Shown: in pieces, positions 1 through 64,000 of the stretch
How positions within the stretch are numbered: position 1 is the stretch's first letter
Layout: each line of letters begins with the position of its first letter
Assembly (NCBI RefSeq): GCF_000020725.1
Contig: NC_011146.1
Span: 3,471,501 to 3,535,500 of the forward strand
DNA: 64,000 bases
Reading direction: 5' to 3'
Source of the DNA: Citrifermentans bemidjiense Bem
Lineage (GTDB): Bacteria > Desulfobacterota > Desulfuromonadia > Geobacterales > Geobacteraceae
Made by a program: the position numbers and the translations under genes
Notes under the pieces: model-generated
Database searches by the model: none
What the model was told of the DNA's origin: nothing
What the model saw: the letters and a program-made list of their open reading frames with translations, nothing else

Positions 1-455
1 CGGTGGCGAGGGACAGGGACAGAGCGAGCACGGGCGTTGAGCTTTTGCACATTAACAGCCTCCCGGTGCTGCGTTTTTTGGCCTCTCGCCCTCCTGCGGA
101 TTAGTATTCCATTATATTCACTTATATTTAACGTCTTTGAAGTATGACCAAACCCAGCCCACTTGGCGACGACCGCTGGGAAGAGACCACAAAGAAAATC
201 GGCTAATGTGATGGGGTCGGGAGAACCAATGCGGGGATGCTTTCAATTCGGTAATGACAGGACAGGTCAACACATTAGAGGCAGCAACCGAGACAATGTG
301 TATTAGTCATGTAGAGCAGCAGTGACCCGAATCTGGGTGGTGGTGTTGTGTGTCACCTCTTTGGTCTATATTGCTAATATGGCGGATTGAGCTAGTGCGT
401 AAGTAGTGGGAAAACAAGACGAAGAAATCTTTTTTTCGGTGAGCGAGAGGCCTAC
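1..455. other. Non-coding stretch at the island's inner end
   Basis: I find no convincing reading frame here. It lies downstream of the polymerase-like gene that ends at 456, and its first 100 bases are GC-richer than the AT-rich rest. I searched for a second copy of the tmRNA 3' end, which would mark the far end of the island, and found none, so the island continues past the left edge. Confidence 0.5.
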
Positions 456-1922
456 TTATTGCAATGAAACGCCCTTGCGTTTTTGCTCGCCCTCCTTCGC
501 TTCAAACTTCCTATACTGAATGTGGTACTTGCTGAAACCATTATCTGCGTTCCTGATGGCTTCTCTTTCGAAGGCTTCGATATCGTGATGGTACTCGTCT
601 TGAATGTCAAGGTCGTAGATCAGATCCCACGAAGTTTTATCCCTTTTCACTTTGATTTCAGTCCCGTACTTTGCTGACACTATTCTGTCCATTGTACAAG
701 AAAGCTCATTTTGATGGAGACGGCTTACAAGGAACGAATCATGAAGCGGCAAGACACAAATATTTTTCTTCACCAACTTGAGCATCACTGCTTCAGCGAT
801 ATCAGAATCCACTCGTTGTAACCTCCTTCCGGCTGATGAAAAGAAATACTTGCCTATGCCGTTGTGCTTCTCCATGAAACCGTCAAATAGCTGATCGATA
901 CTCAACCCCTTAGGCAGTAAGGGAAAGTTCGGATTTTTTCTCATTTCTGCGATAAGGGCCTTCTTTGCAGAAGCTCTATTTTTTGCGTTCAGCATTATGT
1001 TCATCGAAACCTTCAGTAACTTTCGAGCCTCTGGCGGGAAGGTGGGAACCTCATACATATCTCCCGCTGGAACAGGCAAGCCATCTTCCAGGTACAACAA
1101 CGTTGGATGGAGGCAGGAATAATCCAGTTCGACAATGATCTTGTTATCTATCCTGATAAACTTTCTGTACTCTTTCGGCAGGTTTTGCCAGAAGCCTCCA
1201 TAGAACCGTCCCCCTTCTGAAAATGTACCGTTGCAGAAACACCGGTGGAGATCCGTGTTTCCGAAGTACAATTCGGTGCTCGCAGTCCCCCCGGTATCAC
1301 TACTATTGATGCGATGAAAGATCTCGTCAAAGACTTCATCGTAGACGCAAAGGCCTACGAAGTGGCGCTGGTTTATGGAATTTATGAACTGGAGGTTTCG
1401 GCGCATCAGGAATGTTTCCTCAGTTTCTTCAAAAGGGAGGTTCCTCCCCTCCTCGTCGCGAAGGACAATCAGTTGGTGTCTAGCTTTAAGTTGGAGGTTA
1501 CCTGTTCCTATTCGCGCAAAAAAACTGGCCATCACAGAGGTTGCTCGCATCCTGGCTCGGAATGCCACGTGCTGATCGGGATAGTAGATTCCTTTGGTTC
1601 CTTCTATTAATCCGAATTTAGCAAGGCCATCGATGATCCTCGTCGTGGGGCCATATGCAACCTTGACAGGCGGAACAGGCACCTCCTGCTTGGAGTAGTC
1701 ATTTTTGTTCCTGGAGTAGGCCACATATGTCTCAGGGGATATCTGATATCCAAGGTGCAAATTCTGCAATATTAGGAGCAAATGGCGATCGTGGATCGGT
1801 TTCCAGTATTTAAAAGACGACAGATCCTTTAACTGTGGTCTTATATATCCAAGCAATTCGCCATACGGGTCAGGATCAGTGACGATGTAATGACTGAATT
1901 TAATAGATTTACGATAGCCCAT
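456..1922 (-). CDS. Protein with a polymerase-like palm signature (family-A DNAP / T7-type RNAP superfamily), 488 aa
   Basis: I do not recognise a named family. Three spaced motifs resemble the palm of single-subunit polymerases: a motif-A-like VELDYSCLHPTLLY with Asp267, a motif-B-like R300-x3-K304 helix followed by NIMLNA, and a motif-C-like PLHDSFLV with Asp395. In T7 RNA polymerase motif C reads HDSF, and in Pol I the motif-B Arg and Lys have the same x3 spacing. The 128-residue gap between the two aspartates is short for Pol I or T7 RNAP, so it would be a compact version. The N-terminal 200 residues are unassigned. ATG at 1922 is the first in-frame start. The gene sits on the ssrA island and is visibly AT-richer than the chromosomal genes. 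Polymerase or terminal-transferase activity is inference; only the motifs are seen. Confidence 0.5.
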   Translation of the reverse strand: MGYRKSIKFSHYIVTDPDPYGELLGYIRPQLKDLSSFKYWKPIHDRHLLLILQNLHLGYQISPETYVAYSRNKNDYSKQEVPVPPVKVAYGPTTRIIDGLAKFGLIEGTKGIYYPDQHVAFRARMRATSVMASFFARIGTGNLQLKARHQLIVLRDEEGRNLPFEETEETFLMRRNLQFINSINQRHFVGLCVYDEVFDEIFHRINSSDTGGTASTELYFGNTDLHRCFCNGTFSEGGRFYGGFWQNLPKEYRKFIRIDNKIIVELDYSCLHPTLLYLEDGLPVPAGDMYEVPTFPPEARKLLKVSMNIMLNAKNRASAKKALIAEMRKNPNFPLLPKGLSIDQLFDGFMEKHNGIGKYFFSSAGRRLQRVDSDIAEAVMLKLVKKNICVLPLHDSFLVSRLHQNELSCTMDRIVSAKYGTEIKVKRDKTSWDLIYDLDIQDEYHHDIEAFEREAIRNADNGFSKYHIQYRKFEAKEGEQKRKGVSLQ

Positions 1923-2532
1923 TACAGTGACAGCCCGTCCTTATCATTAATTTTCAGGCATCGTGCACGTGCCTTTGTAGTTTTGTCTCGCTGGCTTCTT
2001 GCCTCCCGGTCGCGCCCGGCAAGCGTGGCCGAAACAAGGATCAGTTTAAGAACCCCAGTTGTCGATAGTCTCACCGGCCCAAGGTGCCGTTAGGACAGGA
2101 ACGGGGGAGATCGTTGTTGATGTGACCTTACTTACGAATCAACCTAACTTTATGGGGTCCTGCCAGCATCTTACTCACATCAGATTCCGGCACTTCCGAC
2201 CTTTGGACGGGGGCTACGTCTCGCAACGCTCCCGGTTCGAGGTATGCCGCTCTTCTCTCGGCAGTACCTGAGCGATCCGTCCCCGGAACTCACGATGCTT
2301 GCTGGTCCGGCGCGACCTAAATGGCTTCTGGTTGTTGCACAGGCAGAATTGCGCCACCACTTAGCAGTGGCGCAATTCTGCCTCCTCCTGGTTACCGGAA
2401 CACCTTTCCCGCTAATGACCGATAAAAAGGGGATGTGCATGCGATACTTGCTGAACTTACGGCTGGTTCAACAAGAGTCAAACCCGGGGCAGAGTAGCCA
2501 CATCGGCCCAAATGAGAGCCAGCAACAGCGCC
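1923..2532. other. 610-bp stretch without a convincing gene
   Basis: Only short overlapping frames with no family resemblance and no good ribosome-binding site occur here. The one clear structure is the perfect inverted repeat at 2341-2383. The stretch could hold an RNA, regulatory DNA or decayed island cargo. Confidence 0.5.
2341..2383. repeat. Perfect 17-bp inverted repeat, 9-nt loop
   Basis: Bases 2341-2357 are the exact reverse complement of 2367-2383, with the nine bases CACTTAGCA between them. No T-run follows on either strand, so it is not a standard terminator. It could be a recombination site, an RNA hairpin or a mobile-element end. Confidence 0.8.
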
Positions 2533-2865
2533 CTAATTTTGAGTAAACGAGTCTAGGCGTTCGACCTTCAACTCATCCATAACCTCTTGAATCTCCCGCT
2601 TCGCTCCTGCCAACTTGAGCCATAGCTTTGAGGGCGTCGGTTCAGATGCTGCAGGCATTTCGTCAGCAGAGAAGAGACTCGTGGCAAGGGTCCTTTCTGC
2701 ACAGACCTTACCTTGGACCACTACTCTGCCGGTACTGGTGTAAAGGATCAGCGGGGTGCCCTCTGGGAGACAAAACTTCAGCCCGTTGTTGACCTCGCTT
2801 ACAGCGAATCCTAATCCATTGGCCGTTAGTACGGATGTCACAGTTTCATATGTCCATTTCTTCAC
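2533..2865 (-). CDS. Small island protein with a possible TBP-like N-terminal domain, 110 aa
   Basis: The start is set by the ribosome-binding site: AAGGAG lies six bases upstream of a GTG at 2865, whereas the upstream ATG would add 25 residues before that signal. The first 55 residues end in LILYTSTGRVVVQGK. This sheet followed by 'TGxVxxQGK' recalls the TBP-like domain at the N-terminus of RNase HIII and in some predicted nucleotide-binding TIR-like proteins. The last 30 residues form a charged helix. No catalytic domain is present, so it could be an accessory protein, a nucleic-acid binder or the remnant of a larger gene. The fold assignment rests on one motif and is tentative. Confidence 0.55.
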   Translation of the reverse strand: MKKWTYETVTSVLTANGLGFAVSEVNNGLKFCLPEGTPLILYTSTGRVVVQGKVCAERTLATSLFSADEMPAASEPTPSKLWLKLAGAKREIQEVMDELKVERLDSFTQN

Positions 2866-3000
2866 CGTTAGCTCCTTTAAGTGGGTATGTGGCGATGTAT
2901 TGTGGTTTACTATGGCCCGGTTGCGCATGAATATACCCAAAGAAGGGCCAAGCGAGAAGCAATATAATATTTTTTTTAATTAACAATTTGTAAAAGGATT

Positions 3001-3054
3001 GTTATCTATAAAAAGAAAGTTATCTATAAAAAGATAGTTTTCTACCAAAAGAAC
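3001..3054. repeat. Three tandem 18-bp direct repeats
   Basis: Units at 3001-3018, 3019-3036 and 3037-3054 share the frame GTTATCTATAAAAAGAAA; the first two differ at one base and the third is diverged. They lie in a very AT-rich gap between the end of the integrase gene and the promoter side of the 110-aa gene. The arrangement resembles iterons or accessory-protein or repressor sites of a mobile element. Confidence 0.75.
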
Positions 3055-3091
3055 CATGGACAAGAAGATAGCAATCCCCACCGTCCAGAAA

Positions 3092-4402
3092 TCAATCCAG
3101 CTCAAATTCTAATTTTTTGATGGCTTCCAGCAAAACCCTAGGCTGAAACCTTTTTCCGTATCTGCCAGTAGTGATGGAGGGATTAGTATGCCCCAGGATT
3201 TCTGCTATCAGCGACTCTTGAACACCTTGCTGTTTTAGGGAGTTAGCGAAGGTGTGACGGAAGGAGTGAAAGGTTTTGAGAGGATCATTCGTGATGTACT
3301 TTCTGTTGAATCTCTGGAAGACTTTACCATATGCGCTCCCGTAACCATCAGCGTCTCTACGTTTCAGATTCATCCACAACCTGAGCTGGCCATTTGCTTT
3401 TGCCTTTCGGACATATGCAAGAAACCCGAGCTTCACCAACCTCGGATGAACCGGAACTATCCGTCGGCTCGACAGTGTCTTAACTTTTTTATCCTGCGTG
3501 TCTGCAACGCTAATACAGTGTACCCCGTCATACTCCGTCACATCCTCGGTGTATAGCTGGCATAGCTCGTCTAAGCGCAAGCCTGTGTACATCGAAAGGA
3601 TAGGTATCCAGTACCTCTCAGGCTCACTATCGTGGTATCGCAGATTTTCAAAAATCATCTTAAGATCTTGAGGTGAATAAGCTTTGCGCTCTTCATCTGC
3701 CTTCCGCTTTCGCTTCAGGGTCATCCCCTCTGCCGGGTTTGAGCGCAGGATTCCTTCTCTCACACAGTACGCCAAAAGCGTTGAAAAACGAGATAGGTGT
3801 TTATTGACCGTGGTGGTGCTCATGGGAGGATGGCTAGAACATCCGGTTTTCAGCTCCTCCAGAACCCGACTAACCGGAATCCCAGGGAGAACCTTGTACA
3901 CGTTCGCTGGAAGGATGCATAGCGCATCGCGGAGTAGACTCGCCGTCTTCCGGTCAATATTCTCTATGGCACCATCGCCAATGACGTCCAGCAGAAGCCG
4001 AAGAGATGCCTCATTTTCCATTTTAGTCTTAAGGCTCCATCCCATTTGCTTGTCAGAGATGAAGCTGGAAATGATAGATGAAAGTCTATGAGTGGGGTAG
4101 GTGGAGAGAGATGCTGGCACTTCAGCTGTAGCTTTGAGGGATTCAGGCTTATTCCGGGTACGCCCCAAAACACAGTCTATTTGTTCTTTGACATGCTGAT
4201 GGTCAAGGTATCCGGCCCGGAAAAGTGAGAAAATGGTATGGATGCGTTGGAGGTAGTGGCGAGCTAAGAGATGTGCCTCTTTGAGATCCTTCGTCTTTAG
4301 AGACTTATTTAACTCGGCCGATGAGATAACTTGGGACAGGTCAGAAGGGACACGTAGTCGAAAGTGGTAGTGTCCGCGTCTGTTCAGCAGGTAGGTATAC
4401 AT
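3092..4402 (-). CDS. Tyrosine recombinase / phage-type integrase of the ssrA island
   Basis: A 436-aa site-specific recombinase. The N-terminal part (about 1-80) has the HFRLRVPSDL pattern seen in many island integrases, followed by a SAM-like core-binding domain (about 110-240) and the catalytic domain. Catalytic residues are Arg276 in YTGLRLDEL, the HSFRHTFAN box, the GHTNP histidine and the nucleophile Tyr415 in TGRYGK. The start codon has GAGG seven bases upstream. The gene begins 88 bp from the 3' end of the tmRNA gene and points away from it, as expected for an element inserted at ssrA. The length and intact active site suggest it is functional. Confidence 0.93.
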   Translation of the reverse strand: MYTYLLNRRGHYHFRLRVPSDLSQVISSAELNKSLKTKDLKEAHLLARHYLQRIHTIFSLFRAGYLDHQHVKEQIDCVLGRTRNKPESLKATAEVPASLSTYPTHRLSSIISSFISDKQMGWSLKTKMENEASLRLLLDVIGDGAIENIDRKTASLLRDALCILPANVYKVLPGIPVSRVLEELKTGCSSHPPMSTTTVNKHLSRFSTLLAYCVREGILRSNPAEGMTLKRKRKADEERKAYSPQDLKMIFENLRYHDSEPERYWIPILSMYTGLRLDELCQLYTEDVTEYDGVHCISVADTQDKKVKTLSSRRIVPVHPRLVKLGFLAYVRKAKANGQLRLWMNLKRRDADGYGSAYGKVFQRFNRKYITNDPLKTFHSFRHTFANSLKQQGVQESLIAEILGHTNPSITTGRYGKRFQPRVLLEAIKKLEFELD

Positions 4403-4461
4403 AAGCCTCGATTTCCTGTGTGTAGCAAAAGGTGTTACACAGAAAAAAACCGAGGCTCATG
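4400..4461. promoter_or_regulatory. Imperfect inverted repeat over the integrase start, possible att arm sites or operator
   Basis: CATAAGCCTCG (4400-4410) is inverted at 4451-4461 with one mismatch, and an inner CTGTGT/ACACAG pair (4416-4421 and 4437-4442) extends the dyad. It covers the integrase start codon and lies between that gene and the attachment end. Recombinase arm binding or autoregulation is inferred. Confidence 0.5.
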
Positions 4462-4463
4462 TC

Positions 4464-4486
4464 TCTGAAACTACAATGATTTCAGA
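4464..4486. repeat. 7-bp inverted repeat next to the tmRNA 3' end
   Basis: TCTGAAA (4464-4470) and TTTCAGA (4480-4486) flank a nine-base loop, four bases beyond the tmRNA CCA end. There is no T-run. It may belong to the att site of the island. Confidence 0.45.
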
Positions 4487-4490
4487 TAAT

Positions 4491-4842
4491 TGGTGGAGGT
4501 GGCGGGAATCGAACCCGCGTCCGAAAGTCGTACACTAAAGGCGTCTACATGCTTATACCTGTTTTTAATTTAACCTCTCAGAACTCCACAGGCCGGGATT
4601 TCTGATCGGCGATTCCGCTTGATTTCGCCGCAGGGCCACGGACTCTCCCTGAAACTATCCCACTGAATGACGTTCTATCCTCCCCCGTGGGAGAAGGCAG
4701 GTAGAACGTTAGCAGGTTATTAAGCTGCTAAAGCGTAATCGTAATTGTCGGCGCTTAAATGCGTCCCGGATTGTTTAACGAGCCACCCGGACCTCGGCAT
4801 GCAACCTTTGCTTATTACCCCCGTCGAAACCTTTACACCCCC
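4491..4842 (-). ncRNA. ssrA: Transfer-messenger RNA (tmRNA, ssrA)
   Basis: Transcribed from 4842 to 4491. The 5' end GGGGGTGTAAAGGTTTCGAC and the 3' end with the T-arm sequence GGTTCGATTCCCGCC and terminal CCA form the tRNA-like domain. The tag reading frame runs from about 4752 to 4720 and encodes ADNYDYALAA followed by two stop codons. tmRNA rescues stalled ribosomes together with SmpB, which is encoded 176 bp upstream on the same strand. TAGATT at 4852-4847 is a plausible -10 box. The 3' end is the integration target of the adjacent recombinase; the gene reads as complete, so the element restored it. Confidence 0.97.
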
Positions 4843-5018
4843 TTAAAATCTAAAAAACGTTCAGCGTTCTAGGTTCAATGTTCGCCTGCTTTATCGCCTG
4901 GCGTTCCACATCTCGCCGCGGCTCCAGCCTGCTCTCCCTTGGTTCTTTTGCTACGTGCAGTCGCAGGTTCAGGCGCCATTGGTTCAAGTCCGATTGAACG
5001 CCGAACGTTGAACGGCCG
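4843..5018. repeat. smpB-ssrA spacer with GTTCA-rich dyads
   Basis: The 176-bp gap has a left part (about 4858-4890) and a right part (about 4965-5016) rich in GTTCA/TGAAC in opposite orientations, including CGAACGTTGAACG. It resembles a degenerate REP-like element. The tmRNA promoter must lie at its left end. Confidence 0.4.
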
Positions 5019-5498
5019 TTAATCCCTGTCTCTAGCACCTCTGTTTCTGTCTTTCAGCCCCTGGGCTATGTCGCGCTGCATGTCTTTTTCTTTCATGACT
5101 TCACGCTTGTCGTAGTTCTTCTTGCCTTTGGCTAACCCCAATTCGGCTTTGACTTTGCCTTCTTTGAAGTAAACCCTCAAGGGTATCAGCGTGTACCCCT
5201 GCTCGCGTATCTTGGCAAAAAGCTTCACGATCTCTTTCTTGTGCAACAAAAGCTTCCTCATCCGGTCCGGATCGTGGTTCTCCCGGTTCCCAAAGTCGTA
5301 TGGGTTGATGTGAAAGTTGTGCAGGAAGGCTTCGCCGTTTTTCACCATAGCAAAGGAGTCGTTCAGGTTGGCCTTGCCGTTACGCAGGGACTTCACCTCG
5401 GTCCCCTGCAGCACCATCCCGGCCTCGTAACGCTCCTCGATGAAGTAATCGTGGAAGGCCTTCTTGTTGTTGCAGATCAACTTCTCGTGTTCGCCCAT
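5019..5498 (-). CDS. smpB: SsrA-binding protein SmpB
   Basis: A 159-aa RNA-binding protein that delivers tmRNA to stalled ribosomes. It has the family core: [18 protein letters not shown] at the N-terminus, GTEVKSLR, the [15 protein letters not shown] loop, RKLLLH and the basic C-terminal tail [18 protein letters not shown] that enters the mRNA channel. The usual family length (about 150-160) fixes the start at the ATG of MGEHEKL (5498); an in-frame extension upstream would add 42 unrelated residues. Its position just upstream of ssrA is the common bacterial arrangement. Confidence 0.96.
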
Positions 5499-5607
5499 AG
5501 GGAATGATAGTAGCAGATCACCCCGGAAAAAGACAGGGGTAAAAGGAACGATTATTTCGCCACCCGTAGTTCGTTCTTCAGTTTCGCCTTGCCGTCGACC
5601 CCGCGTG

Positions 5608-5757
5608 CTATTGCAGCTCAACATCGAAAACGAGTTGGACGACCTGCTACTACCCTACAAGATCGACCTCTCACTAATGCGGGAGATCGCGAATACCGAA
5701 CTGCTTGACCACATTCGGCGGGTTGGTGTGCTCTTCTACGAAAGAAAGACCACCTGA
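5608..5757 (+). pseudogene. C-terminal remnant of an MNT-type nucleotidyltransferase
   Basis: About 50 residues in one frame ([20 protein letters not shown], then a segment ending in IRRVGVLFYER) match the C-terminal part of small minimal nucleotidyltransferases of the HEPN/MNT toxin-antitoxin type. The N-terminal GSRARG catalytic part is missing and the frame upstream is unrelated. The fragment lies between smpB and the amidohydrolase terminator, and no HEPN partner remains. Confidence 0.6.
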
Positions 5758-5784
5758 AAGTCATACGTCAGCGCAACCTGATAA

Positions 5785-5817
5785 AAGAAAAGCCCTCGGT
5801 TTCCGAGGGCTTTTCTT
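5785..5817 (-). terminator. Rho-independent terminator of the amidohydrolase gene
   Basis: A 15-bp perfect stem (5785-5799 with 5803-5817) has a 3-nt loop around CCCTCGG/CCGAGGG. On the minus strand it continues into TTTTCTTTTAT. It starts 27 bp past the stop codon at 5844. The A/T flanks could also make it work in the plus direction. Confidence 0.9.
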
Positions 5818-5843
5818 CTTTTGAAGCGACCAGCATACTGCGA

Positions 5844-7088
5844 CTACTGTTTCGGGTACCGCTCCCCTGCGACGTAGACCTGCTCCAGGCGCCCCTTGGC
5901 AAGAAGGGCGGCGTGGACGGAGGTCTCGCTGACGCTGCCGCAGGAAAGGACCTGGAAGTCGGCACGCTTGCCTGGCTCCAAGGATCCGGCGCTCGCCTCT
6001 ATCTGCAAGGCCCGGGCTCCCCCGATGGTCGCCATGGCTATGAGCTCTTCGGCGCGGAAGACGCCTTGTGCCTGCTGCTGCAGGTAGCGCACCTCGTCCC
6101 AAAGCGAAAGGGAGTCGTTGCTCGCCAGGGAGTCGGTTCCAAGGCCGAGCGGAACTCCGGCGCTCTTCAAGAGCTTGTGCGGTGCGGTGCCGACGAATAG
6201 CCGGTCGTTGCTGCGAGGGCAAAGGACCACGCTGCAACCGTTTTCCTTCAACAGTCTCACGTCGTCCACGGTGACGTGCACGGCATGGACGGCAATCGTG
6301 GAGCGGTCGAGGACGCCAAGATCGCAAAGGAAACGGGTGGAAGTGGTGTACATCGGGTGCGGCAGATACTGTTCCCAGTGTGCCATGGGATAGATGAGTT
6401 CGGCGATTTCCCCGGTGGTGTCATGCATGAAGGAGGCTTCGTCCGCGGTTTCCGAGAGGTGGATTGCCTTCGGTACGGCACGGTTCACGGCCAGAGCGTG
6501 CAAGGCCTGCAAAAGCTGCGGCGACACGGTGTGGGGAGTGTGCGGAGAAATGGCAGGCAGAAGGCTCCCCGCGAAGGTGTCGAGCGTGGTCTCGATCCGC
6601 CGCAACAGGTTTTCGCACAGTACGGGGTCGTGCCCTATCGCCTCCAGGAACACCCTTCCGGCAAGCTGCGCGTCGCGGTAGAGAGGGGCCAAGGAAAAGT
6701 CGGAGAGGATGTCGCCGACGGAGGTGGTGCCGGATTCGAGGCAAAGGCGCATTCCCTCCCGCACCGAGTGCTCCGTCTCGCCGGGCAAAAGGGCGCGCTT
6801 GATCTTCACCACCTGCTGGATCCATTCCACGTAACGCTTGGGGAGATAGTCGAGGTCCTTGCGCAGCTTCCAGGCGGGGAAATGGGTCAGTTCCAGGTGC
6901 GTGTGGGCGTTGACGAGCCCGGGCATGATGACGCACCCGGGCAGATCGGTAACCGGTGCGGCGCAGGCGGCGGAGACCTCGGGGAGGGTTCCGACGGCGG
7001 CTATCACCCCGTTCTCCACGGCGACGGCACCGCCGGCGATGGGGGGAGAGGAAATGGGGAGCAGATATGACGCGGCGTATATTTTCAT
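5844..7088 (-). CDS. Amidohydrolase, probable aminofutalosine deaminase-type (MqnX-like)
   Basis: A 414-aa metal-dependent deaminase of the amidohydrolase superfamily. It has VNAHTHLELT (metal HxH), SPHTPHTVSP, IHLSETADE, AVHAVHVT and the catalytic GLGTDSLASND. The N-terminal beta segment and C-terminal EPGKRADFQVL are typical of the adenosine/guanine/aminofutalosine deaminase branch. Geobacter-type bacteria make menaquinone by the futalosine route, where such an enzyme deaminates aminofutalosine. The role is inferred from family and lineage; no other mqn gene is in view. The start at MKIYAAS is chosen because it begins the conserved domain; a further 28 upstream residues look unrelated. No strong ribosome-binding site is seen. 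Confidence 0.8.
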   Translation of the reverse strand: MKIYAASYLLPISSPPIAGGAVAVENGVIAAVGTLPEVSAACAAPVTDLPGCVIMPGLVNAHTHLELTHFPAWKLRKDLDYLPKRYVEWIQQVVKIKRALLPGETEHSVREGMRLCLESGTTSVGDILSDFSLAPLYRDAQLAGRVFLEAIGHDPVLCENLLRRIETTLDTFAGSLLPAISPHTPHTVSPQLLQALHALAVNRAVPKAIHLSETADEASFMHDTTGEIAELIYPMAHWEQYLPHPMYTTSTRFLCDLGVLDRSTIAVHAVHVTVDDVRLLKENGCSVVLCPRSNDRLFVGTAPHKLLKSAGVPLGLGTDSLASNDSLSLWDEVRYLQQQAQGVFRAEELIAMATIGGARALQIEASAGSLEPGKRADFQVLSCGSVSETSVHAALLAKGRLEQVYVAGERYPKQ

Positions 7089-7220
7089 CTTCGAACCCAA
7101 GGAACGACCCCCAAAAACGTTGACAGCTGACCAGAAAGATAAGCATGGAGCGGCCCAAATAGACCGGGTCAAATGGATGTTGCCCCCAGCGCTGTCCGGT
7201 TAGAATATTGCAATTGCCTA

Positions 7221-7251
7221 AAAAGTCCCCCCTCCACTGGCGGGAGGGGGG
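7221..7251 (-). terminator. Terminator downstream of panD
   Basis: On the minus strand a nine-base G/C stem (7227-7235 with 7243-7251) has a 7-nt loop and is followed by ACTTTTTAGG. It lies about 120 bp past the panD stop codon and closes the pan operon. The rest of the 282-bp gap up to 7370 shows nothing else clear. Confidence 0.75.
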
Positions 7252-7370
7252 GAGCTGAGAGCTGTGTTGAACCATAAAAAATGGGGACGCCGACGGAACC
7301 GGGCGAGTCTTAAAAAGACACACAGATTCTATCAGCGTCCCTTGATTTTTCTGCGGAGACCGGGAAATCC

Positions 7371-7775
7371 CTAGTTCTTCCAGTGCACGCTCTTCAGGGT
7401 GGCCTGGCCGGCTACTTCCTTGCGGCTTTCGAGCATGCGGTTTTTGTCGTCCACGAAGACCAGCTTCGGCTCGTGCGCTATGGCCTCGGCATTCTCCATG
7501 TTGACGAAGCTGGCGATGATCACCAGGTCCTGCGGGGCCACGAGCCTTGCGGCGGCGCCGTTGATGCAGATGACGCCGGAACCGCGCTCGCCCTCGATAG
7601 CGTAGGTCTCGAAACGGCTCCCGTTGGTGACGTCCCAGATGCAGACCGCCTCGTAAGGGATGATGTCGGCCGCTTCCATGAGGTCGAGGTCGATGGTGAT
7701 GCTCCCCTCGTAATGAAGGTCCGCCCCGGTGACGGTTGCCCTGTGGATCTTGCTCTTCAGCATCTTCCTGTCCAT
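7371..7775 (-). CDS. panD: Aspartate 1-decarboxylase proenzyme
   Basis: Makes beta-alanine from L-aspartate for pantothenate. The 134-aa protein has the self-cleavage site HYEGS with Gly24-Ser25, where Ser25 becomes the pyruvoyl group. [16 protein letters not shown] and [10 protein letters not shown] are family signatures. With the start at MDRKMLK the Ser falls at position 25, as in Escherichia coli, which supports this start. It is the last gene of panB-panC-panD, five bases after panC. The C-terminal 15 residues are a poorly conserved tail. Confidence 0.97.
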
Positions 7776-7780
7776 ATCTT

Positions 7781-8620
7781 CTAATCCTCCCCTAGTATGC
7801 TGTTATCAATCAATCGAACCGAGCCCACCCGCACGGCAAGTGCGAGGAGCGTCCTCTCATCCGCTTTATCCAACGGGAGCAGGCTGTCCTGATCCCTGAA
7901 CTCCAGGTAATCGATCTGCGGCGACTTCTCACCCTCTATCACGGCTGCGGCAACCTTTTGCAGCGCCGCCACGCTCCGCTCCCCTCCTCTGAAAGCCGCC
8001 TTGGCTGCGGCTATGGAACGGGAGAGGCAGAGGGCCTTTTCCCTTTCCACGGGGGAGAGCTTGGTGTTCCTGGAGCTCATGGCGAGCCCGTCGGCCTCCC
8101 GCACGATCGGCATCCCCACGATTTCGAGGTCGAAGTTGAAGTCTTGCACCATGCGCCGGAGGACGGCGAGCTGCTGAAAGTCCTTCTTGCCGAAAAGGGC
8201 CACCTTGGGGGCGACGATGTTAAAGAGCTTGGCGACCACGGTGGTGACGCCGCGGAAATGGCCCGGCCTGCTGGCACCGCAAAGGTGCGCGCTGATCTCC
8301 TCGACGTTCAGGTAGCTCTGGTACCCCTCGGGGTACATCTCGGCGGCGATCGGGGCGAAGATGACGTCGACGCCGGCCTTGGCTGCTATTTCCTTGTCGT
8401 GTTCGAGATCGCGCGGGTAGCTGTCCAGGTCCTCGTTGACGCCGAACTGGGTGGGGTTGACGAAGATGCTCGCCACCACGTACTTCGCGCGCTTGCGCGC
8501 TTCCACCATGAGGGAGGCATGCCCCTCGTGCAGGTAACCCATGGTGGGAACCAGGGCGATCTCACCCCGCTTATCCCGTGCGTACTGCTGCATCTGCGCG
8601 ACCGAATGGATGACTATCAT
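7781..8620 (-). CDS. panC: Pantothenate synthetase (pantoate-beta-alanine ligase)
   Basis: A 279-aa cytoplasmic ATP-dependent ligase joining pantoate to beta-alanine. It carries [14 protein letters not shown] (nucleotide-binding HxGH), [25 protein letters not shown] and the KMSKS-like MSSRN. Its ATG overlaps the panB stop as ATGA (8617-8620), which fixes the start and implies translational coupling; a longer in-frame extension lies inside panB. Confidence 0.97.
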
Positions 8621-9420
8621 TTGAAACCGTGCCTCTCTTCCGGGAAGATGCCGCCTTTTACCTCGGCTATGTAGTTGGAGCACGCCTCGCCGATCAATGG
8701 GGCGAGTTCGGCGTAGCGTTTGACGAATTTCGGGGAGTACTTGCTGCAAAGGCCCAGGATGTCATGGATCACCAGCACCTGCCCGTCGCAGTGGGGGCCC
8801 GCGCCGATCCCGATGGTCGGGATGGAAAGTTCCGCGGTTATTCTAGCTGCCAACGACATGGGGATACCTTCCAGCACCACGGCGAAGGCTCCGGCGCGCT
8901 CGACGGCGAGGGCGTCCGCCATCAGTTTCTCGGCCTGCTCCTCCCCCTTTCCCTGCACCTTGAAGCCGCCCATGCGGTGCAGCGACTGCGGGGTAAGGCC
9001 GATGTGCCCGACAACCGGGATGTCCATGTCGGTGATGGCGGTTATGGTTTCCTCCACGTTGACGCCCCCTTCGATCTTGACGGCGGCGGCGCCGCCATCT
9101 TTCACCAGGAGGCCGGCGTTCAGCCTCGCGCTTTTCAGGTCGGTCTGGTAGGAGAGGAAGGGGAGGTCCGCCACCACGAACGCCTTGGGGCGCGCCCGCA
9201 TTACCGCGCGGGTGTGGTAGATCATGTCCTCCATGGTGACGGGGAGCGTGTTGTCGTACCCTGCCACCACGACCCCCACCGAATCCCCCACGAGGATCAT
9301 GTCGATGCCGCAGGCGTCCATGATTCCGGTCATGGGGAAGTCGTAGGAGGTCAGGACCGCTATCTTCTCACCTTCAGCTTTCATCCTTTGAAAGTCGAGG
9401 ATGGTTCTCTGCTTCTGCAT
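8617..9420 (-). CDS. panB: 3-methyl-2-oxobutanoate hydroxymethyltransferase
   Basis: Transfers a hydroxymethyl group from methylene-tetrahydrofolate to ketoisovalerate, the first committed step to pantothenate. The 267-aa protein has [16 protein letters not shown] (metal-binding Asp), [22 protein letters not shown] and [15 protein letters not shown]. The start is [10 protein letters not shown] with GGGAG about ten bases upstream; 55 upstream in-frame residues are not family-like. It is first in the panB-panC-panD operon. Confidence 0.97.
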
Positions 9421-9761
9421 CTGGACGCTGCTCCCGCGGGTTTCCCCGCCCCCGTTTCCGCAACGGGAAAAAATTGTATACACCATGTCGAAACAAGGTG
9501 TTGCCGCAGCGCGGCTCCAGGCGTTCGGGCAAAAAAAAAACGCCTTCGGGTAGGAAGACGCTGTCAAATAGCGGGATGCACGCAAAACTGGCGCAAGACG
9601 CTTTCCAAGCTATCGCTTCCCGTACCGGTTCCTTGCGAAATCCAGGCGGTATGTATCTTTTTCCGGTGTCCGTTGCGGCTCCACTTGACTATAGCGGGCC
9701 AAACACCGTTAGTGAATTAACACATGGATATATAAATGTCCAGTTATTTCTGCCCCGGATA
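9421..9761. other. 341-bp spacer between the chemoreceptor gene and panB
   Basis: It holds the chemoreceptor terminator (9531-9560) and, between that and 9420, the probable panB promoter. I see no gene, riboswitch or repeat in it. Confidence 0.6.
9531..9560 (-). terminator. Terminator of the chemoreceptor gene
   Basis: On the minus strand the stem CGTCTTC/GAAGGCG (9554-9560 with 9541-9547, one G-T pair) is followed by ten T residues. It lies about 200 bp past the stop at 9762 and about 110 bp before panB. Confidence 0.85.
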
Positions 9762-11753
9762 CTACTCCGCGCTCGCCCTGATCTGTTCGAGCTCATTCAC
9801 CACGCCGCCGCTTTCATCCTGGCGCTGCTCTATGCCGTCGAAGATGGCATCGGCCATCCTGGTGACTGAATCAACGGCGCCCTTGATCTCGTTGCTGTCC
9901 GCGGTCTGCCTGCCGACGGACGACACGACGCTGTGGCTCATCTCTTTCACGTCCTCAAGGGCCCGGGCCACTGTCTTGGTCGCCTGTGCCTGTTCCTTGG
10001 AAGCCTTGAAGATCTGCATGGTCATAGAGCTTACGTCCTCGATGGAACGGCTCACCAGTTGCACCGAAGTCGCCTGCTCCTCGGTGGCGAGCTTGATCTC
10101 CTGTGTCATATCGAGCGCTTTCTGGGAGCTGTCCAGGATGCTGGCCAGGGAGACGCCTGTCTGCTGGCCGAGTTTCACCCCTTTCTTCACCAGTTCTTTG
10201 GTGGCGGTGACGCTGTCAGCGGCGACCCTGGACTCGGTCATGATCTCCTCGATGATGCCGGTGATCTCGCCGGTGGAGAGCCCCGTCTGCAGGGAGAGGT
10301 TCCTGATCTCGTCGGCGACGACGCCGAAGCTCTTGCCGTATTCGCCCGCCTGCGCCGCAATGATGGAGGCGTTGAGCGCCAGGAGGTTGGTACGCTTGGT
10401 GATGTCGTTGATGACGCTGACAAACCCTTCGATCCTGCCGCTGTTGGCGCTGAGCCTCTTGATCCCCTGGTAGGAAAGATCCACGGAGCTCTGGATTTCC
10501 GCCAGCGCATCCACCGTCTCCCGCACGATTTGCGTCCCCTGCTCGGCATGCTCCTTGACGCGACTGGAGAGATTATGCGAATGCCCGGTGCTTTTTTCCA
10601 CCTGCCTCAGCGTGGTGGTGATCTGCTCCATCGCGGAAACCGACTTGTACACCGAGTCGGAGAGGGCGTCCATGTTGTGGGTGATCTGGTCGGTGGCGAC
10701 GGAGATCTCAGCGGCGGAGACGCTGGCGCTGTCGACCGACTCCATCATGCCGTGCGCGGCGGCGTCGATCTTCAGGGCGCCGTTGGCCAGGGAGTCGGCG
10801 GCGTTTTTCAGGCGGTACAGGGTGGAGGAATAACTGTCCCTCTTCATCAGGGTCTCGGAGAAGGTTTTGCCGAGTTCGAGGGTAAGGCGGTCTATGGACT
10901 GCAGCAGGCTGATCCGCATCAGCGCGGCAGCCGCCTGGTCCGCGAAGAGCCGGATAGTGTCGACGTCGGTGTCGTTCAGTGCCCGGTGGCTCTTCTTGTT
11001 GTCGAGGCCGAAGACGCCGATGGTCTCGCCTTTCAGGATGATGGGGCAGAGGATGAAGGTGGTGGAGCGCAGCGGCTCGATACCGTTGAAAGGCGGCTGC
11101 AGCATAAAATCAGCCGGATAATCGGTGATGTTCTCTATGAAGTAGACCTGCTGGTCCTGGAAGCTCTTGTAGATGACGCCGGAGCGTCCATCCAGAGGGA
11201 TGGTCACCTCGGCGCCGACCGGCGCTTCGTTTCCCGCGGTAACGGCGAAATAGAGATGCTTTCGCTCCGGGTCCGCCATGAGGACGTTGACCCGCTCGTA
11301 CCCCAGCACCTCGTGCAGCCCCTCCACGCAGAGCGCGAGCACGTCGTCTTTGCGCACCGCCTTCTGGATCCGGCTGCCGATCTTGTGGAAGTTCTTTATG
11401 TTGTTGTCCAGCACCTTGTACCGGTTCTCGAAGAGCTTCTTCTGGGCGTCGACTTCCTGCACCAGGACGTCGAGCCTCTCTCCCTTTTGGTGCAGCTCGT
11501 CAATGGCGCGGCCGATGAAATAGCCGAACACGGCGAGGACGCAGGCGGTGCCCCCTCCCATGTAGATATAGAGCGCCATTCCTTGCGCGCTTTGCTTCAT
11601 CTCGGCGAATGCCTGGATGGCCATGGGGAGGTTGGGGTCGGCGAAAAGCAGCAAGCGCAGCACTATCCAGCCAAGCGGTGCCGATATGCCAAGGAAAAAG
11701 CCGATGAGCGCATAGATCACACTTCTGTTGGCTCCGGCGATAGGATTCTTCAT
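9762..11753 (-). CDS. Methyl-accepting chemotaxis-type protein with GAF domain
   Basis: A 663-aa signal transducer. Two membrane helices (about residues 10-32 and 58-80) are separated by only about 30 residues, so there is no periplasmic ligand domain. A GAF domain follows (about 130-280), then HAMP-less coiled coil and the MCP signalling domain (about 340-640) with the hairpin tip [20 protein letters not shown]. The tip normally reads NAxIEAARAGE; here IIAAQ replaces IEAAR. The sensor is therefore probably cytoplasmic (redox, haem or small ligand). The start is the ATG of MKNPIAGAN with AGAGGTG upstream; a TTG start adding 38 residues would almost touch the pfkA stop and is less likely. Confidence 0.9.
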
Positions 11754-11868
11754 GTTCAAGGGCACCTCTTTGCTCCCGTTAGACGCCCGAAAGGCCCCGG
11801 CGGGATTTTTCACGGTCTGCTCCAGGTTCCGCAGTCTAGTGCAGACATTAGTCAAAGTCAACAGCAAC

Positions 11869-12948
11869 TTACCTCCCCAGCATGATGCCGAGCGCCTCCG
11901 CGTGACGCACCATCTCGCCGGCGGGATCGATGAGGTTCAGGCTGCGCACTGCGTCCTCTATCGGCACCGAGGTGATATGACGACCCTTGAGGCAGACCAT
12001 GTGACCGAAGGCGCCGCTTTCGATCAGCTCCACCGCCTTCACCCCGAAGCGGCTTCCTATGCAGCGGTCGAAGGTCGAGGGGGAACCGCCGCGCTGCAGA
12101 TGCCCGAGCACGGTTACCCTGATGTCCATCTCAAGCACCCCGCCCAACTCGCGGGAGAAGGCCTCGCCCACTCCGCCCAGACGTTCCACGACCGACTTGC
12201 CGCCCGCGGCCTCCTTGACCACGCGCCCGCCTCCCTTGGGGAAAGCGCCTTCGGCAACCACGACGACGCTGAAGCGGCGGCCGCGGCGACAGCGCGCGAG
12301 TATCGCCTCGCTGACCTTGTCGATGTCGTAGGGGATCTCGGGGATGAGGATGACGTCGGCGCCGCCGGCTATCCCGGACTCAAGCGCGATCCATCCGGCA
12401 TAGCGTCCCATGACTTCTAGCACCATGACCCGGTGGTGGCTCTCCGCAGTGGAATGCAGCTTGTCGAGGGCTTCGGTGGCGGTCTCGAGGGCGGTGTTGT
12501 AGCCGAAGGTGACGTCGGTTTCCAGCAGGTCGTTGTCGATGGTCTTGGGAACACCGACGATGGGGACGCCCCGGCGCATCATCTCCTGGGCGATTTTGAG
12601 TGAGCCGTCCCCCCCTACTACGATCAAGGCGGAAAGCCCCAGGTGCTCGATGCGGGAGCAGACTTCGTCGGAGACGTCGACCAGTTCCACCTTCCCCTCG
12701 CGCACCATGGGAAAGGAGAACGGGTTTCCCCTGTTGCTGGTGCCGAGTATGGTGCCCCCTAGCGGCAGGATGCCGCGCACCTCTTCGAGCCCGAGGCAGC
12801 GGCATTTCTCCGGGTGCAGGAATCCGTCGAAACCGTCTTCGATCCCGACTACCTCCCACCCGCGGCCGGTGGCCGATTTGACTACCCCCCTGATGACGGC
12901 GTTCAGCCCGGGGCAATCCCCTCCCCCAGTGAGTATTCCAATCTTCAT
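11869..12948 (-). CDS. pfkA: 6-phosphofructokinase
   Basis: A 359-aa glycolytic kinase forming fructose 1,6-bisphosphate. It has the N-terminal [48 protein letters not shown] and [10 protein letters not shown]. The glycine in GGDGS is the ATP-type residue, while Lys in PKTIDND replaces the Gly of classical bacterial PFK, as in the plant/spirochaete/trypanosome-like ATP-PFK branch. ATP use is therefore likely but not certain; pyrophosphate enzymes have GGDD plus PKT. GGAGG lies five bases before the ATG of MKIGILTGG. The chemoreceptor gene follows downstream. Confidence 0.93.
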
Positions 12949-13049
12949 CACCCCTCCTTCGCTGAAGCTACGGGGGGCAAGCCCCCCTGTTTCAAATGCA
13001 TTCAAATTCAAATATCCAGATCAAGGTGCAGCACGGCCTCCTGGCATCT

Positions 13050-13280
13050 CCCTCACCCGGCCTGCGGCCACCCTCTCCCACAGGGAGAGGGGTCTGGCTC
13101 CTTCAGGGACTCATCCATTTTCCACTGGTTCCCAAGCTCCAGCTTGGGAACCCGATGCGGTGCAAAGCTCCAGCTTTGCATCCTGGGAAGCTGGAGCTTC
13201 GGACGGGCCTTGCGTTCCCAAGGTGGACCTTGGGAACGAGATCAACTCACCCTCTCCCTCTGGGAGAGGGCCGGGGTGAG
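13050..13280. repeat. Cluster of REP-like palindromes between pfkA and the peroxiredoxin gene
   Basis: Four perfect palindromes, each with a 2-nt loop, lie in a row: 13127-13152 (12-bp arms, CC loop), 13161-13180 (9-bp, CC), 13187-13200 (6-bp, GG) and 13213-13238 (12-bp, GG). They are flanked by two further dyads built on CACCCTCTCCC/GGGAGAGGG (about 13070-13092 and 13248-13280). No gene is present in this gap. Confidence 0.85.
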
Positions 13281-13301
13281 GGAAGGCTCTTTCTAGACGG
13301 G

Positions 13302-13955
13302 CTAACCGGGTCTTGCCTGTAACGCATCGAGTATCGCCTGGGGCTCCAGGCGCTTCCTGGGATCGCTGTCCACGTAGCTCAGGATGATGCGCCCGTCCCG
13401 CCCGATGACGAAGGTGCCGGCCAAAGGCAGTTCCCACGACTGGTCCGCGTTGAAGTCGGGAAGGTTTACCCCCAGCGAGATGTACAGCTGACGCACCCAG
13501 TCCGGGAGCCGGTACACAAGCCCATAACCACGGGCAACCTCGTTTCCCAGGTCGCTCAACACTTCGTACTGCAGGAAGTTTTTCAAGAGCGTTGCCTGGG
13601 TCTTGTCCGGGCTCTGCGGCGAAACCGCGATGAGCGACGCACCCAAGTGCAGGACCTGGGGGAGGATTTTCTGGTATGCCCTCAACTGAAGGCTGCAGTA
13701 CGGTCACCAGATCCCGCGATAAAAAGTGAGGACCACCGGCCCGTTGGCAAGCGCATCGCTCAGCCGGACCGGAATGCCCACGGCATTGGGCAAGGTGAAA
13801 TCGGGCGCCTCTGCGCCGGCCTTGGGAGCGCCCGCCGTGCTGGCGCAGGCGGCGATGTCCCGGTATGCCTTGTCGAGAAGCTCTGCCTTCTCCGGCGAGT
13901 TGGCACGATACGAATGCTCCAGCGCATCTATTTGCGACCTCAGATCACGTTCCAT
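13302..13955 (-). CDS. Selenocysteine-containing peroxiredoxin-like protein (UGA at 13704-13706 read as Sec)
   Basis: A 217-aa AhpC/TSA-family thioredoxin-fold reductase. Residues 50-217 follow the family: APDFTLPNAVG, VVLTFYRGIW-U-PYC, then SLQLRAYQ, SPQSPDK, LSDLGNEVARGYGLV and the GTFVIGRDGRI strand. Relatives have Cys in the W-C-P-Y-C site; here the codon is TGA at 13706-13704 (residue 84), with the frame intact on both sides and Cys87 kept, giving a U-x-x-C redox pair. A short hairpin with GU in its loop lies 18 bases after the TGA. A nonsense mutation is the alternative, but the exact active-site position argues for Sec. The start has GGAGG six bases upstream. Standard annotation would split this into two false ORFs. 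Confidence 0.88.
13678..13693 (-). promoter_or_regulatory. Candidate bacterial SECIS hairpin
   Basis: On the minus strand GCCTTC (13693-13688) pairs with GAGGGC (13683-13678; one G-U pair) around an AGTT loop. The GU in the loop is 18-19 bases after the in-frame TGA, within the spacing used by SelB in bacteria. The primary sequence is also coding, as is usual for bacterial SECIS elements. Confidence 0.55.
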
Positions 13956-14065
13956 AGCCCCCTCCGGTTATTGTTTTAGCCACCAATTCTACGCAGATCC
14001 ATGAAGAGGTCAATGATTTCCATCAGTAGCGTCTTTTTTCAACGCATGCAGACAATCGTATATTT

Positions 14066-14079
14066 TTGACCCATGTCAT
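14066..14079 (+). promoter_or_regulatory. Crp/Fnr-family operator ahead of the hemerythrin operon
   Basis: TTGAC-CCAT-GTCAT is a near-perfect dyad of the TTGAC-N4-GTCAA type. With TATCTT at 14102-14107 as -10 box, the dyad centre falls near -41, the class II activator position. Regulation by an FNR-, DNR- or HcpR-like protein responding to oxygen or NO is inferred. Confidence 0.5.
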
Positions 14080-14139
14080 AAACAATTTTCCTTGCCGGCG
14101 CTATCTTCAGTTCAACGAAACGCACAAAGGAGGGAACAG

Positions 14140-14364
14140 ATGGAATTCAAAAACGGCTTGGGAGATGCGGCCATACAGAACGTGATAGCGAGTCACCCGG
14201 AGATCGGCGACATCCTGAACCGCTACGAGATCGGTTGCGTCTCCTGCAAGGTCGGCATCTGCCTCCTGAAGGACGTGGTTTCCATTCACGGGCTGACCAA
14301 GGAGCAGGAAGCCTCGGTAGAAAAAGAAATAAATGACTATTTGGATCGTAAAGCCGAAAATTAA
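14140..14364 (+). CDS. DUF1858/ScdA-N-like small redox protein
   Basis: A 74-aa protein with the pattern VIASHPEIGDILNRYEIGCVSC followed by CLLKDVVSIHGL. It resembles the small helical domain found at the N-terminus of ScdA/RIC iron-sulfur repair proteins and in DUF1858 redox proteins, which carry Cys-x2-Cys pairs. GGAGG lies six bases before the ATG; an in-frame extension of 16 residues has no such signal. It is first in a three-gene plus-strand operon ending in a hemerythrin, the other half of what ScdA combines in one protein. A role in nitrosative or oxidative damage repair is inferred. Confidence 0.75.
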   Translation: MEFKNGLGDAAIQNVIASHPEIGDILNRYEIGCVSCKVGICLLKDVVSIHGLTKEQEASVEKEINDYLDRKAEN

Positions 14365-14450
14365 CAGGTGCCCGGCTAGTTCGTGCACCAACACATACAC
14401 ATACACCGACAGCGTTAACAACTAATTTTTTAAGAACAGGAGACAAGATC

Positions 14451-14909
14451 ATGGCACATGCAGGATGCGGCTGCCCGGGCAGCATGGCGAGGGTTATCGA
14501 GAGGAACGAGGCAACTGAGCAGGAGAACACGGTAAAGGCGGCTTCGGAGTTGCGGCAGTGGCCGGTGCAACTGCACCTGGTTCCCCCTACCGCCCCCTGG
14601 TTCCAGGACAGCGACATATTGATCGCGGCCGACTGCGTCGCTTTCGCGCTGGGGAGCTTCCACAGCGACCTCTTGAAGGGAAAGGCTCTGGCGATCGCCT
14701 GCCCCAAACTCGACGACAGCGCCGCGTACGTGGAGAAGCTAGCCACGATCTTCAGGGAAAACGAGGTGAAGAGCATCACCGTCGCCATCATGGAAGTCCC
14801 CTGCTGCCGCGGCCTGGACATGATGGTGAGGCAGGCTCTCACCCAGTCCGGGAAAGAGATACCGCTGGAGACCGCAGTGATCGGCATCAACGGGGAGAGG
14901 AGGAACTAG
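14451..14909 (+). CDS. Iron-sulfur-type protein (ferredoxin-like family, C-terminal module only)
   Basis: A 152-aa protein starting MAHAGCGCPGS. It is similar to the C-terminal half of a family of about 200-aa 4Fe-4S proteins, which continue with LRQWPVQLHLV, ADCVAFALG, LLKGKALAIACPKLDD and MEVPCCRGL. The N-terminal ferredoxin domain with its CxxC clusters is absent, so this is a stand-alone short form. Conserved cysteines at CGC, ADC, IAC and PCC could bind a cluster. GGAG lies upstream of the ATG. It sits between the ScdA-N-like gene and the hemerythrin gene, one base from the latter. Confidence 0.75.
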   Translation: MAHAGCGCPGSMARVIERNEATEQENTVKAASELRQWPVQLHLVPPTAPWFQDSDILIAADCVAFALGSFHSDLLKGKALAIACPKLDDSAAYVEKLATIFRENEVKSITVAIMEVPCCRGLDMMVRQALTQSGKEIPLETAVIGINGERRN

Positions 14910-14910
14910 G

Positions 14911-15462
14911 ATGAAACGGGACATCACCCAGAGGCTCAAGGACGAACACCAGCTGATCCTGCGCATGCTCGCCCTTTTGGAGCAGAACGCGAAACGCACT
15001 GAAGAGGGCACCTTCAAGAATTACCAGTTCTACCTGGACGGGGTCGACTTCATCAGGAATTACGCCGACCGTTTCCACCATGCCAAGGAGGAGGATGTCC
15101 TGTTCGAAGCCCTGGTGACAAACGGCATGCCCAGGGCCAACAGCCCGGTAGCGGCGATGCTGATGGAGCATGACCTGGGAAGGGCCTTCGTTAAAGGGAT
15201 GGAGGAGGCCGCCACCCGCGCTATCAATGGCGAGGCGGAACAGGAAGAAGCCATAGTCGCCAACGCGAGGGGTTACCTGGAGCTTTTGCGCGATCATATC
15301 GCCAAGGAGGATGACATCCTCTACCCCCTGGCGGAGCGGGTGCTACCGGAGGAGATGCGCGAGAATATCGTGGCTGGTTACCGCACGGCCGAGGAGAAGT
15401 CGGAAGCAGGTTTCGAGGCGCATTACAAAAGCGTAGTGGAAAAGTACGAGGCGGAAGGATAA
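14911..15462 (+). CDS. Hemerythrin domain protein
   Basis: A 183-aa four-helix di-iron protein. Iron ligands are suggested by LKDEHQLI (His), RFHHAKEEDVLF (HxxxE type), MEHDLGR and LRDHIAKEDDILYPL. This arrangement is that of YtfE/RIC- and DUF438-like hemerythrins, which handle O2 or NO or repair iron-sulfur clusters. The ATG overlaps the preceding TAG region with only one base between, inside a good GGAGG context, so it is coupled to the upstream gene. It ends the three-gene operon; the shared terminator is at 15671-15700. Confidence 0.9.
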   Translation: MKRDITQRLKDEHQLILRMLALLEQNAKRTEEGTFKNYQFYLDGVDFIRNYADRFHHAKEEDVLFEALVTNGMPRANSPVAAMLMEHDLGRAFVKGMEEAATRAINGEAEQEEAIVANARGYLELLRDHIAKEDDILYPLAERVLPEEMRENIVAGYRTAEEKSEAGFEAHYKSVVEKYEAEG

Positions 15463-15478
15463 AAGCTTAAAGCCAAAA

Positions 15479-15660
15479 GGCGGAACACAGAGGTCACGGA
15501 GGTTCGAGGAGGTCACAGAGGTGCTTTTCCGGTAAGGCGAAAGGCACTCACCACAGAGGTACACAGAGGAACCACAGAGGAAAAGCTTCTTGAGGTTAAC
15601 CCAAAAGCTTTTGCTTTCCTCCGGGACCTCCGTGTTCCCCAGTGTCCTCTGTGTTCCGGG
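15479..15660. repeat. Inverted repeat of the CACAGAGG/CCTCTGTG type
   Basis: The left part has several ACACAGAGG/TCACAGAGG units in direct orientation, and the right part (about 15617-15660) has the reverse complements, including a CGGAACACAGAGG match. Arms are imperfect and about 40 bases long. This is a widely scattered intergenic repeat type; no gene lies here. Confidence 0.75.
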
Positions 15661-15670
15661 TTTAAATTAA

Positions 15671-15700
15671 AAAGGGCGGGGTCAATTGACCTCGCCCTTT
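15671..15700. terminator. Bidirectional terminator between the hemerythrin and hom genes
   Basis: AAAGGGCGGGGTCAA (15671-15685) pairs with 15686-15700 with a single G-U pair. A-tract and T-rich flanks occur on both sides, so it can end the hemerythrin operon (+) and the riboflavin-hom operon (-). Confidence 0.88.
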
Positions 15701-15726
15701 CTATTTATTTACTCGCCTTCCCGGGT

Positions 15727-17037
<1,311 letters not shown>

Positions 17038-17120
17038 AATCCCTCGTTGGTCAATACATGATAATTTTGCAGCCGAGCCGACAGATCCCTGCTCCCTTTC
17101 CGCTGCGGGAGCCGTGGCGG

Positions 17121-17558
17121 CTACTCTTTGTCGGTGACGGTGGAGGCGATCTCGTCGAGAATGCCGTTGACGAAGGAGGCGGAATCGTCGGCGCCGAATT
17201 TCTTGGCAACCTCGATGGCCTCGTTCATGGTGACGTTCTTCGGGATGTCCGGCCGGTACAAAAGCTCGAACACGGCCAGGCGCAGGATGTTGAGGTCCAC
17301 GCGCGCCATGCGGGCCATGCTCCAGTGCTTTGACTTTTCGGCGATGCGGCTGTCGATCGCCTGCAGGTTGCTGACCACGCCGTTCACCAGTTCGGAAGCA
17401 AAGGCGTAGGCCTTTGAGTTGACCGACAGGGTCGGCTCCTCACCTTCGCTGAAGCTTTCAGTGATCCTCTTCAGCGTGGTGTTGGCATCCTGCAGCACCA
17501 AGTCCTTGGAGTAAAGCGCCTGTAGCGCAAGTTCTCTCCCTTCTCTGCGTGTCGTCAA
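17121..17558 (-). CDS. nusB: Transcription antitermination factor NusB
   Basis: A 145-aa all-helical protein that binds boxA RNA with NusE. It has [35 protein letters not shown] and [33 protein letters not shown], the family core. The start is a TTG directly after the ribH TAA, with GGAG nine bases upstream; no ATG gives a full-length protein. It is adjacent to ribH, a common pairing. Confidence 0.96.
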
Positions 17559-18026
17559 TTATTTCATCTCCTTGAAGACGTTGGCGATCTCGATGACGGT
17601 CATGGCGGCGTCGAAACCCTTGTTGCCTGCCTTGGTCCCGGCACGTTCGATGGCCTGTTCGATGGTATCGGTGGTCAGCACTCCGAAGGCCACGGGCACG
17701 CCGGTAGCGAGCGATACGTGGGCGATCCCCTTGGAGACCTCGGAGGAAACGTAATCGAAGTGGGGGGTGGAGCCGCGGATCACGGCGCCCAGGCAGATGA
17801 GGGCGTCGTAGTTGCCGCTGCCGGCCATCTTCTGCGCGGTAAGCGGGATTTCGAAGGCCCCGGGGACGCGGACCACGGTGATCTGCGCGTCGTTGGCGCC
17901 GTGGCGCAGCAGCGCGTCAAGAGCCCCTTCAAGCAGGCGCTCGCCGATGAAGCTGTTGAAACGGCCGACGACGATACCGAACCTAAGTCCCTCGGCGTTG
18001 AGTTTTCCCTCTACGTATTTTGGCAT
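17559..18026 (-). CDS. ribH: 6,7-dimethyl-8-ribityllumazine synthase
   Basis: Condenses the ribityl-aminopyrimidine with dihydroxybutanone phosphate to lumazine. The 155-aa protein has [51 protein letters not shown] (catalytic His) and [21 protein letters not shown] shared by the family. GGAGGC lies three bases before the ATG. It follows ribBA after a 140-bp gap that contains a long hairpin. Confidence 0.97.
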
Positions 18027-18035
18027 GATGCCTCC

Positions 18036-18151
18036 AGATTAAGATTAAGATTAAGACTGAGGTTAAGATCAAACTAGAGCAAGTCGGACTCATCTTCTGT
18101 GTCAGACAATGTTCAGCTGACTGAAGGTTTACTTAATCTTAATCTCAATCT
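18036..18151. repeat. 20-bp inverted repeat between ribBA and ribH
   Basis: AGATTAAGATTAAGATTAAG (18036-18055) is inverted at 18132-18151 with one mismatch, and the left arm itself is a GATTAA triplet repeat. In RNA this forms a long stem just upstream of the ribH ribosome-binding site. It may attenuate, protect the mRNA end or be a REP-type element. Confidence 0.8.
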
Positions 18152-18166
18152 ATTTTTATCTGTTTT

Positions 18167-19369
18167 TCAAATGTTTTCCAGCAGGTGTCCCATCTTCTCG
18201 CGCTTGGTCTTCAGGTATTTCTCGTTGCTTTTGGAAGCCGCGATCTCGATGGGAACACGCTCGACGATGTTGATGCCGTACCCCTGAAGGCCGATGAGTT
18301 TCTTCGGGTTGTTGGTCATGAGACGAATCTTCTTCACGCCCAGGTTCACCAGGATCTGCGCGCCGATGCCGTAGTCCCTCAAGTCCGCCTTGAAGCCGAG
18401 GGCGAGGTTGGCCTCCACCGTGTCGTGCCCCTGGTCCTGCAGTGCGTACGCTTTGAGCTTGTTGGTGAGCCCGATGCCGCGCCCTTCCTGGCGCATGTAA
18501 AGGATTACTCCCGTTCCTTCCTTCTCGATCCGCTCCATGGCGCTGTGCAGCTGATCGGCGCAGTCGCACCTGACGCTGCCGAAGACGTCCCCGGTGAGGC
18601 ATTCGGAATGGACCCGCACCAATACCGGCTCGTCGCCTTTGATGTCCCCTTTGACCAGGGCCAGGTGCTCAAGCTTGTCGATGTCGTTCTCGAAGGCAAC
18701 GGCGCGGAAGCTGCCGTATTGGCTCGGGAGCGCCACGTCGACCGAGCGGCGCACCAGCGATTCGTGCTTGAGGCGGTAGGCGACGAGATCTGCGACGGTG
18801 CAGACCTTGATGCCGTGCTCCTTGGCGAACTTCTTCAATTCGGGCATGCGCGACATGGTGCCGTCGTCGTTCATGATCTCGCAGATGACGCCGGCAGGCT
18901 CCACCCCGGCGAGACGCGCCAGGTCGACCGAGCCTTCGGTCTGCCCGGAGCGCACCAGGACGCCGCCGTTGCGGGCCCTGAGCGGGAAGATGTGGCCCGG
19001 CCGCGCCAGGTCCGCAGCAGTGGCGTCGGGTGCCACGGCGGTAAGTATGGTATGGGCGCGGTCCGCCGCCGAGATGCCGGTGGTAACGCCCTTCTTCGCT
19101 TCGATGGAAACGGTGAAAGCGGTGCCGAAGGATGAGGTGTTGGTCTGCACCATCGGCTGCAGGTCGAGGCGGTCGCAACGCTCCGAGGTCATGGTGAGGC
19201 AGATCAAGCCGCGGCCATACTTCGCCATGAAGTTGATGGCCTCAGGCGTCACGCACTGGGCCGCCATGGTGAGGTCGCCTTCGTTTTCGCGGTCCTCGTC
19301 GTCCGCGAGGATGACCATCCTGCCGGCCCTGATCTCCTCAATCGCTTCCTCTATGCTTGCAACAGACAT
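18167..19369 (-). CDS. ribBA: Bifunctional 3,4-dihydroxy-2-butanone-4-phosphate synthase / GTP cyclohydrolase II
   Basis: A 400-aa fusion catalysing both entry reactions of riboflavin synthesis. The DHBP synthase part (about 1-200) has [16 protein letters not shown] and GHIFPL. The GTP cyclohydrolase part (200-400) has [18 protein letters not shown] (zinc cysteines), [19 protein letters not shown] and a basic C-terminus. The start at MSVASIEEA has AGAGG upstream; a longer frame adds 13 unrelated residues. Confidence 0.97.
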
Positions 19370-19476
19370 GGGTTTAACCTCTCTTCCTCTGGGTCGGGAT
19401 GGATGCACCCGCTCCCGTAACTGAATCTAGATCGTCGACCATAACAAAAAAAGGGGCAAAGTGAAAGAGAAAGCCG

Positions 19477-20121
19477 TTACAGGAACCCGGTTTTTGCCAG
19501 CAGGTCCAGCGTCACTCCTTCGCCGCCTGTTTCCCTACCCGCCAGCAAGCGTTCGAGGTACCGGCACAAAAGGTCCGTCTCGATGTTCACCTCGTCCCCC
19601 ACGCGCTTCCCGATGAGCGTAGTCTTTGCCGCGGTGTGAGGTATCACGTTGATGCTGAAGCTGTCGGGGCCGGCGGAGTTGACGGTGAGGCTGATGCCGT
19701 CGATGGCGACCGAGCCTTTGGCAGCGATGTACTTGCCGTACTGGGGCGGGAAACGGAAGGAGAAGACGATGTTGCCGGCGACCTCCCGCCGCTCGATGAC
19801 GGTGGCGACGCAGTCGACGTGGCCGGAGACCAGGTGCCCGTCCAGGCGGTCGGAGAGCCTCATGGCGCGCTCCATGTTGACCGGTGAGCCGCTTTTCAGG
19901 TTCTTGAAGCCGGTGCGGTCGATGGTTTCGGGCGAAATGTCGAAGGTCACCGCTCCGCCCCCTTTGCGGACCACGGTGAGGCAGGCGCCGTTGATGGCGA
20001 TCGAGGCGCCGATGGCGACTTCGTCCAGCGGCAGCGACGTCTTCACCGTGAGGCTACCCGAGGCGCCGCGCTTCTCGATGGAGACGAGCTCGCCTACTGT
20101 TTCTATCAGACCTGTGAACAT
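19477..20121 (-). CDS. ribE: Riboflavin synthase alpha subunit
   Basis: Dismutates two lumazines to riboflavin. The 214-aa protein has the two tandem barrels of the family: MFTGLIETVG starts the first, and a second begins at HLVSGHVDCVATV with VAIDGISLTVN. The start is the MFTGLIE ATG, conserved throughout the family, with AGAGG upstream. It lies between ribD and ribBA on the minus strand. Confidence 0.97.
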   Translation of the reverse strand: MFTGLIETVGELVSIEKRGASGSLTVKTSLPLDEVAIGASIAINGACLTVVRKGGGAVTFDISPETIDRTGFKNLKSGSPVNMERAMRLSDRLDGHLVSGHVDCVATVIERREVAGNIVFSFRFPPQYGKYIAAKGSVAIDGISLTVNSAGPDSFSINVIPHTAAKTTLIGKRVGDEVNIETDLLCRYLERLLAGRETGGEGVTLDLLAKTGFL

Positions 20122-20147
20122 GAAAAAACCTCTTAAACCATTAACAC

Positions 20148-20257
20148 GGAGAAAATCTGAGGACATCTGAGACGCCAACAACCGGAGAGAAACAAGACCT
20201 TGAGACTTTGACTCTCTCGGGCTGTTGCCTGTGCTCAGATTTTCTCAGATGTTCTCC
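20148..20257. repeat. 110-nt imperfect hairpin element between ribD and ribE
   Basis: Outer arms 20148-20171 and 20234-20257 match at 21 of 24 positions, and inner arms (about 20176-20189 and 20214-20227) at 12 of 14. The outer arm contains two direct ATCTGAG copies. It begins four bases from the ribD stop codon. It is a REP-like intergenic element of the CGGAGAAAATCTGAG type, not an FMN riboswitch. Confidence 0.8.
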
Positions 20258-20260
20258 TTG

Positions 20261-21370
20261 TTAGGGGTTCTGACTTTTTGTTTTTACGGGGACGCCTTCC
20301 ACCAGGAGGTCGACTCCCACTCGCTTCACCCTCACCTGCTCCAGCCGTATGGCGTCCGCCATGAGCGTCGCCCCCTCCCCTGCGAAGAGCCCCATGCCGG
20401 CTCCTCCCACGAGCTTCGGCGCCAGAAAGATCATGCACTTGTCGATGAGCCCGGCACGAAGAGCGGCCCCGGCCAAGTGACTCCCACCTTCGAGCAGCAC
20501 GGACTGCACGCCGCGCGCACCCAACTTTTCGAAGAGGTCGGCAAGATCGACTCGCCCATCGCTCTCGCAGCAGGTGAGAATCTCGACCCCGTGGGCCTTG
20601 AGTGCTTCCATCTTTGCATGGTCGCAGCTGCAGGTGGCTATGACGGTTTCGGCTTTCGACTTGACGCCGAGGATCGCGGCGTGCAGCGGTATCCTGAGGG
20701 TCGAGTCGACGATCACCCGCAGCGGGTCTTTGCCGCCGGGAACCCTGCAGGTTAGAAGCGGGTCGTCCTTCACCACGGTGCCTACACCGACCATGATGGC
20801 GTCGAGGCGCCCGCGCAACCGGTGCACTTCGCGCCGGGCACGGTCGCTGGTCACCCATTTGGAGTCGCCGCTTGCCGTGGCGCTCTTGCCGTCCAGGGTG
20901 AGGGCGCTCTTAAGCACCACGTAAGGTAGCTTGGTCTGGATCCACTTGATGAAGGGGAGGTTCAGCTCGCGGCTCTCCTCTTTCAAAAGGCCTACTTCGA
21001 CTGCTATCCCCGCGTCCTTGAGCATCTGGATCCCCCGCCCGGAAACAAGCGGGTTGGGGTCGACCATGGCGACGAAAACGCGCGCCACACGGGCCTCGAT
21101 GAGGGCTTTGGCGCAGGGGGGGGTCTTGCCGAAGTGGGAGCAGGGTTCAAGGGTAACGTAGGCGTCGGCGCCGGCCGCCTTATCGCCGGCCGCCTTCAAG
21201 GCATGCACCTCGGCGTGCGGAGTCCCCGCCTTTTTGTGCCAGCCGGTCCCGACCACTTCGCCGTTACGGACGATGACGCAGCCGACGGCGGGGTTGGGGG
21301 CCGTCTTGCCGATTCCCTTTCTGGCCTCGGCAAGCGCCAGGCGCATCATTTTAAGGTGTAGATCGGCCAT
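20261..21370 (-). CDS. ribD: Bifunctional diaminohydroxyphosphoribosylaminopyrimidine deaminase / reductase
   Basis: A 369-aa enzyme for steps 2 and 3 of riboflavin synthesis. The deaminase part (1-145) has NPAVGCVIV, GTPHAEVHAL (zinc His and catalytic Glu) and LEPCSHFGKTPPC (zinc cysteines). The reductase part has KSALTLDGKSAT, SRNxL-like VTSDRARREVHRLR, VLLEGGSHLAGA and FLAPKLVGG. The start at MADLHLKMM is preceded by a G-run. It follows nrdR after nine bases. Confidence 0.97.
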   Translation of the reverse strand: MADLHLKMMRLALAEARKGIGKTAPNPAVGCVIVRNGEVVGTGWHKKAGTPHAEVHALKAAGDKAAGADAYVTLEPCSHFGKTPPCAKALIEARVARVFVAMVDPNPLVSGRGIQMLKDAGIAVEVGLLKEESRELNLPFIKWIQTKLPYVVLKSALTLDGKSATASGDSKWVTSDRARREVHRLRGRLDAIMVGVGTVVKDDPLLTCRVPGGKDPLRVIVDSTLRIPLHAAILGVKSKAETVIATCSCDHAKMEALKAHGVEILTCCESDGRVDLADLFEKLGARGVQSVLLEGGSHLAGAALRAGLIDKCMIFLAPKLVGGAGMGLFAGEGATLMADAIRLEQVRVKRVGVDLLVEGVPVKTKSQNP

Positions 21371-21379
21371 GTCCCCCCG

Positions 21380-21832
21380 CTACTTTTTCAGCAGGTCCTG
21401 CAGTTCTTCCATGAATTCGTTGATGTCCTTGAAGGAGCGGTAGACCGAGGCGAAGCGGACGTAGGCCACCTGGTCGACGCCGTGCAATTCCGACATGATC
21501 CATTCGCCTAAGGTGGTGGTGGGAATCTCCCTCTCGCCGCTTTCCTGCAGGCGCGTCTCCAGGCGGTCGACCATCTTCTCGATGGTCTCCACCGAGACCG
21601 GCCGCTTCTCGCACGCCTTCTGGATCCCGTTGACGAGCTTCATGCGCTCGAAGGGTTCGCGCCTGCCGTCCCTCTTGGTGACCAGGGGGAGAACCTCCTC
21701 CACGCGCTCATGGGTGGTGAAGCGCTTGCCGCACGACTCGCACTCGCGCCGGCGCCTGATCGCCGCGCCCCCCTTGTCCGGGCGGGAGTCGACTACCTTG
21801 CTGTCGGAAAAATTGCAGAAGGGACATTTCAT
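21380..21832 (-). CDS. nrdR: Transcriptional repressor NrdR
   Basis: A 150-aa ATP/dATP-sensing repressor of ribonucleotide reductase genes. It has an N-terminal zinc ribbon (CPFC and CESC) with the basic stretch [13 protein letters not shown] and an ATP-cone (about 48-138) with [19 protein letters not shown]. The length is typical. Its ATG overlaps the stop of the dCMP deaminase gene (ATGA), so the two are coupled, both serving deoxynucleotide supply. Confidence 0.97.
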
Positions 21833-22284
21833 GGCTTGGGCTCCTCGTATTTCTCGACGAGGACACCGGATTCACGGATCATCTCCTCGGCCAACTGGTC
21901 GGGATATCCCGAAAGGTACACCACGCGCTTGATGCCGGAGTTGATCACCATCTTCGAGCAGATGATGCAGGGCATGGTGTTGCAGTAAAGGGTCGCGCCC
22001 TCGATGGAGGTGCCGTGCTTCGCCGCCTGTATGATGGCGTTTTGCTCGGCGTGGAGACCGCGGCAAAGCTCGTGGCGCTCGCCGGACGGGATCCCCATCT
22101 TCTCCCTGAGGCAGCCTATGTCGAGGCAATGGGCGGTCCCGGAGGGTGCACCGTTGTAACCGGTGGCAAGGATGTTCTTGTCCTTGACCAGCACCGCCCC
22201 CACCTGCCGCCTGAGACAGGTGGAGCGTTTGGCTACCAGGCGTGTGATTTCGATGAAATATTCATCCCAACTCGGACGGCCCAT
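21829..22284 (-). CDS. dCMP / cytidine deaminase-family protein (ComEB-type)
   Basis: A 151-aa zinc-dependent deaminase, most likely deoxycytidylate deaminase that makes dUMP from dCMP. It has [27 protein letters not shown] (split over the N-terminal strand), LHAEQNAII (zinc His, catalytic Glu) and [15 protein letters not shown] (zinc cysteines). An extra Cys-rich insertion ([11 protein letters not shown]) is usual in this subfamily. The start at MGRPSWDEY has AGAGGA seven bases upstream; a start five codons earlier is possible. It is first in the minus-strand nrdR-rib-nusB-hom run. Confidence 0.93.
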
Positions 22285-22583
22285 AGATAGTCCTCTCATT
22301 TAAAATTGGGCCAGAATAGCGGTTTTCGCGAATCCGGTCAAGAAGCGTGAGAGGGGCGCCATGCGGTTACTGCCGTGAAAGGTGTGCAAGGAGCCGGTAC
22401 GGGCGCAGATGAGGCTGCAGCGAAATGCCTGTAACGAGAGTGCGCCGGGGCATTCAGCAGTGCTTTTTGTGGCGGAGGGGCGGGATGAGCCAGCCGTGGC
22501 TGGGGTACGGCGCTTTGGGAAAGTTCTTGCCCGAAAGGCCCAAAGAGTGTAAGAAGTACCCTCTTTTTTTGGGAGGATAACCA
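22285..22583. other. Divergent promoter region of the dCMP deaminase operon and tex
   Basis: About 300 bp between divergent genes, so promoters for both must lie here. I see no conserved riboswitch, in particular no FMN-element core, and no gene. Confidence 0.5.
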
Positions 22584-24854
22584 GTGGCCATGCACGCAAC
22601 AGACACACCTCAATTGCTTGAAATCATAGTCGAAGAAAGCGGGCTGCCGCGCGGCGGCGTGCTCCAGACGGTGGCACTTTTGAACGAGGGGGGAACGGTT
22701 CCCTTCATCGCGCGATACCGGAAGGAGCAGACCGGAGAACTGGACGAGGTCCAGATCCGCCAGATCGAGGACCTGCTGATCTATCACCGCGAGCTGTCCG
22801 AGCGCAAGGTGACGGTGCTGAAAAGTATCGAGGAGCAGGGAAAGCTCACCCCGGAGCTTTCGGCTCGCATCGCGAGCTGCCGCAAGAAGACCGACCTGGA
22901 AGACCTGTACCTCCCCTACAAGCCGAAGCGCCGCACCAAGGCCACCATCGCGCGGGAGAAGAGGCTGGAGCCCCTGGCAGAACTGATCGCGGCGCAGGAG
23001 TTGACCACGGGAAGCCCGGCTGAGGCGGCGGCTCCTTTTATCAACGCCGAGTTGGGCGTACCCGACGCAGAGGCCGCCCTGGAAGGGGCTGCACACATCA
23101 TCGCCGAGCAGTTGAGCGAGAACGCGGACTTGCGCGGCATGGTGCGCGACCTTACCAGGGAGCAGGGGATATTCGGCTCGCTGCTGATCGGCGAAGGGGC
23201 CGACAAAGACGGCAAGTTCCGGATGTACTACGACTACCAGGAGCCGCTGAAGTCGATACCGTCCCACCGCATGCTCGCCATGCGGCGCGGCGAAAAGGAA
23301 GACGTCTTAAGGCTCGCCCTGCTGGCGCCGGAAGAGGAGATCGTCGGGAGGCTGAAGGGGGCGTTGGTCAAACGGGAGAGCATCTTCAAGGGGATCCTGG
23401 AAGCGGCGGCAGCCGACGCCTACAAGCGGCTCATCGCCCCCTCGATCGAGGTGGAACTGCGGCTTGAGGCAAAGACCCGCGCAGACGAGGCGGCCATCGC
23501 CGTTTTCGCGCAGAACCTGAAGAACCTTTTGCTCCTGCCGCCGGCCGGAGGGAGGCGGGTGCTGGGGATCGACCCGGGCCTTAGAACCGGCTGCAAGCTC
23601 GCCGCGATCAGCGAGACCGGGCGCTTTCTGGAGCATGTCACCATCTACCCGCACACAGGCGGAGCCAAGGCGGAGGCGGCCGGCGCCGAACTGGCGGGGA
23701 TGGTGCAGCGCAACGACTGCCTTCTCATTGCCATAGGCAACGGCACCGGGGGGCGCGAGACCGAGATCTTCGTGCGCGACGCATTGAGGAAGGCGGGGAT
23801 AAAGGCGGAGACGGTGATGGTGAACGAGGCGGGCGCCAGCATCTACTCCGCCTCGGAGATCGCCAGGGAGGAGTTCCCCGAACTCGACCTGACCGTCCGC
23901 GGCGCCATATCCATCGGCCGCAGGCTACAGGACCCGCTCGCCGAACTGGTGAAGATCGACCCCAAGAGCATCGGGGTGGGCCAGTACCAGCACGACGTGA
24001 ACCAGACCCTGCTGAAAAAGGCGCTGGACGCGGTGGTGGAATCCTGCGTCAACTTCGTCGGCGTCGACTTGAACAGCGCCTCGTGGGCCCTGCTCTCCTA
24101 CGTCGCCGGCCTCTCGGAAAGGCAGGGGCGGGCCATCGTCAGGCACAGGGACGAGCAAGGAGCCTTCGCGTCGCGGCAGTCGCTCCTAAAGGTCGCGCGC
24201 TTCGGTCCGAAGGCGTTCGAGCAGGCGGCGGGCTTTTTACGGATCCGGGGTGGGGAGAACCCGCTGGACAATACTGCGGTACACCCGGAGAACTACGCGG
24301 TGGTCGAGAAGATGGCGGCTGACCTCGGGGTGAGCCTGTCGCAACTGGTGGCGGACCCGGGTCTTTCGGCCGGAATCAGGATCGAGCGCTACGTGACCGA
24401 CACCATCGGCATTCCGACGCTGCGCGATATCCTGGCGGAGCTTAAGAAACCGGGGCGCGACCCGCGCGAGCAGTTCCAGAGCGCGAGCTTCAGAGAGGAC
24501 GTGGTGACCATCGCCGACCTGAAGGAGGGGATGATCCTGCAGGGGGTGGTGACCAACGTCGCCGCCTTCGGCGCCTTCGTGGACATCGGGGTACACCAGG
24601 ACGGGCTGGTACACGTAAGCCAGCTCTCGCACCGCTTTACCAAGGACCCCAACGATGCAGTCAAGGTCGGGGAGATCGTGAAGGTAAAGCTGCTTTCGGC
24701 TGATCCGGAGAGAAAGAGGATCTCGCTCTCGATCAAGCAGGCGGAGCCCGAGAAGGCGCCGAAGAGCGCCGAAGTCAGGAAGCCGCAGCCCAAAGAAAAG
24801 CCGGTGAACGAGCAGTCGGCGTGGGAAAAGGCGGGGTTCAGGGTGAAGAAATAA
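22584..24854 (+). CDS. tex: Transcription accessory protein Tex (S1 RNA-binding)
   Basis: A 756-aa nucleic-acid-binding protein. An N-terminal helical region (1-190, with VPFIARYRKEQTGELDEVQ) precedes a YqgF-like domain (about 325-450, VLGIDPGLRTGCKLA), tandem helix-hairpin-helix modules (about 480-570) and an S1 domain (about 645-715, GVVTNVAAFGAFVDIGVHQDGLVHVSQL). A charged tail ends KAGFRVKK. GGAGG lies seven bases before a GTG at 22584; the in-frame ATG two codons later is 13 bases away, so GTG is preferred. Confidence 0.97.
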   Translation: MAMHATDTPQLLEIIVEESGLPRGGVLQTVALLNEGGTVPFIARYRKEQTGELDEVQIRQIEDLLIYHRELSERKVTVLKSIEEQGKLTPELSARIASCRKKTDLEDLYLPYKPKRRTKATIAREKRLEPLAELIAAQELTTGSPAEAAAPFINAELGVPDAEAALEGAAHIIAEQLSENADLRGMVRDLTREQGIFGSLLIGEGADKDGKFRMYYDYQEPLKSIPSHRMLAMRRGEKEDVLRLALLAPEEEIVGRLKGALVKRESIFKGILEAAAADAYKRLIAPSIEVELRLEAKTRADEAAIAVFAQNLKNLLLLPPAGGRRVLGIDPGLRTGCKLAAISETGRFLEHVTIYPHTGGAKAEAAGAELAGMVQRNDCLLIAIGNGTGGRETEIFVRDALRKAGIKAETVMVNEAGASIYSASEIAREEFPELDLTVRGAISIGRRLQDPLAELVKIDPKSIGVGQYQHDVNQTLLKKALDAVVESCVNFVGVDLNSASWALLSYVAGLSERQGRAIVRHRDEQGAFASRQSLLKVARFGPKAFEQAAGFLRIRGGENPLDNTAVHPENYAVVEKMAADLGVSLSQLVADPGLSAGIRIERYVTDTIGIPTLRDILAELKKPGRDPREQFQSASFREDVVTIADLKEGMILQGVVTNVAAFGAFVDIGVHQDGLVHVSQLSHRFTKDPNDAVKVGEIVKVKLLSADPERKRISLSIKQAEPEKAPKSAEVRKPQPKEKPVNEQSAWEKAGFRVKK

Positions 24855-24883
24855 GGGCAGGGAAATTTTCTGCCGGGAAAAAG

Positions 24884-24918
24884 AAAGGGGATGGAACTTC
24901 GAGGGCTCCATCCCCTTT
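24884..24918. terminator. Terminator downstream of tex
   Basis: AAAGGGGATGGA (24884-24895) pairs with the sequence at 24907-24918 around an 11-nt loop, followed by TTTT on the plus strand. An A-rich left flank lets it also serve the convergent zinc-ribbon gene. Confidence 0.88.
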
Positions 24919-24938
24919 TTGTGTATTTGCCGGTTACT

Positions 24939-25385
24939 CTAGCAGGCGCTTCTCAAAAGCTTGCGGCCCTCCTTGAAGACAACCTCGATTTTCCCTGCCT
25001 GCGAGGAGGCTATGACGCCTATGCCGAAGGTCGGATGCGTGAGAAGGGTGTTGGCCCGGAATTTCCCCTCCATGCTATAGGGGACGGCGAGATCCGGGTC
25101 GAGCGGACGGATCATTTCTTCCCAGACAGCCTCGTCGGAGATGGCCGGTGCCTTTACCGACCGGGCGCGAGGCGTTTTAGCCTCTTTAGCCGCCTTGGGC
25201 GCCTTCGCCGCCGCAACCTTCGGCTCTTTGGCAGGGCGATGGTTGTGTTCGCTGCCGCAGGTATTGCATTTCACCCTGACCACCTGTCCGTCCACCATGG
25301 CGATGATGGTGTGGTTGAGAAGTGCCTTGCACCGCGTGCACTGCGAATCGACCATGTCTCCTGCCGCTAATACTCTTTTTTGCAT
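24939..25385 (-). CDS. Zinc-ribbon protein of unknown function
   Basis: A 148-aa protein. The N-terminal 45 residues hold two CxxC pairs (QCTRC and KCNTC), typical of a zinc ribbon. A linker of about 35 residues rich in Ala, Lys and Pro follows, and the C-terminal 60 residues end in LLTHPTFGIGVIASSQAGKI and a VxFxxGxKxL strand, a small beta module seen at the ends of several bacterial DNA-related proteins. GGGAGG lies six bases before the ATG of MQKRVLA. Function is unknown; RNA or DNA binding is a guess from the basic linker. Confidence 0.8.
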   Translation of the reverse strand: MQKRVLAAGDMVDSQCTRCKALLNHTIIAMVDGQVVRVKCNTCGSEHNHRPAKEPKVAAAKAPKAAKEAKTPRARSVKAPAISDEAVWEEMIRPLDPDLAVPYSMEGKFRANTLLTHPTFGIGVIASSQAGKIEVVFKEGRKLLRSAC

Positions 25386-25416
25386 TGGGCCTCCCTGACC
25401 TGTGTTGCTCAAACAA

Positions 25417-25448
25417 AAAGGGCTTAACCGTCGGCGGCTAAACCCTTT
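25417..25448 (-). terminator. Minus-strand hairpin with T-run between the PAP2 and zinc-ribbon genes
   Basis: Arms 25417-25430 and 25435-25448 match at 12 of 14 positions with a TCGG loop (CCGA on the minus strand) and lead into TTTTTGTTTG on the minus strand. It lies about 190 bp past the PAP2 stop and only 32 bp before the zinc-ribbon start, so it could be either a terminator or a leader attenuator. Confidence 0.7.
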
Positions 25449-25639
25449 CCATTGCGTTATAGGAACGCGGACCCCGACTGCGGTCCCGCATCTGTACGAA
25501 TCGTTGGTTTAAGCGGTTTTATGTCATTGATGTGCTGTTGAAATATAAGGGAATTCGGCAGCAGATGCAAGGGAAAAAGCGGCCGGCGCTGTCCTAAAAG
25601 GTGCGCTGGACGGGCCTGCAGGGGCCGCGGTTACCAGGT

Positions 25640-26296
25640 TCAGCAGCGGTCCGCGGGGAGTTGCAGCGGCTCGCGTATCAGCAGGCGGCAGCATATCGCC
25701 TCCAGCGCGATCCCTATGGAAGCACCGGCAATAACGTCGCTCAGAAAGTGATAGTTGGTCGCGATCAGGGCGCAGCCAAGGAGGGTGCCAGTTAAGAGGC
25801 AAAGGGGGCGGGTCTTGGGGTAAAAGCGCCAGACGGCGGCAATGATGGCGACTATGACGAGCATGTGGCCGGAGGGGAAGCCGTCGCACCTCTCCCGCAT
25901 CTGGAAGAAGTAGAAGCCGTAAAGATCCGGATGCTGCAGCCAATACCTGGTGTTGATGCGACCGAAGGCGATCTTCAGCACCATCTTGGCCAGGTAAGAC
26001 AGTGGGGCTACCCACAGCACCAGTTGGCAGAAGAAGGTGGTAGCGTCGTAAAGGCCTCGCCTCGACCTCACCAGGTATGCCGACAGTGAAGCCAGCATGG
26101 AAAAGAGCACCATCACCAGCAGCAAGTCCGGCATGTCGGAAGTGAGCTTCGACCACGAAGTGTTGGCGTAGAGATGGTTCTTTACGAACGTCGCCAGAGG
26201 TACATCGAGGCAGAAGATAGCAAACGCAGTGATCAACGCAGCCGCAAGAGTACTGCCGATCGTTTTCTGAAATGTGCCGAACCGGCTCGTGTGCAT
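25640..26296 (-). CDS. PAP2-family membrane phosphatase
   Basis: A 218-aa integral membrane protein with about six hydrophobic segments. It has the phosphatase motifs KIAFGRINTRYW (the first motif, with K and R), GFPSGHM (PSGH) and NYHFLSDVIAGASIG (the H and D of the third). These enzymes dephosphorylate lipid phosphates such as undecaprenyl pyrophosphate or phosphatidate at the periplasmic face. The Arg-Pro of the classic first motif is Arg-Ile here. An 8-bp inverted repeat (26306-26313 with 26333-26340) precedes the start region. Substrate is not evident. Confidence 0.88.
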   Translation of the reverse strand: MHTSRFGTFQKTIGSTLAAALITAFAIFCLDVPLATFVKNHLYANTSWSKLTSDMPDLLLVMVLFSMLASLSAYLVRSRRGLYDATTFFCQLVLWVAPLSYLAKMVLKIAFGRINTRYWLQHPDLYGFYFFQMRERCDGFPSGHMLVIVAIIAAVWRFYPKTRPLCLLTGTLLGCALIATNYHFLSDVIAGASIGIALEAICCRLLIREPLQLPADRC

Positions 26297-26398
26297 ATCA
26301 CCCCGGGTAGGAGAGGATTTGAGAACCCGATACTCCTACCATATTCCGCTGCCGATATGAAGACATAACTGGGCCGGAATGGATCCCGGGAGGCGTAA

Positions 26399-26689
26399 TC
26401 ACTGTTGCCGGTTTGCGATGCACTTCAGGCAATTTCTGAAGGTGCAGACTCCGCAGGCATGGTGCATGAAGACAGGGATGTCCATCGCCTTCGCCACCTG
26501 CATCGCCTCAATCTTCACCCGGTGCGACACCTTGTTGGTGAAGATGACCATAGCGTCGGCTTTCCTGAGCTTGGCTGCGATGTTGGTCTGGGAGCTGCTG
26601 AATACCTGCAGCGAGATGCCCGCCCGCTCCGCCTCTTCCTGATAATGTTTGCCTAAGCGGTCCATGCCGCCAATAAGAGCTATGCACAT
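26399..26689 (-). CDS. DUF2325 protein
   Basis: A 96-aa protein starting MCIALIGGMDRLGKHY. The GG motif, VFSSSQTN, the VIFTNKVSH strand and the C-terminal cysteines (HHACGVCTFRNCLKC) match the DUF2325 family, which often lies near ferrous-iron transport or iron-regulated genes. Four cysteines at the end could bind a metal. It is 53 bp downstream of the DUF3793 gene, in the same transcript controlled by the Fur box at 27585-27603. Function is unknown. Confidence 0.85.
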   Translation of the reverse strand: MCIALIGGMDRLGKHYQEEAERAGISLQVFSSSQTNIAAKLRKADAMVIFTNKVSHRVKIEAMQVAKAMDIPVFMHHACGVCTFRNCLKCIANRQQ

Positions 26690-26742
26690 ATCGTCCTCCT
26701 TTCAAAAACCGCCAGCGCGCTGAACGGTTCTGACATCCACTT

Positions 26743-27486
26743 TCAAGCTGCTGATATAAAAAGCTGCTGGTTCGGCGTCGATTCAGCACGGTGTGCTGTC
26801 CCCTTCAGGCAGTCGAGCGGATTGCAACCGGAAGCGAGCTGCAGCGACATGTCGCAGCGGCACTTGCGATGATTTTCCGCCAGTTCCAGGCTGGGCACGG
26901 GGTTTCCGAAGATCTTCCAGGGGCCCTGGCAGGTGAAAGAGAGCGGTGCCCATCCCATGAACCCCACCACGTCCTTCAGCGGGTAGCCAAGGAACACGCC
27001 GATCTCGTGGGGGAACCCCTCTCCCTCGACCCGGTGCTCCAGTTCCGACAGCACCGCTTCGAACCGGTCCGGCTCGGGATATCCCGCCTTTTGCAGAATC
27101 ACACGTACGCTTTTTTGATCCAGCAAAGCCCCCAACGCGGACTGTGAGTAAAGCAGCAGAAGCACCGAGCTACCACGGTCGGCCAACACACGCACCTTCA
27201 GCCCGCTGGCCTCGATGAGCGCCTGGCCATGCTCCTTCCAGAGCAGGTACAGGTTCCGTCCGCAGGAGCGGCGCTTGTTGGCGAGGCAGACGAGGTTGGC
27301 GGGCTTGGCTTCCTGCAGCACCTCGGCCAGCTCCAATGCCAGGAAAGAGGCGAGACAGTCGCGGTCTTCGGTATAAAGCGGGGAGAAATCCTGCCAACCA
27401 GGTCTTGCCGAGCGTGCAGCAACCGCTGCCACAGTCGGTTCCGTCTGTGCCCAACGACGATCTTCCCTCTTCCCTATTGCAGCCAT
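26743..27486 (-). CDS. DUF3793 protein
   Basis: A 247-aa soluble protein. Family features are LAPVL-like EVLQEAKPANLVCL, SSVLLLLYSQSALGALL, LQKAGYPE, EGFPHEIGVFLGYPLKDVVGFMG and WKIFGNP. Members accompany iron uptake or flavodoxin genes in anaerobes. The start is set by GGAGGG three bases before the ATG of MAAIGKRE; a longer frame adds 25 residues and lacks such a signal. The C-terminal tail with CRCDMSLQLASGCNPLDC is extra and cysteine-rich. It is first in the Fur-controlled pair. Confidence 0.85.
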   Translation of the reverse strand: MAAIGKREDRRWAQTEPTVAAVAARSARPGWQDFSPLYTEDRDCLASFLALELAEVLQEAKPANLVCLANKRRSCGRNLYLLWKEHGQALIEASGLKVRVLADRGSSVLLLLYSQSALGALLDQKSVRVILQKAGYPEPDRFEAVLSELEHRVEGEGFPHEIGVFLGYPLKDVVGFMGWAPLSFTCQGPWKIFGNPVPSLELAENHRKCRCDMSLQLASGCNPLDCLKGTAHRAESTPNQQLFISAA

Positions 27487-27584
27487 AATCCCTCCACTGA
27501 GTCTGCTCAAGTCATAGCGACTTACCGCATGACTCAGAGATGCCCCCGCCAAGGCAATCACCTAGGCTGGAAAGCAAATTTCAC

Positions 27585-27633
27585 GATAATGAAAACTGTT
27601 ATCACTTATAAAGGGAATGTTTCTCTGTGTCAA
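27585..27633 (-). promoter_or_regulatory. Sigma70-type promoter with Fur box
   Basis: On the minus strand TTGACA (27633-27628), 17 bases and TATAAG (27610-27605) form a near-consensus promoter. Directly after it lies GATAATGAAAACTGTTATC (27603-27585), matching 15 of 19 positions of the Fur consensus. It drives the DUF3793-DUF2325 pair, so repression by Fe(II)-Fur is likely. Confidence 0.85.
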
Positions 27634-27663
27634 CATGTAATTGTGAGGGAGGGAGAAAAAAAT

Positions 27664-28062
27664 CTATCTGCCCCATGGCTCGCTGAGCTTGAGGGCCATG
27701 AATAGTGCCTGGTCGGCTGCCGCTATGTTCTCGGGGTCACCTATCACGGTTTCCACCCATTTGTTCATAGCGTGGATTTTGCGTACCTCTGGCAATGGAC
27801 CGGCAAGCAGTGCCTTTAGCTCGACGCTTTTGTCTACGAAATCGACTCCCAGATACCACAGAGCCAGAGCGTAGGAAGCTATCCCCTGCTCGGAAACCAG
27901 TCCCCTCGCCCCTGCCATTGCCATGGCAAGTGTCAGAAACTGGTGTCGCTCGGCCTGATCTATCAGCACGTAGTCCTGCAGGTCCCGTGTGAACGCGGCA
28001 TCCAATTTGGCCAAAAAAGCGGCACGCGCCAATTCTTCTATTTTTTCGGATCTGATGTCCAT
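27664..28062 (-). CDS. Unknown protein at the end of the T6SS operon
   Basis: A 132-aa, mostly helical protein with no signal peptide, membrane segment or recognised domain. Visible stretches are ALARAAFLAKL-like N-terminus, MAMAGARGLVSEQGIASYALALWYLG and KWVETVIGDPENIAAADQAL. GGAG lies seven bases before the ATG and it follows the DUF4123 gene after 20 bp, so it belongs to the same transcript. Position next to vgrG and an adaptor suggests a T6SS cargo-loading or effector-related role; this is inference only. Confidence 0.65.
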   Translation of the reverse strand: MDIRSEKIEELARAAFLAKLDAAFTRDLQDYVLIDQAERHQFLTLAMAMAGARGLVSEQGIASYALALWYLGVDFVDKSVELKALLAGPLPEVRKIHAMNKWVETVIGDPENIAAADQALFMALKLSEPWGR

Positions 28063-28082
28063 ATCGTCTTCTCCTGTTCGGG

Positions 28083-28616
28083 CTATCCGAAGGATAAAGA
28101 GTCCTGTCGCAGCTCGTTATCGACCAGGTGCATCCTGGTCAGCCGGGTCGGCTCGTCATCCTCGACGAGGTACTGCTGCACCGGACCGAAGTATTGGTGC
28201 AATTCAGGAGGGCTGCACCCAAGCAAGTAGAGTTGCAGCACCTTCGGGTCGTAAAATCGAAAGTAAAGCGCCCTGCCTGTCGTCTGATCCGCCACCTTCG
28301 CCAGGCGCCTGAAGTGGCTGCGCAGTTCACTGAACCGGCTGGCGGTTTTCCCGTAGATCCCCCATCCCCTCCCCCACCCGTAGCGCAAAAGCCAGTCGGT
28401 AAACGCGGCATCGGGCTCCAATAACGCAAGATAGGGAGCTACCTCCGCCATATCAGGGTCCAATTCACCGGGGTATAGGCAGACGTGCCGAGGACTGAAG
28501 GTTGACAGATACTGCGTCAGGCCAGAAACCGTCGCCCCATCCAGGATGGCAAAGACGGTGGCGGGCTCGCCGGAGAAGAGCTCTGTTTTCAAGGCATTCA
28601 GCGTGATGTTTTTCAT
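28083..28616 (-). CDS. DUF4123 T6SS effector adaptor (Tap/Tec-type)
   Basis: A 177-aa cytoplasmic adaptor. It has the family pattern VFAILDGAT, VCLYPGELDPD, VAPYLALL, LRSHFRRLAKV, LYFRFYDPKVLQLYL and FGPVQQYLVED. DUF4123 proteins hold effectors and hand them to VgrG. GGAGATC precedes the ATG; an in-frame extension of 16 residues is unrelated. It lies 35 bp after vgrG. Its client is probably the lipase or a PAAR/Rhs protein encoded elsewhere. Confidence 0.88.
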   Translation of the reverse strand: MKNITLNALKTELFSGEPATVFAILDGATVSGLTQYLSTFSPRHVCLYPGELDPDMAEVAPYLALLEPDAAFTDWLLRYGWGRGWGIYGKTASRFSELRSHFRRLAKVADQTTGRALYFRFYDPKVLQLYLLGCSPPELHQYFGPVQQYLVEDDEPTRLTRMHLVDNELRQDSLSFG

Positions 28617-28651
28617 GATCTCCAGTCTCACGGACCGGCAGCTTCCGGTTC

Positions 28652-30703
28652 TCAGACATTGCAAAACATCTTGTGGTCTCCTGCTGCCGATCTAAGTGAT
28701 GCCGCCTGGGCGCCTACTTCTGGCGGTTTGCCGCGCATGGTCCCTTCAGCTTTTGCGGCAACGGATCTGTCCGCCTCTTTCGGCGGCCGCGGCAGGTCGG
28801 GACTTGCTCCGGAACCGAACCCGGCTGTCCCCCCCTGGTTGATGAGGACTGAGGGCCCGACTATGCTCACACCGGCCGGGCCGATGTCGATGAAACTGCC
28901 GCCGACCTTGAGAGAGATCCTGGTCCCTGACTCAACGATAAGTCTCGTCCCGGCTTTGAGATGGATCTCCTCTCCTGCGGCCAGCGCATGTTTTCCGCCG
29001 ATCTTTTGCTGCAGGTCTGCGCCGACGGTGATTGATACTGTTCCCGTCACTTTCTCGTTGCGGTCTCCTGCCACAGTGAAATGCTGGTCTCCTGAAACCT
29101 GCCGGTACTGGTCCCTCACTACGATCAGATGACGATCCTCCCCCACCCATTCCAGGGAGTCACCTTTTACCCGGTTGTCCTGCTGCTTTTCCGCGTGAAT
29201 GAAGAGCTGCTCCTCACCTTTTTTGTCCTCGAACCGGATTTCGTTGAAGCCCTCACCCTTGGGGGAGGAGTGCGATTTGGTGCAGCTTTTTGTTTTGTGC
29301 GCAGGCAGGGAGTACGGCGGCAGGTTCACCCCGTTGTAGAGCTGCCCGACTATGATGGGGCGGTCGGGATCCCCTTCCAGAAAATCCACCACAACCTCTT
29401 GACCTACGCGAGGTACCTGGAGCGCTCCCCAACCGTTCCCTGTCCAGGTCTGGCTCACCCTGATCCAGCAGGAACTTTTGTCGTCGCTTTTCCCAGCTCG
29501 GTCCCAGTGGAACTGCACCTTGACTCTGCCGTATTCGTCGGTGTAGATCTCTTCTCCTGGCGGCCCGACAACGATTGCGGTCTGGGTGCCATGGATGACA
29601 GGCTTGGGTGAATGGCGACGCGGGCGGTAGGGGACATTGTAAGGCAGGCAATTGAAGCTGTTCTCGTAGGAAGCCCCGCCGGCATCTCCGTACCCTTCGG
29701 TTGCCTGATGTTGCAACGACACCAGTAGGTAATCTTGTGCGTTCAGATCTTTGCGAGGATGCTCTTTGAGGGTGAACCGGAAACCGGAGGTAAAACTGCG
29801 GCAGTCACTAGTACCGGCGATCTCTATAGAATGCGCTTCATCTTCTTCCATACGCACTTTCGCCAATGAATCGCCGGCCGCTTTGTTGTCATAGCCTCCC
29901 GGCTGTTCATAGATCTCGCGATTCCCGACCTGTCGTTTGTCCGTCCCCTTCACTTCGACAGCGAGACCTGCTTTCGGTACTTTGAAGTTGAAGTCGTTGA
30001 TGATGTACTTGGAGGCGCCGAGTTGCCTGGTGATTTCAAACGAGGTGATCACATCCTTATCCCTGACGGCACTGGCGCTTAGTTGGCAGGACGCGGTATT
30101 TTGCCCGGGGCATGGCTTATGTGCTCCGGGAGTGTCGGCAAGTACCAGCGTGTGCTTGCCGGCCTCGTGCACGAAGAAGTAAAAGATGCCTTCCTCCTCA
30201 AGCAGGCGCGAGACGAAATTGTAGTCGGTTTCACGGTATTGGACGCAGAATTCACGGGGGGTGTAACTGGAACGAAGCTCAAGGCGGAAGTTGCTGAAAC
30301 CGTGGCCTTTGAATACTTCCTGCACGATCTCAACCGCCGACTGGTTTTGAAAAATCCTGCAGTCGGACCTTTTGGTCAGCACCCATAACCAAGGGACTAT
30401 GGTGGCGCGGTAGTAGCTGAACCTCGCGTCGGTCCCCTCTCCTCCTCCGCCTCTGCCTTGCGAGAAGCTGGAGATGATTCCGTTGAGGTAACGCTTGCCG
30501 CCGTCTGCCAATTGGATGGTAACGGTCACGCCTTTGCCGATGATCCCATCGAAAGAAACTCCATGGTTTTCAGAGACCATCGAGAGCTCGAAGTTGAACA
30601 TCTTCGAGATGCTTTCTGCTCCGCTAAATGCCGTCAGTAACAACACGTCAGGGCCCAGCGGAGTCACTATAGAGATAAGTTTATTTTCCTGCGTGTAGGC
30701 CAT
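28652..30703 (-). CDS. vgrG: T6SS spike protein VgrG (TssI)
   Basis: A 683-aa trimeric spike. The gp27-like part (1-370) has SRLLEEEGIFYFFVHE and the gp5 OB part (about 380-480) has DEYGRVKVQFHWDRAG, SCWIRVSQTWTG and VGQEVVVDFLEGDPDRPIIVG. A beta-helix needle follows (about 510-640, DRNEKVTGTVSITVG, LIVESGTRISLKVGG). The last 50 residues are Ala/Pro-rich with no enzymatic domain. It is the only vgrG in view, and no PAAR cap is fused or adjacent. Confidence 0.97.
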   Translation of the reverse strand: MAYTQENKLISIVTPLGPDVLLLTAFSGAESISKMFNFELSMVSENHGVSFDGIIGKGVTVTIQLADGGKRYLNGIISSFSQGRGGGGEGTDARFSYYRATIVPWLWVLTKRSDCRIFQNQSAVEIVQEVFKGHGFSNFRLELRSSYTPREFCVQYRETDYNFVSRLLEEEGIFYFFVHEAGKHTLVLADTPGAHKPCPGQNTASCQLSASAVRDKDVITSFEITRQLGASKYIINDFNFKVPKAGLAVEVKGTDKRQVGNREIYEQPGGYDNKAAGDSLAKVRMEEDEAHSIEIAGTSDCRSFTSGFRFTLKEHPRKDLNAQDYLLVSLQHQATEGYGDAGGASYENSFNCLPYNVPYRPRRHSPKPVIHGTQTAIVVGPPGEEIYTDEYGRVKVQFHWDRAGKSDDKSSCWIRVSQTWTGNGWGALQVPRVGQEVVVDFLEGDPDRPIIVGQLYNGVNLPPYSLPAHKTKSCTKSHSSPKGEGFNEIRFEDKKGEEQLFIHAEKQQDNRVKGDSLEWVGEDRHLIVVRDQYRQVSGDQHFTVAGDRNEKVTGTVSITVGADLQQKIGGKHALAAGEEIHLKAGTRLIVESGTRISLKVGGSFIDIGPAGVSIVGPSVLINQGGTAGFGSGASPDLPRPPKEADRSVAAKAEGTMRGKPPEVGAQAASLRSAAGDHKMFCNV

Positions 30704-30749
30704 GGAGGTCCCTGTTTGCGCGGAAATGTAGGTCTGAACGCTGCGAGAG

Positions 30750-31580
30750 TTAGTGCTGATACAATCTTGGATCTTCTTTTATTCCCCGCTTTGCCCTTAC
30801 TTCTGCAGGTGTAAGTGGAGGGAAAACAGCGCCTCGCTCTTGCATCATTTCCTTTAAACGAAGCACCTTGTTATAGGTGGGGCTGCCGACCTTGTACTTA
30901 TTCAGGTGAAACTGAATCAAATAAGCCGGGGTCATGCCGTTATAAGCCTCTACTTGTACGGAGGCACCGCGCGACACAAGCCACTGAGCCATGTCGTAGT
31001 CCTGACAATCCATTGCCCGCATCAATACCGTATACTCGGCATCGTCAGGAAAATCGATTGGTACACCACGTTTTAGGAGAACATCCAGACAGGGAAGACA
31101 AGGCTGGATGACCGAGTCGAACATCAATTTTTTTATACTTATCCTTGACAATGTACTGATTGGACAAAGATCAAGAAGAAAGTTCAACATGTCCATATCC
31201 TCAAGTGTGCTCACGAACTGAAATGCTGCCCCATTACCAAGTGCGACCATTTCAGGATCAGCCCCCACATCTATTAAAATCCCAACGGCGCCAGGGTTCT
31301 TCGCTGCAATAGCATAGTGCAACAGGCGTAGGCGCTTGTAATCATTGTCTACTGGCCCCTCATCGTTCGGATTGGCTCCCTTCCCGACACAGTCTTTAGT
31401 CTTTGCAGTATCGCCTTTCAAAGCCGCACCCAACAGCTCCAGTGTTTTTGGATCGTTGAAATAGTACTGCGGCGAATTCAACCTGAAGGAAGGCCCTGCA
31501 TTTGCATAGGTTGTCATCATAAAAAAAACTCCTATTAGTTTAAAACAGCTCCATGAGCCACTAAAGAAAGAAGTCAACAT
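30750..31580 (-). CDS. Exported ankyrin-repeat protein, probable T6SS immunity protein
   Basis: A 276-aa protein with a signal peptide (LIGVFFMMTTYANA, cleavage likely before GPS) followed by about four ankyrin-like units such as LLHYAIAAKNPGAVGILIDVG, VLMRAMDCQDYDMAQWLVSRG and MTPAYLIQFHL. A TAGGAG site eight bases upstream selects the ATG at 31580 over a GTG three codons earlier. It starts two bases before the lipase stop's lower end, directly downstream of the effector. A periplasmic ankyrin partner next to a lipase effector is the classic immunity layout. The pair is AT-richer than the tss genes. Confidence 0.8.
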   Translation of the reverse strand: MLTSFFSGSWSCFKLIGVFFMMTTYANAGPSFRLNSPQYYFNDPKTLELLGAALKGDTAKTKDCVGKGANPNDEGPVDNDYKRLRLLHYAIAAKNPGAVGILIDVGADPEMVALGNGAAFQFVSTLEDMDMLNFLLDLCPISTLSRISIKKLMFDSVIQPCLPCLDVLLKRGVPIDFPDDAEYTVLMRAMDCQDYDMAQWLVSRGASVQVEAYNGMTPAYLIQFHLNKYKVGSPTYNKVLRLKEMMQERGAVFPPLTPAEVRAKRGIKEDPRLYQH

Positions 31581-31581
31581 T

Positions 31582-32688
31582 TTATCCACTCCTATTCTCC
31601 TTGCAGCTTCTCATAGTTGCTTCGTCGGAGGTCTTACTCTTCTCTGTCGCTGCTATTACTTCGTCCATTCCATGCAAGTAGGTGTCATAGCTTTCTTCGC
31701 TCGGTATGTATCCGGTCTTCTTAAGATTGCGAAAAGAAGCTTGGTCATGAGAGGGCGTAACATCGTGCTTGGTGCCTGCGGCATCATTGGCAATGAGTGA
31801 TAAACCTTTAGAACCCAAAAACTCCTCTTGCGTTTTGGTCAGCACCTCACCTTTCAATCGAATGGCTGTTATTTTTTCTGCCTCGGCCGCCACATGTTCG
31901 GTATCTTGGGAGTAACGTGCAACCGTAGCAGGATGAAGACCGGCTGCATTGTAAGTAGATGCTGTAAGCCCACTCCCACCTTGGACGGCACTAGCTAAAC
32001 CACCACCTAATGAATGTCCGACGATATGTACGCTAGCTTTTACGGCGGCCAGCATATTTCCCATTTGCACTGCATTCCTGTAGTAAGGTGCCTCCTTGTT
32101 AGCATCCTGATTGAAGTTGTTTTCCCAATCCTCCTCTTCCGGCGTCGAACCTCTTAAGGAGAGCACTGCGCTAGGTTTCGGGTCCTTACCCCAAACAGTT
32201 GGGTCTTTGATATATATGGCAGCTCTAAAATTGCTTTTAGTCGGTGTGAGCATCTCCTGGTCAAGTCCAATCTTCTTCAATTCTTCCTGTGTTGGCTTCA
32301 AAAACCCCGGGGGCGGGTTATCGCGCAGTTCGGGGGGCGCTTTTGGATCGTTGGCCAAGTAGACGTGCTTCGCACACCGCATGTTCTCCACCTCGTCCAT
32401 ATCCTTGCGCAGCCGGACCGCTTCCGTTGCATGCTTCGGGCAGGCGACTAATTCTCTGCTTACCAGGTCAAGTCTCTCCTTGCGCCGCGCCGCTTTCGTG
32501 TTTCTTATGCACTCCTGCGTGGTGGAAACAGGCATCGATGATAGATCTCCGAGGATCGATTCCCGCGCCACCATGTATTCGTGCTGACGCATGGCGTCCG
32601 TCTTGCCCGCCGCGGCACGCTTCAATTCCTGAGACTTCATCCTCGCAAGGCGTGGTGCCAGAACAGCCTTAATCGGATCTGCAAGCAT
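31582..32688 (-). CDS. Class-3 lipase-type T6SS effector (phospholipase-like)
   Basis: A 368-aa alpha/beta hydrolase. Residues 1-130 are helical and charged; then come SVLSLRGSTPEEEDWENNF (class-3 lipase oxyanion-type strand) and the nucleophile elbow IVGHSLGGGLAS with Ser226. The acid and base are probably in the region DAAGTKHDVTPSHDQ (about 310-330). No signal peptide is present, as expected for a T6SS cargo. GAGG lies five bases before the ATG. It lies between tssG and its probable immunity gene, with vgrG and DUF4123 adaptor downstream. Attack on periplasmic membrane lipids is inferred. Confidence 0.82.
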   Translation of the reverse strand: MLADPIKAVLAPRLARMKSQELKRAAAGKTDAMRQHEYMVARESILGDLSSMPVSTTQECIRNTKAARRKERLDLVSRELVACPKHATEAVRLRKDMDEVENMRCAKHVYLANDPKAPPELRDNPPPGFLKPTQEELKKIGLDQEMLTPTKSNFRAAIYIKDPTVWGKDPKPSAVLSLRGSTPEEEDWENNFNQDANKEAPYYRNAVQMGNMLAAVKASVHIVGHSLGGGLASAVQGGSGLTASTYNAAGLHPATVARYSQDTEHVAAEAEKITAIRLKGEVLTKTQEEFLGSKGLSLIANDAAGTKHDVTPSHDQASFRNLKKTGYIPSEESYDTYLHGMDEVIAATEKSKTSDEATMRSCKENRSG

Positions 32689-32709
32689 GACCGCTCCTCT
32701 TACACAATT

Positions 32710-33741
32710 TCAGTGGCTGGTTGCATAGACTTCCCGCAGTGTCACGTAAGGATCGTCAGACAGCGTCGTCCCCGGCGCCTTCATCCACATGGACCAGCCA
32801 AGCCTTGGCGCATCCGGTCCTGCTTCTCCCAGCATCAACGTTGGGACTTCTTCCTTCTTTAAAACCAGCCGCACCTCGAACTCGTACTCCACGCCTACCA
32901 GATACCTGACAAACGCGACTAACGAGGTTAGCCTTCCCCCCCCGGGGAGCATGTCGTTGAACTCTCGAAGCGACATGGGACCGAGACAGAGGCGGAAGGT
33001 TGTCTGGCTCTCCCATACTTCGCCGCCGCAGCTCGCATTTTTACCAAGCTCGCAATTGCCTTCTCCAATGATCGTCCTGTCCTCCGGCTCCAAAGTGATC
33101 AGCCTGGGGACGAACTGCTCCACTTCCGCCGCCAGGCCTAGCTGGTACTGCACCACCGCAGCTACCATTCCAGCGGTGGGGATGTTTCGGGAGATCTGTC
33201 CACAGAAAAAAAGCGGTACCCCCCCAGGAGAGCAGACCCCGGCTAGTCCCGGTGTTCCCAGCCCGATGATGTTGAGGAGATAGTTGGAAAAGCGGTCCGA
33301 ATGGTCACTCTTCTTGCCAGGCATGACACGACTTCGCTTCCAGACAAGGTAAAACAGCGAGATGAGCCGGTGATGGAAGAGATCGTAAAAGGCTATCATC
33401 GCCGGGTCCTTCGCCCGACCCCGCTCCAGCGCCAGTTCGTGGTACCAGTTAGGAAGCGTTCCCGACGGCCCGACCACTCCCATAAACGCCACTTCCATCT
33501 GCGGGGGAGCTCCGTCCCTTCCCTCCTCCAGGTTCGCTATGTCGCTGGCGGGAAACGAAAAGCCGGTGCGGGCGCGGAAGCGGACCGGCTCCTCTTTCGG
33601 ACTCAAGGCCTGCCCGAGATCGCGCCCCTCCAACCGGCTTCGTTCCAGATAATTCACCGCCTGGAAAAAGGAGTAGCGGTGAAACTCCAGCAACAGGCGC
33701 TTTCTTATTTTTGGACACTCTTCGGTCCCGGCTGAATGCAT
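32710..33741 (-). CDS. tssG: T6SS baseplate protein TssG
   Basis: A 343-aa baseplate wedge component that pairs with TssF. It has LEFHRYSFFQAVNYLERS, VRFRARTGFSFPASDI, MGVVGPSGTLPNWYHEL, KDPAMIAFYDLFHHRLISLFYLVW and LITLEPEDR, the family pattern. AGGAGGTG ahead of the ATG at 33741 fixes the start. It is 14 bp after tssF. Confidence 0.95.
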   Translation of the reverse strand: MHSAGTEECPKIRKRLLLEFHRYSFFQAVNYLERSRLEGRDLGQALSPKEEPVRFRARTGFSFPASDIANLEEGRDGAPPQMEVAFMGVVGPSGTLPNWYHELALERGRAKDPAMIAFYDLFHHRLISLFYLVWKRSRVMPGKKSDHSDRFSNYLLNIIGLGTPGLAGVCSPGGVPLFFCGQISRNIPTAGMVAAVVQYQLGLAAEVEQFVPRLITLEPEDRTIIGEGNCELGKNASCGGEVWESQTTFRLCLGPMSLREFNDMLPGGGRLTSLVAFVRYLVGVEYEFEVRLVLKKEEVPTLMLGEAGPDAPRLGWSMWMKAPGTTLSDDPYVTLREVYATSH

Positions 33742-33755
33742 CACCTCACCTCCTG

Positions 33756-35528
33756 TCACAGCAGCACCCGGTCCCCGTTCCTGGGCGGCCATTTCTTCAT
33801 GACCTCCTTACGTTGGCGACTTTTGGCGACGAGTTGCACGAAGGAATTCAGCGAAACGTACTCTCCCAGGAACCTCTCCAGGACTGAGGCGAAAAGGTAG
33901 ACCCCATTCCCGACAAACTGCCGCTCGTCGAACTCGATGGTGACTTCGACGCCACGACAAAAAAGAGCGCCGATCCTCCTGGTGACGTGCCTGGATGTGA
34001 CCGACACGATTCCATTTATCTGCTGTCGTGTCGCGGGTGAATCCTCGAAGTCGTACAGCCTCAGCATGTCCTTGAGCGCTGCCCCCTCAGATTCCAGAAG
34101 CGAAAGATGGTTGAGGGAAAGATGCGAGATGAGCCGCCATTGCGAAGCCCCGGACAAGGCGGGACGACGCACAGCCGTCGGCCTGACCACGGCATTGATC
34201 GCTTCGACCGGCGCAGCAGCCTCGATATCGAAATCGCCAGCCGGATCCCCCCACGGAAGCGTGCCGGGAAGATCCCGGTTGCTGCAGGTCAGCCGCAGGG
34301 TCACGGTTTCATCTGGCGGATCGGCGGGATCTGAGGCGAGATCGCAAAAAGAAAGAAACACCTCGGTGCCGCTATCCCCAGCTATTCCTGAAGCCTTGCG
34401 CTGCATTAGCCACCAAACCCCTTCGATGTTGTCGCTGCTTCCGCAGTCGAGACGGGTAATTTCATAGAGCGGGCGGTAGACCCTGGTGACCGGGGTGGGC
34501 GTATCCGATATGCCGCTTACTCGGTCGATGCTGAAGATCTCCATCGCTTCGGGGGACCGTAAATCGGGGACTACCCGGTACTCTGCCTGACGGTGCTCGA
34601 TCCTGATCGGCTCGGCGATTTTGCTGAAGAGGTTTACGGCGGGGGTGGCATTTAGACAGAAGGTATCGGCGCTGACAGGAAAGGAAGGTTCGGCTGCGTG
34701 TTCGAGATGTATGATCAGATCCAGGGCATCTCCGAAATCACCGAGGGGCGCAGAGGAGAGTCCCGCCACTTCCAGGAAGAGGTACTTTTCCGGGAAGGCG
34801 AAGTATTCCAACAGCAGGCGGTACCCCTTGAACGACTGCCTTGGGAAGGGGAGCAGCATTTCCTGTTCATCAAATCCCATCGGGCGGATGCAGTTCTTCG
34901 TCATCGCTACCGGGGGAATCTTTTTCCCAACCGCCACGCATTCGATGCGGGAGACGTTATTGAGCAACTGCTCGTAGAGCTGAAAGGTGTGCTGGCGCTG
35001 CCCATTGAGGTAGAAACGGACGCTGTCGGAGGGTAAGCGCGCGAAGGTTACCTTGTTGTGCAGCTTCAGCCTTATGGTGATGACCTGATCCGCTAGCTCA
35101 GCATGCACCACTTCCATAGGCCAGAGCGTCACGGGGTAGGCGGTGGCGAACCGGCAGCGAACGCCGTCGAGCGCCCGGGAAAACATGGTCGTCCCTTTCG
35201 GGATCAGGTAGCCGGTGTCAGGAACGTTCTTCATCAGGGGAGAGAATCTGACCACCGACAGAGAAGGTATGGGGTTTGTGCAGTGCGGGTAAAGAACGTT
35301 CAGAAGGGACTGCGTGATCTGTGGGAAATCGTCGTCGAGCTTTTTGTGCATCCTCGCGCAGATAAGGGCAAAGGCTTCGATGAGCCTCTCGACATGCGGA
35401 TCCTCGCACCTGTCCGGCTCAAGCAGAAGCCTTCCCGCAATCCTTGGATATTTCCTGGCGAACTCGCTCCCCATCTCGCGAATGAAGCTGAGTTCCTTTT
35501 CGTAATAGTCTAGAAAGTCATCACCCAT
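33756..35528 (-). CDS. tssF: T6SS baseplate protein TssF
   Basis: A 590-aa baseplate protein. Its N-terminus DFLDYYEKELSFIREMGSEFA, the HVERLIEAFALICARMHKKLDDDFP helix and SLLNVLYPHCTNPIPSLSVV are family hallmarks; C-terminal GVEVTIEFDERQFVGNGVYLFASVLERFL also matches. Upstream Shine-Dalgarno is weak (GAGAAT). It follows tssE after seven bases. Confidence 0.96.
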   Translation of the reverse strand: MGDDFLDYYEKELSFIREMGSEFARKYPRIAGRLLLEPDRCEDPHVERLIEAFALICARMHKKLDDDFPQITQSLLNVLYPHCTNPIPSLSVVRFSPLMKNVPDTGYLIPKGTTMFSRALDGVRCRFATAYPVTLWPMEVVHAELADQVITIRLKLHNKVTFARLPSDSVRFYLNGQRQHTFQLYEQLLNNVSRIECVAVGKKIPPVAMTKNCIRPMGFDEQEMLLPFPRQSFKGYRLLLEYFAFPEKYLFLEVAGLSSAPLGDFGDALDLIIHLEHAAEPSFPVSADTFCLNATPAVNLFSKIAEPIRIEHRQAEYRVVPDLRSPEAMEIFSIDRVSGISDTPTPVTRVYRPLYEITRLDCGSSDNIEGVWWLMQRKASGIAGDSGTEVFLSFCDLASDPADPPDETVTLRLTCSNRDLPGTLPWGDPAGDFDIEAAAPVEAINAVVRPTAVRRPALSGASQWRLISHLSLNHLSLLESEGAALKDMLRLYDFEDSPATRQQINGIVSVTSRHVTRRIGALFCRGVEVTIEFDERQFVGNGVYLFASVLERFLGEYVSLNSFVQLVAKSRQRKEVMKKWPPRNGDRVLL

Positions 35529-35535
35529 TTAATTC

Positions 35536-36021
35536 TCACTTGAAGACGGAGTAGGCGCCGCTGTTGCTGTCGAAGCTAGTAGCAAAGCTAACCGGAGCCG
35601 GCTGCGGCTCGACCATCAAGACCCCCTCGATCCTGAACTGCAGGGTCCGGTCCGATTCTGGGAGGACATCGAGCCGAACCACTGCCTCTTTAAGACGAGG
35701 TTCGAACGACAGCAGCAACCTCTGTATCTCCAGCCGGATCTGCTCTCTGGCCAAGGCCGTGCGTGGGTTGTGCGTGCTGAAATCCCTTGTGCCGTAGCTG
35801 AGAACGGACTTCTGCGACTCTTGCCTGCAGTCCGGCGCGAGCGGGACACTTCTCCTCGTGTTGAGAAGGTTTTCCAGGTCGCGAAGCAGGGAGTCCAGGA
35901 TGTCACCCAAGACTCCCGCCCCGGCCTGGACAGGCCCACTGCGTGCCGGAGCAGCAATGAGCCTGTCCAGCAACGATCTTTTCAGGTAGGGGGTATTTCC
36001 CCTGCGAGCTGTCACCTTCAA
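35536..36021 (-). CDS. tssE: T6SS baseplate protein TssE (gp25-like)
   Basis: A 161-aa sheath-initiating protein. The basic N-terminus, LLDRLIAAP, DLENLLNTRRS, SVLSYGTRDFS and IRLEIQRLLLSFEPRLKEAVV match the gp25 family (EPR motif kept). The start is a TTG overlapping the hcp stop (TTGA); a GTG two codons later is also possible, with AAGG seven bases upstream. Confidence 0.92.
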   Translation of the reverse strand: MKVTARRGNTPYLKRSLLDRLIAAPARSGPVQAGAGVLGDILDSLLRDLENLLNTRRSVPLAPDCRQESQKSVLSYGTRDFSTHNPRTALAREQIRLEIQRLLLSFEPRLKEAVVRLDVLPESDRTLQFRIEGVLMVEPQPAPVSFATSFDSNSGAYSVFK

Positions 36022-36515
36022 ACCTTCTTGTTGCTTTCGAGGTTCCAGCCGGCGGCAATCTGGCCGCCGCTCGAACCGTCGGCGCGGTTTTGATGGGTGT
36101 AGGCCAGCTCAATCTTGCCGTAGTTGAAGGAGATCTCTTCAAGAGGGAGGGTTTCGTCGGCGTGCGAGGTGCCGCCGGGGCGGTTCATGCTGATGATGAC
36201 GTTGCTGAGCTTGTACTCCATGTACTTCAGCTTGTCTCCGCCTGCCCGGCACAGTTCCAGCGTGATGGTGGGGATGTGCCGGCCGGTGGCGCAGGCTTCG
36301 AAAAGCTTCGGAGACGCCTTGTCCAGCGCCTTCACGATGTTGAAGTCCGAGAAGGTCGCCCTTTCGGAGGAAGCGCCGCCGGAGGTGCTCGCCGAACCGG
36401 AGGGGCGTTGCATCACCGAGAAATTGTAAGAAAGGATCTCGATCCATTCCTTGTGCTTGTCGTCCGTACTCTCCCCCGGTATCCCTTCTATTTTCAGGAA
36501 CGCGTCAAATGCCAT
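36018..36515 (-). CDS. hcp: T6SS tube protein Hcp (TssD)
   Basis: A 165-aa ring-forming protein that stacks into the inner tube. It has FDAFLKIEGIPGESTDDKH, EWIEILSYNFSV, GRHIPTITLELCRAGGD, YKLSNVIISM and ISFNYGKIELAYTHQ, all Hcp features. It is between tssC and tssE and overlaps the latter by four bases. Confidence 0.97.
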   Translation of the reverse strand: MAFDAFLKIEGIPGESTDDKHKEWIEILSYNFSVMQRPSGSASTSGGASSERATFSDFNIVKALDKASPKLFEACATGRHIPTITLELCRAGGDKLKYMEYKLSNVIISMNRPGGTSHADETLPLEEISFNYGKIELAYTHQNRADGSSGGQIAAGWNLESNKKV

Positions 36516-36527
36516 GGCTTATCCTCC

Positions 36528-38015
36528 TTATTCTCTTGCCGGTGCCGGCAGGCTGGCCACAAGCCTCAGCGAGACGGTAAGTTCGTCAAGCTGGAAGTGC
36601 GGCTTCAAAAAAGCGACGGCGCGGTAGGCACCGGGCTTGGCGGGATCTTCGAAAACCTCCACCCGGGCCTCCCGCAGTGGGTAGCGCGATTTCATCTCCT
36701 GGCCGGCGTCGTCGTCCAGAAGCACGTAGTTGCTGATCCAGCGGTTGAGGTAGTCCTCCACGTTCTTCCTGGTGTCGAAGCTGCCGACCTTGTCGCGCAT
36801 CAGCGCCTTCAGGTAATGCGCGAATCGCGAGACGGCGAGAATGTACTGCAACTGCGCCGAGAGCCTTGCGTTCGCGTTGGCCGCATCGGAGTCGTAGCTC
36901 TTGGGACGGTGTGCGCTTTGGGCGCTGAAGAACGCGGCGTTGTCGGTCCCTTTGCAATGGACCAGCGGGATGAAGCCCAGGTCCGCCAGCTCCTTTTCGC
37001 GCCGGTCGGTGATGGCAATCTCAGCCGGGCACTTGTGGGCTACTTCCCCTTCCCCCGTTTTGAAGCAGTGCACCGGCAGGTCGCTCACAAGACCGCCACC
37101 TTCCACTCCCCTGATCGCCGCGGTCCAGCCGTATTTCGCGAAAGCTTCGGTCACCCGTTCGGCCAGACAATAGGCTGCATTGCCCCAGAGATAATTGCCG
37201 TGTTCGGTGCCGTCCACATCCTCATTGAACTGGAATAGTTCAGCCGGATCGGCGTCGGGTCCGTAGGGGAGCCGCATCAGCACCCGGGGGAGGCAAAGGG
37301 CCACGTAACGGGCGTCCTCCGAGATGCGGAAGGATTTCCACTTGGCGTATTCCGGCCCTTGAAAGATCTTGGCCAAGTCCCTGGGCCGGTCGAGTTCGCC
37401 GAAGGTCTCCATGTTGAACAGGGAAGGAGACGCTGCGGTCAATAACGGTGCGTGCGCGGCAGCCGCGACCTCGGATATCCGTGTCAAAAGCGAAAGATCC
37501 TGCGGCGTGTTGCCGAATTCGAAGTCACCCACCAGGCAACCGTAGGAAGCCCCGCCGTAGCTGCCGAACTCCTCCTCGTACACCTTCTTGAACAGGGCGG
37601 ACTGATCGAACTCTGCCGCTTTCTCCATGTCCTGCACTAGGTCCCGGCGCGAGACGTTCAGAACCCTGATCTTCAGGTTGGCTCCAGTCTCGCTTTGGTG
37701 CACGAGATGGTCAAGGCCGCGCCAGGAGGCTTCCAACCTCTGGAATTCGGGATGGTGGATGATCTCGTTAACCTGCGCGGAGATGAGCGCGTCCAGTTGG
37801 GCGATCCTCTGGTTGATCATCTGTTCCGTGTCGCGGCTCACCGTCATCCCCCCCTCAAGGACCTGCTGCGCCAGTTCGCCCACAAGGTCCACTGCATGCT
37901 CACGGCGACAGACGCCGCGGGCAAGTCGCCCTTCCTGGATTATCAGCTCCAGCAGGCCTCCCGCAGGTAGCGGCTCCGCGTACAGTACTTCCGGTTCCCT
38001 ATCTTGCTCTCCCAT
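36528..38015 (-). CDS. tssC: T6SS sheath large subunit TssC
   Basis: A 495-aa sheath protein. LDALISAQVNEIIHHPEFQRLEASWRGL, SLFKKVYEEEFG-like, YGCLVGDFEF, AASPSLF, RFAHYLKALMRDKVGSF and the NxVLxDD strand are family landmarks. GGGGGATC precedes the ATG. It is directly downstream of tssB. Confidence 0.97.
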   Translation of the reverse strand: MGEQDREPEVLYAEPLPAGGLLELIIQEGRLARGVCRREHAVDLVGELAQQVLEGGMTVSRDTEQMINQRIAQLDALISAQVNEIIHHPEFQRLEASWRGLDHLVHQSETGANLKIRVLNVSRRDLVQDMEKAAEFDQSALFKKVYEEEFGSYGGASYGCLVGDFEFGNTPQDLSLLTRISEVAAAAHAPLLTAASPSLFNMETFGELDRPRDLAKIFQGPEYAKWKSFRISEDARYVALCLPRVLMRLPYGPDADPAELFQFNEDVDGTEHGNYLWGNAAYCLAERVTEAFAKYGWTAAIRGVEGGGLVSDLPVHCFKTGEGEVAHKCPAEIAITDRREKELADLGFIPLVHCKGTDNAAFFSAQSAHRPKSYDSDAANANARLSAQLQYILAVSRFAHYLKALMRDKVGSFDTRKNVEDYLNRWISNYVLLDDDAGQEMKSRYPLREARVEVFEDPAKPGAYRAVAFLKPHFQLDELTVSLRLVASLPAPARE

Positions 38016-38026
38016 GATCCCCCCCT

Positions 38027-38557
38027 TTATCCGGCGCTCTCAGTGTCTGGTTCCTTGGCGCACTTCGCCTCCTCACAGATGAGTTTCAGCGCATCCGGGC
38101 TGGACAGCGCCTCCTGCAGCAACTGTTCGAGCCGGTCGTTGCCGTCGAGCCTCGCAAGCAGATCCGAGAGCCTCTTCCGCGCCTCGACCAGTCTTCGGAG
38201 CGGCTCCACCTGCAGGGCCACCTTCTCTGGATGAAAGTCATCGAGAGTTGTGAAACTAAGGTCGACGGCGAGTTGGGAGCCGTCTTCCACCAGCCGGTTC
38301 GGAACCCGGAATGCCGCTCTCGGCCGCATCCCCTCCAGGACCGAATCGATGTTGTCGCGGTCGACTTCCACGAAGCTCCTCTCCTTCAGCCTCGGCAGGG
38401 GTTGATCCCGCTTCCCCGACAGGTCGGCAAGCACCCCCACCACGAAAGGAATCTCCTTCATCTCGATGCCGCCCCCGGTCTCCACGTCGTAGGTGATGCG
38501 GACACGGGGCGCCCGCACGCGTTCCAACTTGTGTTGCAGGCTCTCGGACTTTGCCAT
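38027..38557 (-). CDS. tssB: T6SS sheath small subunit TssB
   Basis: A 176-aa protein with LERVRAPRVRITYDVETGG, EIPFVVGVLADLSG, FVEVDRDNIDSVLEGMRPR and FTTLDDFHPEKVALQVEPLRRL, all in family order. GGAGAG precedes the ATG. Forms the contractile sheath with TssC. Confidence 0.97.
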   Translation of the reverse strand: MAKSESLQHKLERVRAPRVRITYDVETGGGIEMKEIPFVVGVLADLSGKRDQPLPRLKERSFVEVDRDNIDSVLEGMRPRAAFRVPNRLVEDGSQLAVDLSFTTLDDFHPEKVALQVEPLRRLVEARKRLSDLLARLDGNDRLEQLLQEALSSPDALKLICEEAKCAKEPDTESAG

Positions 38558-38581
38558 GGTCTCTCCTTTTGTTTGTTGAAT

Positions 38582-39901
38582 TCAGATCCGGTAAGGGATC
38601 CCCTTGGTGACGTCGAGGGAACAGATCCGTTTGAACAGGACCCGCGACAAGGTTAGGTCTTCATCCGGAAGCTCGCCCGCCTGCAGGCACTGGTAGTAGG
38701 CGTGCAGTACCTCCGCGATCCACACCGGCGACTCCCAACGCTCCAGCTTCAACTCCTCGATCATGTCGTGCAACTCCTCCACTATCGGCCTGGCCAGATC
38801 CCCCCTTCCTGCTTTCAGGCAGAGCTTCACCATCAGGAGGCGGATCCGGTTGCGGTCTCTGGTGGATTCGCAGCTGTTGCTGGTGTAAAGCAGCATGGTC
38901 AGCGCCTGTTCGAGATGTCCCGCCTCCAGCAGGGCGAGCCCTTCACCCCAAAGCGAGCTCTCCTGTTGCTGCGCAGCGCCGGGACGGGATACGCCGGCGA
39001 TGCCGTCTGGCTGCCTGAGCGCCGGCGGCGCCACCTCTGCTGTTTCCTTCTCTTCCGTCCCCTGTACTTCGCTGCCTTTTGCTTCAGGCTCATTTGCCTG
39101 GGGAGGAGATTCGACGCCGTAGCACTTCCTTGCCAGCATCTGGCAACTGTTCATGGCCGCCCCCAAAGCGGCCAGGCTCGGTGCCGGCGCGGGGAACCAC
39201 TTCGCCTCGACCCCCCATTCCAGCCCCTGCAGGCTCTCTTCGCAGCGTTTGAGGCTTTCCAGAAGCTGCTCTGAAAAGGTGCCGCGAGATTTTTCCACTG
39301 CGGCATCGAATTCCTCGGCGGTGAGCCCTCCCTCCGAAATGCGCGCATCCCGGCGCTGCTTCCATTCCTCCTCCACTTCGCCGTAACTGTTCCTGGTCTC
39401 GGCCTCATAGCCGACACGGCGGGACTCCTCCCATTTGAGACAGGAGTAACCCGGCGTCACCAAAGGGTCAGTGAGAGGGATCCTTTTTAGCTGCGTGGCC
39501 ACCTTCTCGTTCAGAAAGTCCAACGGAGCTGCCCGGTATTCCAGGTCCTCGTCCCCGCTTACCGGGTAAAAGCAATCCCAGTATCTTCCCATCAGTTCCT
39601 TGAGCAGGCGCAACCCCGCATCCAAACCGGGAAAACCGTCGACCACGATAAGCGACTCGCAAAGCCAGACCGCTATCTGCAGGTCTTTGCTCTTGGTGGA
39701 AAGGGCGGCGACGCAGAGCTTGATCACCTTGTTCCAGTCGGCAGCCTTTACATCATGGCGCCAGTCCCCGAGCGCTACGGCATCATCGCTTCTGCGGGCC
39801 TCCATTATCTCCTCGTAGAAGGTTGTGTAGCGCAGATCGCTTCCCGCCGGCGCTTCCGTGCTGATGGGGGCCAGCAGTTCGTCCACTGTTACGTCTTGCA
39901 T
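38582..39901 (-). CDS. tssA: T6SS assembly protein TssA
   Basis: A 439-aa assembly factor. The N-terminal ImpA domain has LLAPISTEAPAGSDLRY and ADWNKVIKLCVAALSTKSKDLQIAVWL; the middle is charged and low in complexity (about 265-300); the C-terminal part (from SSLWGEGLALLEAG) is helical like the VasJ-type extension. GAGGAGAC precedes the ATG. Confidence 0.95.
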   Translation of the reverse strand: MQDVTVDELLAPISTEAPAGSDLRYTTFYEEIMEARRSDDAVALGDWRHDVKAADWNKVIKLCVAALSTKSKDLQIAVWLCESLIVVDGFPGLDAGLRLLKELMGRYWDCFYPVSGDEDLEYRAAPLDFLNEKVATQLKRIPLTDPLVTPGYSCLKWEESRRVGYEAETRNSYGEVEEEWKQRRDARISEGGLTAEEFDAAVEKSRGTFSEQLLESLKRCEESLQGLEWGVEAKWFPAPAPSLAALGAAMNSCQMLARKCYGVESPPQANEPEAKGSEVQGTEEKETAEVAPPALRQPDGIAGVSRPGAAQQQESSLWGEGLALLEAGHLEQALTMLLYTSNSCESTRDRNRIRLLMVKLCLKAGRGDLARPIVEELHDMIEELKLERWESPVWIAEVLHAYYQCLQAGELPDEDLTLSRVLFKRICSLDVTKGIPYRI

Positions 39902-39911
39902 GACAGTCTCC

Positions 39912-42900
39912 TCAATCCCAGCACTCCGCTACCTTCTGGGGTACCCGTCCGGGGAGCGTCTCCCCTTGCCCTTCAAAGATGTCGCCGGCGCCGAAGATCT
40001 GGTAGTTCACCCTGATGAAGCGGACCCCCATTTTCTCCAAAGCCTCGCGTTCGGCTGGAAAGTGGCTGGGGTAAAAGGTGTGCCTGCCGCCGGGGAAATC
40101 TTTAAGGAATGCGGCAAACCCGCGGGTCCCGGAATAACGCCTGGTGAGGACCGTGTCGCCGATATCGATGTGGAACAGCACGTCGCCGCAACTGTCGGGC
40201 GACCAGACGAAGGGCCTGCTCACGGGGTAGTTCATGTTGGAGATCACCTGCGAACCGGCCGCGCATTGCAGTTCGAGCCGGGTCCCCTGCGGCTTCACGC
40301 GCGCCTCAGCGTTGGCGTCGGTGGGAAGCCCCTTGATGGTGACCTGGTAGCTCCCCCTTGAGGGGGCGGAGGCAGCGATCTTCGTTTTCGCTCCTTTGGC
40401 CAGGAAGGCATAGAACTCGGTGCTGAAGGGAACCGCACCCCCCAGGGCGGACCGGGCATAGTAACCGCGTCCGGGGCTCCACCCGAGAAATGGATCAGCG
40501 AACTGGCCGACATAACGCCAGACAGGGCCGTCCTTGCCCAAGAGGTATTGCAGCGTCTGGGCGTCGTTTGCCCCCTGCACTTCCTTCAGCACTTTCTCTT
40601 CCCACTGGGCCTGCAGCTCGCAAGCGGTCTCCATCCTGACGAAGGTCCCGTAAAAGGCGATGGGCCCGGAAACCAGTCGCAAGAAAGTGTCGTCGCCATC
40701 GGCCTGGATCAGGAGGGCGTTTAGCCTCTGAGCGGCATCGGCGGCAAGGAAAAGAGGAGACTTGCTTTGTTCCTGAGTGTTGGCGAACGCCTCCCGCGCC
40801 ATCTGGAGCGCGAGCGATCTTGATTTTGCGACAGGGGCAACGCGAGCCAACGCATCAAGATATTCCCTGGTCACATCGGCGCCCTGAACCCCGTCCGGAC
40901 CGCTACCCTTCCTGGTTGCCAACCTCTGCAGGCGGCCGGCTACGCCGTCGGCCGCGGGTGCCATTGAGGCTGCGACGCCGGCAGCAGGTCCCGCTGCCCT
41001 TAACAGCTGGAAACGGTACATCTGCATCACCCAGGGGGGAAGATGGCCGGCGCCGGCCAGAGGCTGAAGTTCCGCCAGGGCCCTCCTCATGAAACTGAGG
41101 TACGGACCTTTGTCACTCGCCATGTTGGCAGCGACATAGCGCCACTCCTTGGGCGCCACCAGGCGCTGGTCCCCTTTGGGGAATTCCCAGGCGAACCGCT
41201 GCCACGCGGTGAAACAGGCGGCGCGGTACCTAGCCTCGAATTCTCCCTTCTCCCTAGCCAGTATCCCCGGCTCGGGATGAGCGGCAGCTATCTGAGCGAG
41301 CATCGAGCGGATCCGCTCGCTTCCTTTGGCAGTCAGCGACGGGGGGATCGCCGGCTCTTGCGGCAGCGGCCGTGACCCGCCCCAAAACTGCTGCAGCGTT
41401 ATCGCCGCCTCGGGGTGCAGGCGGTCCACGAACTCCAAAAGCCAGGAAAGGTCGCTTCCCTTCACGAGGTAGGCCTGTTTCAGCAGCAATTGCAGCCACT
41501 CCAGCTCCTTGTTGATCCCTTCGCGATCGGCGCGCCAATTGAGGTAGTCGAGGTAGAGGTTTCCAAAGGCGGGGCCGCCGGCTTGCTGGGGCAGCAATAT
41601 CAACGGGTAGTCGGGGAGCGGCCGTGACGCCAGCAGTTGCGAGTTCTCCCCTTCGAGCCGAGCCTTCAGCAAATTGCAGCGTCGGCTGAGGTGCATCACG
41701 CAGGTTCCAAAGAGCTGGTCCGGGGTACTGGGGGAAAAACTGGAAACGGTATCGGCAAGGCTGCGGTCGAAAAAAACCAGGAAGCGGTCGCGGAAGCCGC
41801 TGCAAAAGCGGGCTTTAAGCTCCAACTCGATCTCTTTGCTGCGATTGAGGCCAAACCGCGGGACCCACCACTCCCGGTTCTGCTGCTCGACCTCGGAAAT
41901 CATGCCGCTCAAACGTCCCATTGCCGGCAAATCAATCGGGACCGTTCCCTGCAGTTCCTGCGTGCGCGACACCAGCTGTGACGCGTCCCGAATCACCCTT
42001 ATGTTTTTCGCGAAGGAATAGCTCAGCATCAGGCACAATGCGAGTCCGGTCAGGCCCCACCCAGTGAGTGCCCAATTAAGCACCACCCTCTGCCGTTTTA
42101 GGGCCTGCGCTCCCGGAGCCCACAGCCCCCGGTCGCCAGGGAGAACCTTCTCGAAAAACTCATGCAGGAAAAGCGGATGTGCGGATGGGGAAGGCTCGCC
42201 GGACGCCAGCGGGGTTTTCGCAGGGTTGGCGCTGCAAAAGTAGATGCCGCGCAGCAGGGGCGTCTCCTGGTAGTGGTTTGCCCCGAATGCCGCCTGCACG
42301 AAGGCGTTCAGCGGAGCGTACAGGCCCCGGATCCGGTCGGGGAGCAGCAAGCTCGCGGCGCCGGCTCCAGCTTCCCTGTGCTGCAAAAGGATCAGGCGCA
42401 GGCGCCTCAACGCTTCGTCGAGCCCCAGGGAGAAACGTTCCATGAACAGGGACAGGCCGGTCGACAGTTCCTCCTTCGCCAGCCCCATGGGCTGATTGAG
42501 CGTCGAGGCGGGGAGTGCCGCGCAAAACGGCTCCATCCCCTCGATCAGGTCGGATTTGGTGATCAGGAGGTAGACCGGGAAGTTGATCCCGAGCAGGCGG
42601 ATCATTTCATCGATTCGAGCTCGCAGCGCACGCGCATAGTTCTCCAGTTCCTCTTGCGCCCCCCTTGCCAGTTTGTCCGCGGGGAGGGTCAGGATCACGC
42701 CGTTGAGAGGATCTTCGTGCCGGTATTTCTTCAACAGCCACAGAAGCCGGCGCCACTCCGCATCGTCTCGCTCCGCTGCCGCCGGGACGGCGTATCTCCC
42801 GGCTGTGTCCAGCAGCACCCCCTGGTCGTAGAACACCCAGCGGCAACTGCTGGTCGGCGCCGTACCCTGCTCCGTCCCGGGGAATGGGGAGCAAAGCCGG

Positions 42901-43313
42901 GCGTCCTTGAGGGCGGCACTCTTTCCGGATCCCGCCTCGCCAAGTACCAGGAACCAGGGGAGCACGTAGAGCGGGTTTCCCTCCCGGCTCAGGTGCGACC
43001 GCCGCAAGATCTCCAGCCCGCCCGCCCAGTGCTGCTGCAGGTCGGCGAGCGGATCCTGCGCCTCCCCTTCCTTGCCTGGTTGCGGAGGGTTCACCGCTGC
43101 GGGCGCCTGCCGCCGGCCCCTCGCCAGGAGCACCCCCTTTTTGATCAGAACCAAAGTCCCCCACAGGGCAAGGGCAAAAAACGGTAAAAAGGCGCCGATA
43201 CGCCAGGACCAGGTGAGGAGCGGAAACATCACGAACGCGATCACCAGGAAAGGGCAAAAGGCGGAGGCGAAAAGGACGTACTTGCAGCAGATGAGGATGG
43301 TCTCTTTCTTCAA
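39912..43313 (-). CDS. tssM: T6SS membrane complex protein TssM (IcmF)
   Basis: A 1133-aa inner-membrane and periplasmic core protein. Two membrane helices (about 12-30 and 40-57), a cytoplasmic NTPase-like domain with Walker A GEAGSGKS (125-132), a third helix (about 415-435) and a large periplasmic part ending with the TssJ-binding C-terminus are seen. The start is a TTG chosen because AGGAGGTG lies just upstream and no ATG begins the family N-terminus. Confidence 0.96.
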   Translation of the reverse strand: MKKETILICCKYVLFASAFCPFLVIAFVMFPLLTWSWRIGAFLPFFALALWGTLVLIKKGVLLARGRRQAPAAVNPPQPGKEGEAQDPLADLQQHWAGGLEILRRSHLSREGNPLYVLPWFLVLGEAGSGKSAALKDARLCSPFPGTEQGTAPTSSCRWVFYDQGVLLDTAGRYAVPAAAERDDAEWRRLLWLLKKYRHEDPLNGVILTLPADKLARGAQEELENYARALRARIDEMIRLLGINFPVYLLITKSDLIEGMEPFCAALPASTLNQPMGLAKEELSTGLSLFMERFSLGLDEALRRLRLILLQHREAGAGAASLLLPDRIRGLYAPLNAFVQAAFGANHYQETPLLRGIYFCSANPAKTPLASGEPSPSAHPLFLHEFFEKVLPGDRGLWAPGAQALKRQRVVLNWALTGWGLTGLALCLMLSYSFAKNIRVIRDASQLVSRTQELQGTVPIDLPAMGRLSGMISEVEQQNREWWVPRFGLNRSKEIELELKARFCSGFRDRFLVFFDRSLADTVSSFSPSTPDQLFGTCVMHLSRRCNLLKARLEGENSQLLASRPLPDYPLILLPQQAGGPAFGNLYLDYLNWRADREGINKELEWLQLLLKQAYLVKGSDLSWLLEFVDRLHPEAAITLQQFWGGSRPLPQEPAIPPSLTAKGSERIRSMLAQIAAAHPEPGILAREKGEFEARYRAACFTAWQRFAWEFPKGDQRLVAPKEWRYVAANMASDKGPYLSFMRRALAELQPLAGAGHLPPWVMQMYRFQLLRAAGPAAGVAASMAPAADGVAGRLQRLATRKGSGPDGVQGADVTREYLDALARVAPVAKSRSLALQMAREAFANTQEQSKSPLFLAADAAQRLNALLIQADGDDTFLRLVSGPIAFYGTFVRMETACELQAQWEEKVLKEVQGANDAQTLQYLLGKDGPVWRYVGQFADPFLGWSPGRGYYARSALGGAVPFSTEFYAFLAKGAKTKIAASAPSRGSYQVTIKGLPTDANAEARVKPQGTRLELQCAAGSQVISNMNYPVSRPFVWSPDSCGDVLFHIDIGDTVLTRRYSGTRGFAAFLKDFPGGRHTFYPSHFPAEREALEKMGVRFIRVNYQIFGAGDIFEGQGETLPGRVPQKVAECWD

Positions 43314-43328
43314 GATGCACCTCCTCTC

Positions 43329-43988
43329 CTAGAGGACCGGAAGTACCAGGCCGTTTAACAGGTAGCGGTAAATGAGAAACAGCGCCACGAACAGGATGAT
43401 GGGTGCTGCGACCAGCATCGCGGTCAGCGGGGAAATTCCAGAGGGAGCCTTAAGTGCCGCACTCTCACGGCCGGGAGCACGGGCACCCGGGAAAAGCTCC
43501 CCCTGCTCCAGCGACGGGATGCCGGCCGGGGTCCCGAGCAGCAACTTCAGGTTCTCTTGTTGCAGATGTTCCAGCTTGGCCTCGTCTCCTGGCCCGATAT
43601 AGCGCCCCTTGAAGCCAAGGGCGAGGCAGAGGTAATAGACTTCCCGCACCTCGCCCCGCGCCCCCAGCGCCTGCAGCCGTTCGAAGAGCTCCACCCCCGC
43701 CTCGGTGGTGCGGTAATAAAGCCGCTGCAGTTGCTCCCGCTGCCAGAGCTGCTTGTCCCTCCAGTCGGAACCTAAGAGCGTCTCGTCGACCCAGGAGCAG
43801 ACCGCAAAGCGGGCCAGGTCGAACTCGTCGCTCGGGACCGCTTCCTTGTCGCAGGCCTGCTCCGCCTGCAGCAGCAACTGCGCAATATCCCCCTTTACCT
43901 CCTGGTAACTGCGGGGCGTGTCGCGGCAAGCGGCGCGGAAGTCGACCACGAAAGCTATGAGCGGCATGAAAGAGTCGATCAATCGCAT
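43329..43988 (-). CDS. tssL: T6SS membrane protein TssL (DotU/IcmH)
   Basis: A 219-aa protein with a cytoplasmic helical domain (LLLQAEQACD, ARFAVCSWVDETLLGSDW, EVYYLCLALGFKGRY) and one C-terminal membrane helix (about 190-212). This is the short TssL form without a peptidoglycan-binding extension. GGAGGATGCGCC precedes the ATG. It is 21 bp after tssK. Confidence 0.95.
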   Translation of the reverse strand: MRLIDSFMPLIAFVVDFRAACRDTPRSYQEVKGDIAQLLLQAEQACDKEAVPSDEFDLARFAVCSWVDETLLGSDWRDKQLWQREQLQRLYYRTTEAGVELFERLQALGARGEVREVYYLCLALGFKGRYIGPGDEAKLEHLQQENLKLLLGTPAGIPSLEQGELFPGARAPGRESAALKAPSGISPLTAMLVAAPIILFVALFLIYRYLLNGLVLPVL

Positions 43989-44008
43989 GGCGCATCCTCC
44001 CGGGTCCC

Positions 44009-45403
44009 CTAGGACCTGGCAACGATCATGACCTGCACTTCTAGGTCAGCTGGGGCCTGGTCCCAGCTGAGGGCGATGTTGTTCCACTTCTGCACCAGCT
44101 TCCACTGATCGCAGCGGCTGTCTATGCTGAAAAAGAGGGAGGTCGAGCGGTGCGGCAGTTCGCGGGGGGGATCGGGAATATACTCCAGGGCGATCCCCGG
44201 GAGCGCCTGGGAGATCAGCAGCGGCAGCCGTTCGCGTGCGGTCAATTTCGCTGCGGTCGCGACCGAAGCCAGGACGAGTTTCGGATCCTCGTTCGTATTC
44301 AGCACCAGGTAAAACCTGCTGTGACCCTGGAAGTGCGCGGGCTTGAGATCGGAGGCGAACCAGGTCCCGTCGAAGGCGAGGGTCAGGGCGTATTCCGGCC
44401 CCGCGGTCACCTCGTTCAGCAACTGGACGATGAGATCACGGGCCAGCCGAAAGCTCCACGCCAGCTCTTGGTGCCGGTACTGCGGCATGAGCCTTCCCCC
44501 GTCGGCTACGGACTCACCGAAGGCACCGATGCTCTCCGAGAAGCAGGTGAGTTCCGCGGCGAGCTCCCCCAAAAGCCCGTAAACCTGCCAAGGGTGAACC
44601 TCAACCGCCTCGATCCAGTGGCTAAGCCTGGCGAGGTGCCGGCTCACGGTTCTGAGGGCTAGGAGGAAGACCAGATCCTTGGAACCGAACTCGGCCGCCT
44701 GAATGCCGCGTTCCTTCTTGTATCCCTCCAGCCAGCGGCAGCGTGAGGCCAGCTGTTCCCGGATTTCCTGGAGCAGGTCGAGGAGCGCGGGTGAGCCCGC
44801 CAGGGTGATGCAGGGGGGGATAAAGTCACGGGAAGGCACGGCAGTTTCGCCGCGCAGCGCGAGCCGGGCGACAGGGATGAGCAGGTAATCCCCCAACGAC
44901 TCCAACTCGCTCTCCCAGAAAAGCTGCAGGGCCAAGGCCATCTGCCGCACCTCCGCCTGAGCCCCCCCTGCGTGGAGATCGGCACGGGGCGGGGCGTCTG
45001 AGTCGGCAACGAACCGCGTAGCGACCTTGGAGAGGGGGTCGCCAGGGAGCAAGGTGGCGACGTTATGGCCGGCGGGGCTCCACTTTTTCAGGCCAAGGTA
45101 GACGGTGCAGGAATCCCTTCCCGCCAGTGCCACTTCCAGGACCGGCCTGGACTCGACCCGCGCGTTATCTGGGACGACGGCATAGGTGCCGTCGGGAAAA
45201 AGGAAGGCGCCGGAGATTTCGAGGCTAGGTATCCCGCCGGCCGTGCACCTGATCTCCATCCGTTGCACGCCCCAAAAGTCCGGCATGAGGCACAACTGGT
45301 ACGGAGCCAGTTGCGACTGCAACGAGCGCTCTGACAACTGGAAATGCTGGGGCCGCAGAAACAGCCCCTGGTGCCAGAATACGGGCCTCTCGATTGGCAT
45401 CAT
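44009..45403 (-). CDS. tssK: T6SS baseplate protein TssK
   Basis: A 464-aa baseplate-membrane adaptor. RPVFWHQGLFLRPQHFQ at the N-terminus, LPDFWG-like, GDYLLIPVARL, the IREQLASRCRWLEGYK helix and TAGPEYALTLAFDGTWF match the family. The ATG overlaps the tssJ stop (ATGA), which selects this start over a 79-residue upstream extension. Confidence 0.96.
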   Translation of the reverse strand: MMPIERPVFWHQGLFLRPQHFQLSERSLQSQLAPYQLCLMPDFWGVQRMEIRCTAGGIPSLEISGAFLFPDGTYAVVPDNARVESRPVLEVALAGRDSCTVYLGLKKWSPAGHNVATLLPGDPLSKVATRFVADSDAPPRADLHAGGAQAEVRQMALALQLFWESELESLGDYLLIPVARLALRGETAVPSRDFIPPCITLAGSPALLDLLQEIREQLASRCRWLEGYKKERGIQAAEFGSKDLVFLLALRTVSRHLARLSHWIEAVEVHPWQVYGLLGELAAELTCFSESIGAFGESVADGGRLMPQYRHQELAWSFRLARDLIVQLLNEVTAGPEYALTLAFDGTWFASDLKPAHFQGHSRFYLVLNTNEDPKLVLASVATAAKLTARERLPLLISQALPGIALEYIPDPPRELPHRSTSLFFSIDSRCDQWKLVQKWNNIALSWDQAPADLEVQVMIVARS

Positions 45404-45888
45404 TTCACCCTCACCTGTCCTATTTCCTGTGCCCCCAGTTCGATACGGAGCACGCTCTCCCTCTGGTCCTCCGGAATCGTCGCGAGCGCGGTCATCTTCT
45501 TTTTGCCTGTGCTGTAGTAGCCGGTAGCTATTCCGAGGTACCGTGCGCCGTTTCCCCTCTCGGCAATCTCTTTCAGTTCCTGCCCAGGCTGCACCACCAC
45601 CTGCCGTACGTGCACCACCGTCCCGTCGAACCTGCCGCATTCAAGAAGTTTCGGCATCCCCTCGGTTCCCTGGGCCAGCCGCGTGAAGCTGTCGGCATCG
45701 CTTAACTGGTAGAGGCAAAGCACGAGCGCATGTGAGTTTTTCTCATAGCGGTTCAGTTGAGGGTCCGCCGCTATTTCGAACAGGACCGAGTCCTTCGAAT
45801 CACTTCCCCGCGCGCCGACCGTTCCGCCGCCGGTCGAGCAACCGACACCAATTAAAGCCAGCAGCACCGCAACAAGCATTCTTTTCAT
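45400..45888 (-). CDS. tssJ: T6SS outer-membrane lipoprotein TssJ
   Basis: A 162-aa lipoprotein with lipobox LIGVGC (Cys17 after a short hydrophobic segment). The mature part has LVLCLYQLSDADSFTRLAQG and IEARGxxARYLGIATGYYS-like strands typical of TssJ. The ATG at 45888 has GGAG five bases upstream; a GTG two codons earlier is possible. First gene of the T6SS operon, so the promoter is in the 276-bp gap to tatA. Confidence 0.93.
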   Translation of the reverse strand: MKRMLVAVLLALIGVGCSTGGGTVGARGSDSKDSVLFEIAADPQLNRYEKNSHALVLCLYQLSDADSFTRLAQGTEGMPKLLECGRFDGTVVHVRQVVVQPGQELKEIAERGNGARYLGIATGYYSTGKKKMTALATIPEDQRESVLRIELGAQEIGQVRVK

Positions 45889-46164
45889 GATCACTCCATC
45901 AGCCGTTTCCCAATGGGAACAGGACCCCTACCCATAGAGGAATAAACGCTGTATTTTCGGTAGCTTGAAAGACAACCGGAGTTCCGCCCCCGACGACAGA
46001 CAAGATTAACATAATTTTATTAAGTGCAAACTTCGCGGAGACAAATTTTATTTTTGGCCGGAAGGGATCGGAACGGACAGATTCTGCTGCCTCAACGCGC
46101 ACTAATTGTGATATAAACGGTGCTGTCTCAGAAACCACATGAGAAGGCAATCGGGAGGTCTCAA
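45889..46164. other. Divergent promoter region of the T6SS operon and tatA
   Basis: This 276-bp gap between divergent genes is AT-rich at its centre and must carry both promoters. A small TTCCC-AAT-GGGAA dyad (45907-45919) lies in the presumed tssJ leader. I found no convincing sigma54 site or other operator. Confidence 0.45.
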
Positions 46165-46362
46165 ATGTTTGGATTCGGCATGCCGGAGCTCATCGTCATT
46201 CTGGTCATCCTGCTGGTGGTTTTCGGCCCCGGCAAACTCCCGCAGTTGGGGGCATCGTTGGGAGGGGCAATCAGGAACTTCAAGAAGGCTCAAAATGAAG
46301 ACGGCAAGGTGATAAACCCGTCGGACGAAGGGAAGCAGGACCAGGCCAGAAAGGATCAGTAG
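46165..46362 (+). CDS. tatA: Twin-arginine translocase subunit TatA/TatE
   Basis: A 65-aa membrane protein. A short transmembrane helix ([15 protein letters not shown]) is followed by [10 protein letters not shown] and an amphipathic helix with [10 protein letters not shown], then a charged tail. This is the TatA layout. GGGAGG lies six bases before the ATG. It is followed by mobB; Tat exports folded cofactor enzymes, including molybdoenzymes, so the pairing is logical. Confidence 0.95.
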
Positions 46363-46411
46363 CCTTTGCGGCCGGCCAGGGAATCCGGGCTTAGCCCATG
46401 GAGGAGTGTTG

Positions 46412-46912
46412 ATGGTAAAGGCAGTTTCATTCGTCGCTAAATCGGGGACGGGCAAGACCACTTTGCTCGAAAAGGTAATCGTGTCCCTTAAGGCCCGCGG
46501 CTACAAGATCGGCGTCATCAAGCACGATGCGCACCGCTTCGACATCGACCACCCCGGCAAGGACAGCCACCGCCTCACCGCGGCAGGCGCCGACACCATG
46601 CTGATTTCGTCGCCGGAGAAACTGGCGCTGGTGAAGAAACACCGGGAGGCTCCTGCCATAGAGGAACTGATCGAGACCTATTTCTCCGATGTGGACATCG
46701 TCCTTACCGAGGGATTCAAGAAGAGCGGAATGCCGAAGATAGAGGTAAACCGCCAGGAACGGAGCGCTACGCTGCTTTGCCGCGGCGAGGTAACGGACCC
46801 GACGCTGATCGCCGTTGCCAGCGACGCTCCGCTGGAACTCGACGTGCCGGTGCTGGGCTTGAACGACCCGGAGGCCGTTGCCGATTTCATCGAGAAGACT
46901 TTTCTGCAGTAA
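46412..46912 (+). CDS. mobB: Molybdopterin-guanine dinucleotide biosynthesis protein MobB
   Basis: A 166-aa P-loop GTPase. It has AKSGTGKTTLLEKVI (Walker A), GVIKHDAHRFDIDHPGKDSHR (split strand and switch), LTEGFKKSGMPKIEV and a C-terminal VLGLNDPEAVADFI. Family length fits. GGAGG lies before the ATG at 46412; upstream in-frame GTG and TTG are closer to or inside the signal. It probably helps attach GMP to molybdopterin. Confidence 0.95.
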   Translation: MVKAVSFVAKSGTGKTTLLEKVIVSLKARGYKIGVIKHDAHRFDIDHPGKDSHRLTAAGADTMLISSPEKLALVKKHREAPAIEELIETYFSDVDIVLTEGFKKSGMPKIEVNRQERSATLLCRGEVTDPTLIAVASDAPLELDVPVLGLNDPEAVADFIEKTFLQ

Positions 46913-46962
46913 AAGTTGCAGTTGGAAGGGGTTGCCGCGCCGCAGCCTAGACCAACGAAGGG

Positions 46963-47007
46963 CAATAAAAAACCCGGCAAGCCAAAAGGCGCCGGGTTTT
47001 TTTATTG
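46963..47007. terminator. Terminator between mobB and the hybrid kinase gene
   Basis: CAATAAAAAACCCGGC (46963-46978) pairs with GCCGGGTTTTTTTATTG (46991-47007) with one extra T. A-run and T-run on the two sides allow use from both directions; the convergent kinase gene ends at 47099. Confidence 0.9.
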
Positions 47008-47098
47008 CTGGCTCTGAAGTCCGCTGCAAGATCCGCTACAGGTCCGCTATCGGCCTCATCCCCTGAAGATTTGATTATCTTCTGTGACATCCGGCTGT

Positions 47099-49942
47099 TC
47101 ACCGTCTGCAGGCGAACCCCATCACCTTTTCGATGCACTCCTTGAAGTTGATCGGCTTGGAGATGTAGTCGTCCATGCCGGCGTCGAGGCAGCGCCGCTG
47201 GTCTTCTTTCATGGCATGAGCCGTCATGGCTATGATGGGAATCCGCCCCCCCTGCTCCTGTTCCCGGATGGCGCGAGTGGCCTGAAAGCCATCCATACGC
47301 GGCATCTGCACATCCATCAGTATCAGGTCGTACTCCCCTTGCCGCCACATCTCAACGACCTTTGCGCCGTCCTCGGCGAAATCCACCGAGAACTGCAGCC
47401 TCTGCAGCATCGTTGCCAGCACCTGCCTGATAGTGGCGTCGTCTTCTGCAATCAGCAGGCGCAACCCGGCGAGCTCCTGTCCCCCGGGATCGGGCGCGAC
47501 GCTCTCGCTCACGGCTACCTCGGCAGGCTGTTCGTCAGGGTGCGGGACGACCAGGCGCGCAGTGAAGGTGAAGGTGCTTCCCACCCCCTCCCCGCTTTCG
47601 AAACCGATCTCCCCTCCCATCCGCTGAACGATCTCCTTGCTGATGGCAAGGCCAAGACCGGTCCCCCCGTAGTTGCGGGTATTGGAATCGTCGATCTGGC
47701 TGAAGGCCTGGAAGAGCAGGTGCCTCTTGTCCTGCGGAATCCCTATGCCCGTGTCACTCACACGGAAGCGCAGCAGCGACTCTCCCTCAGGCGTTTTGTC
47801 CGCCACCTCGACCTGCACCGTTACCCTCCCCCGCTCCGTGAACTTCACGGCGTTGCCGACCAGGTTGGTCAGTACCTGGCGCAGCCTGACCTGGTCGCCG
47901 GCCACACGCGCAGGCAGGTCCTGCGCGAGGTCGAGTTCCAGTTCGATCCCCTTGCGCTTCGCCTCGGGAGCGGCGATATCTACCGCCTCAGCTACGCAAC
48001 TTTTGAGGGAAAAAGGCTTTAAATCCAGCGAATACTTCCCGGCTTCCACCTTGGAGAGATCGAGGATGTCGTTCAGTATCTGCAACAGCGATCGCCCCGA
48101 GCGGTAGGCGGTCCGGATGTAATCGCTTCGCTCCAGATCGGAAGGGGATTGCAGTGCCAGGTCCAGCATCCCCAGCACCCCCGTCATAGGGGTTCTCAGC
48201 TCATGGCTCATATTGGCAAGGAACTGGCTCTTGGTCCTGCTGGCCGCTTCTGCCGCCTGTTTGGCCTGCTGCAGATTCTCCTCGGTGGTTTTTCGCTCCA
48301 TTGCTATGGAAACCTGATCCGCCACCGCCTTCATGAGCGAAAGGTCGTCCTCGCTGAAGGTTTTCCTGGTCCTGGTCCCGAAGGAGAGAGTCCCGAGCAC
48401 CCGTCCGTGCGACATGAGAGGATGACAGGCATAGGCCGTGATGCCGAGCGATTTCACCAGTTCCGTACGTGGATCTGGCACCTCCGGAATGTTCTCGGCC
48501 ACTATGCGGCAAGCATCCCTGGCAGCACAGCCACAGACCGCCACCCCGTACTCTAGGTACCGCAGGGACTCCGCGCATGCGGCGCTTATGCCGGCGCAGG
48601 CATTCAAGCGCAGACATCCCGCCTGCTCATCTACCAGGAAGTTGAAATAGGCATCGCAGGAAACATAGGACATCACCTTCTGGCACAACTCATCGACCAG
48701 TTGCTGCGGCGCGTCGCTTTCCAAGAGCCTGCTCGCGTTGGAGGCCAGCAGGTCCAGGCGCAGGTTCCCTCTTTGCAGGGCGGCTTCACTTTCCCGGCGC
48801 TCGGTGATGTCCACCGCCATGCAGACCACGAAACGCCGGCCATCCTGCAGGGTTCCCGGTGAAGATGCGCTGATGTTCCAATAACGAGAGCGCCCGTCAC
48901 GGGTGAGAATCGACATCTCCCACCGAAAGCTCTGCCTGTTGCCGGCACAAAGTTCACTTACGGCCGTGCGTACGGCATCACAGTCTGCGGCAGAAACCGC
49001 CCGGTCGAGCCAGGCCTTCAGGGTCGGGATATCTTCCACAGCGTACCCGGTGAGTTCAGTCCAGGAACCGCTCACCTGTAACACCTCGCCATCCTCGGCA
49101 TGCATGATGACAGGGATGGGCGCGTCTGCTATGGATCTGCGGAACTGCTCCCTGCTGAGCTCGAGGCTGCGAAACAACAGGGCAGCGGGATCCTCGATCC
49201 CCGTCACCACGATGGCCCGGTATACCAGGAAGGCGGACAGAAGGAGAAAGAGATGCCCCAAGAGGTTTGCCGAACCATAAACGCTGACGTACTTGGTGAA
49301 GGCCACATCGGCCGCCGCCGCGGTCGTCAGCGACCAGATGAGCGCCCGCAGGACACGGGTATCGAACGCCTCCTTCTTGGCAAGCAGCAGCATGATGGCA
49401 GCTGCCAGGACGGCGATAATAACGTATTCGCTGTACACCTTGAACGGCGTCAACCCTGCTCCTTCTACGAAGCAGTCAGGGAAGCTGCCCGAGAATACGG
49501 CGCTGACCAGCAAGGCGGTGATGCAGGCGAATGCAGCCAGCGTAACCGCCACCTTAAGCCTGCGGGCGATGAACACAGGGGCTATGAGGAAGGAGAGGCT
49601 GAAGACGTATCGCGAAGCTATCCAGAACTGGGTGGGGAGATTGGCGTCATACCCTGGGAATATCGACAATCCCTTGTAGGACAGGGTGTGCAAAAGCTCA
49701 AAGGTACCGGATGAGAGAAAAGAAATGGCGAGAAACAGGAAGTAGTGATTATCCAGCTGCCTGCGTGAGTTCCATGCCACCACGAAAGAACCGAGCAGTA
49801 CCAGGATGCAGAAGATTTCCACCAGGGCATGAAACAAGAGGTAAGAGCTGAGGCTGCTTACATAGAGTCCGCATACGGCAAAAATAAAAACAATGAGAGG
49901 AATTGCGACGTCTCTGTCAGCTAGATCTGTCTTTGTTGCCAT
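47099..49942 (-). CDS. MASE3-PAS-GAF hybrid sensor histidine kinase
   Basis: A 947-aa sensor kinase. The first 260 residues hold about seven or eight hydrophobic segments matching a MASE3-type membrane sensor (SFLSSGTFELLHTLSYKG). A PAS domain (about 280-400), a GAF domain (about 410-560), the HisKA box FLANMSHELRTP with His580, an HATPase (NLVGNAVKF, DTGIGIP, GGTGLGLAI) and a receiver (Asp877 in LILMDVQMP) follow. There is no Hpt or DNA-binding part. GAGGAG precedes the ATG at 49942; the 59 residues before it come from repeat-derived sequence. Partners are not in the window. Confidence 0.94.
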   Translation of the reverse strand: MATKTDLADRDVAIPLIVFIFAVCGLYVSSLSSYLLFHALVEIFCILVLLGSFVVAWNSRRQLDNHYFLFLAISFLSSGTFELLHTLSYKGLSIFPGYDANLPTQFWIASRYVFSLSFLIAPVFIARRLKVAVTLAAFACITALLVSAVFSGSFPDCFVEGAGLTPFKVYSEYVIIAVLAAAIMLLLAKKEAFDTRVLRALIWSLTTAAAADVAFTKYVSVYGSANLLGHLFLLLSAFLVYRAIVVTGIEDPAALLFRSLELSREQFRRSIADAPIPVIMHAEDGEVLQVSGSWTELTGYAVEDIPTLKAWLDRAVSAADCDAVRTAVSELCAGNRQSFRWEMSILTRDGRSRYWNISASSPGTLQDGRRFVVCMAVDITERRESEAALQRGNLRLDLLASNASRLLESDAPQQLVDELCQKVMSYVSCDAYFNFLVDEQAGCLRLNACAGISAACAESLRYLEYGVAVCGCAARDACRIVAENIPEVPDPRTELVKSLGITAYACHPLMSHGRVLGTLSFGTRTRKTFSEDDLSLMKAVADQVSIAMERKTTEENLQQAKQAAEAASRTKSQFLANMSHELRTPMTGVLGMLDLALQSPSDLERSDYIRTAYRSGRSLLQILNDILDLSKVEAGKYSLDLKPFSLKSCVAEAVDIAAPEAKRKGIELELDLAQDLPARVAGDQVRLRQVLTNLVGNAVKFTERGRVTVQVEVADKTPEGESLLRFRVSDTGIGIPQDKRHLLFQAFSQIDDSNTRNYGGTGLGLAISKEIVQRMGGEIGFESGEGVGSTFTFTARLVVPHPDEQPAEVAVSESVAPDPGGQELAGLRLLIAEDDATIRQVLATMLQRLQFSVDFAEDGAKVVEMWRQGEYDLILMDVQMPRMDGFQATRAIREQEQGGRIPIIAMTAHAMKEDQRRCLDAGMDDYISKPINFKECIEKVMGFACRR

Positions 49943-50049
49943 GCCACTCCTCGTATTCCAAGTCGCTCGGCCAGAGTTTCGCAGCAGATTAAGACAAGTA
50001 AAGCCGAAAGTCAAAGAAATCAAGGAGGCCGGCCGCAAAGGGAGCAAAG

Positions 50050-50091
50050 GGGGACAGGCTACTTTTCGATTTGAAAAAGTAGCCTGTCCCC
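50050..50091. repeat. 42-bp REP-like hairpin, copy 1
   Basis: GGGGACAGGCTACTTTT (50050-50066) is inverted at 50075-50091 with a short loop. A second copy is at 50133-50174. Both lie between the kinase start and the cytochrome stop. Confidence 0.85.
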
Positions 50092-50132
50092 ATTGTAGTA
50101 AAAACGCCCGGGAGCCCATATATTGCAGCTAC

Positions 50133-50174
50133 GGGGACAGGCTACTTTTTGTTTTGGAAAAGTAGCCTGTCCCC
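50133..50174. repeat. 42-bp REP-like hairpin, copy 2
   Basis: GGGGACAGGCTACTTTTT (50133-50150) pairs with the inverted arm ending in CCTGTCCCC at 50174, followed by six T on the plus strand. It is 16 bp from the cytochrome stop. It could end plus-strand transcripts, but on the minus strand no T-run follows. Confidence 0.85.
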
Positions 50175-50189
50175 TTTTTTACAAAGACG

Positions 50190-53100
50190 TCAGGGTGCCT
50201 GAATTTTGAACGCGCCCCCGGCTCCGCCATGAGGGTGGCAGGAGAGGCAGCCCGAGGTCGGGTGATCGGTTTCGGGAATTCCGGCGCGGTAATGGGCGGT
50301 CTGGGTGTGGCAGACCTGGCAAATGCCATGGTTGGTCACGGTGTCGATCAAACCGTTCACCATGTCGTTGAAGACGATCTCCTTGCCGTTGATGACGGCT
50401 CTGATCATCTTGAGGTTAGCCGAGCCGTGCGGGTCGTGGCATTGCGCGCACTCCATGGCCGGGATCCCCCCCTTGACCAAGACGTGGGTACCCATGTTCC
50501 GGGAACTCGAGTTCAGCACTTGGGAGGAGTCGTCATGGCAGTAGTTGCACTCAAGGTTCAGCCCGCCGGAAAGTTGCGCCCGCAGACGGGAGCCGCCGTT
50601 TATGTGCCGCGCGTTGCGTTCGTGGCAGTCGGCACATCCCTTCCCGACCCCCGAAGCACCGTGGCCGCGCGTGGCAGCCTGACTCTTGTCGCTGGCGGTG
50701 ACGCCGTTTATCACGGAGAGAGTGCCTGTGTGGCAGCTCTCGCAGGAGACGGCACCGGCGGTCCAGCTAACCGCTTTGGTGTGGCAGGGAGAGCAGGTGC
50801 CGGTGCCGCTTGTGGAGTACCCAAGCGAGCTGCTCAGATTCACGCTCTGGTCGATGTGGGTGGAAGCCGACTCGTTGGCGAAGTCGTGGCAGGCCTGGCA
50901 GCCGGTCGCGTTCCCGCCGCTTAACATCGGCCCGTAGCTGGTAGCGGCGGTGCTGAAGTGGCTGAAATGGGCGCCACTTGCGATGAAGGGTCTGCCGAGC
51001 CCGGGCGCCGTCGCATGGCAGGTACCGCAGGCGCCGGTAGACGTCGCGGACCACTTCGGGGTGGAGTAACTCCCTTTGCCGTTACTGTGGCAGTAACTCG
51101 TCGAGCAGTTGCCGGTGAGATCCATCTGTGTCCCTAGGGCTGCGCCGGAGAAGACGACGTCCTTTTGGCCATCGGCATGAATAGTCCGGTTTGAGATTGA
51201 ACCGTCGGCGGCTGCGGTCGCGGCATGACAGACGGCACAGGAGATCCCCTTGCCGGAGCTCGGGCTTACGTGGCTGGCGTGGGCGTTGGTGCTGAGCGTC
51301 TCGGCGTCACCGTGGCAGCTGTTGCAGGCAAGCGGCCCTTGACCACCCCACTGGACGGAGCCTCCACCGTGGCAATAGGTATTGGAGCAGCTCTTGGTGG
51401 CAGCGCTGTAGTCACCGGAGATATTGCCGAGCACGGCGAATCTCACGTCGCGGGAGCCGTTTAGGTGCGCCGAGCTGTAATCGCGCAGCTTTCCGGCAAC
51501 ACCCTGATCCGCAGTACCGCGGTGGCACCTGGCACAGACGCGCGAATCCAGCAGGTTCGCCCCTGCCGTATGTTTCTGGTGCGAGTTCGCGGTGCCCGAA
51601 CCGATGCCTCCGTTCGGGTAGTTCGGTTCCCCCGCTACCGAGGCGAAGGCGCCCGGTCCGTAGCCGTGGCAACCGTTGCAGGAAAGAGTGCCGGTCGAGG
51701 CCCAGGACTTGGTGCCGGTCATGTTGCGGAACACGGGCTTCGCCTGCCCGGAGCTGTGGCAGTAGATGTTGGAGCAGACCTTGGTGGTGCTGTTGTAGCG
51801 TTTGGGCCCGCCGGCATAGAGCCCCGTGTAGTTGAGCATCTTGTTGACGTGAACCGCGGTCGAGGCGATGGTCGTGTCGTTTCTGACGGTGATGCTATGG
51901 CAATCGATGCAGTGCAGGCTTTTGCCTGCGCCGAGCGCCGCCGGGTTGTTCACGTGTGCTCCGTGCTTGCCGGAAAGAGCGGTCGTGGTGTCGCTGCCCC
52001 CCTTGCTGGTGGCGGAGCCGTGGCACGCATCGCAGCGCAAGGTCCCGGCGCCCCAGGTGACGGGAGGGGCGTAGCTCGGGACGGCTTGCCCATTACTGTG
52101 GCAGTAGACGTTGGCGCAGGCGCCGTAGCCGTCGCCGGGAGCCCGGGTGCCGTCATAAGTTCCGCCAAAATAAGTTACCAGGCTCACGTTCACTTCCTGG
52201 TCGGAGTGGTTGAGCGCCCCGCCGGTTGAGTGACAGCTCATCTGGCTGCACGAGGCATACGCAACAAATTTCGCACCTTTTACGTTGTGGCAGATGGTGC
52301 AACGGACCGGGCCGCTGGTGGCAAGAAGCGTGTAAGAAAGATGCTTTTGATGGCTGCCGCTGGACATGGCCGCAGCGGCCTCGTTGTGGTTGCTGCCGTC
52401 TGCATGGCAGGAGCCGCATTTGCCGGTAGTGCCGCTGCCCCAGACCGGTGCGCGGTAGGCGATGCCGACGCCCCCTTCGCTTTGTCCGTTGGAGTGGCAA
52501 TAGACGTTGGAGCAGGCCCCGTATCCGCTGCCGGGGAGTTTCGATACCGGCGAAACGATACCGTTGTACGAGCCGTTGACGGCGCTAGTGCTGGAGCCGA
52601 AGGAGATGTCGACGCGTCCGTTTACGTGCTGCGCCACGTCGGCGATGGTCATCGAGCTAGTGGCGGTGGCAAAGTGGCATTTGGAACAGGCAAAAGAAGA
52701 GACCGAACCGTCGACGTGTTTGGCGTGGCTGCCGCTGGTCATGACGCTGCCGGAGGCGAGGCCTGCCTTGTGGCAGCCGGCGCAGTTGAGTGTCCCCCCC
52801 CAAGTGGCGACCTGGTTCGGGGCATCGAAGCTGCTGTTTTTATTGCCCGGACTGTGGCAGTACAGACCAAGGCAGCTGCCGTTGCGCAGCCCTGATTTGC
52901 TGGGGAGGTAATTGGGGTAACTAAGGTCACGCGAATAGCTCCCCCCCCTGTTGGGAAGCGTGGTGAATTGAACCGCGAGGGCGCGGCTCCCTGCGCTGGT
53001 GGCGTGGGCAAAGGGCTTCGCGTCCCCAAGATGATCGGGATGGCATACGGCGCAGGAGCCGGTGCCGGTGCCGTAGTAGGCGCCGTGTTTTTGCCCCGAT

Positions 53101-53621
53101 CCCGGGTGGTTGCCGTCGGCAGGTGCGGAGCCGTGGCAGGCCGAGCAGTCCTCTGGAGCTTTGAGCATGGAAGTTCCCCAAGAGGGGGTAGTCGACTCGA
53201 AGTGGCAGTCGACGTTGGAGCAGGTCCCCAAGATTTGGGGGGGAACCGAGGTCTGGTTGAAGAAGCCGCGACTGTAGGTGGCGCCGGCCACGTTGTTGAT
53301 TCCGGTAGAAATTTCGATCAAACGGTTTCGATGGGCGGTACGGTAGTTGGCGACATCGTCGCGATGGCATTTAGCGCAGGAGGAGGTTGAGGCCGAGGCA
53401 TGCCCCGAATGGCTCCCCATGACGGCACCCGTGAACGGAATCCTGCTGCCGTCGGCCGAGTCGAGGGGAGGCATTTTGTGACAGGAGATGCAGGTCATGA
53501 CGTACTGCCGTGCTGAAGCATGCGCCGGTTGACCGGAGACGGAGAGAATGCCCATTAAAAGGAACAGCATCGTCAAACTCAACATCAGGTTGCAGCATTT
53601 CAGACTGCGGCAGCTCTTCAT
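50190..53621 (-). CDS. Secreted 31-haem c-type cytochrome (CxxxxCH...CxxCH family)
   Basis: A 1143-aa exported protein with a signal peptide (about 1-36, LMGILSVSGQPAHA). I count 23 CxxCH and 8 CxxxxCH motifs, 31 possible haem sites. The repeated module reads CSNxYCHSxG ... C-x-x-CHG, the Geobacter-type CxxxxCH...CxxCH domain (TIGR01904-like). Histidines such as HxKHV and AHxSH between motifs are likely distal ligands. GGAG lies seven bases before the ATG. It lies downstream of the giant repeat gene and a PpiC foldase gene on the same strand, and a role in extracellular electron transfer is likely. Substrate is not evident. Confidence 0.95.
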   Translation of the reverse strand: MKSCRSLKCCNLMLSLTMLFLLMGILSVSGQPAHASARQYVMTCISCHKMPPLDSADGSRIPFTGAVMGSHSGHASASTSSCAKCHRDDVANYRTAHRNRLIEISTGINNVAGATYSRGFFNQTSVPPQILGTCSNVDCHFESTTPSWGTSMLKAPEDCSACHGSAPADGNHPGSGQKHGAYYGTGTGSCAVCHPDHLGDAKPFAHATSAGSRALAVQFTTLPNRGGSYSRDLSYPNYLPSKSGLRNGSCLGLYCHSPGNKNSSFDAPNQVATWGGTLNCAGCHKAGLASGSVMTSGSHAKHVDGSVSSFACSKCHFATATSSMTIADVAQHVNGRVDISFGSSTSAVNGSYNGIVSPVSKLPGSGYGACSNVYCHSNGQSEGGVGIAYRAPVWGSGTTGKCGSCHADGSNHNEAAAAMSSGSHQKHLSYTLLATSGPVRCTICHNVKGAKFVAYASCSQMSCHSTGGALNHSDQEVNVSLVTYFGGTYDGTRAPGDGYGACANVYCHSNGQAVPSYAPPVTWGAGTLRCDACHGSATSKGGSDTTTALSGKHGAHVNNPAALGAGKSLHCIDCHSITVRNDTTIASTAVHVNKMLNYTGLYAGGPKRYNSTTKVCSNIYCHSSGQAKPVFRNMTGTKSWASTGTLSCNGCHGYGPGAFASVAGEPNYPNGGIGSGTANSHQKHTAGANLLDSRVCARCHRGTADQGVAGKLRDYSSAHLNGSRDVRFAVLGNISGDYSAATKSCSNTYCHGGGSVQWGGQGPLACNSCHGDAETLSTNAHASHVSPSSGKGISCAVCHAATAAADGSISNRTIHADGQKDVVFSGAALGTQMDLTGNCSTSYCHSNGKGSYSTPKWSATSTGACGTCHATAPGLGRPFIASGAHFSHFSTAATSYGPMLSGGNATGCQACHDFANESASTHIDQSVNLSSSLGYSTSGTGTCSPCHTKAVSWTAGAVSCESCHTGTLSVINGVTASDKSQAATRGHGASGVGKGCADCHERNARHINGGSRLRAQLSGGLNLECNYCHDDSSQVLNSSSRNMGTHVLVKGGIPAMECAQCHDPHGSANLKMIRAVINGKEIVFNDMVNGLIDTVTNHGICQVCHTQTAHYRAGIPETDHPTSGCLSCHPHGGAGGAFKIQAP

Positions 53622-53681
53622 TTTTGGCTCCTTTCAAAATTGATATCCCGCCAAGGTTGCTGGGCCGGAGATGGTGAAGAA

Positions 53682-53705
53682 GACCCCGCCAGAGTGCGCG
53701 GGGTC
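53682..53705 (-). terminator. Weak terminator between the giant gene and the cytochrome gene
   Basis: GACCCCGC (53682-53689) pairs with GCGGGGTC (53698-53705) around an eight-base loop; on the minus strand TTCTTC follows. It is only 21 bp past the giant gene's stop. It may lower rather than stop read-through into the cytochrome gene. Confidence 0.6.
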
Positions 53706-53726
53706 CTCATTTTCACTCCAGGTTTG

Positions 53727-56700
53727 CTAGCTGACCACAAGGTCGTAGCTCTGTGTGGCGGACACAGTGCCGTCGGTGACCTTTACGTTGATGCGGAAAG
53801 TCCCCCTGGTGCTCGTTCTCCAGCTAACGTACCCGGTGGAGTTGATGGTCATCCCGCTGGGCGGCGTGACAAGCGACCAAGTCAGCGGATGCCCCAGGGA
53901 ATCCGTCGCCCTGGCTTGGTAAGTGTAGGTCCTGCCCGCAGTGACAGTCTTAGAGGGAGAGGAAGTTATGCTGAGCGTGTGTTTAGCAACGCTCCAGGTG
54001 AAATTAGTGGAGCTGGATAGCGAGCCGTCGCTGACGGAGACGGTCACTGAATAGCTGGAGCTCGCGCTGCTGGAAATCGTGCCGCTGATGACGCCCGTGC
54101 TGCTGTTGATGCTGAGTCCTAACGGGAGGTTGCTTGCGGAGTAGCTGAGGGTATCGCCGTTAGGATCGGTGGCGACGATCGGCAGCGAGATGACCTCCCC
54201 GGTGTAGTTGGACTGGTTACCAGGGGCGGTTATCGCAGGCGCCCTATTCACCTTGGTTACGCTCCAGGTGAAGGTGGCCGAGGCCGGGGTGGTGCCGTCG
54301 GTGACGGTTACGGTCACGGTGTTGCTGAGGGCAGCGGCATAAGAAACCGTGCCGCTGATGAGACCGGTCGCGGAGTTGATGCTGAGGCCGGCCGGAAGAC
54401 CGGTGGCGCTGTAGGTGAGGCTGTCGCCGTTGGCATCGCTAGCCGCGGTCTGTAGCGCCGCCGCCGCACCCTGGGCGCTGGTCTGCGCAGCGGGTGCGGT
54501 CAGAACCGGAACCTGATTCGTCTTGGTGACGCTCCAGGTGAAGGTGACCGAAACGGGAGTGGTGCCGTCGGTGACGGTCACGGTCACGGTGTTATTAAGC
54601 GCAGCGGCATAAGAAACCGTGCCGCTTATGAGACCGGTCGCGGAGTTGATGCTGAGTCCGTCCGGAAGACCGGTGGCGCTGTAGGTGAGGCTGTCGCCGT
54701 TGGCGTCTGTGGCGGCCATCTGCAGGCTCGTAACCGCTCCCTGGGCAGTTGTCTGCGCAGCGGGGGCAGTGAGAACCGGAGCCTGGTCGACCTTGGTGAC
54801 GCTCCAGATGAAGGTGACCGACACAGGTGTGGTGCCGTCGGTGACGGTCACGGTCGCAGTGTTGGTGAGGGCGGCGGCGTAGGAGACCGTGCCGCTTATG
54901 AGACCGGTCGCGGAGTTGATGCTGAGGCCATCCGGAAGACCGGTGGCGCTGTAGGTGAGGCTGTCGCCGTTGGCGTCTGTGGCGGCCATCTGCAGGCTCG
55001 TAACCGCTCCCTGGGCAGTCGTCTGCGCAGCGGGGGCAGTGAGAACCGGAGCCTGGTCGACCTTGGTGACGCTCCAAATGAAGGTGACCGACACAGGTGT
55101 GGTGCCGTCGGTGACGGTCACGGTCGCAGTGTTAGTGAGGGCGGCGGCGTAGGAGACCGTGCCGCTGATAAGACCGGTCGCGGAGTTGATGCTGAGTCCG
55201 TCCGGAAGACCGGTGGCGCTGTAGGTGAGGCTGTCGCCGTTGGCGTCTGTGGCGGCCATCTGCAGGCTCGTAACCGCTCCCTGGGCGCTGGTCTGCGCAG
55301 CGGGTGCGGTCAGAACAGGTGCCTGATTCGTCTTGGCGACGCTCCAGGTGAAGGTGGCCGACACAGGTGTGGTGCCGTCGGTGACGGTGACGGTCACGGT
55401 GTTAGTGAGAGCAGCAGCGTAAGAAACCGTGCCGCTGATGAGGCCGGTCGAGAGATTGATGCTGAGACCGTCCGGAAGACCGGTGGCGCTGTAGCTAAGG
55501 GTGTCGCCGTTAGCGTCGGTGGCCACCAACTGCAGGCTCGCCGCAACGCCCTGGGCGCTGCTCTGCGCAGCAGGAGTGGTGACAACCGGCGCCTGGTTTA
55601 AGCTGATGACGCTCCAAGAGAATGCAATTGAAACCGGAGCGGTGCCGTCGGTGACGGTCACGGTCACGCTGTTGCTTGTAAGCGCAGTAGAGGAAACTGT
55701 CCCACTGATAAGACCGGTGGCGCTGTTAATGCTGAGACCGGCGGGAAGGCCGGTGGCGCTGTAGCTGAGCGTATCTCCGTTGACGTCGCTTGCCGCGATC
55801 TGCAGGCTGGCCGCTGCCCCAGGAGTACTGCTCTGAGCGCCGGGATTGGTGACGGTCGGCGCCTTGTTAAGCTTCGTGACATACCACACGAAGCTGGTCG
55901 GGACGGTGGCGACCCCGTCTGTGACGTTTATGGTGACGCGGGTATCGGCGGCAGTGTAGGTGATCGTGCCGCTGATAAGACCAGTAGCGCTGTTGATACT
56001 GAGATTTGGCGGGAGCCCTGTTGCGCTGTAGCTTAGTGTGTCGCCGTTCGCATCGGTGGCGGCGACCTGAACGCTTACCGTCGCCCCCTGATAGTTGAAC
56101 TGGTTGTCGAGCGGGGTAACCACTGGAGCCTGGTTCACCCTGGTGATGCTCCAGGTGAAGCTGGTTGAGGCGGAAGCGGTGCCGTCGGTGACGGTCACAG
56201 TGACGTTATTGGTGAGAAGCGCTGTGGAAGAAACGGTACCGCTGATGAGACCGGTCGATGCGTTGATGCCAAGCCCCGCCGGGAGCCCGGTGGCGCTGTA
56301 GCTGAGAATGTCGCCGTTGCCGTCGGTAGCTATGACCTGAAGGTTCACTGCCGCCCCCTGGGCAGTGGTCTGCGCGCCGATGGCGGTTACCACAGGCGCC
56401 ACGTTCACCTTGGTGACGTTCCAGACGAAGCTGACGGAAACCGAAGCGGCGCCGTCGCTTACAGTGACGGTGACGTTGTTGGTGAGAAGCGCGGTGGAAG
56501 AAACCGAGCCGCTGATGAGACCGGTCGAGCCGTTGATGATGAGGCCCCGCGGAAGACCGGTGGCGCTGTAGCTGAGGGCGTCGCCGTCGGCGTCGCTAGC
56601 TGCGATCTGCAGGCTTGCCACGGCACCTTGGACGGTAGTTTGCGCCCCGGGGTTGGTTACCACCGGAGCCGTGTTTAACCTGCTGACGTTCCAGGCGAAG

Positions 56701-59700
56701 GAGACCGAAACCGGAGCCGTGCCATCGGTCACGGTGACGGTGACGTTGTTGTTGGCAAGTGCTGTGGAAGAGACAGTACCGCTGATGAGGCCGGTCGAGG
56801 CGTTGATGCCCAGCCCAGCCGGAAGGCCGGTGGCGCTGTAACTGAGGACGTCAGCATTGGCGTCGGTAGCCGCAATCTGCAGGGAGACTGCAGCACCCTG
56901 AGTGCTGGCCTGTATGCCGGGATTGGTCACTACCGGCGCATGTCCCCCGGTGACGCTCCAGACGAAGCTGACCGAAACCGGGGCGGTGCCGTCGGTTACG
57001 GATACGGTCACGCTGTTAGACGGAAGAGCGGTGTAGGAAACGGTCCCGCTGATAAGGCCTGTTGCGCTGTTGATGCTGAGGCCGGCAGGAAGGCCGGTCG
57101 CGCTGTAGCTCAGCGGGTCGCCGTTGACGTCGATGGCTGCGATCTGCAGGGAGGCTGCTGCCCCAGGGGTACTGCTCTGAGCGCCGGGGTTGGTGACCGT
57201 CGGCGCCTTATTCTGCTTGACGATGTACCACATGAAGGTAGTCGAGACGGAGGCGACTCCGTCTGTGACGATCACGGTGGTGCGGGTGTCGGCGGCGCTA
57301 TATGAGACCGTGCCGCTGATGAGGCCGGTGCTGCTGTTGATGCTGAGACTTAGTGGGAGCCCAGTCGCACTGTAGCTGAGAGTGTCGCCGTTAGCATCGG
57401 TGGCCTGGACCCGAATGTTTACCGGGGCCCCCTGATAGTTGAACTGGTTATCGAACGGCGTCAGCACTGGTGCCTGGTTCACCCTGGTGACGCTCCAGGT
57501 GAAGCTGGTCGAAGCGGAAGCGGTGCCGTCGGTGACAGTGACAGTGACGTTATTGGTAAGAAGTGCGCTGGAAGAAACGATGCCGCTGATGAGACCGCTC
57601 GATACGTTGATGCCAAGCCCCGCTGGGAGCCCGGTGGCGCTGTAGCTGAGGGCGTCGCCGTTGCCGTCGCTGGCTATGACCTGAAGGCTCGCTGCCGCCC
57701 CCTGGGCAGTGGTCTGCGCGCCGATGGCGGTTACCACAGGCGCCACGTTCACCTTGGTGACGCTCCAGACGAAGCTGACGGGAACCGAAGCGGCGCCGTC
57801 GCTTACGGTGACGGTGACGTTGTTGGTGAGAAGTGCGATGGAAGAAACCGTGCCACTGATGAGACCGGTCGAGCCGTTGATGACGAGCCCCGTCGGAAGT
57901 CCGCTGGCACTGTAGCTGAGGGTGTCGCCGTCGGCGTCGCTAGCCATGATATGCAGGCTTGCCGCCGCGCCCTGCGCGCTGGTCTGCATTGCGGGCGTAG
58001 TGACCACCGGAGCCGTGTTTACCCTGCTGACATTCCATACAAAGGAGACCGAAACCGGAGCCGTGCCGTCGGTTACGGTGACGGTGACGTTGTTGTTGGC
58101 AAGTGCCGTGGAAGAGACAGTACCGCTGATAAGGCCGGTCGAGGCGTTGATGGTGAGGCCGGCAGGAAGGCCGGTGGCGCTGTAACTGAGGACGTCAGCA
58201 TTAGCATCGCTCGCCGTGATCTGCAGGGAGACTGCAGCACCTTGAGTGCTCGCCTGTATGCCGGGATTGGTCACTACCGGCGCATGCCCCCCGGTGACGC
58301 TCCAGACGAAGCTGGCCGAAACCGGAGCGGTGCCGTCGGTGACGGTCACGATCACGCTGTTACTTGAAACTGCGGTGTAGGAAACGGTCCCGCTGATGAG
58401 ACCGGTTGCGCTGTTGATGCTGAGGCCGGTGGGAAGGCCGGTGGCGCTGTAGCTGAGCGTATCTCCGTTGACGTCGCTGGCTGCGATCTGCAGGGAGGCC
58501 GCGGCCCCGGGGGTACTGCTCTGAGCGCCGGGGTTGGTGACGGTCGGAGCCTTGTTAAGCTTGGTGACATACCAAACGAAGCTGGTCGGAACGGTGGCGA
58601 CACCGTCTGTGACGTTTATGGTGACGCGGGTATCGGCGGCCGTGTAGGTGATCGTACCGCTGATGAGACCGGTCGCGCTGTTGATGCTGAGGCCGGCCGG
58701 CAGCGCGGTGGCGCTGTAGCTGAGTGTGTCGCCATTCGCATCGGTGGCGGAGACCTGAACGCTTACCGTCGCCCCCTGATAGTTGAACTGGTTGTCGATC
58801 GGGGTCACCACCGGCGCCTGGTTCACTCTGGTGATGCTCCAGGTGAAGCTGGTCGAAGCAGAAACGGTGCCGTCGGTGACAGTGACGGTGACGTTATTGG
58901 TGAGAAGTGCGCTGGAAGAAACGACACCGCTGATGAGACCGGTCGAGGCGTTGATGCTAAGCCCAACCGGGAGCCCGGTGGCGGAGTAGCTGAGGGCGTC
59001 GCCATTGCCGTCGCTAGCTATTACCTGCAGGCTCGCCGCCACCCCCTGGGCAGTGGTCTGCGCGCCGATGGCGGTTACCACAGGCGCCACGTTCACCTTG
59101 GTAACGTTCCAGACGAAACTGACGGAGACCGGAGCCTTGCCGTCGGTCACGGTGACGGTGACGTTGTTTGTCAAAAGCGCGGTGGAGAAAACGGTGCCGC
59201 TGATGAGACCGGTCGAGGCGTTGATGGTAAGCCCCGCCGGAAGACCCGTGGCGCTGTAGCTAAGGGTGTCGCCGTCGGCGTCGCTAGCGACGATCTGCAG
59301 GCTCGCTGCCGTCCCTTGGGTGCCGGTCTGTGCCCCGGGGTTGGTTACCACCGGAGCCGCGTTGATGCTGCTGACGTTCCAGGCGAAGGAGACCGAAACC
59401 GGAGCCGTGCCGTCGGTTACGGTGACGGTCACGTTGTTGTTGGCAAGTGCCGTGGAAGAGACAGTACCGCTGATAAGGCCGGTCGAGGCGTTGATGCCGA
59501 GGCCGGCAGGAAGGCCGGTGGCGCTGTAACTGAGGACGTCAGCATTGGCGTCGGTAGCCGCAATCTGCAGGGAGACTGCCGCGCCCTGGGTGCTCGCCTG
59601 TATGCCGGGATTGGTGACTACCGGCGCATGCCCCCCGGTGACGCTCCAGACGAAGCTGGCCGAAACCGGAGCGGTGCCGTCGGTGACGGTCACGATCACG

Positions 59701-62700
59701 CTGTTACTTAAAACTGCGGTGTAGGAAACGGTCCCGCTGATGAGACCGGTGGCGCTGTTGATGCTGAGGCCCGCCGGAAGGCCGGTGGCGCTGTAGGTCA
59801 ACGTGTCGCCGTTGACGTCGCTTGCCGTGATCTGCAGGGAGGCCGCCGACCCCGGTGTACTGCTCTGAGCGCCGGGGTTGGTGACGGTCGGAGCCTTGTT
59901 CAGCTTGGTGACATACCAAACGAAGCTGGTCGGAACGGTGGCGACACCGTCTGTGACGTTTATGGTGACGCGGGTATCGGCGGCGGTGTAGGTGATCGTA
60001 CCGCTGATGAGACCGGTCGCGCTGTTGATGCTGAGGCCGGCCGGCAGCGCGGTGGCGCTGTAGCTGAGTGTGTCGCCATTCGCATCGGTGGCGACGATCT
60101 GAACGCTTACCGTCGCCCCCTGATAGTTGAACTGGTTGTCGAGCGGGGTCACCACTGGCGCCGGGTTCACGCTGGTGACGCTCCAGGTGAAGCTGGTCGA
60201 AGCAGAAGCGGTGCCGTCGGTGACAGTCACCGTGACGTTATTGGTGAGAAGTGCGCTGGAAGAAACGATACCGCTGATGAGACCGGTCGAGCCGTTGATG
60301 ATGAGTCCAGCCGGAAGGCCGGTGGCGCTGTAGCTGAGGGTGTCGTTGTTGCCGTCGGTAGCTATGACCTGAAGGCTCGCTGCCGCCCCCTGGGCAGTGG
60401 TCTGCGCGCCGATGGCGGTTACCACAGGCGCCACGTTCACCTTGGTAACGTTCCAGACGAAGCTGGTCGAAACCGAGGCCGCGCCGTCGCTCACAGTGAC
60501 GGTGACGTTATTGATGGCAAGCGCGATGGAAGAAATAGTGCCACTGATGAGACCGGTGGCTGCGTTGATGGACAGGCCCGCGGGAAGACCGGTGGCGCTG
60601 TAGCTGAGGGCGTCGCCGTTGGCGTCGCTGGCCATTATCTGCAGGCTCGCCGCCGCGCCCTGAACGCTGGTCTGCGCCCCAGGGGCGGTTACCACCGGAG
60701 TCGCGTTTATCCTGCTGACATTCCATACAAAGGAGACCGAAACCGGAGCCAAGCCGTCGGTCACGGTCACGGTGACGCTGTTGTTGAGGAGTGCGAGGGA
60801 AGAAACAGTACCGCTGATGAGACCGGTCGAGGCGTTGATGCTAAGGCCGTCCGGTAAACCGGTCGCGCTGTAGCTTAAGACGTCGCCGTTGACGTCGGTG
60901 GCTACGATCTGCAGGGTCGCCGCGTCGCCCTGGGCGCTCATCTGTATGCCGGGATTGGTTACTACCGGCGCATGCCCCCCGGTAACGCTCCAGACGAAGC
61001 TGACCGAAACCGGAGCGGTGCCGTCGGTTACGGTTACTGTCACGTTGTTGGTTGCAAGTGCGGTGTAGGAAATCGATCCACTGATATAACCGGTGGCGCT
61101 GTTGATGCTGAGGCCCTCGGGAAGACCGGTGGCGCTGTAAGTGAGCGTGTCGCCGTTTGGATCGGTTGCCTTGATCTGCAGCGTGACCGCGGTCCCCGGG
61201 GTATTGGTCTTGGCGCCGGGGTTCGTCACCGTCGGCGGGTTGTTCACCTTGACGACGTACCACATGAAGCCCATTTGGGACGAGAGGGCGCCGTCCGTGA
61301 CCGTCACGGTGGTGCGGGTGTCGGCGGCCAGGTAGGTGATCGTGCCGCTGAGGAGACCGGTCGCGCTGTTGATGCTGAGCCCTAGCGGGAGCCCGGTCGC
61401 GCTGTAGATGAGGGTGTCGCCGTTTGCGTCCATGGCCACAACCGGAAGGCTTATGACGGCTCCCTGATAGTTGAACTGGTTATCGATCTGGGTCACCACA
61501 GGCGCGGAGTTGGTGACGGTCAGGACAAAGCTGGTGGCAGCGCTGAGTATGCTGGTATTGGTGACGCTGACGGTGATGGTATAGGTCCCGGTTACGGTCT
61601 TGGGCCAACTGATCAAACCGGTGCTGCTGATGGTCATCCCCGGGGGATTCCCGGTAATGCCGTAGGTTAGCGTCTGCCCCTGCGGGTCGGTTGCCGCCAC
61701 CGGGTAGCTGAAGTCGATACCCGCGATTACCTTGGCGGCGGGAATGGAGGCGATGGTGGGCGGACGAATCGGAGCGGGGCCGATGGTGATGGTCACCGCT
61801 GTAAACACAGCGGCCAGACTGGGATCCGTTGCCTTCACGTTGACGGTAGTGGTCCCTTCCACAGTGGGGATGCCGCTGATGAGACCGGTATTGCCGAGCG
61901 AAAGCCCGGGAGGGAGCAGGTCCGCGGTGGAATAGTTAAGCACCTGCCGGTCGGGATCGGAAGCCTGAACCATGTAGAAGAAGGGTTCCGTGGCCAGGCC
62001 GGTGACGCTTTGCGTTGCCGGCGCGGTGGGAGGCTGGTTCAAAACCTCGGCCACAACCCCGAACTTGTGCGACACCACGGAATATCCGTCGCTGACGTCG
62101 ACCTGGACCGGGGTATAGACGTCCCTCTGGTCTATGGTCGGGGTCCAGTTCAAGGTGTTGGTAGCCGGGTCCAGGGTCATTCCCACAGGTGACTGGACCA
62201 ACGTGTAGGAGAGGGCGTCGAGTTCGCGGTCCGTTGCCGTTATCTGGTAGGCGTAGGGCATGCCGACGGTTGCTTTGGTAACCGCGGTCGAGGTCACAAC
62301 CGGAGGGTAGTTGCAAAGGGGAGTGGCGACCTCAGCCTGTGCCGGGTAGGTTTCGTCGCCGTAGGTTTTCGCCTTGGAGCTGAAACCATCCATAAAGTTT
62401 GTCAGGACCGTCGCCTGATAGCACTGGCCTGCAGCGCCGGCGGCAAGAACCGGAATGGTCCAATTCACGCTTTTGGTGGTTGGGTCATAGGTCCCCCCAC
62501 TCGTGGCGCTTACAAAGGAGAAGGTGCCGAGAATGTCGCTAGCGCCCGGCGTCACGACGGAGCTGACCTTCACGTTGTTGATGTCGACGAGGTTGGAGTT
62601 GCCCACACAGACCTGATAGGTGGTGTTGCTGCCGTTGCTGCCACAGGCGCCCCCCACCTGCGAGTAGCTGATGTCCAGCGGCAGCGTGGTGTACGTCTTG

Positions 62701-63464
62701 TCGGTGACCACGACAGAAGAGGAGCCGTTGACAGGGATGGTGAGGTCATACTGAAAGGCGAACTGCATGTCGCCCGCTTCGGGGAAGGGGCCCGCGGCGT
62801 CGGAAAGAGTAAGCGGAGAAATTCCGTTTTGCAGCGTGTCGATTATAGCGAAGGCCGTCATGTCGATATCGTAGTGACTCGGCTTGATGGAGGAGGTTTG
62901 AACCAGCGTCATGCCGAGCATGTCGCTCTGCGCCGCTCTGCTCCCCTCGACGATCTGTACGTTATCCAGGCCTGAGAGATCGAAATCGTTGTAGCTATAC
63001 AGATGGAGATCGAGATCCGCAGCGGTGGTGTTCTGTATGCTGACACTCTTCACGAAGGTGGAGTTTAAGGAATCGTCCAGTTTGTCCGGGACGGTGAAGA
63101 CAACCGTGGCCACAAATTCCGGAGCAGTGTAAACCGCCGTGACACTGGTGCGGTCGGCACTGTAGGAGGCAGTCACCGGGAGCGAGTTGAACGGAGTCTG
63201 CGTCTCGGCAGTTCCTAGCCGGTACCAAAACCACTGCTTGTACAGCGGGTCCCACATAGCCGACGAAATGTACCAGTCCGTAGCGCCATTGGGATAAAGG
63301 TTGTAATCGTACCCGGATACATCGATAACTCCCATGTCCAGGTTGCCGATGGTCCAGATACTGGTGCCATCTATGTCGTCGGCTTGTGAATCGCCCCCCC
63401 AGAGCAAGGCTCCCATGAGTACACAAAGCGCAAGCAGCGCTTTGATGGTAATCCCTCTCATCAT
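53727..63464 (-). CDS. Giant secreted protein of 32 Ig/cadherin-like repeats
   Basis: A 3245-aa protein with a signal peptide (MRGITIKALLALCVLMGALL, cleavage near residue 28). Residues 30-380 form a unique domain. From about 390 to the end I count 32 tandem modules of about 90 residues with the core TDANGDTLSYSATGLPAGLS and the end ISGTVSS...VTVTVTDG, the He_PIG / dystroglycan-type cadherin-like fold. Modules 4-25 follow a five-type order (A-B-C-D-E) repeated four times plus A-B; modules 26-30 are nearly identical to each other. No anchor, LPxTG or type I secretion signal is seen. GGAGGG overlaps the first ATG region; 63461 is an alternative start. The role is probably adhesion or surface scaffolding. 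Confidence 0.94.
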   Translation of the reverse strand: MMRGITIKALLALCVLMGALLWGGDSQADDIDGTSIWTIGNLDMGVIDVSGYDYNLYPNGATDWYISSAMWDPLYKQWFWYRLGTAETQTPFNSLPVTASYSADRTSVTAVYTAPEFVATVVFTVPDKLDDSLNSTFVKSVSIQNTTAADLDLHLYSYNDFDLSGLDNVQIVEGSRAAQSDMLGMTLVQTSSIKPSHYDIDMTAFAIIDTLQNGISPLTLSDAAGPFPEAGDMQFAFQYDLTIPVNGSSSVVVTDKTYTTLPLDISYSQVGGACGSNGSNTTYQVCVGNSNLVDINNVKVSSVVTPGASDILGTFSFVSATSGGTYDPTTKSVNWTIPVLAAGAAGQCYQATVLTNFMDGFSSKAKTYGDETYPAQAEVATPLCNYPPVVTSTAVTKATVGMPYAYQITATDRELDALSYTLVQSPVGMTLDPATNTLNWTPTIDQRDVYTPVQVDVSDGYSVVSHKFGVVAEVLNQPPTAPATQSVTGLATEPFFYMVQASDPDRQVLNYSTADLLPPGLSLGNTGLISGIPTVEGTTTVNVKATDPSLAAVFTAVTITIGPAPIRPPTIASIPAAKVIAGIDFSYPVAATDPQGQTLTYGITGNPPGMTISSTGLISWPKTVTGTYTITVSVTNTSILSAATSFVLTVTNSAPVVTQIDNQFNYQGAVISLPVVAMDANGDTLIYSATGLPLGLSINSATGLLSGTITYLAADTRTTVTVTDGALSSQMGFMWYVVKVNNPPTVTNPGAKTNTPGTAVTLQIKATDPNGDTLTYSATGLPEGLSINSATGYISGSISYTALATNNVTVTVTDGTAPVSVSFVWSVTGGHAPVVTNPGIQMSAQGDAATLQIVATDVNGDVLSYSATGLPDGLSINASTGLISGTVSSLALLNNSVTVTVTDGLAPVSVSFVWNVSRINATPVVTAPGAQTSVQGAAASLQIMASDANGDALSYSATGLPAGLSINAATGLISGTISSIALAINNVTVTVSDGAASVSTSFVWNVTKVNVAPVVTAIGAQTTAQGAAASLQVIATDGNNDTLSYSATGLPAGLIINGSTGLISGIVSSSALLTNNVTVTVTDGTASASTSFTWSVTSVNPAPVVTPLDNQFNYQGATVSVQIVATDANGDTLSYSATALPAGLSINSATGLISGTITYTAADTRVTINVTDGVATVPTSFVWYVTKLNKAPTVTNPGAQSSTPGSAASLQITASDVNGDTLTYSATGLPAGLSINSATGLISGTVSYTAVLSNSVIVTVTDGTAPVSASFVWSVTGGHAPVVTNPGIQASTQGAAVSLQIAATDANADVLSYSATGLPAGLGINASTGLISGTVSSTALANNNVTVTVTDGTAPVSVSFAWNVSSINAAPVVTNPGAQTGTQGTAASLQIVASDADGDTLSYSATGLPAGLTINASTGLISGTVFSTALLTNNVTVTVTDGKAPVSVSFVWNVTKVNVAPVVTAIGAQTTAQGVAASLQVIASDGNGDALSYSATGLPVGLSINASTGLISGVVSSSALLTNNVTVTVTDGTVSASTSFTWSITRVNQAPVVTPIDNQFNYQGATVSVQVSATDANGDTLSYSATALPAGLSINSATGLISGTITYTAADTRVTINVTDGVATVPTSFVWYVTKLNKAPTVTNPGAQSSTPGAAASLQIAASDVNGDTLSYSATGLPTGLSINSATGLISGTVSYTAVSSNSVIVTVTDGTAPVSASFVWSVTGGHAPVVTNPGIQASTQGAAVSLQITASDANADVLSYSATGLPAGLTINASTGLISGTVSSTALANNNVTVTVTDGTAPVSVSFVWNVSRVNTAPVVTTPAMQTSAQGAAASLHIMASDADGDTLSYSASGLPTGLVINGSTGLISGTVSSIALLTNNVTVTVSDGAASVPVSFVWSVTKVNVAPVVTAIGAQTTAQGAAASLQVIASDGNGDALSYSATGLPAGLGINVSSGLISGIVSSSALLTNNVTVTVTDGTASASTSFTWSVTRVNQAPVLTPFDNQFNYQGAPVNIRVQATDANGDTLSYSATGLPLSLSINSSTGLISGTVSYSAADTRTTVIVTDGVASVSTTFMWYIVKQNKAPTVTNPGAQSSTPGAAASLQIAAIDVNGDPLSYSATGLPAGLSINSATGLISGTVSYTALPSNSVTVSVTDGTAPVSVSFVWSVTGGHAPVVTNPGIQASTQGAAVSLQIAATDANADVLSYSATGLPAGLGINASTGLISGTVSSTALANNNVTVTVTDGTAPVSVSFAWNVSRLNTAPVVTNPGAQTTVQGAVASLQIAASDADGDALSYSATGLPRGLIINGSTGLISGSVSSTALLTNNVTVTVSDGAASVSVSFVWNVTKVNVAPVVTAIGAQTTAQGAAVNLQVIATDGNGDILSYSATGLPAGLGINASTGLISGTVSSTALLTNNVTVTVTDGTASASTSFTWSITRVNQAPVVTPLDNQFNYQGATVSVQVAATDANGDTLSYSATGLPPNLSINSATGLISGTITYTAADTRVTINVTDGVATVPTSFVWYVTKLNKAPTVTNPGAQSSTPGAAASLQIAASDVNGDTLSYSATGLPAGLSINSATGLISGTVSSTALTSNSVTVTVTDGTAPVSIAFSWSVISLNQAPVVTTPAAQSSAQGVAASLQLVATDANGDTLSYSATGLPDGLSINLSTGLISGTVSYAAALTNTVTVTVTDGTTPVSATFTWSVAKTNQAPVLTAPAAQTSAQGAVTSLQMAATDANGDSLTYSATGLPDGLSINSATGLISGTVSYAAALTNTATVTVTDGTTPVSVTFIWSVTKVDQAPVLTAPAAQTTAQGAVTSLQMAATDANGDSLTYSATGLPDGLSINSATGLISGTVSYAAALTNTATVTVTDGTTPVSVTFIWSVTKVDQAPVLTAPAAQTTAQGAVTSLQMAATDANGDSLTYSATGLPDGLSINSATGLISGTVSYAAALNNTVTVTVTDGTTPVSVTFTWSVTKTNQVPVLTAPAAQTSAQGAAAALQTAASDANGDSLTYSATGLPAGLSINSATGLISGTVSYAAALSNTVTVTVTDGTTPASATFTWSVTKVNRAPAITAPGNQSNYTGEVISLPIVATDPNGDTLSYSASNLPLGLSINSSTGVISGTISSSASSSYSVTVSVSDGSLSSSTNFTWSVAKHTLSITSSPSKTVTAGRTYTYQARATDSLGHPLTWSLVTPPSGMTINSTGYVSWRTSTRGTFRINVKVTDGTVSATQSYDLVVS
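54250..55600. repeat. Block of five near-identical 270-bp repeats
   Basis: Modules 26-30 of the giant protein repeat with a 270-bp period. The marker CTGTCGCCGTTGGCGTCTGT recurs at about 54692, 54962 and 55232. Modules 27 and 28 encode almost the same 90 residues with only a few silent base changes, so duplication is recent. Confidence 0.9.
56090..61466. repeat. 1344-bp higher-order repeat array
   Basis: The NQFNYQG-coding marker GATAGTTGAACTGGTT starts at 61466, 60122, 58778, 57434 and 56090, giving four exact spacings of 1344 bp. Each unit has five modules of 89, 89, 90, 90 and 90 residues (448 in total). Confidence 0.95.
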
Positions 63465-63485
63465 CCCTCCTTATTGAATTGCATT

Positions 63486-64000
63486 CTATTTAAGAGAAAC
63501 CTCGATGCGAGCATCTCTCCTTAGTTCCATAGCAATTTCAGTACGCTTTCTCTCCTGGTACTGGTTAAGAAGAAACTTCTCCAACAAACCCTTAACCTCG
63601 GCAAATTCCTGAACCCGACTAGGCTTCTTGTCGAAAACTTTTATGACGTGGAAACCGAACTTGGTCTTCACCACGTCGCTTACCTCGCCTACCTTCAGCT
63701 GGAAGGCGACCTTGTCGAATTCGGGGGGCATGAACTGCGGATTGATGTAACCGAGATCGCCACCCTTGCTGGCGCTGTCACCGCTGGAGTGCTCCTTGGC
63801 CAGCTCTTCGAAGCTTTTCTTGCCCTGCAGCACCTCCTCCCTGACCTTCACAATTTTGGCGTTGGCTTGGGCGATCTCTTCCGGGGTCGCCTTCTTGTTG
63901 ACGGTGATCATGATATGGCTCGCCTTCACCGCTTCGGGCACCGTGAATTTAGCTGAGTTGTCCTTGTAGAACCGCTTGAGGTCCTCCTCGGGAACACGGA
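63486..64000 (-). CDS. Parvulin-type peptidyl-prolyl isomerase (PpiC/SurA-like), 5' part outside the window
   Basis: The C-terminal 171 residues of a larger foldase. They have VKASHIMITV, EEVLQGKKSFEELAKEHSSGDSASKGGDLGYI, FMPPEFDKVAFQL and FGFHVIKVFDKKP, the rotamase core, followed by a helical tail. Codons before the first possible internal start (DLKRFYKDNSAKFTVPEAV) stay open to the window edge, so the gene is cut. It lies 21 bp upstream of the giant repeat gene, so the two are probably cotranscribed. It may fold the exported proteins encoded downstream. Confidence 0.93.
   Translation of the reverse strand, partial: RVPEEDLKRFYKDNSAKFTVPEAVKASHIMITVNKKATPEEIAQANAKIVKVREEVLQGKKSFEELAKEHSSGDSASKGGDLGYINPQFMPPEFDKVAFQLKVGEVSDVVKTKFGFHVIKVFDKKPSRVQEFAEVKGLLEKFLLNQYQERKRTEIAMELRRDARIEVSLK

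Follow-up and report, generated by a model that had tools for sequence, protein, structure and literature searches.

An open reading frame listing of the window (the whole stretch of 64,000 nucleotides analysed here, from Citrifermentans bemidjiense) cuts one gene in two, giving an 83-aa ORF (13704-13955) and a 127-aa ORF that begins with TTG (13302-13685), and the locus raises the question of whether these are the halves of a gene broken by a stop, two short proteins, or one protein in which the TGA between them is read as selenocysteine (Sec). We conclude that the seemingly stop-broken gene is almost certainly an intact selenocysteine gene. It very probably encodes a selenoprotein of 217 residues from the Prx-like group of the AhpC/TSA family (PF00578), with a U-P-Y-C motif, a reading we favor because a conserved frame runs through the UGA, the Sec machinery is complete, and a conserved hairpin is well placed after the codon. 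SelB-GTP-Sec-tRNA would bind this hairpin and the ribosome would insert Sec at UGA84; when selenium is lacking, an 83-residue fragment would be made. What is predicted to be a working redox enzyme would otherwise be overlooked, or entered as two fragments, both in the host genome and in its relatives.

One reading frame across a TGA

On the minus strand, the frame from 13955 to 13302 has a single interruption, the TGA at codon 84, which lies within FYRGIW-U-PYC (Table 1). The read-through protein matches the AhpC-TSA model PF00578 at 95.4 bits over residues 47-190, and the domain crosses the TGA. A preliminary description of this DNA had placed an in-frame TGA (13706-13704) in a W-C-P-Y-C motif, with a frame open and family-like on either side and with Cys87 forming a U-x-x-C pair, and the sequence bears this out: the minus strand reads WUPYC, there is no other internal stop, and the residue encoded at 13697-13695 is Cys in all family copies. 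The next gene on the minus strand after the selenoprotein gene encodes phosphofructokinase. Between 13050 and 13290, downstream of the gene, lie the intergenic inverted repeats GTTCCCAAG...CTTGGGAAC and CCCTCTCCC...GGGAGAGGG, each present twice; an Rfam scan of 13100-14200 returned nothing relevant, only weak miRNA matches that land on intergenic inverted repeats. On the plus strand, two small divergent ORFs (14143-14364, which has the Cys-rich stretch CVSCKVGIC, and 14451-14909), neither with a Pfam match at E 0.001, adjoin a hemerythrin-domain gene (14911-15462).

Table 1. Features of the selenoprotein gene, and the hairpin types found after the TGA in family copies.
Feature	Positions	Strand	Remarks
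Whole coding frame	13302..13955	minus	217 residues with predicted Sec84; ATG at 13955 to TAG stop at 13302; PF00578 across the TGA
UGA codon, predicted to be read as Sec84	13704..13706	minus	TGA in 58/82 family copies, TGC/TGT in 24
Cys87 codon TGC, putative partner of Sec84 in U-P-Y-C	13695..13697	minus	Cys in 93/93 hits; aligned with the Prx peroxidatic position
Likely ribosome-binding site GGAGGGGG	13958..13965	minus	2 nt upstream of the ATG; from sequence
Sigma-70-like promoter TTGACC-16-TAGAAT	13986..14013	minus	10/12 matches, 30 bp upstream of the ATG; a consensus match only
SECIS hairpin, six pairs, apical loop AGUU (13684-13687)	13678..13693	minus	from folds and cross-species comparison
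Hairpin type 1, GCCUUC-AGUU-GAGGGC or G-C variant			host's family; 20 copies
Hairpin type 2, GCGGAGCU-GGA-AGCUCUGC and variants			34 copies
Hairpin type 3, CUCC-AGUUG-GGAG			4 copies

Counting the window's own, 293 genomes were searched, and 64 of them hold a family match. Four of these genomes (G025, G032, G242, G261) have weak matches only, below 80 bits on rescoring; the remaining 60 comprise 53 with TGA copies only, five with Cys copies only and two with both kinds, giving a TGA copy at the same codon in 55 of the 293 genomes, again counting the window's own. Among the 93 hits (92 loci) of at least 80 bits, the codon at the site is TGA in 66, TGC in 17, TGT in 10 and nothing else, and position 87 is Cys in every one. 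When 11 hits below 80 bits and 11 duplicate loci (L094-L104) are left out, 82 copies at separate loci divide into 58 with TGA, 15 with TGC and nine with TGT, the second motif residue being Cys throughout. The copies are related and their counts are not independent; the position of the TGA is far beyond chance. An in-frame UGA aligned with a Cys of homologues is one mark of a bacterial selenoprotein, and here 58 TGA copies align with 24 Cys copies. The preliminary description had proposed to be judged by such an alignment, and the relatives carry TGA or Cys (TGC/TGT) at exactly this site rather than stops at random positions. The TAA seen in some match rows is the normal gene end, and in one copy (L074) the matched stretch contains another stop close to its beginning, possibly upstream of the true start. 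A further 17 copies from a named collection (L105-L121) are all Cys, a scan that may lean towards Cys because one of its six search patterns holds a Cys codon; the nearest named record, from Citrifermentans bremense, is 95% identical, own-genome records possibly having been left out. Protein search did not return L055, a weak hit in the host genome.

Machinery and hairpin for reading UGA

The host genome, a single contig of 4,615,150 bases, encodes selA (600 bits), selB (393 bits), selD (359.5 bits, with an in-frame TGA of its own) and a tRNA-Sec (74.9 bits, over its cut-off; anticodon tca by ARAGORN). SelA, SelB, SelD and tRNA-Sec, the set expected in the genome of a bacterial selenoprotein, are thus all present, and the search for selA, selB, selC and selD that had been suggested found a complete machinery rather than the absence that was to count against the idea. 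The TGA of selD (L018, own genome C1:3972577-3973494, minus) lies in QAAGUAAKLG, pointing to a Sec-containing SelD, and a stable hairpin follows it (-15.5 kcal/mol). Across the 55 genomes with a TGA copy, searched with strict limits, selA was found in 53 and selB in 51, and none was without both; the six that miss one of them are 70-88% complete. Since selA is widespread in all relatives (248 of the 293 genomes), its co-occurrence with the TGA copy adds little, and speaks for consistency rather than proof. One of the five Cys-only genomes (G074, 78% complete) shows neither selA nor selB.

Folding of the 42 nt that follow the window's TGA gives a hairpin of six pairs, nt 11-16 with nt 21-26, whose stem begins 10 nt after the TGA and whose 4-nt loop begins 16 nt after it, with GU at nt 18-19, as the preliminary description had said of a hairpin with GU in its loop 18 bases after the TGA. 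The published model of bacterial SECIS elements allows 3-9 nt in the loop, 4-16 bp in the stem, a spacing of 16-37 nt and an MFE of at most -7.5, and places a G among the first two loop positions (PMC13188914). The window hairpin falls within every one of these constraints (loop 4, stem 6, AGUU, spacing 16, -9.8 kcal/mol), with a spacing that is the smallest the model allows. The proposal to fold this region fared less well as regards stability: the hairpin is there, but as a single sequence its stability does not stand out (z -1.23; 26 of 200 shuffles match it). Synonymous recodings were as stable in 622 of 5000 cases and had the same six pairs in 161 of 5000; 33 of 177 other windows in the gene also pass the published rule. 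The window hairpin alone is unremarkable, and its weight comes from conservation across species.

That conservation follows the codon. Of the 58 TGA copies, 52 pass the published rule; of the 24 Cys copies two do, and of 9260 in-frame windows elsewhere in the TGA genes, taken as background, 1181 do. The six TGA copies that fail its constraints in the MFE fold include two of the host's family (L041, L044). A fixed-position rule of our own is passed by 57 of 58 TGA copies, three of 24 Cys copies and 1072 of 9260 background windows, but it was drawn up after the hairpins had been seen, and the published rule gives weaker but clear results. Mean fold energy over nt 1-42 is -12.3 kcal/mol in TGA copies versus -6.9 in Cys copies, and when the windows of each TGA gene are ranked by stability, the one after the TGA comes in the top quarter in only 30 of the 58. 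Three hairpin types occur among these 58 copies (Table 1), and one locus (L083, 3217 bases) holds two neighboring TGA family copies with different types.

Within the host's family, 17 distinct TGA rows have either U-A (13 rows) or G-C (four rows) at pair 15:22, the two differing by synonymous changes in one Leu and one Arg codon. Over 21 rows (17 TGA, four Cys), 96.8% of cells pair and eight cells are changed on both sides, and none of 500 shuffles reaches either value; four of the eight doubly changed cells are Cys rows, and the four TGA rows may be a single event. The number of pairs changed on both sides (70/500) and the number of pair types (454/500) do not exceed shuffles. Covariation supports the hairpin, thinly.

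Selection on the codons bears on whether the gene is broken. All 16 TGA copies of the genus share the same codons from 86 to 92 (CTT, TTG and AGG among them), and mean synonymous diversity is 0.135 over codons 85-93, as compared with 0.374 elsewhere. The three Cys copies of the genus do not share all of these codons, diverging at some of positions 88, 89, 91 and 92, and one of them has CAG, a different residue, at codon 92. Measured on eight pairs, dN/dS ranges from 0.073 to 0.163 downstream of the TGA and from 0.029 to 0.385 upstream. The half downstream of the TGA is under strong purifying selection, which fits its translation in this frame. A pseudogene or a sequencing error, the TGA being a nonsense change or a misread TGC/TGT, would need only one base and would give just the two fragments of the ORF listing, but the low dN/dS after the stop, the frozen hairpin codons, the lack of any other internal stop in the window gene and the TGA shared at the same codon by 55 of 293 genomes contradict it, and we regard it as very improbable.

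We give scarcely any credence to a UGA read as Cys or Trp, through a changed code or near-cognate read-through: Cys does stand at the site in homologues, and sequence tools cannot tell Sec from Cys, but TGA is an ordinary stop here, ending 12 of the 29 long ORFs of the window (a crude set of longest non-overlapping ORFs, from which codon usage was also taken and among which false ORFs may lie), the genome holds tRNA-Sec(tca) with selA, selB and selD, and the hairpin accompanies TGA and not Cys. Equally remote is the idea that two proteins are made, one N-terminal of 83 aa and one of 127 aa started at the TTG at 13685. Both ORFs exist, but the break between them would cut through the active-site motif, the Pfam domain extends across it, Cys copies are open through the site, and by eye no clear ribosome-binding site lies in the 25 nt upstream of that TTG.

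Sec and Cys forms within one genus

Copies from 19 same-genus genomes are 62-95% identical to the window's, some of them Sec and some Cys, and all 19 genomes have selA and selB, including the three with Cys copies (L036, L038, L039). The genus is therefore a natural Sec/Cys comparison, suited to testing what Sec adds. A 28-row tree places the Cys forms L036 and L038/L039 within the Sec rows, with three changes among the 24 rows of the host group, and support for this nesting is modest (90/88 and 91/84). A single clade of all 20 host-family Sec rows is rejected (p-AU 0.0005), in a test made after the group had been named from a first tree. A single clade of the genus's own 16 Sec rows withstands the test (p 0.125), so that Cys nesting in the genus is favored by the tree and not secured. 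The same-genus Cys copies likely reflect at least one extra Sec/Cys switch, in either direction.

The Cys copies may also keep possible traces of the SECIS hairpin. L036 has six possible pairs in the same register with an AGUU loop, and L038 and L039 have five, and their MFE folds differ; L036 passes our fixed-position rule and fails the published one. At the codons that are CTT and AGG in every one of the 16 Sec copies, the Cys copies of the genus have CTG or TTG and CGT or CAG, which argues against simple reversion, since these codons too would need to change. Remnant SECIS elements have been described in other families, and the available text of the same source gives no Sec-to-Cys event for the Prx-like family (PMC1794560).

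Active site and place among known selenoproteins

Which residue of the U-P-Y-C motif does the chemistry? Sec or Cys at the TPGU/TPGC position of peroxiredoxins is catalytic. In an alignment with three proteins of the same genome, U84 falls on the Thr of two peroxiredoxins, L052 (TPGU) and L054 (TPGC); in the ResA-like L053 its counterpart is the leading Cys of WCPPC. Cys87 aligns with the catalytic residue of the peroxiredoxins, Sec in L052 and Cys in L054. With U84 on the Thr and on the first Cys of CxxC, and C87 on the Prx catalytic site, the protein combines a peroxiredoxin body with a thioredoxin motif. The claim that the TGA sits at the catalytic Cys accordingly stands in one sense, as the first position of UxxC with Cys in homologues, and falls in another, as the classical peroxidatic position is Cys87. 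We favor a Sec84-Cys87 pair that would cycle through a Se-S bond, with peroxide or disulfide as substrate. Sec84 may be the exposed nucleophile that attacks the substrate; it might then form a Se-S bond with Cys87, which thioredoxin or a similar reductant could reset. An unlikely alternative, though one to be weighed, is a thiol/selenol peroxidase that works through Cys87, with Sec84 resolving. The alignment of Cys87 with the Prx catalytic residue would suit it, as would the PDB matches, the best of which are BCP-type peroxidases, but ResA-type structures match nearly as well, the Prx Thr is absent, and it is residue 84, at the nucleophile position of thioredoxin and ResA, that so many species have as Sec.

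The name 'selenocysteine peroxiredoxin' is likewise half apt. The protein is a predicted selenoprotein with PF00578, but the Thr of TxxC is absent, U84 standing in place of the Thr of the TxxC/TxxU site that defines a canonical peroxiredoxin, and 'Prx-like UxxC oxidoreductase' is safer. What defines that group, PF00578 with UxxC, is present: the motif is UPYC, and PF00578 is found in all 40 aligned members, chosen from the 82 copies. No NCBIfam model scores over its own cut-off against the window protein, which leaves W-U-P-Y-C as a subfamily of its own possible. A fuller proposal is that W-U-P-Y-C forms its own selenoprotein subfamily, without an NCBIfam model and prone to annotation as two fragments. 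On this view related genes have arrived at three different SECIS sequences, all set about equally far from the UGA, and the subfamily has changed between Sec and Cys at least once in a single genus that retains the Sec machinery, a change that may have left a remnant hairpin; we put this forward tentatively, as somewhat doubtful in its entirety.

Our literature search pairing Citrifermentans with selenoprotein found no paper, and the main text of the G. bemidjiensis genome paper has no word holding 'seleno' (PMC2996986). Several known groups lie close by. SelL-related redox proteins (NF040769) show weak similarity over residues 49-211, at 36.9 bits against a 120-bit cut-off, which places the window protein outside that family. 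'Peroxiredoxin-like family protein' is the annotation name of eight of the 12 listed plasmid homologues, but the selenoprotein that reviews describe under this name has UxxS where the window protein has UxxC; the UxxS kind is assigned to cd02970 (PMC13188914) and pfam13911 (PMC9312934). PF13911 at E 0.001 had no match in the window protein or the 40 aligned members. The Sec peroxiredoxins (Prx, TxxU) share PF00578, and one appears to be encoded in the same genome, a second PF00578 gene with an in-frame TGA and the classical TPGU pattern (L052:1447-1818; own genome C1, about 3424210-3424581); they differ in having Sec at the position of the window protein's Cys87 and Thr at that of its Sec84.

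One of the genomes with a TGA copy (G037) is, we take it, that of G. uraniumreducens, and the 'Prx-like' selenoprotein listed for that species may be this one. A published list has Prx-like selenoproteins in three Geobacter species (PMC1794560). The W-U-P-Y-C form of ~217 aa may belong to the same subfamily as the Prx-like UXXC proteins described in the literature: a Prx-like family with UXXC replacing TXXU (PMC1088965), a 'Prx-like 1' assigned to pfam00578 (PMC2398784), and a 'Prx-like thiol:disulfide oxidoreductase' with PF00578 and UxxC/UxxU (PMC13188914). On its predicted features, the window gene is a new member of this already known UxxC 'Prx-like' kind of selenoprotein, which has PF00578, UxxC and not TxxU, a bacterial SECIS and Cys homologues, all as in the window gene.
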